Assembly (NCBI GenBank): GCA_023129715.1
Contig: JAGMBO010000113.1
Span: 1 to 33,558, forward strand
Reading direction: 5' to 3'
From: Candidatus Eiseniibacteriota bacterium
GTDB lineage: Bacteria > Eisenbacteria > RBG-16-71-46 > CAIMUX01 > WJJG01
DNA length: 33,558 nucleotides
The position numbers and the translations under genes were made by a program. The stretch's first letter is position 1. Every line of letters starts with the position of its first letter. Below are positions 1-33,558 of this stretch, piece by piece. The notes under the pieces were generated by a model that saw only the letters and a list, made by a program, of their open reading frames with translations, did no database searches and had not been told where the DNA came from.

Positions 1-257
1 TTGGCGGTAGAGCTGGCAATAGTATCGCAAACCGCGTTGTTGCAGAGCAGATCGATCCTGACGTTAGATCCGCAATTCGAGGAACTCCATGTAATGAGGT
101 GCGCCGTGTCTTCGGTCCAGCTCTCCCCGCCGTTGGGAGCAACTAGCGCTAACGAACAGGGCTCAATCTGTGGTGCGCTGACATGATCGCTATCACACGA
201 CACAGCCAGAAGTAGCACGGCTAGCGTGCACAAGTATCGTCTTCCGCTAACTGTCAC
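1..257 (-). CDS. Lipoprotein with Kre9/Knh1-like 'PNGGE-W' domain (partial, cut by window edge)
   Basis: The GTG start at 257 has an AGGAGG Shine-Dalgarno 6 nt upstream. The predicted product starts with basic residues (G-R-R), then a hydrophobic stretch ending in A-V-S-C, a plausible lipobox with Cys21 as the lipidated residue. The mature part begins with a low-complexity linker, then 'VAPNGGESWTEDTAHLITW'. This matches the start of the Ser/Thr-rich Kre9/Knh1 beta-sandwich found in secreted bacterial proteins ('PNGGE-W--G----I-W'). Cysteines recur later (near residues 58, 67 and 72). The 3' end lies beyond base 1, so length is unknown. It lies 157 nt downstream of the Lon-like/FG-GAP gene on the same strand and may end that operon. 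It is an outer-membrane or surface protein by inference; the ligand is unknown. Confidence 0.72.
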   Translation of the reverse strand, partial: MTVSGRRYLCTLAVLLLAVSCDSDHVSAPQIEPCSLALVAPNGGESWTEDTAHLITWSSSNCGSNVRIDLLCNNAVCDTIASSTA

Positions 258-414
258 GGCAAGCCTCCTGCTGTCGTGGGAATTCCGCAGATCCAAACAG
301 CTGCAACATGCAGAGCGACTGATATCCGCGGCCACATTGCAGCCAGCTGCCATCTGTAGAACGGCAGAGAGGGCCTGCGCCTTACAGGCAGATTCCGTTG
401 AAGTGGGGAGAAGA

Positions 415-2721
415 CTACCGCTGTATCAGCGGCCCGTCGGCGGGTACCCGCTGGAAGCGTGAGGTCCACTCGTCGAGAAACTCCCGGCTGCTGTAGTCAA
501 TGCTGGTCCGTCCCTCCCGGGCGAGCCGTGATAAGTCGATGCGTGACTGATCGCTGGGTCCGAGCGAGATGGTCTCGAGGTCGCAGGTCGTGGTGAGCAC
601 ATAAAGACCTCGGTATTTCCCTCCCAGTTCCAGCAGGAACCGGAATCCGGTTCGCCCGTCCTCCATGTCCATGAATAACACTGGTCCGGCATGCAGGTAT
701 GGATAGCCGAACACTTCACGGAGTTCGGGGATGAGCGGGATGAAAAGCGTCCACTTGGCGGTCTGTGCCGAAGCTTCGAACTTGTTCGTCCAGTGATCGA
801 GGTCAAGCACGCAAAGCAGCAGCCCCTCGGGATAGGGGAGATTCGATAAGGCCTCAATGAGAACATCAGTGTTTCCATCCCCGTCGAAATCACCAACCCT
901 CTTGGGGCCCATGTTGCCATAGTTGGCGTATCGTAGTCCGAGTTCACCCGTTGCCGAGACGACATAGAGCACAGAGGGGCTCTGGGAGACTTGATTGGAG
1001 CCAGCGAGGATTTCCTGCTGCCCATCTCCGTCCAAATCGGCGACAGCCAATGCTCGGACATCGAAGTCCCCCGGCCGCCAAACCTCCGGTGGGAAGTACT
1101 CGGTGCAAGGGTTGACCGAGATCTGCCACACAGGACTTGAGGACGGGGCGATGAAAGGTATCCGGAATCGCGGCGGGGCAAGGTCAAAGAGCCAGAGGAC
1201 GCCCGGCTCAGCGTCATCGCCGAAACTGCTGACGAGCAAACCCACGTCGGCGACCGGTGGCAGGGAATCTATGAACGGCTGGCCGACTGTCGTTCGGAAA
1301 CGCCGCTGGAAGACGATCTCTTCTTCCTTGTCACGCACCTGAAGGACATAGTTGTCGTCGACGAGCTCGCACCGCAGTTCCTGCACAGGGGGCGGCGGGT
1401 GAATCAGAGCGTTACCGAGGAGCAGAAGCAGGACGAGGACGCCAACACCGGCCACCGCCCCAGCCAGCGCAGAGCGCCGCCGGCGGGGCTTGGGGGCTCG
1501 AATGCTAGGAAGCTCCCGGACTACAGCGTGCAGATCCGTTGCCTGTGTCACAGTCAGCCCGGGGTCGTGCGGAGATACTTCTCCTACCACAGAAGAGGGA
1601 GTGCCCTCCAGATCCGGCATGCCCCGCGAACCCGTGAATAGCCGCTGGCAGGGTGAGTGTCGCAGGGCTCTGAACTTGGCTTCGAAGGATCGCGCCGCCG
1701 GTGGAAGAACATCTCCATTCAGCGACAGCCCTCCGGTGAACGCCCAGGCACGGGGCGCAACAGGACAGGTCGCGACCCCCGCAGACTCGGCGATTCGCCC
1801 GGCTACACCCACACCGATGGAGAGCCCCACAGAACTGCCCGCATAGAAGGGCATCTTGTCGGGGAATGAAAGCACGTAGGTGATCCCGCTCGGCAGTCTG
1901 CGAGCGGGATGGGCCTGATGGAACCACTGCTCTGCAGCCGTGACTGCATCATTCGCAACACCGATGAGCACCCTGTCACCATGGGGTTCCGCCGCAATGG
2001 CGTTGTGCCACACAACCCGGTTGGGCGATTGCCCATTCGTCACCGTGGCTATGTGGAGCGAGGCAACGGTGCCCAGAGTAGCCGTGCGGCCGCTCGTCAG
2101 CGGGACGATCTCGATCAAGGGACAGGTCACAAGTCCCAGCCGCGGTCGCGACCAATCAGCGACAACGGCTTCGGCTCGTTCGATCAGGTCGGCAAGGTCG
2201 GGAAGGTCGTGGTCCCGCAGGACTTCTGCAAGGGCGCTGTCTCGCTCCCGCCGCCCATCCGCTGCCAGGGCCGATTCTGCGGCCGGTCGAGAATCCGGTG
2301 GCAGTAGACCACACATCGCTTGATAGTCCCGGGCCAGGACGGCGAGCATGCAGCGTGCCGCGCGGGATCCTTCGAGCAGTCGGTTCAGCTCCGCCCCATG
2401 CGGACTCTGCAGTTCTCCGAGCCTCTCCAGCGCCGGGATGACCGTGCTGTACCAGAGCGGATCAAGAACCGGCGGCAGATCAGTGCCCGAGAAGGGCGAA
2501 GCCACCTCCTCTAGGGGCGAGCGTATCTTGTCCAACAGGTCATCGGCGCAGTAGCGCCATCCGGGGATTCCCGCAGGTAGGCGGTTCAGGAAGTCACACG
2601 CGATCAGAACTCGGGAGGTCGCCCGAGCCCTGCCCGCCATGAGATCAAGACAGAGCTCGTGTTCGCGTCGGATCCTGCTGGCGTTCCACTCCGTCATGGG
2701 AATCCGTTCTGGCTCGCTCAT
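415..2721 (-). CDS. Membrane protein: Lon-like (S16) peptidase domain, one TM segment, FG-GAP repeats
   Basis: The product has 768 aa. Residues 1-190 are helical and unrecognised. Residues about 200-365 resemble the Lon proteolytic domain: G295-S-S297-V-G299 sits where Lon has G-P-S-A-G. 'FTGGLSLNGDVLP' (328-340) matches Lon's 'TGEI-L-G-VLP', and Lys349 lies where the catalytic Lys of the Ser-Lys dyad is expected. A basic patch (KPRRRR) precedes a transmembrane helix at about 417-440. The remainder is probably exported. It carries FG-GAP/VCBS calcium-loop motifs 'DLDGDGQQEI' and 'GDFDGDGNTDV'. No Lon AAA+ domain is present. It follows a sigma factor and a zinc-finger protein on the same strand, 60 nt after the latter. 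Role inferred: membrane protease or sensor of that sigma cassette. Activity is uncertain because the Lys alignment is approximate. Confidence 0.75.
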   Translation of the reverse strand: MSEPERIPMTEWNASRIRREHELCLDLMAGRARATSRVLIACDFLNRLPAGIPGWRYCADDLLDKIRSPLEEVASPFSGTDLPPVLDPLWYSTVIPALERLGELQSPHGAELNRLLEGSRAARCMLAVLARDYQAMCGLLPPDSRPAAESALAADGRRERDSALAEVLRDHDLPDLADLIERAEAVVADWSRPRLGLVTCPLIEIVPLTSGRTATLGTVASLHIATVTNGQSPNRVVWHNAIAAEPHGDRVLIGVANDAVTAAEQWFHQAHPARRLPSGITYVLSFPDKMPFYAGSSVGLSIGVGVAGRIAESAGVATCPVAPRAWAFTGGLSLNGDVLPPAARSFEAKFRALRHSPCQRLFTGSRGMPDLEGTPSSVVGEVSPHDPGLTVTQATDLHAVVRELPSIRAPKPRRRRSALAGAVAGVGVLVLLLLLGNALIHPPPPVQELRCELVDDNYVLQVRDKEEEIVFQRRFRTTVGQPFIDSLPPVADVGLLVSSFGDDAEPGVLWLFDLAPPRFRIPFIAPSSSPVWQISVNPCTEYFPPEVWRPGDFDVRALAVADLDGDGQQEILAGSNQVSQSPSVLYVVSATGELGLRYANYGNMGPKRVGDFDGDGNTDVLIEALSNLPYPEGLLLCVLDLDHWTNKFEASAQTAKWTLFIPLIPELREVFGYPYLHAGPVLFMDMEDGRTGFRFLLELGGKYRGLYVLTTTCDLETISLGPSDQSRIDLSRLAREGRTSIDYSSREFLDEWTSRFQRVPADGPLIQR

Positions 2722-2781
2722 TGTAGAGAAAGACGTCCCGACACACCGCCATACAGTCGGAGCCGAGGGAGCAGCTTAAGT

Positions 2782-3735
2782 CTAGTCCCCGAATAGTCTT
2801 GCTTCAAGTAGGGAGAACGGTAGGGAGACGGCACGGAGAGAGAACGATGCCGGAGCGGGATGCGGGATCTCGGCGGCTATAGGGCCGTCCGAAGTGACGA
2901 GGACCAGCGTTCGTCGGCCTGTAGCAGCCAGAAGCGCGAGAGCAGTATCAGAGAGCACTACCGAGACATCGCTCGACTGCCCCGAGGGGGATGGCGTGAA
3001 GCTCAAGGTCGCTGTGACACGCGCATCCTCAGGCGAATCTGTGGAGATTTCGGCGGGCGATTGTAGGACGAGTGTCTCCTGCGGAGCCCATTCGGAGTCA
3101 ATGGTCACGCAGTCATCCTGGGGGATGAACCGGGCGACAGGCGATCGCACCCGAAGGGAAGAAGTGCGTAGATCGTTTTCGGTCACATTCTCAAGCACGC
3201 AGATCCCATCCTCGTTCGCGACGAACTCCCGGTCGCCGGGCTCCATGATCAGTGAGCACCAGCGGGCGAGATCCGGAGAATCGGCGATGACATAGGCTAG
3301 TATACGTCCCGTGGCAGGGTCGCGCCGCAGGCGGACCAGGACCGAGGTGTCAGAGGAGGCGAAACTGGGTAGCTCAGCCTGGAGGCTGCGCGCGTCGGAT
3401 GCTCCATCTCCCACTAGCACCGGTTCGGCACCCATCCCGGCATCCACCGTGCGGGTGAGATGCAGAATCACAGACCGCAGCGTCTCGACAGGGCCAGGCT
3501 TGGGTACGTGTTTTTGCACGGGAGCCAGGAAATTCGCTCGAAAGCGGTCCAGGTCTTCAGAAGAGACGGCATCTGGGGCAATCTCCCAGGCAGCGGCGTG
3601 GAGGAACCCAATGGCGATCTCCGCGCAGGCGGGACACTCATGCAGGTGGTGCCAAAGCGCATCCAGCTCTGCCTGGCTGAGCTTGGCGTCAGCCAATCGA
3701 TCCCAGGTCTTCTTATCAGGGCAATCCGTTTGCAT
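2782..3735 (-). CDS. Zinc-finger (anti-sigma-like) protein with C-terminal beta domain
   Basis: From the ATG at 3735 the product has 317 aa. It opens with 'MQTDCPDKKTWDRL' and has H-x3-C-x2-C ('HLHECPAC') at about residues 35-42, typical of the zf-HC2/ZAS fold of anti-sigma factors. No transmembrane helix is visible. The region 'RRDPATGRILAYVIADSPDL' to 'GICVLENV' resembles small regulatory-like beta domains often fused behind zf-HC2 in such cassettes. The reading frame is open to 3894, overlapping the sigma gene end, but the conserved part begins near 3735. A GTG at 3744 is another possible start, and neither start has a strong Shine-Dalgarno. It is 80 nt downstream of the sigma gene, so it is a likely binding partner or regulator of it. 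Confidence 0.68.
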   Translation of the reverse strand: MQTDCPDKKTWDRLADAKLSQAELDALWHHLHECPACAEIAIGFLHAAAWEIAPDAVSSEDLDRFRANFLAPVQKHVPKPGPVETLRSVILHLTRTVDAGMGAEPVLVGDGASDARSLQAELPSFASSDTSVLVRLRRDPATGRILAYVIADSPDLARWCSLIMEPGDREFVANEDGICVLENVTENDLRTSSLRVRSPVARFIPQDDCVTIDSEWAPQETLVLQSPAEISTDSPEDARVTATLSFTPSPSGQSSDVSVVLSDTALALLAATGRRTLVLVTSDGPIAAEIPHPAPASFSLRAVSLPFSLLEARLFGD

Positions 3736-3815
3736 AGGCTTCACCGAGAGCAGACAGGTGCTGCTTCCCACATCTTCTAACGAGCCAGGTGCTCTTGGCC
3801 TTACAGGCACAGGGA

Positions 3816-4397
3816 TCACTGGAGGCCGTTTCTTGCATCCATCTCCCTGGCCCATCCGCGCAGCTTCGCGGTGACCCTGTGGACGAGCACCCAAGCATGA
3901 CCTTCTCTAACGTCAAGTGCTGCTCCAATCTGCCTCCCCGTGAGACCCAAAAGCATCAATGTGAGCAGGTGGCGGTCTCTCTCAGGGAGCTTCTCTATCC
4001 CAAGACATTGGAGCATCCTGGTTGCCTCAGAAGCCTCGCGCTCCCGGGCGTCCCGGGCATCCGGGAGATCCGGTGGCTCAGCAAGTGTCACCACCCGAGT
4101 TCGGTGAGCGCTCTTGCAGTGATCGATCCAGAGGTGCCGGGCAATGGTCCGAAGGTAACCCCGGAAGGATCCATGCGGGTTGTCGTGCCAGGTGCGCAGG
4201 GCGGCAGCGTTGTTCCTGAGGAGCCGCATGACAGCTTCCTGTCCCAGATCCTCGGCCAGGTCCCGGTCGCGGCAGAGCCCAAGGAGATAGTGATAGAGTG
4301 GCGCGGCATGCCGACGGAACATCTGTTCCCCTGCAAGACGGTCGCCGGCGAGAAAGCGCCTAGCGTCGTCGTGATCGCGATCACCGGGGAGAGTCAT
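3816..4397 (-). CDS. ECF-type RNA polymerase sigma factor
   Basis: From the ATG at 4397 the product has 193 aa. The region-2 signature is 'FRRHAAPLYHYLLGLCRDRDLAEDLGQEAVMRLL', followed by 'FRGYLRTIARHLWIDHCKS' (the promoter-melting helix). Region 4 is 'LPERDRHLLTLMLLGLTGRQIGAALDVREGHAWVLVHRVTAKLR', an HTH of sigma-70 region 4 type. The frame is open upstream to 4520, but that extension looks unlike an ECF protein. It is the first gene of a leftward cassette with a zinc-finger protein and a Lon-like/FG-GAP membrane protein, an arrangement that suggests partner control of the sigma factor. The start is uncertain because the upstream region shows only a G run. Confidence 0.85.
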   Translation of the reverse strand: MTLPGDRDHDDARRFLAGDRLAGEQMFRRHAAPLYHYLLGLCRDRDLAEDLGQEAVMRLLRNNAAALRTWHDNPHGSFRGYLRTIARHLWIDHCKSAHRTRVVTLAEPPDLPDARDAREREASEATRMLQCLGIEKLPERDRHLLTLMLLGLTGRQIGAALDVREGHAWVLVHRVTAKLRGWAREMDARNGLQ

Positions 4398-4708
4398 CCG
4401 TGTGGTCAGCCCCCATACACGTTGCCTGGCAACAATGGTAAGGCCACTGGTTCTTGAGGTCCAGGTTCGGCGGCATGGAGATGGGACTCTCGGCTGGCAA
4501 TGCCCATGATATCCGGGCAAGGTGACCGACGGCTCATCGAGGCTCGGCTAAGTCACATCACGTTTAGGGATTAGGATCCTCCTCGGTGGTTTCGGCGACC
4601 AGGATCGTCCTGCTTGTGGCCGGGTCTCGAGTCGACTGCTATCCTGGCAGGGTTGTGCCGTCTACGATGGCCCGGCTGGCAGCGCCCAGCGTTTCGAGGA
4701 CCATTCCC
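4398..4708. other. Intergenic region between divergent sigma cassettes
   Basis: About 310 bases separate the proposed starts of two divergent ECF sigma genes. Parts are open in frame with each gene (to 4520 leftward and from 4586 rightward), so the true gap may be as short as 65 bases. I see no confident -35/-10 pair, no repeat and no RNA structure here. Both promoters should lie in it. Confidence 0.4.
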
Positions 4709-5260
4709 GTGGCCCTGTCCGACGCCGATCTCATCACTGCCATCGCCCAGGGGGATCGCCGGGGCGAGGAGGCCTTCTGCCTGCGCTTCCGTGACCGGAT
4801 CCGCCGCAAGGTCGAGTACACCCTTGCCGGGCGGCCCGACTGCGAGGATCTGGCGAGCGAGATCCTGCAGGCGGCCTTCCTGAGCGTCCGCGCCGGCCGC
4901 TTCCGGGGTGAGTCGGCGCTGTCCACGTTCGTCTACGCGGTTTCGAAGAACAAGATTGCCGAGTACCTGCGCCGTCGTAGGCCCGAGACGACCGAGGTCA
5001 GCGAGGATCTGCCGGCCGCGGGCCCGTCACCGGATGCACGCGTCGCCCGCCGGGAGACGACTGCAGCCGTCCGCGAAGCTCTTTCGGGGCTGGCGCCGAA
5101 GTACCGGCAGGTCCTCTATCTCTATTACTATAAGGGCCTTGCGGTTGCCGAGATCGCGGTGAGACTCGAGGCGCCCCCGCGACGGGTGAGCGAGTGGAAG
5201 GATTATGGGCTGAAGGTGCTGCGGGCGAAGTGCGGGAAGGCGCTGATTTCGGTTCGGTAA
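4709..5260 (+). CDS. ECF-type RNA polymerase sigma factor
   Basis: From the GTG at 4709 the product has 183 aa and begins 'MALSDADLITAIAQGDRRGEEAF', the usual ECF opening. Region 2 is 'FCLRFRDRIRRKVEYTLAGRPDCEDLASEILQAAFLS' with 'STFVYAVSKNKIAEYLRRRR'. Region 4 is 'LSGLAPKYRQVLYLYYYKGLAVAEIAVRLEAPPRRVSEWKDYGLKVLRAKC'. I chose GTG 4709 because GAGGA lies 8 nt upstream. ATG 4667 and an upstream start at 4586 are alternatives with weaker ribosome sites. It is followed 131 nt later by a zinc-finger/TM/TPR gene, the probable anti-sigma partner. Confidence 0.85.
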   Translation: MALSDADLITAIAQGDRRGEEAFCLRFRDRIRRKVEYTLAGRPDCEDLASEILQAAFLSVRAGRFRGESALSTFVYAVSKNKIAEYLRRRRPETTEVSEDLPAAGPSPDARVARRETTAAVREALSGLAPKYRQVLYLYYYKGLAVAEIAVRLEAPPRRVSEWKDYGLKVLRAKCGKALISVR

Positions 5261-5391
5261 GGGGGCGGTGGGTGCAACCAATGGGGTGGAGAATCGCATG
5301 ACGTCGATCAGCGGGGCGCTCGGCCTGCGCGTGGCCCCACGGATGGGTCTGCATGAAGGATAGGGGCCCCATGACGGGCAGAGGCGAAGCC

Positions 5392-6186
5392 ATGGACTGC
5401 GACACGATCCGCGAGCGAGGGATCGCCGATGAGTACCTCGCCGGACGGCTCCCGCCCGAAGAGGCGGAGGCCTACGAGGAACATTACTTCGGCTGCGACC
5501 GCTGCCTCGAGGAGCTGCAGTTCCGCAAGGCTCTGGCGGCGGAGCTGCGGGAGCATGGGGAGGAGCTGTTCGCGGGCGAGATTGTACAGGAGCGCGCGGC
5601 GGAGGCTCGGAGTGGAGGTGTCGCGAGCGATCGAGCCCGGCGCGGCTGGTTCTCGCTGCCCGATTGGCTGACCTCGCCCCGGCCGGCGTGGGGACTGGCG
5701 GCCGCCGCCGCAGTCGCGCTTCTGGTGGTTGTCGTTCTGAACGGGCGCGGGCCTGATCAGGCGGAGCGGTTGCGTGATCTCTGGACCCCGGTTGCGTATC
5801 CCTATGTCGCCGCGGAGTTGCGGGGCGGTGCGGATCTGACGGCGTTCGAGCAGGGGATGGAGCACTACCAGGCGGGCCGGTATGGCGAGGCGGCGGCGCT
5901 GCTGGCGCGGCACGTCGAGACGGAGTCGGAAGATCATGAAGCACTCTTCTACCTCGGAGTCTCGCGGCTGCTGAGCGAGGAGCCGGAGACGGCAGTCGGT
6001 GATCTGGAGCGGGCGCGCCGGCTCGTGCCCTCCTCGAAGCTCTACCTCTGGCACCTGGCGCAGGCGGAGTTGGAGGCGGAGCGCCCGGATGATGCCGAGC
6101 GGCATCTGCGGGAGCTGACGGTCTCGGGCGGAGCGTTTGCCGAGGAAGCGGCGCGGTTGTTGGCGGAAATGGAGGGCGTTCGCTGA
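5392..6186 (+). CDS. Zinc-finger anti-sigma-like membrane protein with TPR repeats
   Basis: From the ATG at 5392 the product has 264 aa. The N-terminus 'MDCDTIRERGIADEYLAGRLPPEE' followed by H-x3-C-x2-C ('HYFGCDRC') is the zf-HC2 anti-sigma fold. A transmembrane helix follows at about residues 98-116 ('WGLAAAAAVALLVVVVL'). The C-terminal half contains TPR-like pairs, e.g. 'FEQGMEHYQAGRYGEAAALLARHVE', 'HEALFYLGVSRLLSEEPETAVGDLERA' and 'LYLWHLAQAELEAERPDDAERHL'. In-frame ATGs at 5353 and 5371 are alternative starts. The topology implies a cytoplasmic zinc finger that could hold the upstream sigma factor, with TPRs outside the membrane. This is inferred from family architecture. Confidence 0.8.
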   Translation: MDCDTIRERGIADEYLAGRLPPEEAEAYEEHYFGCDRCLEELQFRKALAAELREHGEELFAGEIVQERAAEARSGGVASDRARRGWFSLPDWLTSPRPAWGLAAAAAVALLVVVVLNGRGPDQAERLRDLWTPVAYPYVAAELRGGADLTAFEQGMEHYQAGRYGEAAALLARHVETESEDHEALFYLGVSRLLSEEPETAVGDLERARRLVPSSKLYLWHLAQAELEAERPDDAERHLRELTVSGGAFAEEAARLLAEMEGVR

Positions 6187-6265
6187 GCGGATTGGAGGCA
6201 GGGGAGGGCCGACGGGATCTGGATCCGCCACGGGAGCAAGGGTAGCAAACGATAAGGGGCAGCGG

Positions 6266-6667
6266 ATGGCGGGCGAGTCGGAGCGCGAAGAGATCACCAA
6301 GATCATGGGACGGATGAGTCGCGCCTGGCTCGAGGGGCGGATCGATGATCTGGCGCCCATGATTCACCCGGAGGTGATCATGGTCCTACCCGGCTTCAGC
6401 GGCCGCATTCATGGGCGCGAGAATTTCCTCGCGGGGTTTCGCGATTTCTCGCAGAACGCCGTTGTCCATGAATATCGCGAGGAGGATCACCAGGTCGATC
6501 TCGCCGGCGATACGGTCGTGGTCGGTTTCCGGTATGAGATGAGCTACGAGCGCTCCGGGGGGCGCTACCATGCAACCGGTCGCGATCTATGGGTGTTTCA
6601 GAAAGATGGTGCGGCGTGGCTGGCCGTCTGGCGCACGATGCTCGACGTGGAGCAACATGCTGTTTGA
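6266..6667 (+). CDS. NTF2/SnoaL-like small protein
   Basis: The product has 133 aa, starting at ATG 6266 with AAGGGG 6 nt upstream. The sequence 'REEITKIMGRMSRAWLEGRIDDLAPMIHPEVIMVLPGF' then 'GRENFLAGFRDF' and 'YHATGRDLWVFQKDGAAWLAVWRTMLDV' follows the cone-shaped alpha+beta fold of the NTF2/SnoaL (DUF4440) superfamily. The family includes enzymes and ligand-binding or assembly proteins, so no reaction can be assigned. It lies 79 nt after the TPR gene on the same strand and may belong to the sigma cassette. Confidence 0.78.
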   Translation: MAGESEREEITKIMGRMSRAWLEGRIDDLAPMIHPEVIMVLPGFSGRIHGRENFLAGFRDFSQNAVVHEYREEDHQVDLAGDTVVVGFRYEMSYERSGGRYHATGRDLWVFQKDGAAWLAVWRTMLDVEQHAV

Positions 6668-6815
6668 TTGCTCAACCCGGCTCCACACATGGGCCAGGGG
6701 CTGGGTCATCCTGGGACTCATCGCGCTGCTCGATGAGGAATCGTGTCTCGGCATCGCGGGAAACATCGAGGGGCTCCTCTCGCTCTATGTGCAGGATGAG
6801 AAAAACGCGCGGCTC

Positions 6816-7064
6816 TCAGTCGTCAAGAGCGTCAGCGTGATGATCGCCTTCCAGGCGTTCATCGAATGCGGGATGCTGCCGTCTGGCACGGTAGTAGGCT
6901 CGGTTTCCGCTGCGGTTCTTCTCGACAAGCCCGGCATCCTGGATCCGCTTCAAGGCTCGCTGGATCTGTAAGAGCGTGCGCTGGGTACTCTCCGCGATCT
7001 CTCCCCGGTAGCCTTCCCTTACGCCAGTGCCTCCCGCACGGTCGATTTCCCCAAGTCGACGACG
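6816..7064 (-). pseudogene. Relic of a winged-helix transcriptional regulator
   Basis: The minus frame is open from a stop at 7065-7067 down to TGA at 6816. It reads 'YRGEIAESTQRTLLQIQRAL', then 'KRIQDAGLVEKNRSGNRAYY' and 'RARRQHPAFDERL'. This matches the ArsR/MarR-like regulators of the 'EIA--TG-----VQR-L-RL--AGL-----GN--YY--N--HP-F-EL' type. No ATG, GTG or TTG with a ribosome site is seen before the conserved part, and the first helices are missing. The 5' end overlaps the 3' end of the patatin gene. I infer a 5'-truncated remnant. Confidence 0.5.
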
Positions 7065-8020
7065 TCACGGATCTGGCCCTTCGAGAACCGTTCGATCTCG
7101 ATCTCGAGCGGCGCGGCGGGCCGGATCTCGGTTAGCCTGAGGATGCGATGCTTCGTGTCGGTCCCTGCCTGCACCGCGTCGTTGATCCGGTGGGCGAGAT
7201 CGAGGTCGTTGCTCAGGATCTCGTGGATCACCAGCTCCATCACCCGCCCGGCGAGCTGCATCAGGTTGCCGGGATCGAAGGGAGTGCGCGAGACGCTGCG
7301 GGGGTGACAGAGAACGGCGATGATCTCGTCCGCTCCGGCATCGACCGCATGCTTCAAGGGGGCGACATCGCGGATACCGCCATCGAGCAGCGGTTGCGAA
7401 TCGATCCACTCGATCGGCATCAGAATCGGGATGCGCGTGCTGGCGAGGATGAAGGGGCGGATGTCTGGGGGGTCCGCAGTGTCTGGGACGTCTGAGGCGG
7501 ACGTGCGATCCGATCGACCCACTGGGCCCGGGTCGCCGGAAGCACTAGAACCACCCGAACCCACCATCACCAGCCTGCCGTCGGCGATGTTGACCGAGAC
7601 CGCGTAAAAGCGCACCGGACTGCGGCGCAGGTTCTCAGGCGAGATCTCGCGTGTGATCAGCCGATCGAGGCCGTCCATCTTCAGCAGGCCCTTGAACCGG
7701 CAGCGCGCGATGTCCCAGATCAGGCAGGGGAGCGAGCGTTTCTTCCCCAGAACCCGGAACGAAGTGATCTTCTCGCGCCAGAAGGATTCGAGGTCGTCGG
7801 CGATCGAGGTCCAGGTGGCGGCGGTGTCGTTGGGGTCGGAGCCGAGCCCGATCGCCGAAGCGGATCCACCGGCCCGGCTGGCAACGAAGGCGCCGTTCAG
7901 TGCCCCGACCGAGACGCCATAGATGGAATCGGGAACCCAGCCGCGGCGCAGCAGCTCAGCAACCGCACCGGCCTGGAAGGCGCCTTTGATGCTGCCGCCG
8001 GCGAGGACGAGGGCTTTCAT
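7019..8020 (-). CDS. Patatin-like phospholipase family protein
   Basis: From the ATG at 8020 the product has 333 aa. All patatin motifs are present: oxyanion-hole loop 'GGSIKG' (residues 8-13), nucleophile elbow G-V-S37-V-G (35-39), and the dyad aspartate in 'LLDGGIRDV' (Asp213). Known patatins are Ser-Asp lipid acyl hydrolases. Residues about 155-186 are a low-complexity Gly/Ser/Asp/Pro insert before 'IRPFILASTRIPILMPIEW'. GGAG lies 9 nt before the chosen start. An ATG at 8035 and upstream in-frame codons exist but extend beyond the usual N-terminus. It has no signal peptide, so it is probably cytoplasmic or delivered. No obvious operon partner. Confidence 0.88.
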   Translation of the reverse strand: MKALVLAGGSIKGAFQAGAVAELLRRGWVPDSIYGVSVGALNGAFVASRAGGSASAIGLGSDPNDTAATWTSIADDLESFWREKITSFRVLGKKRSLPCLIWDIARCRFKGLLKMDGLDRLITREISPENLRRSPVRFYAVSVNIADGRLVMVGSGGSSASGDPGPVGRSDRTSASDVPDTADPPDIRPFILASTRIPILMPIEWIDSQPLLDGGIRDVAPLKHAVDAGADEIIAVLCHPRSVSRTPFDPGNLMQLAGRVMELVIHEILSNDLDLAHRINDAVQAGTDTKHRILRLTEIRPAAPLEIEIERFSKGQIRDVVDLGKSTVREALA

Positions 8021-8068
8021 GCGACTGCGCTCCATGTTCGAGACGCTCAGATCGCGGCCAGTCAGGCA

Positions 8069-8160
8069 ATTGGCACTGGATTCGCTACCCTGTCGGAGCA
8101 ACGCGAGAAGCGACCGCTGGGCGTTCCCGGAGTGTCGACCCGGTCGAGCACGAAGCCTAT
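8069..8160. repeat. Copy A of a dispersed ~92-bp repeat upstream of vapBC
   Basis: Bases 8069-8115 match 13370-13416 at 38 of 47 positions without gaps. A second block, 8141-8160, matches 13441-13460 at 15 of 20 positions after a one-base offset. The two copies lie 178 and 172 nt upstream of the start codons of vapB and the higB remnant respectively. Confidence 0.7.
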
Positions 8161-8210
8161 CACACGGGCGTGCACAGGGTCATTGCTGGCTGGCCACTCC
8201 GGGGCAGGGG

Positions 8211-8246
8211 TTGACATGTATGCATAGTTCATGCATATTAATGCAT
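8211..8246 (+). promoter_or_regulatory. vapBC promoter/operator with three ATGCAT palindromes
   Basis: TTGACA (8211-8216), a 17-bp spacer and CATATT (8234-8239) form a promoter whose expected start point falls at or next to the vapB ATG (8247). Three ATGCAT palindromes at 8219-8224, 8231-8236 and 8241-8246 overlap the spacer, -10 and start region. VapB-type antitoxins usually repress their own promoters, so these are likely operator sites. No Shine-Dalgarno is present before vapB. Confidence 0.65.
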
Positions 8247-8444
8247 ATGAGAACCACACTCAATATCGACGATGCCCTCCTCGAGAAGGCTGCCCGTCTG
8301 ACCGGGGTCAAGGAGAAGACCTCCCTGGTCCGGATGGGATTGCTCGCCCTCATCGCCCGGGAGAGTGCCCGGCGGCTCGCCGAGCTCGGAGGCACCGAGA
8401 AACGCCTGCGTCCCATCCGGCGCCGCCGGCCGAGTGAGTCGTGA
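8247..8444 (+). CDS. vapB: VapB-type antitoxin
   Basis: The product has 65 aa. 'MRTTLNIDDALLEKAARLTGVKEKTSLVRMGL' is the ribbon-helix-helix start of the type II VapB family (DUF2191-like). The basic, disordered tail 'KRLRPIRRRRPSES' follows. It should bind DNA and neutralise the toxin encoded next. The ATG at 8241 (adding Met-His) is an alternative start. The stop overlaps the vapC start by 4 nt (GTGA), implying translational coupling. The promoter layout points to a leaderless transcript. Confidence 0.88.
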   Translation: MRTTLNIDDALLEKAARLTGVKEKTSLVRMGLLALIARESARRLAELGGTEKRLRPIRRRRPSES

Positions 8445-8803
8445 TAATCCTGGTCGACACCTCCGTCTGGGTCGAGCACCTGCGCAAGGGGAGCCCAAGA
8501 CTTCAAGAGCTTCTGGAGGCCGACGAAGTTCTCTGTCATCCGATGGTGATCGGCGAGTTGGCCTGCGGGAGGATCCGACAGCGTGAGGAGATCCTCACCC
8601 TCCTGCGGACTCTTCCGCAGGCGGAGGAGTCGGAGTTCTCGGAAGTGCTTCATTTCCTCGAGAGCGAGAAGCTCTACGGCCGCGGGCTCGGCTGGATCGA
8701 TGTCAACCTGCTAGCTTCCGCCTTGATCTCCCATTGTGGTTTCTGGACCCTGGACCGCCGGCTTCGCCAGGCGGGGAGATCACTCTCGGTAGCCCCGCGC
8801 TGA
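8441..8803 (+). CDS. vapC: VapC-type PIN-domain ribonuclease toxin
   Basis: The product has 120 aa, beginning at GTG 8441 inside the vapB stop. The PIN-domain acidic residues are all visible: Asp6 in 'ILVDTSVWVEHL', Glu39 in 'VIGELACGRI', Asp87 in 'WIDVNLLASA' and Asp105 in 'FWTLDRRL'. PIN toxins are Mg2+-dependent endoribonucleases that cut tRNA or rRNA. The gene appears intact and full length for the family. Its target cannot be read from sequence. Confidence 0.92.
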   Translation: MIILVDTSVWVEHLRKGSPRLQELLEADEVLCHPMVIGELACGRIRQREEILTLLRTLPQAEESEFSEVLHFLESEKLYGRGLGWIDVNLLASALISHCGFWTLDRRLRQAGRSLSVAPR

Positions 8804-8919
8804 GCAAGGAGACGCATCTGAACAAGGAGAAGCAACTGGACAAGGGGAGACAGCGGTTGGCCAAAGAGCAGCCGATCACGCGGGGTTCGGATCTGGTTCA
8901 CGAGTTGCTTGCCGCGCTT

Positions 8920-8936
8920 CCGGGGGGAATCCCCGG
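8920..8936. terminator. Possible bidirectional stem-loop between convergent genes
   Basis: CCGGGG (8920-8925), a 5-nt loop and CCCCGG (8931-8936) form a perfect 6-bp stem. It lies between the convergent vapC and DUF4143 ATPase genes. No T tract follows on either strand, so terminator function is only suggested by position. Confidence 0.3.
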
Positions 8937-8947
8937 CGGAGCAGGCG

Positions 8948-10096
8948 TCAGCCGAGGAGATCGGCGGCGGGTAGGACCTCCACGGATTGGGCTGGCTGGA
9001 AACGTCTCGTACCCGCATAGACGACGACGCCCCTGTCGATCACCTGCTCGACTACCGCCTGGGCGAGTGTCGACCAGGCGCGTTTGCTCACCGAGAGCGA
9101 CGACTTGAACTCGTAGCCCACGCGCTCCGGACCACGCTTCAGCACGAGGTCGATCTCTGCGCCCGCGTGGGTGCGGTAGTGGTAGCACTCCACTGCGGGA
9201 TCGGCAAGCTGCTCGCGGGTAATGAGCTGCTCGGTCATCAGCCCCTCCCAGCTCCGTCCGCAGTAGGGCGACCCGAGGAGGGCGCGTTCGGAGTCGATGC
9301 CCAACAGGTGGTGCAGCACTCCGCAGTCGCGTAGGTAGAGCTTGGGGGACTTGACCAATCGCTTGCCCACGTTGGGGAAGTAGGGCGGCAGGCGCCGGAT
9401 TATGAAATGCGCCTCGAGCACGTCCAGATGTTCGCGCACCGTGTGATAGGAAACCCCCAGCGCCCGGGCGAGCTCCGAGAGGTTCAACAGGCCGCCATGG
9501 CGGTGAGCCACGAGGCCGATCAGCCGCCGCATCTGGACGGGGGAGATTCCGGCCCTTTGGCGCGGGATATCGCGCTCGACGAACGTACGCAGGTAGTTCT
9601 CCTGCCACCGGCGCCACTGAGCCGTGCCCGCCGCCAGGCAGGCATCGGGCATCCCCCCGCGCAGCCAGAGTGTATTCAGGGCGATGTCGTGGGCGGCGAC
9701 CTCGGAGAAGAGAAAGGGCGTCAACTCGACAATGCCCACTCGGCCGGCGAGGCTCTCGGACACCTTCTCGAGCAGAAAAGGATTGACCGATCCGAGGAGG
9801 AAGAAACGCCCCACGTGCCGACGGTCTTCGTCGATCAGCGCTCGCAGTACAGGGAACAGATCGGGAAGCGTCTGCGCCTCATCGATGATCAACGGGGCCG
9901 GGAATCGCCGCAGAGCCAGCTCCGGGTCACCATCGAAGACCTGCCGATCGGAGGGCTTTTCCAGGTCGAAGTACTCGCCCGTCAGCATCTCCTTAGCCAG
10001 CGTCGTCTTGCCGCATTGGCGGGGTCCCAGGATGAGGACCGCGGGAAACTGACTCGCCAAATCATGGACGAGTTGGGTGGTTTGTCGACGGATCAT
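8948..10096 (-). CDS. AAA-type ATPase with DUF4143 (first copy)
   Basis: From the ATG at 10096 the product has 382 aa. Walker A is 'GPRQCGKT' (residues 24-31), Walker B 'PLIIDEAQ' (Asp72-Glu73), and a sensor-like 'LLGSVNPFLLEKVSESLAGRVG' follows. The C-terminal half has a winged helix ('LLNLSELARALGVSYHTVREHLDVLEAHFIIRRLPPY'). A PD-(D/E)xK-like core 'AEIDLVLKRGPERVGYEFKSS' comes next. This is the standard ATPase/DUF4143 architecture, common in mobile and TA-rich regions; its function is unproven. The frame opens at 10132, but a promoter at 10104-10132 places the transcript start at the 10096 ATG. A second family member lies at 17772-19160. Confidence 0.88.
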   Translation of the reverse strand: MIRRQTTQLVHDLASQFPAVLILGPRQCGKTTLAKEMLTGEYFDLEKPSDRQVFDGDPELALRRFPAPLIIDEAQTLPDLFPVLRALIDEDRRHVGRFFLLGSVNPFLLEKVSESLAGRVGIVELTPFLFSEVAAHDIALNTLWLRGGMPDACLAAGTAQWRRWQENYLRTFVERDIPRQRAGISPVQMRRLIGLVAHRHGGLLNLSELARALGVSYHTVREHLDVLEAHFIIRRLPPYFPNVGKRLVKSPKLYLRDCGVLHHLLGIDSERALLGSPYCGRSWEGLMTEQLITREQLADPAVECYHYRTHAGAEIDLVLKRGPERVGYEFKSSLSVSKRAWSTLAQAVVEQVIDRGVVVYAGTRRFQPAQSVEVLPAADLLG

Positions 10097-10103
10097 TGAT
10101 TGA

Positions 10104-10132
10104 AAATTAGAACTTTGCATTCTAAATGTCAA
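10104..10132 (-). promoter_or_regulatory. Leaderless-type promoter of the DUF4143 ATPase
   Basis: On the minus strand TTGACA (10132-10127), a 17-bp spacer and TAATTT (10109-10104) precede the ATG at 10096 by 7 nt. No Shine-Dalgarno is present. The -10 is weak by consensus, but the spacing and perfect -35 support it. Confidence 0.5.
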
Positions 10133-10369
10133 GCGTAAACTGTAATCAGAGAGGATAGCGGTTCAGGATCCCAAGATATTGCATGATAAGTAGATGTAGC
10201 TCCAACGGCAGCCCGAGTGCCGCAATCTGGATTGGCATTTGAAGGAATAGCGGTTCGATACCGGATGCCCGGCCCCGCGGCGCTGACACCTGGCCTGACA
10301 CACCCCTGGAGATCCCATAGCTTACCGAGGGCCAAGTGCGCATGCTAAGCGGAGGATCTCGGCACATGG

Positions 10370-10843
10370 TCATTCCCACGGCATGCTGTGCCAATGCACA
10401 TACTCGCTGATTGCGGAGTCGACCATGGAATAGTCAGAGCCCCGATGATCCGTTCGTTCGTAGGGTACCCCGGCATCATCGAAGAGCCGTGCCAGCACGC
10501 CAGACAGTTCAGCGGCAATCTCCTCGGGGTCTCCCCATTCGGCGGCGTTGAAGAGTGAAGCGGCGAGGGTACCTTCCTCCGGTTCGCCGCCGTACTTCTC
10601 GTAGGCGACCCCCGCTGCATACTGAAGCATCGCGGCCACAACGACGGCAACCCGATGGGTTCGGCCGTCGGGAGCCAGGCGCCCGAGCATATCGACCCAG
10701 ACCCGGTAGGTTGGCTTCCCGACGAGGGACTCAAGATCCCCCGCGCGCGCAGGCGGCGTGGCCTTCTTCGTTCCTGATGTCGTTTTCTTGCGAACCTTCG
10801 TGGTCCTCTTCGCTCCCGATGCCGTGCTCTTGTGACTTCTCAT
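10370..10843 (-). CDS. Hypothetical protein with basic N-terminal tail
   Basis: The product has 157 aa from the ATG at 10843 (ATG 10867 is also possible; a G-rich GGGGGAG run precedes 10843). Residues 1-33 are rich in Lys, Arg, Ser and Thr and resemble histone-H1-like tails. The rest, 'LESLVGKPTYRVWVDMLGRLAPDGRTHRVAVVVAAMLQYAAGVAYEKYG', is predicted helical, followed by an acidic segment around 'YGGEPEEGTLAASLF'. I do not recognise the family. It stands alone, 227 nt upstream of and divergent from the HTH/GHKL pair, and may bind nucleic acid via the tail. Confidence 0.6.
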   Translation of the reverse strand: MRSHKSTASGAKRTTKVRKKTTSGTKKATPPARAGDLESLVGKPTYRVWVDMLGRLAPDGRTHRVAVVVAAMLQYAAGVAYEKYGGEPEEGTLAASLFNAAEWGDPEEIAAELSGVLARLFDDAGVPYERTDHRGSDYSMVDSAISEYVHWHSMPWE

Positions 10844-11094
10844 GTCTCCCCCGCCAATCCAATGCATGTTCCACGAGCAGGCTTGAGCGGAGATTGTGCC
10901 CCTTCTCCGGCCACGTGCAAGGGCTGGTCGGCCCCGCCTGACAACAGTCCGTGCTCCGCTCTATGGCGCCACGGCGTGGGTGCGGTACAATGGCGGAATC
11001 GGAGACGCGTGCGACTTCCCTGGCAGATCCAGGGGCCGTCTGATTCCCGGAAGTACGGTGGCATCATGACCCATTCCGAGGGGGGATTGTACGC

Positions 11095-11676
11095 ATGACG
11101 CGCGAGGAACGAAGCGACATGAGCCGCAGCCCTCTGGAGTTGGGCAAGGAGCGCTGCGCGATTGCCTTGCGCAAGGCGCTCGCCGCTACAGGCCGCTACG
11201 CCACGATCCGTGAGGTGGCGACCGCTACGGGAGTCAACTACTCAACGCTCCGCGGCTATTTCCAGGGGCGCCAGCTCCCCAGTGACGAGACTTGGCGCCT
11301 GCTCAGAATGGCCTTGGGAACAGCGAGTTCGGCTCGGCGGCCGTCTGCCGATCAAGCTGCCTCCCCAGCTCGCGCCGAGCGCCGGGGGAGACCAGCGGGA
11401 GGCCAACAGGCCCAGCCGTCTGCTGCGAGCACCCGCAAATCAACCAATGAGCCCTTTGCTCGCGCTCTTGAGATTCGCCAGCAGATCCAGCACCTATCCA
11501 ACCTTCTGGACTTCTTCAAGCGGGGGGCCGCGAGCGACAGGGAGGCCTTGCGACGAGCCATACCGGGGCGCGACATGGGCTATCTGACAAGTCTGCTGCG
11601 CGCGCTCTATGACGAGGACCAGTTCGAGGCGTGGATCTTGTTCAGTGAATACACGATGAACGAGGATGAGCAATGA
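11095..11676 (+). CDS. HTH regulator/adaptor partnered with a GHKL ATPase
   Basis: The product has 193 aa. The start ATG at 11095 is preceded by a GAGGGGGGA ribosome site. 'RYATIREVATATGVNYSTLRGYFQGRQLPSDETWRLLRMALG' (about residues 36-77) is a clear helix-turn-helix of lambda-repressor/XRE type. A disordered Ala/Arg/Gly/Gln linker follows. The C-terminal helical domain (about 125-190) includes 'RALEIRQQIQHLSNLLDFFKRG' and an acidic end. The stop overlaps the next gene's start by 4 nt (ATGA), so the two products are probably made together. No exact family is recognised. Confidence 0.75.
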   Translation: MTREERSDMSRSPLELGKERCAIALRKALAATGRYATIREVATATGVNYSTLRGYFQGRQLPSDETWRLLRMALGTASSARRPSADQAASPARAERRGRPAGGQQAQPSAASTRKSTNEPFARALEIRQQIQHLSNLLDFFKRGAASDREALRRAIPGRDMGYLTSLLRALYDEDQFEAWILFSEYTMNEDEQ

Positions 11677-13370
11677 AGGAACTTGCGATCGGAGATGCCA
11701 AGAACGCCATCTTGATCATCCAGCAGTCGCAAGCAGATCCGCAGAAGGCTCTCGCAGAGCTGGTGGAGAACAGCATCGATGCGGGGGCGAGGCGCATCCG
11801 CATCATCCGGCGCAAGCGCGGGGGCACCGTCGAGCTCATCATCGAGGATGACGGCGAGGGAGTGAAGCCGGGTCCTGACGGAACCCCTGACTTCGAGAGG
11901 ATCGCATGCGGGATTTGTGATTCCTTCAAGCGGCAGCTGGACGCATCCGAGCGACAGAACATCCAGGGTGAGTATGCGATCGGGATGCTCGGCTTTGCGG
12001 CCATCGGCAGCGAACTCGAACTCGTCTCGCGGACGAGTGCCTCGCAGACGCGCGGCATGCGACTCTGGTCGGGCTCCGTCCAGTATGAGACCTTCACGCC
12101 CCGGAGAGAGCTGACCGCCCATGGCACGCGGGCGGTCGTGAAGAAGGTGCATAAGGAGATTCGCAATCGTCTGACCGCAGAGAAGCTGTCCCGGTATCTC
12201 GGGACAGAGCTCCGGGATCGCATCCGGGCAACCAAAGTCCACGTGCGTATCGAGGACAAGCTGGCGAAGGGAAAGACAGTCGACGTATCGCCGCGGGAGT
12301 TCGAGGGAGAAAAACTTACGGGAATCGGTCCCGTTCAGGCAGCAGGCAGCAAGGTGAGATTCGAGCTCTACGTGACCGCTGAGCGTCGTGATGGCCGTGT
12401 GGGTGTCGCCCGTAGAGGGACGCGACTGGTCGATGATGTTTGTCAGCTCGAGGAACTGAACCACGAGCCCTGGGATACGGGCCAGATTCAGGGCCTGATC
12501 CATTTCGACTTGCTGGCAACGGCGCCGGCATCGCGCAAGGGGATCATCCCGGATGCGAGACTCCGAGAGTTCATGAACGCAGTGCGCTACATTGAGGGGT
12601 CGGTGAGCGCTCGTCTGAAGCAGATCGAGAAGGACACGGAGGAAGACCTCGGACGCAGAATGCGGCGGCAGATCCAGGAGGCGTTCGCTTCGGTTCTGGA
12701 TGAACTCACCGAGGAGTATAGCTGGTTCGATGGCGCGAAGGGAGGACCGCTGCCTGGAAGTCGGGGTGGGGGGCCCACCAGGCGGCGAGAAGTGCGTCTG
12801 TCTCGAGGGCCGCTGGCATCCGTTGAGATTGTGCCCAAGCTGGCCCAGCTCGCCCCGGGCGAGGCGAAGCGCTTCACGGCGCGTCCGCTCGATCCCACGG
12901 GGGCCCTCATCCCAACCAAGGTATCGTTCGAGTGGAGGCTGGCGAGCCCCCTGGCGGCGCTAACCACTGATGGTCCCGTGGCCGCGATCAACGCCGGTAG
13001 CGAAGAGGGCGAGGGCGGGCTCTCGGTGACGGCGCGACATGGATCGGCGTCGGCAACGGCAAGCGCCCGCTTTCTCATTCTTCGGATCAAGAAGGTTGCC
13101 CGGGGGCGTGAGCTCCCGTTTCTGGAATACACACACCGCCCCGCGGAGACCTGGCGTTCTCGATGGGTTGCATCCAGGAGTGTGATCGAAGTCAACACCG
13201 GGCATCCCAACTACCTGACGGCGAAGAGGCGCACGCACAAGGGCGTCGTGCGCTACGTCTCCCTCCTGGTGGCGAAGGAGCTTGTGCTACACAACTTCTC
13301 GGGTGTTCAACAGACACTCTTGCTCGAGCGCATGGTGGAGATCATCAGCGCCTTGCAGCAGAAGCTGTGA
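11673..13370 (+). CDS. GHKL (HSP90/MutL/MORC-type) ATPase of unknown role
   Basis: The product has 565 aa. The Bergerat ATP-binding fold is visible: N box 'AELVENSIDAGA' (residues 28-39, with catalytic Glu32 and Asn33), G1 box 'DDGEG' (59-63), and G2 region 'GEYAIGMLGFAAIG' (about 104-117). A middle domain with 'HGTRAVVKKVHKEIRNRL' and 'VARRGTRLVDDV' follows, resembling the S5-like transducer of this class. A Gly/Arg linker and a beta-sandwich-like segment (about 385-465) come next. The unusual C-terminus includes 'VIEVNTGHPNYLTAKRRTHK'. It has no histidine-kinase dimerisation box. Translationally coupled to the HTH gene upstream. The setting among TA and BREX-like genes suggests a defence role, which is inference. 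Confidence 0.82.
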   Translation: MKELAIGDAKNAILIIQQSQADPQKALAELVENSIDAGARRIRIIRRKRGGTVELIIEDDGEGVKPGPDGTPDFERIACGICDSFKRQLDASERQNIQGEYAIGMLGFAAIGSELELVSRTSASQTRGMRLWSGSVQYETFTPRRELTAHGTRAVVKKVHKEIRNRLTAEKLSRYLGTELRDRIRATKVHVRIEDKLAKGKTVDVSPREFEGEKLTGIGPVQAAGSKVRFELYVTAERRDGRVGVARRGTRLVDDVCQLEELNHEPWDTGQIQGLIHFDLLATAPASRKGIIPDARLREFMNAVRYIEGSVSARLKQIEKDTEEDLGRRMRRQIQEAFASVLDELTEEYSWFDGAKGGPLPGSRGGGPTRRREVRLSRGPLASVEIVPKLAQLAPGEAKRFTARPLDPTGALIPTKVSFEWRLASPLAALTTDGPVAAINAGSEEGEGGLSVTARHGSASATASARFLILRIKKVARGRELPFLEYTHRPAETWRSRWVASRSVIEVNTGHPNYLTAKRRTHKGVVRYVSLLVAKELVLHNFSGVQQTLLLERMVEIISALQQKL

Positions 13371-13460
13371 TTGGCACCGGATTCGCTACCCCGCTAGAGG
13401 AACGCGAGAGAGGACCAGCAGGTGCTTGCTGGTTCCGATCGGCTCGTGCACGAGGGCTAT
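13370..13460. repeat. Copy B of the dispersed ~92-bp repeat upstream of the HigBA module
   Basis: It begins on the last base of the GHKL ATPase stop codon. It matches 8069-8160 as described for copy A (38/47, then 15/20). It lies 172 nt before the start of the truncated higB gene. Confidence 0.7.
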
Positions 13461-13508
13461 CCACGAAGGTGGCTGATCTGCGGACGCGAAGCGAGCCCCA
13501 GAACGCGA

Positions 13509-13537
13509 TTGACGACACTGCGCCACTGGCGTATGCT
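13509..13537 (+). promoter_or_regulatory. Promoter of the higB remnant/higA module
   Basis: TTGACG (13509-13514), 17-bp spacer and TATGCT (13532-13537) precede the ATG at 13542 by only 4 nt. There is no Shine-Dalgarno. The layout matches the leaderless promoters of the other TA-like genes in the window. Confidence 0.55.
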
Positions 13538-13541
13538 ACCC

Positions 13542-13661
13542 ATGAGATTCGTAGAGACCACCACGTTCACCCGAGCTGTCCGGGCGCTGATCAGCGACGA
13601 GGACTGCCGAGCGCTGCAGTCCGGCATCCTGAGCCGCTTGGTCCGCAAGGAGCTTCAGTGA
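13542..13661 (+). pseudogene. HigB/RelE-type toxin with internal deletion
   Basis: The frame codes for only 39 aa. The first ~28 residues, 'MRFVETTTFTRAVRALISDE' then 'DCRALQ', match the start of RelE/HigB toxins of the NadS-linked type, normally about 105-120 aa. The last residues 'LSRLVRKELQ' resemble the usual C-terminal helix of the same family ('L-RLV--EL'). The central beta-sheet with the catalytic and RNA-binding residues is absent, without a frameshift. The stop overlaps the antitoxin GTG, as in intact pairs. I infer an in-frame internal deletion that inactivated the toxin. Confidence 0.65.
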
Positions 13662-13948
13662 AGCAGCGCGATTTCAACAAGCTCGCGGCGAGTGTGAAGC
13701 AAGCCGGCAGAATCCGCCGTGGCGAGGCGAAGCCCTCTCGGGCCTTTGTCTTTAGGCCTGCCGATATCAGGGGCATTCGATTGAAGCTGGGCAAGTCGCA
13801 GCCCGAGTTTGCTCTGATGATCGGCGTGAGCGTGGCGACGCTGCGCAACTGGGAGCAGGGTCGCCGGACCCCAGAGGGCCCGGCAATGGCCCTGCTGAAG
13901 GTCGCGGCCAAGAACCCGAAGGCCGTTGCCGCTGCCTTGAGCAAGTAG
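13658..13948 (+). CDS. HigA/NadS-type HTH antitoxin
   Basis: The product has 96 aa from the GTG at 13658, with AAGGAG 6 nt upstream. 'IRGIRLKLGKSQPEFALMIGVSVATLRNWEQGRRTPEGPAMALLKVAAKNP' is a full XRE-type HTH found in antitoxins of the HigA/NadS group (toxin gene first, antitoxin second). It should repress the shared promoter and would have neutralised the toxin. With the upstream toxin core deleted, it is an orphan antitoxin, perhaps kept as a regulator. Confidence 0.88.
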   Translation: MKQRDFNKLAASVKQAGRIRRGEAKPSRAFVFRPADIRGIRLKLGKSQPEFALMIGVSVATLRNWEQGRRTPEGPAMALLKVAAKNPKAVAAALSK

Positions 13949-13974
13949 TTACCCGACTGCACCGGCGAACCAGG

Positions 13975-13991
13975 GGCATCCGCCAGATGCC
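13975..13991. terminator. Possible stem-loop between convergent higA and abiEii
   Basis: GGCATC (13975-13980), 5-nt loop and GATGCC (13986-13991) pair perfectly; short G and C runs just outside may extend the stem. No T tract follows. Position between convergent genes is the main support. Confidence 0.25.
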
Positions 13992-14071
13992 GAGCCCCGG
14001 CACGTCCCCGGCACCCAGGCGGCGGTCGTGACAGCCTCAGTCCTCCGAAGATCCCGGCACGGCCAGGATGC

Positions 14072-14950
14072 CTACACCAGATGCCTGGCCACTCCAGCCA
14101 CCAGGCCGATGGCGCAATCGAGATCGAACTCGCGAAGGTCGCGATCACGAATGACCGGCCGCAGTCGAGTGTCGAGCTGCTTGTGAAGGGCTGCGAGGCG
14201 TCCGTGACTGAGATCCACAGGCGGGTTGCCCGGGATGGCGAGTTTCTGGCGCACCATTTGGATGAGGGCCCCATCGCTCGGGTCGAGGCCAAGATGCACG
14301 ACGGCGTAGTGCAGGTCGTAGAAGTCGCGGATGGCCACATCCCGGCGGGACAGGGCAGCGCGGAGCTTCTCGGCCATCGCCTCCGCCAGCGAGATGCAGG
14401 TGAAAGGGATATCAGGCAGCATCGGCTGGCCACGGAATGGATCGAGAAGGATCGTTTTGGCCAGCCCCTGGCTTGCCGGAGTCAGGAGTGGTTCGCGCAG
14501 ACTCACTTCAATCAGAATGCTCTCCGGCTCGTCTGTGGCCGGTGATGTGTAGCGCAAGGAACCGATGTACTGCGTTGAGTTGCTCGAACCCGTCAGCCGC
14601 CGCGCGACTCCGAACTCCGGCAGGTGGTCGGCAACGGAAGCGATGGCGTCCTTGACGACTGCGACCGACTGGCGGCGCTGAGCCCGGCCAGCGGTGACAG
14701 CCAGCGGGATGGTGAAGTCCAGATCCTCGCTCAGACGATAGAAACCGCCATGCACCTTGGCGAGGCACGTACCGCCCTTGAAGACAAGATCTTCGCCGGC
14801 GCTGCGGGCCAGATACTCCAGCAGGACCGTGCAGAAGTAGTCTTTCTCGATCAACCGTGCCGAGAAGCCGGTCTGCGCGGCGGTAAATCTCGTCGCCTCG
14901 CGGAAGAGGGCAAGGTCGTCATGCAGCCGGAGTGATGTTGGGTCAGTCAT
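14072..14950 (-). CDS. abiEii: AbiEii-type nucleotidyltransferase toxin (type IV TA, first pair)
   Basis: The product has 292 aa. Motifs of the DUF1814/AbiEii family are present: 'FKGGTCLAK' (57-65), 'LSEDLDF' (73-79), and the downstream 'KLRAALSRRDVAIRDFYDLHYAV' with the K-x-R and RD-FYDL elements. Family members are GTP-binding nucleotidyltransferases that cause reversible growth arrest during phage infection, with no direct contact to the antitoxin. The start overlaps the end of the AbiEi gene by 8 nt. The gene looks complete. Confidence 0.9.
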   Translation of the reverse strand: MTDPTSLRLHDDLALFREATRFTAAQTGFSARLIEKDYFCTVLLEYLARSAGEDLVFKGGTCLAKVHGGFYRLSEDLDFTIPLAVTAGRAQRRQSVAVVKDAIASVADHLPEFGVARRLTGSSNSTQYIGSLRYTSPATDEPESILIEVSLREPLLTPASQGLAKTILLDPFRGQPMLPDIPFTCISLAEAMAEKLRAALSRRDVAIRDFYDLHYAVVHLGLDPSDGALIQMVRQKLAIPGNPPVDLSHGRLAALHKQLDTRLRPVIRDRDLREFDLDCAIGLVAGVARHLV

Positions 14951-15737
14951 TGCGGACCACTCCCCACCGCGTGATAAGGCGGCCCCGTTTGGGGCGGCCG
15001 GGCACCAGAGGGATCTGGCTGGTGGAGGATCTGAGCGCCCGTTCGAGCTTTCGAAGCAACGCTCTTCCCACGCCGAGTTCCTCCAGGATCACACCAATGC
15101 GGCGAGTGGTGCCCTGATTGCCGTACCGGAGGGTGCTGGTGACCAGTTCGGCGCCTTGGACGCGGGCGCCTCTCAGGTCGCCACGAATCCAGTCGTAGGC
15201 GCGCGGCAAGGTGTCGAACCGCGACCAGTCATAGACGGCGTCCATGAGTGTCCGAGCGCGGCAGGAATAAACGAGCGTCCGACCGGCAGGTGGGCGCACG
15301 GTCTCGGTGTCACCGAGGCGCGTCGGGGCGACCTTGATCAGCGCGAGCGCAACTTGGCCAACCGTCCGTTCGCCGGAGATCTGGTCGTTGTAGGCATAAA
15401 CGCGCGAGGGAATCTGCTCGTCGTAGCCGTATCGCTGGAATGCGTTGGGGCCGGTGATCTGGTAGCGAGCCTGCTTGTCGTCCATCAGTGCGTTGAGGGC
15501 GGTGGCTTCGTCCGGCGTCCATACGCCACCTACCGGCAGCCTGGGCGGGACGAGGTAAAGCCCCCGCCGCACTTGGGCAATCAGACCACGGCGAACCATG
15601 CGGCTCAGCAGATCCTGCTCCTGCTTCGGGGTAATCCCCAGCGGATCGCGCAGGGCCCCGCTCCGCAAGAGGCTCAAGCCCCGCATCTGTGCGTAGGCCA
15701 GGAGGGCCGATTCGTACTTCCCGAGGTTGTTTGCCAT
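14943..15737 (-). CDS. abiEi: AbiEi-type antitoxin/autorepressor (first pair)
   Basis: The product has 264 aa. The N-terminal winged helix runs 'YESALLAYAQMRGLSLLRSGALRDPLGITPKQEQDLLSRMVRRGLIAQVRRGLYLVPPRL', the standard AbiEi regulator opening that ends in 'GLY-V'. The AbiEi C-terminal domain follows ('SCRARTLMDAVYDWSRFDTLPRAYDWIRG'). Known AbiEi proteins bind inverted repeats in their own promoter and antagonise AbiEii indirectly. A perfect inverted repeat covers the promoter here (15744-15792). The transcript start should fall at the ATG. Confidence 0.88.
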   Translation of the reverse strand: MANNLGKYESALLAYAQMRGLSLLRSGALRDPLGITPKQEQDLLSRMVRRGLIAQVRRGLYLVPPRLPVGGVWTPDEATALNALMDDKQARYQITGPNAFQRYGYDEQIPSRVYAYNDQISGERTVGQVALALIKVAPTRLGDTETVRPPAGRTLVYSCRARTLMDAVYDWSRFDTLPRAYDWIRGDLRGARVQGAELVTSTLRYGNQGTTRRIGVILEELGVGRALLRKLERALRSSTSQIPLVPGRPKRGRLITRWGVVRND

Positions 15738-15743
15738 GGCAGT

Positions 15744-15792
15744 ATTCTATTTCCCCCAACTCGCGTGTCAAGCGAGTTGGGGGAAATAGAAT
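15744..15792 (-). promoter_or_regulatory. abiE promoter inside a perfect 21-bp inverted-repeat operator
   Basis: Bases 15744-15764 and 15772-15792 are perfect reverse complements (21 bp each) around a 7-nt centre. On the minus strand the centre holds the -35 TTGACA (15771-15766) and the left arm holds the -10 TAGAAT (15749-15744), spacer 16 bp. The abiEi ATG (15737) lies 6 nt past the -10. AbiEi regulators are known to bind long inverted repeats in their promoter, so this is the likely autorepression site. Confidence 0.82.
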
Positions 15793-15933
15793 GCGTGGAC
15801 CTGGTCTCGCCGGGGAGTCTTCTGGATGTGCCCCGGCTCACGGCGGTACTTCGATGAAGCGGGCCTGCTCGGGATGACGGTCCCCGACAAGCCGACCAGC
15901 TCCCTGCACCGCTATCGGACCATGGCACCCTGA
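15793..15933 (+). other. Possible frameshifted gene end, unidentified
   Basis: Two overlapping plus frames read like one protein tail. The first is 'DLVSPGSLLDVPRLTAVLR', ending in a stop near 15857. The second is 'RYFDEAGLLGMTVPDKPTSS' onward to 'HRYRTMAP', ending at TGA 15931-15933. I do not recognise the family, and the join would need a frameshift near 15847. The remaining bases to 16035 show nothing I can name. Confidence 0.25.
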
Positions 15934-16035
15934 AGGCGGGCTACTAAACCGTAATTGGCTCATGGGTCTAGAGATAGAGACACGGTGCTCGTCTCGGACT
16001 CGGGACATTCCATTGTTTTCGATTTCTCTCGAATT

Positions 16036-16078
16036 CGCAAACAAGTGACTTACCTGTTTGCGGCTCCGCAAATAGACT
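16036..16078 (+). promoter_or_regulatory. Palindromic operator and -10 box of the Fic fragment operon
   Basis: TTTGCGG (16057-16063), CT, CCGCAAA (16066-16072) form a perfect palindrome directly before TAGACT (16073-16078), a -10-like box. CGCAAACA (16036-16043) pairs with TGTTTGCG (16055-16062), giving a second overlapping inverted repeat. The start ATG follows the -10 by 7 nt and there is no Shine-Dalgarno. I could not identify a convincing -35. Confidence 0.5.
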
Positions 16079-16085
16079 CGCTGTC

Positions 16086-16412
16086 ATGAGTACCACAAGA
16101 CATGGGTCCGGCCGACTGGTTAGCGGTGCTGGGGGCGTCCAAGCCTTCGTGCCCGACCCACTGGCACCCGCGATCGACTTCAGCCCCGCCCTGCTGCGAG
16201 GGCTCTCCGACGCCGACAGGTTGATCGGACAGCTTGCCGGAGAGGGGCGCAGCCTGCCCAATGCACATCTACTCATCAGACCATTCGTGAAGCGCGAGGC
16301 GGTGCTCTCCAGCCGCATCGAGGGCACCCAGGCCACCCTCGGCGAACTCCTGGCCGCCGACGCCGGGACCCCTCGGTCCGGAGGACGCCGTGGAAAGCAG
16401 GCTGGGTCATGA
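16086..16412 (+). pseudogene. Truncated Fic-family protein: N-terminal domain only
   Basis: The 108-aa frame carries the Fic N-terminal (Fic_N) domain: 'LLRGLSDADRLIGQLAGEGRSLPNAHLLIRPFVKREAVLSSRIEGTQATLGELL'. It contains the inhibitory-helix motif S-x3-E-G (Ser75-Glu79-Gly80) that blocks ATP in intact Fic AMP-transferases. The catalytic domain with HPFx[D/E]GNGR is absent; the frame stops after a Gly/Arg tail. Intact relatives are about 370 aa. The stop overlaps the next start by 4 nt (ATGA). I infer that the Fic core was lost and the next gene joined on. Confidence 0.7.
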
Positions 16413-17674
16413 AGATCCTCTCCCCGGAGATTGATCTGTTGATTCGGAGTGTCCGGAACGTCCGTGAGGCCGGAAGCAGCGCTCCCGATCTGTTCGAGAG
16501 CGTGCGCGAGTGTCGCGCGTTGCTGGAGAAGATCAAACCGGTCATCGATGGGCGCGACTCCATCTGGTCGCTCTGGATCAGGACCGAGCGAGGTCAGTTG
16601 CATGACTTCGGCGACTATGAGGAGTATCGGGACGCGGGCGAGGTGGAATCGCGCGAGGATTTCGAGTCGCTGTGGCGGATGGAATACCCCGATGAAGTCC
16701 AGTGGCGGCGGCTACGAGTCGTGCACTACGACAGCCGTCTCTTCTTTCAGTTCGATCGCACGCTCGACTTCAACGTGGATCTCGCTTCCGGAATGTTCTA
16801 CCAACTGGATCCAGCTCAGGACGATGCCCGCAGGCTCGTCATCTGGCTTCTTCAAGCGATGCGCGACGAGGTGCGCAAGTTCGTGCTGGATCCGGCCGCG
16901 TACAACCGCGATGTAGAACGGAACCTGCCACTGTGCAAGCGTTTCGGCCGCGTACGCCGCCGGGATCTGTGGAGTGACTCGAGCGAGGTCATCCGCCTTG
17001 ACGACGAGATCGGGGCTGAAGGTTTAGGCCGGTTCAGGCGGCTGGTTCTGGATCTGGACGAGAACGCCACGATCGACAGGATGAGCCTGTCGGCTTTCCT
17101 GTCCTATTGCCGGATCTGTTACGAGGCCAACGACTATGGACAACTCGAGTCGTCCATGACACCCGCGGAGATGTACCGAGCCATGGCCGACAACCGGGAC
17201 GAAGGGCTCCTGGATCTGCCGTCCGATGACGCTGAGGCCTTCACTCGCTGGTACCGCGCGCGCCGGGGCGGTGGCCACCCCTTCGAAATCTGCCGCGGTG
17301 GGAACCGCACGCACATCTCCCTCTACGTGCTGGAACGTGGCGAGGGATGGCAACTCCGTCTGGCCGGGTTCAGCACCGTCCGGGCGGTCGAAACGGCGAG
17401 GATGGCGATCGCTCTTTCCGAGCACGGCGTACCCTTCATGCTGGAGTCCCCGGAGGAGATGCTGCGCATGCTGAGCGGCGAGGACTTCCTGGGCATCGTT
17501 CCCGAGGACATCCCTGTGGGGTACAACCACGGGGATTTCCCCAAGGAGGACCGCATCCACAGCTATCTCCACCTGTACGTTATCGAGGACATTTGCGAGT
17601 CACTTCCCGGAAGCATCACTTGGTATTCCCTGGATGAGCTGGTACCGAGTGGTGATCCGGCCGGTCCCGGGTAA
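16409..17674 (+). CDS. Unknown 421-aa protein coupled to the Fic fragment
   Basis: The frame is open and coding-like for 421 aa, starting with ATGA overlap at 16409. It is acidic, rich in Trp, Tyr and Arg, with no signal peptide or TM helix. Segments include 'WSLWIRTERGQLHDFGDYEE', 'LRVVHYDSRLFFQFDRTLDF' and a C-terminal 'EEMLRMLSGEDFLGIVPEDI'. The N-terminal region (1-50) is helical. I do not recognise a family and see no nuclease, kinase or methylase motif. Two halves may be separate domains (break near residue 200-215). Transcription is probably from the Fic promoter at 16073. Confidence 0.7.
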   Translation: MKILSPEIDLLIRSVRNVREAGSSAPDLFESVRECRALLEKIKPVIDGRDSIWSLWIRTERGQLHDFGDYEEYRDAGEVESREDFESLWRMEYPDEVQWRRLRVVHYDSRLFFQFDRTLDFNVDLASGMFYQLDPAQDDARRLVIWLLQAMRDEVRKFVLDPAAYNRDVERNLPLCKRFGRVRRRDLWSDSSEVIRLDDEIGAEGLGRFRRLVLDLDENATIDRMSLSAFLSYCRICYEANDYGQLESSMTPAEMYRAMADNRDEGLLDLPSDDAEAFTRWYRARRGGGHPFEICRGGNRTHISLYVLERGEGWQLRLAGFSTVRAVETARMAIALSEHGVPFMLESPEEMLRMLSGEDFLGIVPEDIPVGYNHGDFPKEDRIHSYLHLYVIEDICESLPGSITWYSLDELVPSGDPAGPG

Positions 17675-17704
17675 CGCGACGCGCCGATGGATGCCTCTGC
17701 CTTC

Positions 17705-17727
17705 TGAGGTCGCAGATCGCGACCTCA
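17705..17727. terminator. Stem-loop between convergent genes
   Basis: TGAGGTCGC (17705-17713), 5-nt loop and GCGACCTCA (17719-17727) are perfectly complementary. It lies between the convergent 421-aa gene and the second DUF4143 ATPase gene. There is no clear T tract, so a bidirectional terminator is inferred from stem strength and position. Confidence 0.45.
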
Positions 17728-17771
17728 AGGCTGTGACCTCTCGTTCTGGCTGCGGGGGCCCGCCGCTCCCG

Positions 17772-19160
17772 TTAGCGCTGCGGGATGTCTCCCAGCGACC
17801 ACTCCCCGCACAGCCTTCGCACCTGGCCCGCCATGTAGAGCGGCAGCGAGAGCAACTCGAAGGAAACCGAATCCCCCTCGGGCAGCGCCACTGTTGCTGA
17901 GGTGAGGGATGGCCGGTCTGCATTCAGGCGAACGGCAAACGAGCATCTCTTGGCGTGTAGGAAGCGGTGCAGAGATCTCAACGTGCCGGTCTTGCCGGCC
18001 TTGACCTCGATCGGGATGATTCTTGGGCCCTCGGAGATCACGTAGTCAACCTCGGCAGAGGACGTCTTGGCTTCGCGGGTCCAGAAGTGCAGTCCCGGTT
18101 CGCAGTAGGGTGGGAGAGAGTAGAGGAGGTGCTGACCTACGTACTGCTCACATACGGCCCCGGCATTGACTTGCATGATGTCCTCGGCCTGCTCGAAGTC
18201 CACCAGGTTCAATCCGCAGATCCCCGCCAGGAGTCCAACATCCATGAAGAGCACCTTGAAGTGCCTTTGGCTGGCAGTCGCGCCCAGGGGGATGCCGCTA
18301 CATGAGGAATGCGGGACCCGGTGGGCGATGCGGGCATGGCAGAGTGCGTCGAGAGCGGGCTTGAGATCGCGAGACCGTTGTTCGGGGTCAACGTGGACGT
18401 ACTTGAACTTCATCCCCACGAGGGCCGGCACCCTCGCGAACACAGCGCGGAGACGGTCCGGATTAAAGCGGCCACGGTACTTGGCGAAATCCTCCTGGAA
18501 GGTCGTGAGCAGGGCACGCTTCGTTTCATCACAGGCGCGCAAGGAGCCACTCTCGATGAATGTCCGCACCACTTCGGGCATGCCACCCACCGCGAAGAAC
18601 TGGCGCACCAGCCTCATCAGCTGGACGTGGATCGATTCGGGGATGCTCTCCCGGGATCCGAGGCCATTCAGGAGGGAGAGGAGTTTCGTGTGCCCCCCTG
18701 CCAGCAGGAACTCCTCGAACTGCATGGGGCCGAGGTGCAGGTACTCTACCCGCCCCACCGGTACGGGCGTTGCTTCGTCCCCAAGAAGGAACTCCAGCAG
18801 GGAGCCTGCCGCTATGACGTGAAGCTGGGGTAGTTCCTCGTGGAAATAGCGCAGGGCAGCGAATGCCTTGGGAGCGGCCTGAATCTCGTCAAGAAAAAGG
18901 AGTGTCTGGCCGGGCACGATGTCGGTGCCGAGTCGAACTTCAAGTAGTCGGATGATCTCACGCGGCGACATCGGATCGAACAGCTCGGCGATGTCCGGAT
19001 CGCGCTCGAAATCGATCCTCACGACGCCGTCGAACTGCTCATCGCCGAACTGCTCCACGAGGTATGACTTGCCGACTTGCCGTGCTCCTCGTACCACGAG
19101 CGGCTTCCGCGAGGGCTTGGCCTTCCAGTCGACCAGGTACTCCAGTGCAGCTCTCTTCAT
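17772..19160 (-). CDS. AAA-type ATPase with DUF4143 (second copy)
   Basis: The product has 462 aa. Walker A is 'GARQVGKS' (25-32) and Walker B 'LLFLDEIQ' (Asp91-Glu92), followed by 'LHVIAAGSLLEFLL'. The C-terminal DUF4143 region ends in a PD-(D/E)xK-like core 'AEVDYVISEGPRIIPIEVKAG'. It is longer than the 8948-10096 copy and belongs to a different subgroup ('KPLVVRGARQVGKS' type). Unlike the TA-like genes, it has a normal leader with GGAGGT 5 nt before the ATG and a strong promoter (19187-19215). Function is unknown; relatives are common near TA systems. Confidence 0.9.
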   Translation of the reverse strand: MKRAALEYLVDWKAKPSRKPLVVRGARQVGKSYLVEQFGDEQFDGVVRIDFERDPDIAELFDPMSPREIIRLLEVRLGTDIVPGQTLLFLDEIQAAPKAFAALRYFHEELPQLHVIAAGSLLEFLLGDEATPVPVGRVEYLHLGPMQFEEFLLAGGHTKLLSLLNGLGSRESIPESIHVQLMRLVRQFFAVGGMPEVVRTFIESGSLRACDETKRALLTTFQEDFAKYRGRFNPDRLRAVFARVPALVGMKFKYVHVDPEQRSRDLKPALDALCHARIAHRVPHSSCSGIPLGATASQRHFKVLFMDVGLLAGICGLNLVDFEQAEDIMQVNAGAVCEQYVGQHLLYSLPPYCEPGLHFWTREAKTSSAEVDYVISEGPRIIPIEVKAGKTGTLRSLHRFLHAKRCSFAVRLNADRPSLTSATVALPEGDSVSFELLSLPLYMAGQVRRLCGEWSLGDIPQR

Positions 19161-19186
19161 GTGGCACCTCCAGTAGGTTGCTGGCT

Positions 19187-19215
19187 ATTATAGCGGGTAC
19201 TTTTGACCGTGTCTT
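19187..19215 (-). promoter_or_regulatory. Promoter of the second DUF4143 ATPase
   Basis: On the minus strand AAGACA (19215-19210), 17-bp spacer and a perfect TATAAT (19192-19187) precede the gene. The leader of about 20 nt contains GGAGGT just before the ATG at 19160. Confidence 0.65.
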
Positions 19216-19363
19216 GGACAAAATACCAGGTATAAAGAACCCAAAGCGGGAGATAGTAAGGGGCGCACGATGGCTCCATGAGGCGAGCATGGCCGGGCAC
19301 TGCCTCGGGGTGGATCTAGACGATGGGAAATCACACGCATCCTTCTTGATCAACGCAAAGAGA

Positions 19364-19395
19364 TTGACAGCAATCAGGAACAACTGGTAATCAGG
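19364..19395 (+). promoter_or_regulatory. Candidate promoter/operator of the BREX-like HTH gene
   Basis: TTGACA (19364-19369) is followed 18 bp later by a weak TAATCA. AATCAGG occurs twice (19372-19378 and 19389-19395), 17 bp apart, flanking the spacer and -10. They may be binding sites of the downstream HTH protein. The rest of 19216-19360 shows no gene I would support. Confidence 0.3.
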
Positions 19396-19426
19396 TAATG
19401 GATCTCGCGTGTGGAAGGAATCCTCA

Positions 19427-19657
19427 GTGGACTCAGATGTCAGAGACATCCTGACGATCAGCGAACTCGCGAAGTATCTGAAAATACCCAAGTCCACGCT
19501 CTACAAGCTTGCTCAGGAGGGCAGGCTGCCTGGCCAGAAGGTGGGCCGCCATTGGCGGTTTCGGCGCCAGGCGATCGATCGGTGGCTGGAGCGGCCGCGC
19601 ACTGTCGTTTCCCACAATCATGCCAACGGTGATGTCGAGGTCAACGGAGATCAGTGA
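19427..19657 (+). CDS. Excisionase-family HTH protein at the head of the BREX-like locus
   Basis: From the GTG at 19427 the product has 76 aa; AAGGA lies 8 nt upstream. GTG 19409 would add 6 residues. 'ILTISELAKYLKIPKSTLYKLAQEGRLPGQKVGRHWRFRRQAIDRWL' is a typical excisionase/AlpA-like MerR-type winged HTH (helix_turn_helix_17). Such a gene often precedes brxF in type 3 BREX clusters and is the likely regulator. The stop overlaps the following brxF start by one base (TGATG). Confidence 0.85.
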   Translation: MDSDVRDILTISELAKYLKIPKSTLYKLAQEGRLPGQKVGRHWRFRRQAIDRWLERPRTVVSHNHANGDVEVNGDQ

Positions 19658-20049
19658 TGCGAGAGAGCCTGTCCGAGAAGGTGATCGCGCAGATCGGCAA
19701 GGCCGCAGAGCTGTATCACCGCCTGGTCCTGATCGTTGCCCCCAGCGGATCAGGGAAGACCGCCGTGCTGCAGAACGCCGCCACGCGCTCGGGGGCACCG
19801 CTCTTGAACCTGAACCTGGAGCTCTCCCGCCGGATGCTCGATCTGACCGAGCGGCAGCGGGGCATCCCGCACGTGCTGGCCGGGCACTGGGAACTCCCGC
19901 TTCGCGGCCTTCGCGAGAGGCTTGCGCATCAGGCCGCCGACCGGACCATCCAGGAAGACCTCGCTCACCTGCGTCGCCTTGGCTTGGTCGAAGCGGCCGG
20001 TCGAGGCCGGGGAGCGCGATATTGGCTTCGGAGAACGCGCGATGAATAG
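19657..20049 (+). pseudogene. Chimera: BrxF N-terminal half fused to AlbA_2-type winged-helix end
   Basis: The frame is intact (130 aa from ATG 19657, GGAG 7 nt upstream). Residues 1-67 match BREX-3 BrxF: 'LSEKVIAQIGKAAELYHRLVLIVAPSGSGKT' with Walker A, then '[18 protein letters not shown]'. From 'LTERQR' onward it instead matches the C-terminal winged helix of AlbA_2/ATP-binding proteins, ending '[25 protein letters not shown]', closely like the end of the 20396-21802 protein. BrxF is normally about 150 aa and continues with a Walker-B-like half, which is missing. The joint lies in CTGACCGAGCGGCAGCGG (19843-19860), nearly identical to 21596-21613. Whether the chimera is functional is unknown. 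Confidence 0.65.
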
Positions 20050-20063
20050 CGCAGGAATAGCGC
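20044..20063 (+). repeat. Two GAATAGCGC repeats, 11-bp period
   Basis: GAATAGCGC occurs at 20044-20052 and 20055-20063, at the end of the chimeric gene. Similar GAAT-headed repeats follow the next AlbA_2 gene (21797-22044) and occur at 22210-22257. Confidence 0.6.
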
Positions 20064-20239
20064 GGTGCCGATGCGCCATTCCCCGCGTCATTGCACCCGG
20101 CGCGATGCTGGACGCAAGGGGCGAACCGGGTTCCCGCGGCTACCTCGGCCCGCGGGTTCGCCTCTCGACCGGGATCACGGGGGAGATGCTGTCCGGTCCC
20201 CACCGGGCCGGGGCGAGCCGGGGGACCAAGTCGGGACCA

Positions 20240-20389
20240 GTGGTGGTCAAGACCGACGACCTCCGAACGGCGCTCCTGACCGGCGGCTCGCCGGCCACGG
20301 TTCCGGAGATGAAGAAGCGCTTCGAGGGATACATCGACGAGAAAGCCAAGGGGCTGGACCCAGGCAAGGTGCGGATTGTGTTGGAGTAG
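20240..20389 (+). pseudogene. C-terminal remnant of a BrxC-like (DUF6079) protein
   Basis: The last 49 codons of an open frame read '[20 protein letters not shown]' then '[20 protein letters not shown]' and 'PGKVRIVLE', followed by stop. This resembles the C-terminus of BREX-3 BrxC/DUF6079 ATPases ('-GGP-T--E---RFE------G-DP-KVRIVLE'). The gene position directly after brxF supports this. The other ~1100 residues are absent. Upstream frame (to 19922) is not BrxC-like. The assignment is from memory of family ends, so moderate confidence. Confidence 0.45.
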
Positions 20390-20395
20390 GAAGCG

Positions 20396-21802
20396 GTGGA
20401 CCTGAAAGTCCTACAGCGCATCGTCGCGGACGGCGAGTCCGAGACGGTCGAGTTCAAGAAGTCGACCGCCCAGCTCTCGCGTGCCGGGGAGACCCTCTGC
20501 GGATTCCTGAACGGTCGGGGCGGCCGCGTGCTGATCGGCGTCACTCCGGCTGGCAAGATCGTAGGCCAGCATGTCTCCGACAAAACCCAGCAAGAGATCG
20601 CCGCCATGCTGCAGCGGTTCGAGCCGCCGGCCCCGGTCGAGACGCAGGTAGTCAAGCTGCTGGAGGGTGACAGGAAGGTCATCGTGCTCGATGCGCGCGC
20701 AATAGCCGACTCACGCCCGTTCACTTTCGGTGGACGGCCCTACCAGCGGATCGGCACGACGACCTCGGTCATGCCGCAGGAGCGCTACGAAAGGCTCCTT
20801 CTCGATCGGGCGCACGCCAGGCGGAGGTGGGAAAACCAGCCTGCGGTGGACGTGCAACTGGAAGACCTCGACCACGAGGAGATCCTGCGCACGGTCCGCC
20901 TCGGCATCGAGGCTGGACGGCTTCCGGAAGCGACGGGAACAGACGTCGGTGAAATCCTGGATCGGCTGAAGCTCCGGAGTGAAGGACGGCTCCTCGATGC
21001 GGCGGTCGTGCTCTTCGGCAAGGATCCCATGCCCGACTACCCCCAGTGCCACCTTCGCCTGGCCCGCTTCAAGGGGATCGACAAGTCGGAGTTCCTCGAC
21101 AACCGCCAGGAACACGGCCATGCCTTCCATCTCCTCGAGGAGGGGATGGCCTTCCTCTTGCGCCACCTGCCCATCGCTGGGCGCTTCGAGCCCGGGCGAA
21201 TCGAGCGGATCGATGAGCCGTTGTTCCCAGTGGCTGCCCTTCGAGAGGCGCTGGTCAATGCTCTCTGTCACCGGGACTACGCCATCACCGGCGGGTGCGT
21301 GAGCGCGGCCATCTTCGACGATCGCCTCGAGATCTGGAGCGATGGCACGCTGCCGTTCGGCTTGAAGGTCGAGGACCTGAAGCGCCCGCATCGATCCCTA
21401 CCGCGGAACCCATTCATCACGGGGGTCTTCTACCGTCGCGGACTCGTGGAGGAATGGGGCCGCGGGACTCAGATGATCGTGGACCTGTGCGTCCGAGCGG
21501 GCCACCCGGATCCCGAGTTCGTGGAGCAGACGGGCGCGGTCGGCGTTCGGTTCCTGCCCAGCGGCTACATCGCTCCGCATCGGATCGTCCACGAGCTGAC
21601 GCAGCGGCAGCGGGAGATCCTTCAGCTGATCGCGCGCGATCAGCCCATCCCCCTACGGGACATCATGAAGCGGCTGGCGAATCCTCCGGCTGCGGCCACC
21701 GTCAGGGACGATCTTTATCACCTGAAACGGATTGGCCTGCTCGATTCAAGAGGGCGGGGCAGGGGCGCCATGTGGCTCCTCAGGCAGGAGGGGCTGGAAT
21801 GA
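20396..21802 (+). CDS. AlbA_2/Schlafen-like ATP-binding protein with winged helix (first copy)
   Basis: The product has 468 aa from the GTG at 20396 (AGGAAG just upstream). The AlbA_2 domain is 'ESETVEFKKSTAQLSRAGETLCGFLNGRGGRVLIGV' (14-49). A GHKL-like ATP-binding domain (HATPase_c_4) follows: 'FPVAALREALVNALCHRDYAITGGCVSAAIFDDRLEIWSDG' and 'GLVEEWGRGTQMI'. The C-terminal winged helix runs from 'HELTQRQREILQLIARDQPIPLRDIMKRL' to 'GLLDSRGRGRGAMWLL'. Such proteins are common in defence and TA regions; proposed roles are regulator or nucleic-acid sensor. It starts 6 nt after the BrxC-like remnant. A 60-aa frame full of repeats overlaps its stop (ATG 21799). Confidence 0.88.
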   Translation: MDLKVLQRIVADGESETVEFKKSTAQLSRAGETLCGFLNGRGGRVLIGVTPAGKIVGQHVSDKTQQEIAAMLQRFEPPAPVETQVVKLLEGDRKVIVLDARAIADSRPFTFGGRPYQRIGTTTSVMPQERYERLLLDRAHARRRWENQPAVDVQLEDLDHEEILRTVRLGIEAGRLPEATGTDVGEILDRLKLRSEGRLLDAAVVLFGKDPMPDYPQCHLRLARFKGIDKSEFLDNRQEHGHAFHLLEEGMAFLLRHLPIAGRFEPGRIERIDEPLFPVAALREALVNALCHRDYAITGGCVSAAIFDDRLEIWSDGTLPFGLKVEDLKRPHRSLPRNPFITGVFYRRGLVEEWGRGTQMIVDLCVRAGHPDPEFVEQTGAVGVRFLPSGYIAPHRIVHELTQRQREILQLIARDQPIPLRDIMKRLANPPAAATVRDDLYHLKRIGLLDSRGRGRGAMWLLRQEGLE

Positions 21803-22044
21803 GCTGGCGAATGAGCTGGAATGAGCTGGCGAATGAGCTGGAATGCGCGGGGCGTACGGTCGAGCCGCTCGGCGGTCTGTCGTGGCGACATCCGCTGAAT
21901 GGGGCGGCGAATGAGGCAAGAACAGGGCAACGAGAGCGGCCACGGGCGGGGATCCACCTGGGCCTTGGAGAGGGCCGATGAGGAATAGGGCGGCGAATAG
22001 GGCGAGAATAGGGCGGCCTCATTCAGGCTGGCATCGCCCTATTC
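21797..22044. repeat. Clustered 10-12-bp GAAT-headed repeats
   Basis: GAATGAGCTG units begin at 21797, 21809, 21819 and 21831, with a partial unit at 21841 (alternating spacing 12 and 10 bp, so a 22-bp double unit repeats). GAATAGGGC occurs at 21983, 21995 and 22006 and inverted at 22036-22044. GAATGGGGC and GAATGAGGC sit near 21897-21910. The period is about one helical turn. The region follows the winged-helix end of the AlbA_2 gene. Apart from a 60-aa repeat-rich frame (21799-21981), it holds no gene I would support. Confidence 0.7.
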
Positions 22045-22447
22045 CGCTGACACCGACGCGGCTGGCCCAGCATCCGCTCCTGGGGCCAGCTCCCAGAGGT
22101 TCTCGCTGAGATCAAGCCGCCGGTGACTAATCTCGGGGGGAAACGCGGTCTTCACCAGTTCTGCACGCGTCCTAAGCACCATCGGCACCAAGGAATGGGC
22201 GGCCGGTTTGCCGCGGAATCAGTGGCCGATTCGCCACGGAATCGGTGGCCGGAATGGCCTGGAATACGCAGGCGAGGAGCTGCGTGACCTTGTCCCGGGG
22301 CTTGCGGTATCCCGACAACGCGTCCTGGAGGACCTGGTAGTCGAAGACCTCCCTGGCGATCTTGCTTCGGAGATGTGCGAATTCAGCTATGCCCAGATCC
22401 CAGAAAGAAGACACCAATGTCCACAGAATGTGAACGTAGTATGGCAT
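22039..22447 (-). pseudogene. Relic of an AbiEi-like regulator in two frames
   Basis: The upstream piece (22447 down to about 22270) reads 'AREVFDYQVLQDALSGYRKP' then 'RDKVTQLLA'. This matches the N-terminal winged helix of AbiEi-like regulators ('VFDY--L---L--Y--PR-K---L---G'). The text then departs into repeat-like residues and stops at 22172. A second frame, open from 22223 to TAG 22039-22041, reads 'VLRTRAELVKTAFPPEISHR' and 'RLDLSENLWELAPG', which looks like a protein tail. The middle of the gene is missing and the frames differ. Repeat units at 22210-22220 and 22233-22243 (GCCRCGGAATC, 23-bp period) lie at the break. Confidence 0.45.
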
Positions 22448-22872
22448 TTAGGAGAAAACACTTCAATCCCTGCCGTCGGGTCTGAAGCACGCGATACTCC
22501 TCCCGCCAGCGCAGACTGGGTGATGAGACCGGCCGCACGGGCGTGTCGGCCGGCGCCGCGGCGGGGCGTCGAGGCCGAAACTGCCCAGCCCGGCTCAGAT
22601 GGCTGTCCCGCCCAGGGAAGCCTGGCCGACCGGCGGTGCCGAGGGAGGTAGGCGATCTCATCCGGAGAATGTCGTCAGCCAATCCATTAACGTAACTCCG
22701 TTCAAGAAAGCAAGATCCGGGATTCTCTGAGTGACAGCGTGCTCGTCCATGTATTGCTCAATACAGTTCTTGCGAAATGCGACGTTTAGATTTAGATTCG
22801 CAGTGAATCGTATCGCCCGCGACTGAACATGCGAGACGATTCCTGGTTCCTGTAAAGCCATACGTGACATAC
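22448..22872. other. Gene-poor stretch upstream of the second abiE pair; GAATCGT sites
   Basis: No gene here is convincing. GAATCGT occurs at 22805-22811 and 22878-22884 and inverted (ACGATTC) at 22836-22842, around the start of the second AbiEi-like gene, so these are candidate operator sites. The stretch from about 22660 is richer in A+T than its surroundings. A minus frame 22658-22870 is open but unrecognised. Confidence 0.35.
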
Positions 22873-23673
22873 ATGGAGAATCGTATCAGCATGCGTGCTC
22901 GCGAGTACATACAGGATCTGGCCTCGAATGGCTGCCACTACTTCACCACTGCTGACGCTTTCGAGGCAGTCGCGGGCAACCCTCCCGCGGTGCGCGCACA
23001 GCTGCGCCGGCTGAAGCAGCAGGGTCTGATCGCGGAGCCCGCGCGCAGCTTCCACGTCATCGTACCGCCCGAGTACAAGCGTCTGGGCTGCCTGCCCGCC
23101 GACCAGTTCATCGACCATCTCATGCAAGTCTGGGGAGAACCCTACTACGTCGCTCTCCTGAGTGCCGCTGAGAGACACGGCGCCGCGCACCAGCGACCGC
23201 AGGCCACACAGGTGATGGTGCGCAAGAGTCGTCAGATCCTCGAATGCGGACAGATCCGCGTCGAGTTCATCGCCCGGGGTGACCTCGAGAAGATGCCGGT
23301 CACCATGCTCAACACGCCCCGCGGCGTGCTTCGGTATTCGACGCCGGAGGTGACCGCGCTTGAGCTTGTTGGCTACCCTAATCAAGCCGGAGGGTTGGAC
23401 AACGTCGCCACGGTCCTGTCCGATCTCGCCGAGGAGATGGCCGCCGACAAGCTGCTCGAGGCCGCGAGGCTATCTCCCCTGAGCTGGTCGCAGCGCCTGG
23501 GGCATCTCCTGGAGCTGGTCGGGCAAGGAGAGCTCGCTCAAGCGCTTGGACCATACGTGCGGGAGCACGCTCGCAGCTACACGCCGCTGCGTCGTGCCGC
23601 GAGCATCGCGGGCGCGAAGCGCGTTTCGAGCTGGAAGCTCATCGTCAACGTCGAAGTGGAGCCCGAGCAATGA
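22873..23673 (+). CDS. AbiEi-type antitoxin/regulator (second pair)
   Basis: From the ATG at 22873 the product has 266 aa; GTG 22864 and ATG 22891 are alternatives. The winged helix is 'MRAREYIQDLASNGCHYFTTADAFEAVAGNPPAVRAQLRRLKQQGLIAEPARSFHVIVPPEY'. The domain 'VWGEPYYVALLSAAERHGAAHQRPQATQVMV' and 'EVTALELVGYPNQAGGLDNVATVL' identifies the AbiEi family. It belongs to a different subgroup from the 14943-15737 protein. The stop overlaps the nucleotidyltransferase start by 4 nt (ATGA), giving a coupled type IV pair. Confidence 0.87.
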   Translation: MENRISMRAREYIQDLASNGCHYFTTADAFEAVAGNPPAVRAQLRRLKQQGLIAEPARSFHVIVPPEYKRLGCLPADQFIDHLMQVWGEPYYVALLSAAERHGAAHQRPQATQVMVRKSRQILECGQIRVEFIARGDLEKMPVTMLNTPRGVLRYSTPEVTALELVGYPNQAGGLDNVATVLSDLAEEMAADKLLEAARLSPLSWSQRLGHLLELVGQGELAQALGPYVREHARSYTPLRRAASIAGAKRVSSWKLIVNVEVEPEQ

Positions 23674-24494
23674 TCCCCAAGGACAACATCACCGCCTGGC
23701 GAGCGATGGCCCCCTGGCTGCTCGACGCGCACGTCGAGCAGGACCTCGTCATCAGCCGCGCCATCGTCGAACTGTTTCGGGTTCCAGAACTGGCGAGTAG
23801 CCTGGCCTTCCGCGGCGGCACCGCCCTGTACAAACTCTACCTCACGCCGCCGGCCCGGTATTCCGAGGACATCGATCTCGTCCAGGTCCAGCCGGAGCCC
23901 ATCGGCGAGACCCTTGATCGGGCTCGTGCGGTACTGGATCCGTGGCTCGGCATGCCGCGCCGTCAGCTCAAGGAAGGACGGGTCAACCTGACATATCGCT
24001 TCGAGTCTGAGGACGCACCACCGCTCAAGCTACGACTCAAGATCGAGATCAACACCCGCGAGCACTTCACCCAGCTGGGAGTTGCGCACGTGCCCTTCGA
24101 GGTCGAGAACCCCTGGTTCAGCGGGGCCGCGGACGTCGCGACCTACGTACTCGACGAGCTGCTCTCCACCAAGCTCCGAGCGCTCTATCAGCGGAAGAAG
24201 GGACGAGACCTCTTTGACATCTGGCACGCCGTAGACACGGGGCGCGCCAACCCTCCGGTACTCCTCGCCTGCTTTGAGCGCTATTTGATCGAAGAAGGCC
24301 GCACAGTCACCCGGGCACAGTTCGAAGAGAACCTTGCCTGGAAACGCGCGCAGCCCGACTTCCGCGACGACGTGCGGCCGCTCCTGCGACGGGGCCTCTC
24401 CTGGGACTTCGACGTCGCCATGGACACGGTCATCGAAAGCCTGGTGGCTCAACTACCGGGTGACCCTTGGAAAGGCCAGGCAGAGAAGAAGTAG
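23670..24494 (+). CDS. AbiEii-type nucleotidyltransferase toxin (second pair)
   Basis: The product has 274 aa. The family motifs are 'AFRGGTALYKLYL' (Gly49-Gly50-Thr51), 'RYSEDIDLVQ' (Ser65-Glu-Asp-Ile-Asp69), and 'STKLRALYQRKKGRDLFDIWHA' containing K-x-R and RD-FD. This is the DUF1814 nucleotidyltransferase fold, expected to modify RNA and halt growth when active. It is intact. Translationally coupled to its AbiEi partner. Confidence 0.9.
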   Translation: MIPKDNITAWRAMAPWLLDAHVEQDLVISRAIVELFRVPELASSLAFRGGTALYKLYLTPPARYSEDIDLVQVQPEPIGETLDRARAVLDPWLGMPRRQLKEGRVNLTYRFESEDAPPLKLRLKIEINTREHFTQLGVAHVPFEVENPWFSGAADVATYVLDELLSTKLRALYQRKKGRDLFDIWHAVDTGRANPPVLLACFERYLIEEGRTVTRAQFEENLAWKRAQPDFRDDVRPLLRRGLSWDFDVAMDTVIESLVAQLPGDPWKGQAEKK

Positions 24495-24786
24495 GCCTCC
24501 CCATTGGCCGCGACCCACGCGAGCACGTGCTGTTCGCAGGGTGCGATTCCCGGATCAGTCAACGTAAACGAAGCGGGGTGGTTCAAATGCGGCGACACAG
24601 CCCCGGCTTCGTTGCGGAGCCGCGTCTGCCCAGCATTCTGCCGCTCTCTGTGCCATTTCTTCGAGAGAACGGTCGCCGGAATGGTGCATGCTCCATTCCG
24701 TTCCGGACACCCCTGAAGCCGAGGCCCCAGCCAACTCGATGGCCAATGCGTGCAGGAGGCGGTCTCTGGGGGCCTGATCCGGGACC
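24495..24786. other. Intergenic region, nothing recognised
   Basis: The 292 bases between the second AbiEii gene and the HNH remnant (convergent) contain short open frames on both strands with no recognisable product. I see no clear terminator or promoter. Confidence 0.3.
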
Positions 24787-25581
24787 CTACGCCACAAACA
24801 CCTTCTCATTATGCCAATCGATGAACTCGCGGTCCGGCAGATCTTGCGGCCGATCCGGGAGAATCAGCAGCCGCCGGCCGTGTAGCGGGTAGTACTCGCG
24901 ACCGTTGTGGAACTCCTCCTTGATCCGCTTGCTCACTTCAACGCGATGGTCACGCGTGACGGTGAGATAGCCGCGGTCGAAGAGAATGTGGAGGTCGGAG
25001 CGGAGCAGTAATCCATTGTTCACCCGGTTCGGACCTGACTCGGAGACGGGCTTGATGTGTGCGGCCTGCAAAACGGGCCGGGTCTTCTCTCCGGTGACCG
25101 AACAGCGGCGCTGATAGGCGTCTTCGACGATCAGCCGGAACATGCCCTGGCCTAAGCGCGCCTTGGTCAGGTAGTCCGCCCCATAGCCGGATGGGATCTC
25201 CGCGACCTCTGCCCGGCCGAGCGCCGCGCCTCGGGCGGCCGCCGTCAGTTGAAGCCGCTCGGCGACCTGGGCCCAGAGGCGCTGGCCGATGGGGTCCGCC
25301 GTGTCGTAGGTCTTCCCGGAAACGATGTTCGCCTTCCAGTTCTCGGGAGCGGGGATCCACAGGTCCTTTGGGAAGAAGAAGGGTTCATTCAGGATGATGC
25401 AGCCGATCTCCGGGTCGAAGGCCGAGTCTTTCCGGCGGGCCTGGATGAGGGACCGAACGTCTGCAATGGACGCTGCTCCGTTCTTCTGCCCAAACGTATC
25501 CCAGGCCAGGGTGAGGGGGAGTTGATCCGCCCGCGCGAAGAGGCCGCCACCGACAATGAAGGGGAATGGAAGCCCGTGCCA
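24787..25581 (-). pseudogene. HNH endonuclease lacking its N-terminus
   Basis: The minus frame is open for 264 codons from TAA/TGA stops at 25582-25587 to the stop at 24787. It reads 'FIVGGGLFARADQLPLTLAW', 'DTFGQKNGAASIADVRSLIQ' and 'IGCIILNEPFFFPKDLWIPA'. The HNH core follows: 'QAAHIKPVSESGPNRVNNGL' and 'LLRSDLHILFDRGYLTV', with the H-x3-P, N and DLH-x-LFD residues intact. This is the HNH_2 (pfam13391) endonuclease family. Relatives have about 60 more N-terminal residues before 'F-VG-GFF'; here stops intervene and the upstream DNA is unrelated. No good start codon precedes the conserved part; the first ATG is 25143, which would keep only the HNH domain (118 aa). That short form could still be expressed. 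Confidence 0.65.
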
Positions 25582-25997
25582 TCATTAAGCGGCCTCGGGT
25601 CGAGAATCTTGTCCCCTCGTGACAGTGGTTCCCGCGAGGACGTCGGCAGCGGCGCACTGCATCCCCTCACCGAGCCGCAGAGGTTCCGGGTGAGCGTCAC
25701 TCGATGGCTCCCCCAGACCTGATACCCAGCGGATCGCTGCCCCCGATTGACAATCTCAGCAGTACCCAAGCCCCCCCCGCCGCGCTACAATGTGTCCCAA
25801 TCGGCCCGTGACTGCTAGTGACAGGTAGGACGCCACTTCCGGGTTCGGGGCCCAGCGCTAGCAGCTTCGGCTGGCCGACATCTGATGGGGCTTGCTGGAC
25901 GCCATGCCGCCATCGCGACTGGCGATGCCCGGGCGACCGCATGTGCTCTCAGAGCATTCAGTTGTGGCGGTTTCCTGTTGGGAGAACACGATCCCCG
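25582..25997. other. Region upstream of the helicase gene, no gene supported
   Basis: About 415 bases. TACAAT (25786-25791) could be a -10 box but lacks a good -35; a TTGACA at 25747-25752 is 33 bp away. A run of eight to nine C lies at 25770-25779. Frames extending the helicase upstream (to 25818) do not look conserved. The missing 5' part of the HNH gene is not found here. Confidence 0.35.
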
Positions 25998-28900
25998 ATG
26001 GCCAGACTAGAAGATCTCCAGCCCAACACCACGGTCCGAGGGATCCTGCCCGACGCCCTCGTCACGGTCGTCAACGTCCAGTGGTTCGGGTCCCAAGCCC
26101 TCGAATTGACCTATAAGGACGCATCCGGCCGCCTGGCCAACGAGCTCCTCTACCGCCACGACGAGCCCCGCCTCGAGGTCGTCGAGCAAGGGCGCCCGTG
26201 GAGCTTCGATGGCGACGGGCATCTCTTCCGTCTCGTCTCGGAGGCCCACCGCATCCGCTTAGCTCACCTCTTCGACCCCGTGCTGGCGGTCCACACCTCG
26301 CTGGTCGACCCACTGCCTCACCAGATCACCGCGGTCTACAAGGCGATGCTCCCTCGCCAGCCCCTGCGCTTCCTGCTGGCCGACGACCCCGGGGCGGGGA
26401 AGACCATTATGGCGGGGCTGCTGATCAAGGAGCTGATCGTCCGCGGGGACTTACAGCGCTGTCTGATCGTGTGTCCGGGGAGCCTCGCGGAGCAGTGGCA
26501 GGATGAGCTCCACCACCGCTTCCAGCTTCCCTTTGATATCCTCACCAACGACAAGCTCGAAGCCGCCCGAACGGGGAACTGGTTCCTGGAGAATGATCTC
26601 GTTATCGCGCGGTTGGATAAGCTCTCGCGCAACGAGGACGTACAGGAGAAGCTCAAGGCTCCCGAATGTCGTTGGGATCTAGTCGTCTGCGACGAGGCGC
26701 ACAAGCTCTCGGCGACGTTCTTCGGCGGCGAGATCAAGTACACGAAGCGCCACAAGCTGGGACAGCTACTCGCCACCCTGACCCGTCACTTCTTGCTGAT
26801 GACCGCCACCCCGCACAACGGCAAGGAAGAGGACTTCCAGCTCTTCCTGGCCCTGCTCGATGGCGATCGGTTCGAGGGCCGGTTCCGGGACGGCGTGCAT
26901 CAGGCGGACGCCTCTGATCTGATGCGGCGCATGGTGAAAGAGGGGCTGCGCCGCTTCGACGGGACACCTCTATTCCCCGAGCGCATAGCCTACACGGTGC
27001 CATATCGGCTCTCTGCCCCGGAGGCACGACTCTACAAGGAGGTGACCGATTACGTCCGCGAGGAGTTCAATCGTGCCGACGCGCTGCAGAACGACAAGCG
27101 GGCCGGCACGATCGGCTTCGCTCTTACCATCCTGCAACGTCGCCTGGCCTCCTCGCCGGAGGCCATCTACCAATCCCTCTGCCGGAGGCGTGCGCGATTG
27201 GAGAAGCGCCAACGTGAGATGGAACTACTCCACCGGGGCGCCCAGGCCGAGATCCTGGCGCCCACCGGGCCGATCCTCGACGATGAGGATTTCGAAGATC
27301 TCGACGAGGCTCCGGACAACGAAGTCGAGGGCACCGAGGATGAGATCCTCGATCAGGCCACGGCGGCCCGCACGATCGGGGAGCTGAAGGCGGAGATCGC
27401 GACTCTGGGCCGCCTCGAGAATCTGGCGCTTGCTGTGCGCCGTAGTGGAGAAGACCGGAAGTGGCGCGAGCTAGCGAGTCTCCTGAGTGAGATCTTCACA
27501 CAGGCGGGCATTGAAGGCCGGGTAAGTGAGGGCTCTGCGCCCCATGGATCGGGGACGATTCCTCCGCCGAAACCCTCTCCTCGCCAGAAGCTCGTCATCT
27601 TCACCGAGCACCGCGACACCTTGAGTTACCTCGAGACCCGGATCACGACACTCCTCGGTCGTCGGGATGCCGTGGTTGTGATCCATGGCGGGATGGGGCG
27701 GGAGGAGCGTCTCAAGGCTCAAGAAGCCTTCAAGCACGACCCGGAGGTCCAAGTCCTTGCCGCGACCGATGCTGCCGGAGAGGGGATCAACCTCCAGCGT
27801 GCTCACCTGATGGTCAACTATGACCTGCCCTGGAACCCCAACCGGATCGAGCAGCGCTTCGGTCGTATCCACCGCATCGGACAGACCGAAGTCTGCCACC
27901 TCTGGAATCTCGTCGCCGACGAGACCCGCGAAGGGGATGTCTATCGCAAGCTGCTCGATAAGCTCGAACAGGCAAGGCATTCGCTCGGCGGTCAGGTCTT
28001 TGATGTGCTCGGCAAGCTCCAATTCGAGGGACGTCCCCTGCGGGAGCTGTTGATCCAAGCCATTCGCTATGGCGAGCAACCAGAGGTGCGCGCGCGTCTG
28101 ACACAAGTGGTTGTCGACGCTGTGGATCAGGAACAGATCCGAGAACTTCTCGATGAGCATGCTCTGGCGACCAATGCGATGGATGCGAGCGAAGTCGGCC
28201 AGGTGCGCGAGGAGATGGAACGGGCCGAGGCGCGTCGCCTGCAGCCACACTACATCGAGGAGTTCTTCCACGAGGCCTTCAAGCAGCTTGGGGGCAGCAT
28301 GCGTCAGCGCGAGCCTCGCAGATATGAGATCACGCATGTACCCGCGCCGGTCCGGAATCGGGATCGGTTGATCGGTATCCGAGAGCCCGTTCTCTCTCGG
28401 TACGAGCGAATCACCTTTGAGAAGCCTCTGGTCGCGCCGCCCGGGCAACCGCTCGCAGCCTTCGTCTGTCCGGGGCATCCGTTGCTCGATGCCACACTCG
28501 ATCTGACATTGGAACGGCATCGCGATCTCCTGCGCCGCGGCACAGTCCTGGTCGATATCCGTGATGAGGCAACAGAACCTCGCGCGCTCTTCTACTTGGA
28601 GCATGCGATTCAGGATGCCGGCAGCACGAAGGGGGGAGAGCGACGGACGATTTCGAAGCAGATGCTCTATGTCGAGATCGATCGGGAAGGACGGGCACGA
28701 CACCTCCACTACGCTCCGTATCTCGACTATCGTCCACTCCAGCCCGATGAACCCGAGATGGCTGCCGTGCTGGAGCGTCCCGAGCTGGCGTGGATCACTC
28801 GTGACCTGGAGCAGCAGGCGCTCGCCCACGCGATTGGCACGGTCGTCCCTGAGCATCTCCAGGAAGTCCGGGAGAGGCGGTTGGGTTGGATCGAGAAGAC

Positions 28901-29576
28901 TCGAGCGGCAGTGAAGAGCCGTCTCAGCAAGGAGATCAACTACTGGGACCATCGGGCAGAGCAGCTGAAGCTCCAGGAAGAGGCGGGCAAGTCTCCCGGC
29001 CGGCTGAACTCCCAGGAAGCCCGCCGTCGAGCCGACGAGCTGCAATCCCGGCTGCAGAAGCGCCTGGAGCAGCTCAGTCTGGAGGCTAAGATCTCAGCGC
29101 TTCCGCCCGTCGCACTGGGGGGCGTTGTCGTCGTTCCAATTGGCCTGATCGCGCAAATGGCTGGCCGACCTCCCACAAAGACCTCGCAGACTGTGGACAA
29201 GCAGGCCGTCGCTGCACGTGCCCGAGCCATCGTGATGGAGATCGAGCGCGGTCTCGGCTTCGAGCCCATCGACCGAGAACTGGAGAAGCTCGGCTACGAC
29301 ATCGAGAGCCGCGACCCGCAGTCTGGGAGGCTGCGGTTCATAGAGGTCAAGGGGCGCGACTCAGAGGCGGATACGGTCACAGTAACCAAGAACGAGATCC
29401 TCTATTCGCTCAACAGACCGGACGATTTCATCTTCGCGATCGTTGAGTTCTTGCCGGATAGGAGCCACCAAGTCCACTACCTCCGCCGTCCATTCCAGCG
29501 TGAGCCGGACTTCGGGGTGACGAGTGTGAACTATGATCTCAAGGAGATTCTGGCACGGGCGGAGGCGCCGCGGTGA
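25998..29576 (+). CDS. brxHII: SNF2-type helicase with DUF3883 domain (BrxHII-like)
   Basis: The product has 1192 aa from the ATG at 25998. Q-motif-like 'DPLPHQITAVYKA' (104-116), Walker A 'DDPGAGKT' (129-136), DEAH box at 232-235 ('VVCDEAHKLS') and 'LLMTATPHNGKEEDF' form the first RecA domain. 'LVIFTEHRDTLSYLE', 'ATDAAGEGINLQ' and 'NPNRIEQRFGRIHRIGQ' form the second. The C-terminus has a DUF3883 nuclease-like domain: 'LGFEPIDRELEKLGYDIESRD' to 'LRFIEVKGR' (E-V-K as in PD-(D/E)xK folds). BREX-3 BrxHII and DISARM DrmD share this layout; the neighbouring DUF1156 methylase and brxF fragment favour BrxHII. The stop overlaps the next start by 4 nt (GTGA). Confidence 0.85.
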   Translation: MARLEDLQPNTTVRGILPDALVTVVNVQWFGSQALELTYKDASGRLANELLYRHDEPRLEVVEQGRPWSFDGDGHLFRLVSEAHRIRLAHLFDPVLAVHTSLVDPLPHQITAVYKAMLPRQPLRFLLADDPGAGKTIMAGLLIKELIVRGDLQRCLIVCPGSLAEQWQDELHHRFQLPFDILTNDKLEAARTGNWFLENDLVIARLDKLSRNEDVQEKLKAPECRWDLVVCDEAHKLSATFFGGEIKYTKRHKLGQLLATLTRHFLLMTATPHNGKEEDFQLFLALLDGDRFEGRFRDGVHQADASDLMRRMVKEGLRRFDGTPLFPERIAYTVPYRLSAPEARLYKEVTDYVREEFNRADALQNDKRAGTIGFALTILQRRLASSPEAIYQSLCRRRARLEKRQREMELLHRGAQAEILAPTGPILDDEDFEDLDEAPDNEVEGTEDEILDQATAARTIGELKAEIATLGRLENLALAVRRSGEDRKWRELASLLSEIFTQAGIEGRVSEGSAPHGSGTIPPPKPSPRQKLVIFTEHRDTLSYLETRITTLLGRRDAVVVIHGGMGREERLKAQEAFKHDPEVQVLAATDAAGEGINLQRAHLMVNYDLPWNPNRIEQRFGRIHRIGQTEVCHLWNLVADETREGDVYRKLLDKLEQARHSLGGQVFDVLGKLQFEGRPLRELLIQAIRYGEQPEVRARLTQVVVDAVDQEQIRELLDEHALATNAMDASEVGQVREEMERAEARRLQPHYIEEFFHEAFKQLGGSMRQREPRRYEITHVPAPVRNRDRLIGIREPVLSRYERITFEKPLVAPPGQPLAAFVCPGHPLLDATLDLTLERHRDLLRRGTVLVDIRDEATEPRALFYLEHAIQDAGSTKGGERRTISKQMLYVEIDREGRARHLHYAPYLDYRPLQPDEPEMAAVLERPELAWITRDLEQQALAHAIGTVVPEHLQEVRERRLGWIEKTRAAVKSRLSKEINYWDHRAEQLKLQEEAGKSPGRLNSQEARRRADELQSRLQKRLEQLSLEAKISALPPVALGGVVVVPIGLIAQMAGRPPTKTSQTVDKQAVAARARAIVMEIERGLGFEPIDRELEKLGYDIESRDPQSGRLRFIEVKGRDSEADTVTVTKNEILYSLNRPDDFIFAIVEFLPDRSHQVHYLRRPFQREPDFGVTSVNYDLKEILARAEAPR

Positions 29577-31231
29577 GTGGTTGCGATCAGAAGACGATCC
29601 CCTCCCTAGTTGAGCAGGTCGATGAGTGGCTGGAAGCTCAGGAGGGTGAGCACTTCGAGTTCAAAGAGGCCAGGCGTACCTTTTCATTCGACAAGCTCAC
29701 CCAGTACTGCTGCGCGCTTGCCAACGAAGGGGGTGGCAAGATCATCTTGGGAGTGACTGACCGGCGACCCCGATCCGTCGTTGGAACGAGGGCCTTCCTG
29801 CAGCCAGAAGACACACGCCGTTCCTTGATGCAGCGAATCCCACTTCGGATCCAAGTGCAGGAGATCCAACACCCACAGGGTCGTGTGCTGGCATTCGATG
29901 TTCCGGCGCGTCCAGTGGGAGTTCCTGTCAAGTGGGGCGGAATCTATTGGTCCCGTGAAGCCGATAGCCTTGTCCCCATGAGCGAAGACCGGCTCCGCGC
30001 CGTCTTTGCTGAGTCGGGTCATGACTTCTCAAGCGATATCTGCCCCGCCGCAGAATTCAGGCATCTGGACGAACAGGCCATCGATGAATTTCACCGGCGG
30101 TGGATTGAGAAGTCGAAGAATGATCAACTGGCAACAGTCAGTCACAGTCAGCTTCTGCAAGATGCCGAACTACTGGTAGACGGCAGCATCACCTACGCAG
30201 CTCTGATTCTCTTCGGAACCCAGGCCGCGCTCGGTCGATTCCTTGGTCAATCCGAGGTCGTGTTCGAGTACCGAGCGACAGAGGCGTCGGGACCCGCACA
30301 ACAACGTAGAGAATACCGCCGAGGTTTCTTCTCCTTCTACGATGACCTGTGGAAGCTGATCGAACTTCGCAACGAAACCCAGCACTACCAGGACGGGCTC
30401 TTCGTCTTTGATGTTCCGACATTCGATGAGCGGTCAGTGAGGGAGGCGCTGCTCAATGCGGTTAGCCACCGGGATTATCAGCTGGGGGGGAGTGTTTTCG
30501 TTCGCCAATACGCTCGCCGAGTAATCATCGAGAGCCCTGGAGGATTCCCGGTTGGCATCACGGTGGACAATGTTCTAGACCACCAGTCCCCCCGAAATCG
30601 GAGAATCGCCGAGTCACTTGCCAAGTGTGGCCTGGTCGAACGGTCCGGGCAGGGCATGAATCTCATGTTCGAGCGGAGCATCCGGCATGGGAAAGCCCGC
30701 CCTGACTTCACCGGCACCGATGCCTACCACGTCAGCCTGACCCTGCACGGGGAGGTGCAGGATCCGCGCTTCGTTCAGTTTCTGGAGAAGGTTGGACGAG
30801 AGACTCAGGCATCATTTGGAACGTACGACTTCCTCGTCATGGATCTGGTGCACCGCGAACTCCCTATTCCGCCGGAGCTTACAGGACACCTGCGTCGCCT
30901 GACTGATCTAGGAGCCATCGAGCGACTGGGACGGGGGCGGGGGGTCCGCTATCTGCTGTCGCGTCGTTTCTACGCATTGGCCGGGCGGCGAGGAACCTAC
31001 ACCAGACGGCGCGGCCTGGATGACGAAACCAACAAAGAGCTGCTGCTACGTCACTTACAGGCGAATCCCTCGGGAAGCTCCCTCGCTGTTTTGCATCAGG
31101 TGCTTCCGCACCTTAGCCCACGAAAAGTCCAGGCGCTGCTTCAGGAGCTACGGAGGGAAGGGCGCGCGAACCTGAAGGGTCTCCGTCGCTGGGCCCGGTG
31201 GTATGCGGCTAAGACCGGAGAAACCAGCTGA
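29573..31231 (+). CDS. AlbA_2/Schlafen-like ATP-binding protein (second copy) within the helicase-methylase operon
   Basis: The product has 552 aa from a GTG overlapping the helicase stop. The AlbA_2 domain is 'EHFEFKEARRTFSFDKLTQYCCALANEGGGKIILGVTD' (about 24-61). The ATP-binding HATPase_c_4 part is 'DERSVREALLNAVSHRDYQLGGSVFVRQYARRVIIESPGG' with 'LAKCGLVERSGQGMNLMF'. Winged helices follow, including 'ELTGHLRRLTDLGAIERLGRGRGVRYLL', and a further C-terminal 'HLSPRKVQALLQELRREGRANLKG'. It is longer than the 20396 copy and is translationally coupled to the helicase. Such a gene is not part of the core BREX set, so it may be a sensor, regulator or added effector. Function is not established. Confidence 0.87.
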   Translation: MSGCDQKTIPSLVEQVDEWLEAQEGEHFEFKEARRTFSFDKLTQYCCALANEGGGKIILGVTDRRPRSVVGTRAFLQPEDTRRSLMQRIPLRIQVQEIQHPQGRVLAFDVPARPVGVPVKWGGIYWSREADSLVPMSEDRLRAVFAESGHDFSSDICPAAEFRHLDEQAIDEFHRRWIEKSKNDQLATVSHSQLLQDAELLVDGSITYAALILFGTQAALGRFLGQSEVVFEYRATEASGPAQQRREYRRGFFSFYDDLWKLIELRNETQHYQDGLFVFDVPTFDERSVREALLNAVSHRDYQLGGSVFVRQYARRVIIESPGGFPVGITVDNVLDHQSPRNRRIAESLAKCGLVERSGQGMNLMFERSIRHGKARPDFTGTDAYHVSLTLHGEVQDPRFVQFLEKVGRETQASFGTYDFLVMDLVHRELPIPPELTGHLRRLTDLGAIERLGRGRGVRYLLSRRFYALAGRRGTYTRRRGLDDETNKELLLRHLQANPSGSSLAVLHQVLPHLSPRKVQALLQELRREGRANLKGLRRWARWYAAKTGETS

Positions 31232-31270
31232 AGTGCTTGGGAATGGACGTCTTTGTTTGTAACTCTAATA

Positions 31271-31300
31271 TTTGCAGTGGGTTATATAGACCAATATAGT
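31271..31300 (+). promoter_or_regulatory. Candidate promoter for the methyltransferase gene
   Basis: TTTGCA (31271-31276), 18-bp spacer and TATAGT (31295-31300) lie in an A+T-rich stretch (31250-31330) that contrasts with the GC-rich coding DNA. It would give the methyltransferase its own transcript with a leader of roughly 95 nt, apart from the upstream operon. Confidence 0.4.
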
Positions 31301-31401
31301 ACTTAGAACGGTAGTTGAGGTTCATAGGTACTGACAAACCTCGTCTGACCAAGGGTGGGGAGGCCATCGTCCTTGAAGCCGTGCCGGTGCGTGGGGGAGG
31401 C

Positions 31402-33558
31402 ATGAAAGCGAAGAAGAAGCTCATCGAGGTGGCGCTGCCGCTCGATGCGATCAACAAGGCCTCGGCGCGCGAGAAGTCGATCCGGCACGGCCACCCCAGC
31501 ACGCTGCATCTCTGGTGGGCGCGTCGGCCCCTGGCCGCTGCCAGGGCGGTGATCTTTGCCCAGATGGTAGATGACCCCTCAGCTCATACTGATCTCTTCC
31601 CGACGGAGAAGGCACAGGAGAAGGAGCGCAAACGGCTCTTCAAGATCATCGAGGATCTCGTGAAGTGGGAGAACACCACCAACGAGGAGGTGCTCGCGCG
31701 GGCACGGGCCGAGATCTGGCAGAGCTGGCGCGCGACTTGTGCGGAGAACGCCGACCATCCCCGGGCTGCGGAGTTGTTTGACCGCAAGAAGCTCCCCGCC
31801 TTCCACGATCCGTTCGCCGGCGGCGGGGCGCTCCCGCTGGAGGCGCAGCGCTTGGGGCTGGAGGCATACGCTTCCGATCTGAATCCAGTAGCCGTATTGA
31901 TCTGCAAGGCGATGATCGAGATCCCACCCAAGTTCGCCGGGGGGTCGCCGGTCAATCCGGCTACCCGCGGAGACAGATCTCTCATCGACAAGGTGTGGCG
32001 AGGGGCTCAGGGGCTGGCCGAGGACGTGCGCTACTACGGCAAGTGGATGCGGGATGAGGCGGAGAGGCGCATCGGCCACCTCTACCCGAAGATCGAGATC
32101 ACCCCAGAGATTGCGAAGGAGCGACCGGATCTCAAGCCCTACGTTGGTCGCAGACTCACGGTGATTGCGTGGCTGTGGGCCCGGACGGTCAAGAGCCCGA
32201 ACCCTGCCTTCGCGCACGTGGATGTTCCGCTTGCCTCGACGTTCATGCTTTCCACCAAGAAGGGCAAGGAGACTTACGTTGATCCGGTGATCGAGGGCGA
32301 CAACTATAGATTCACGGTGAAGGTGGGGAAGCCGACGGATGCTGAGGCGGCGAAGAGTGGAACCAAGCTCGCGCGCGGCGCGAACTTCAGGTGTTTGATG
32401 TCAGGCGCTCCGATGGCGAGCGACCACATCTACTCGGAGGGCAAAGCTGGGCGCATGGGTGCGCGGCTGATGGCCATCGTGGCTGAAGGGCAGCGGGGAC
32501 GGGTATATCTCGCGCCGACGTTGGAGCACGAGGCGGCGGCGGACAAGGCCAAGCCGGAGTGGAAGCCTGAGATGCCAATGCCCGCGAACCCGCGGTGGTT
32601 TTCGCCGCCCGCCTATGGACTGACGACCTTCGGCGACCTCTTCACCCCCCGCCAGCTTGTGGCTCTGACGACCTTCTCTGATCTTGTGCAGGAGGCGCGA
32701 GAGCTGATCCAGCGTGATGCGCTTGCAGTCGGACCGCCCGACGACCGCAAGCCGCTGCGCGAAGGGGGCGCTGGTGCCGCTGCCTACGCGGAGGCGGTCG
32801 TGGTGTACTTAGCTTTTGCGCTCAGCAAGCAGGCCGACCTGGGCAACAGCCTCTGCCGCTGGGAGCCGATCGCGCAGTGCCCGCGACAGCTTTTTGGTCG
32901 CCAGGCTATCCCAATGGTCTGGGACTACGCCGAGGGGAATCCGCTTGGCGACAGGTCAGGAGCGTGGGCGGTTCTCGTGGAGGGCATTGTTAGGGCGTTT
33001 TCGAAAGCGTTTGAGTTCATTGCATCGAGCGCACCGGGTGCTGCGCAGCAAGCTGACGCTGGGACGCAAAGCGTGTCTTCCGACAAGCTGGTCTCTACGG
33101 ACCCCCCATACTACGACAACATCGGCTACGCTGACCTATCGGACTTCTTCTATGTCTGGCTGCGTCGCTCGCTGAGGCCTGGCTTTCCTGACCTCTTTGC
33201 GACGCTCGCGGTTCCGAAGGCCGAAGAGCTAGTAGCCACGCCCTATCGACATGGCAGCAAAGACAAAGCGGAGGCCTTCTTCCTCGAGGGAATGACCCAG
33301 GCGATGCACCGCTTCGCCGAGCAGGTGCACCCGGCCTTCCCTGTCACCATCTACTACGCCTTTAAGCAGTCTGAAAGCGAGAGTGATGAAGGTATTGCGA
33401 GCACCGGCTGGGAGACCTTTCTCGCCGCGGTGATCAGGGCCGGTTTCACTGTCAGCGGCACCTGGCCGTTACGCACGGAGAACAGAAGCCGCATGATCGG
33501 GCAAGGCACCAACGCCCTCGCTTCCAGCATCGTTCTAGCCCGGATAATTCATGATTCT
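31402..33558 (+). CDS. pglXI: DUF1156 adenine-specific DNA methyltransferase (PglXI-like), partial
   Basis: The frame is open from ATG 31402 (GGGGGAGG just upstream) to the window edge, 719 codons. It starts '[20 protein letters not shown]' then '[20 protein letters not shown]', the DUF1156 signature. The SAM-binding motif is '[18 protein letters not shown]' (135-152). The catalytic motif is '[20 protein letters not shown]' with Asp567. The zinc-ribbon position near 332-340 reads 'CLMSGAP', so the CxxC pair seen in many relatives is incomplete. COG1743 enzymes of this kind serve as PglXI in BREX type 3, methylating adenine in a host motif so that self DNA is recognised. The end lies outside the window. 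Confidence 0.88.

Follow-up and report, generated by a model that had tools for sequence, protein, structure and literature searches.

A conserved HTH–GHKL ATPase gene pair in a bacterial defence island: a possible variant of the MORC/paraMORC-like ATPases

Two overlapping genes of Candidatus Eiseniibacteriota bacterium, encoding a helix-turn-helix (HTH) protein and a GHKL ATPase, form a conserved unit that lies in a defence island. Our best reading of the pair is that it represents a variant, not seen before, of the defence-associated GHKL (MORC/paraMORC-like) ATPases, the comparison with paraMORC being made by architecture and published description. The stretch of DNA analysed (the window) is the entire contig C17 of a 4.8-Mb genome bin that is 96% complete, and comprises 33,558 bases.

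Structure and distribution of the gene pair

The HTH gene (11095-11676, plus strand, 193 aa) and the ATPase gene (11673-13370, plus strand, 565 aa) both start with ATG, and the stop of the first overlaps the start of the second by 4 nt in the tetranucleotide ATGA (11673-11676), so that the overlap named in the original prediction is confirmed in the sequence together with both reading frames. A Shine-Dalgarno-like purine-rich stretch, GAGGGGGG (11078..11085, plus strand), is found 9 nt 5' of the HTH start. We also considered an inverted repeat (GTACAAT/ATTGTAC) 5' of the HTH gene, but rejected it as its arms are about 100 nt apart and it is absent from the other pair loci; the count of the motif GCGTACAAT in the window is no higher than in shuffled sequence.

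With gene order and strand unchanged, the pair recurs at two loci of a genome from the same family as the window's bin (G010; ATPase identities of 79% and 78%) and at one locus of a genome from the same order (G006; 46%), these representing two related genera. The HTH stop overlaps the ATPase start by 4 nt in G010 and by about 29 nt in G006 if a GTG start is used there. A fourth genome (G009) contains the end of an ATPase gene only, at a contig edge, with 66% identity over 134 aa, and the pair is known from three genomes of one phylum. When an HTH profile was run against 385 genomes, strong matches were obtained in G000, G010 and G006 only, namely at the pair loci and additionally at the end of contig C213 of G010; the continuation of C213 is probably contig C17 of that genome, which carries the remaining half of this HTH gene. 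Four pairs are accordingly counted including that of the window, one of them with its HTH gene split across two contigs. Upstream of the related HTH gene on C213 (L049, 3-3015) we observed a gene for an FGE-sulfatase-type protein, small ORFs and a reverse transcriptase, an arrangement that looks like a diversity-generating retroelement.

Both genes of the pair are under purifying selection (dN/dS between window and G010 of 0.13 for the ATPase and 0.25 for the HTH gene), and change is faster in the HTH protein than in the ATPase, also between the G010 copies on C158 and C17 (0.51 for the HTH part, 0.07 for the ATPase).

The ATPase family as a whole is patchily distributed (5 of the 47 genomes of the phylum, 9 of 385 in the wide sample). 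Relatives without an HTH gene, found in other lineages by profile searches, outnumber the HTH-paired ones and fall into a form with a long N-terminus (G015, G010:C284, G525, G526 and a truncated copy in G245) and a second form (G361, G413-G415 and an interrupted copy in G164). The Ig-like domain described below is missing from a remote relative in G171, which nevertheless aligns almost end to end (hhalign 98.9%, E=3e-17) and shares the C-terminal domain in the alignment; its motif II is degenerate (L062, 2651-4201, minus strand). In the phylogenetic tree the paired ATPases stand apart from the solo forms with modest support, in a topology whose root is not fixed and whose G171 branch is too long to be placed. 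No relative of the ATPase was found in the plasmid and phage records searched, and the viral contigs searched yielded no true relative, two loci matching over motif I only. Such absence from the phage, plasmid and viral contigs searched is unusual for a mobile defence system and counts against a defence reading.

Domain architecture of the two proteins

The ATPase matches the Pfam family HATPase_c_3 (E=7e-11, 42.7 bits against a cut-off of 25) and was modelled with AlphaFold2 from a nine-row alignment (mean pLDDT 79), domain bounds being taken from the secondary structure of the model. Pfam, alignment, model and profile agree on an N-terminal GHKL (Bergerat) ATP-binding domain (residues 1-160; 11673..12152, plus strand) with motif I E29-L-V-E-N33-S-x-D-A, motif II D59-x-G-x-G63, motif III G99-x(3)-I103-G104-x-L106-x-F108 and motif IV T152. 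The claim that all Bergerat-fold motifs are present holds, with E29, N33, D59, G61, G63 and G104 invariant in the family alignment, and so does the claim that kinase features are lacking, as the HisKA, HEF_HK and STAS families were not reported in the Pfam scan.

This domain is followed by an Hsp90/MutL-type middle (S5-like) domain, assigned by Foldseek to Hsp90 (residues 165-290; 12165..12542, plus strand), that ends in an R288-x-G loop invariant across the family alignment; R288 may have a role in completing the ATP site. The AlphaFold2 model continues with a long helix (residues 295-344; 12555..12704, plus strand) and an Ig-like beta-sandwich (residues 383-469; 12819..13079, plus strand), the latter also giving a weak profile match to the Leptospira Ig-like protein LigA (E=0.001). 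The alignment finally shows a conserved C-terminal domain (residues 483-565; 13119..13367, plus strand) with the family pattern WRSR...N.GH...RY..LL.AKE; all ten family members that cover it share, without exception, W494, R495, S496, R497, N508, G510, H511, R527, Y528 and K535. The C-terminus VIEVNTGHPNYL, singled out earlier as unusual, belongs to this family-conserved domain.

The original prediction had proposed a mutant of Glu32 as a test of the ATPase, and here it was wrong. Glu29 is invariant in 9/9 family members and aligns with the position of the catalytic base of MutL, so that the GHKL catalytic base predicted from the alignment is Glu29, not Glu32. The proper target for mutation would be E29 rather than E32, because the latter is replaced by Gln in two members.

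Comparison of the ATPase model by Foldseek placed the N-terminal and middle domains of Hsp90 first (E=1.6e-12, 9-15% identity), with phage RIIA among the viral fold matches, and the sequence profile matched MutL (1e-6), Hsp90 and MORC2. Fold and profile both give a MutL/Hsp90/MORC type, in line with the MutL/MORC-like kind of protein raised as one possibility from the sequence.

The partner matches HTH_3 in Pfam with an E-value of 7e-5, about at to just above the cut-off, and its HTH domain (residues 18-76; 11146..11322, plus strand) is followed by a C-terminal helical domain (residues 119-185; 11449..11649, plus strand) that in the alignment of pair loci carries the conserved pattern PG..xGYL..LL.ALYDED..EA...FS. 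The structure model is all-helical but poor (pLDDT 45), and a fold search with it gave no match below E=1. The description of the partner as an HTH protein with a helical C-terminal domain is supported by the Pfam match and by the helices of this low-confidence model.

All matches of the two proteins to NCBIfam were far below cut-off, and the PADLOC hits were limited to MzaB (12 bits) and mad1 (18 bits), both rejected as identities since they match over short stretches only. In PHROGs the weak matches comprised phage regulators as well as families whose function is unknown. Neither a nuclease domain nor a toxin domain was recognised in either gene.

Genomic setting of the pair and of its relatives

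The window is a defence island. It holds two AbiEi/AbiEii toxin-antitoxin pairs (14072-15737, minus strand, and 22864-24494, plus strand), two AlbA_2 genes, DUF4143-type ATPases and an Hma defence system with the helicase HmaA (25818-29576; PADLOC 1693 bits) and the methylase HmaB (31315-33558; 1243 bits, cut by the contig end), one of the AlbA_2 genes (29573-31231) lying between them. Directly beyond the pair, at 13422-13948 on the plus strand, a truncated toxin-like ORF (HigB-like by eye) precedes an intact HTH antitoxin-like gene with a Pfam HTH_3 and a weak MqsA match. The cluster of toxin-antitoxin (TA) and defence genes noted earlier around the pair is hence borne out. More than ten TA/defence-type genes in the 33.6-kb window compare with one tblastn-matched helicase in 189 kb from 20 other contigs of this genome, a comparison that favours the window by construction because the queries were mostly the window's own proteins.

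The majority of loci with readable flanks likewise lie among defence or TA genes. An HNH gene is located 3' of both pair copies in G010, and contig C17 of that genome additionally encodes a PLD-like protein and a helicase with PADLOC hits. We rejected the HNH gene as a third component, since it adjoins only the two G010 copies, belongs to a family found independently in 9 of the 47 genomes of the phylum and occurs elsewhere in the window as a 5'-truncated copy (residues 50-309; 24790-25569, minus strand). An upstream DUF4143 ATPase was rejected as well, since its strand and its spacing differ in the window and it is not seen in G006.

In G006 the HTH start lies within a 4-nt overlap with a gene for a 90-aa protein (L013, 1049-1321), and nuo genes follow 3' of the pair on the opposite strand, in convergent orientation. 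Plasmid relatives of this small gene (L095-L100; a family of 75-90 aa) precede genes for large proteins of which several are GHKL-like, a call that relies mostly on motifs seen by eye: one such protein matched HATPase_c_3 below cut-off (E=0.001), and in another hhalign found motif I only. Genes for Dcm, Vsr, AlwI (type II), MutH/Sau3AI or Shedu lie near several of these plasmid loci, whereas at one locus there are none.

Among the ATPase relatives without HTH gene, that of G414 follows an ERCC4 nuclease gene at a spacing of 44 nt, and the remote one of G171 precedes a type IIG restriction-methylase gene (2e-205) by 28 nt; the solo relative of G361 is found beside clpB/crp, and others near an NtrC-type regulator and ordinary genes. 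The expected co-occurrence of the pair near defence genes stands as far as the pair is a conserved unit with mostly defence or TA flanks; it does not extend to the whole family, whose ATPases also stand alone and in part in ordinary contexts.

Relation to known systems and possible mode of action

The names MORC and paraMORC have already been given to GHKL ATPases adjoining restriction-modification (R-M) genes, HNH genes being among the neighbours of paraMORC1 (Iyer, Abhiman and Aravind 2008, PMC2292703). The idea of an undescribed module survives in so far as the pair fits no nameable system, none having been matched in Pfam, NCBIfam or PADLOC; the kind of protein, however, is not altogether new. 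Similar to these proteins, the ATPase combines a GHKL and an S5-type domain with a C-terminal extension (PMC2292703), and several of its relatives are found near nucleases or R-M genes (HNH in G010, type IIG in G171, ERCC4 in G414). It differs in its Ig-like domain, the WRSR...N.GH C-terminal domain and the HTH partner gene, and the pair itself is without a linked methylase or helicase operon. The hallmark of MORC, a GhXhhpXXRhl motif in the S5 domain (PMC2292703), is absent by eye from the ATPase, the equivalent strand reading VGVARRGTRLV with different spacing. ParaMORC1-5 consist of GHKL and a C-terminal S5 domain and are located in R-M operons (PMC2292703); judged by this description the architecture fits, and an R-M neighbour is seen only at the remote relative.

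Other characterised systems resemble the pair in part. VcSduA (GHKL-Shedu) is a proven defence protein in which the E27A exchange shows that an ATPase residue is needed for defence, and it shares with our protein the GHKL ATPase and a clamp-like middle domain (PMC12137116), but it possesses its own C-terminal DUF4263 nuclease (Shedu type I-D), for which the ATPase gave no match. The HEF_HK/Response_reg_2 proteins also combine a HATPase_c_3 protein with a tightly linked small partner near R-M genes (PMC8011034), whereas the partner here is an HTH protein; PF19191 (HEF_HK) and PF19192 (Response_reg_2) are not among the Pfam matches up to E=1. Phage RIIA and Hsp90/MutL share the fold of the N-terminal and middle domains, but with about 9-16% identity in the fold matches, and the C-terminal half of the ATPase is unlike theirs.

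We tentatively favour a two-gene, defence-associated GHKL (MORC/paraMORC-like) module in which an ATP-gated clamp is aimed or controlled by the HTH partner, and we infer the dimer clamp, the docking of the HTH protein, DNA as the client and the defence role, the last being a reasonable guess from context. ATP binding would dimerise the ATPase, with E29 as base, N33 contacting Mg/ATP and R288, contributed by the Hsp90-like middle domain, as the residue that completes the site; the dimer would close as a clamp whose client-binding arm might be formed by the long helix, the Ig-like and the C-terminal domains. The HTH protein would bind DNA and use its conserved helical C-terminal domain to dock on the ATPase, and could then load the clamp on DNA and/or make its own operon responsive to the clamp. 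Because neither gene has a recognised nuclease, the pair would most likely silence or remodel DNA, or switch a different defence component, and not do the cutting itself.

A bolder version, which we regard as improbable, would be a defence system not yet described, of two genes (three in G006) and without a recognised nuclease, in which incoming DNA is silenced by a MORC/Hsp90-type clamp that the HTH protein places on it and the Ig-like and WRSR...N.GH domains serve as recognition arm. It is similarly doubtful that the ATPase is a general Hsp90-like chaperone or remodelling enzyme with the HTH protein as local regulator, its defence setting reflecting hitch-hiking in a plastic island. The top fold matches to Hsp90, the solo relatives beside clpB/crp and NtrC-type regulator genes and the absence from the plasmids and phages searched are all consistent with a chaperone, but the patchiness noted above is unlike that of a housekeeping gene, and the association with nuclease or R-M genes in G010, G414 and G171, and via the small gene in G006, argues against it. 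The leading position of the HTH gene, the 4-nt overlap, the surrounding TA genes and the faster evolution of the HTH protein would also suit a toxin-antitoxin-like pair of an autorepressing antitoxin and an ATPase acting as conditional toxin or abortive-infection effector; this too seems unlikely to us, as no toxin domain was recognised and ATPase relatives occur without HTH gene (G015, G361, G413, G525), which would hardly be possible for a free toxin. Least probable is regulation in the manner of CapK/CapS, for which an HTH and a GHKL protein have been reported together upstream of immune operons (PMC13373217). Signal sensing by the GHKL protein would then decide whether the HTH repressor binds DNA, and the repressor would govern a neighbouring operon. 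The two-gene unit beside defence genes is similar, but CapK/CapS involves a SpoIIAB-like kinase with STAS domains, whereas the pair has an Hsp90/MutL-type ATPase with an E29 base and gave no STAS match in either protein, its downstream genes differ (HNH in G010, convergent nuo in G006, the truncated toxin-like ORF in the window), and no operator-like repeat common to the pair loci was found.

Bacterial MORC-like ATPases have been proposed as relatives of the MORC proteins that silence genes in eukaryotes, and how the bacterial proteins act is poorly understood (PMC8011034). Compact, equipped with a DNA-binding partner of its own and lacking any recognised nuclease, the favoured HTH–GHKL module would make it simple to ask whether such clamps alone can act on foreign DNA, and the C-terminal domain of the ATPase, together with the small gene preceding GHKL-like proteins, may serve as handles for locating further such systems.
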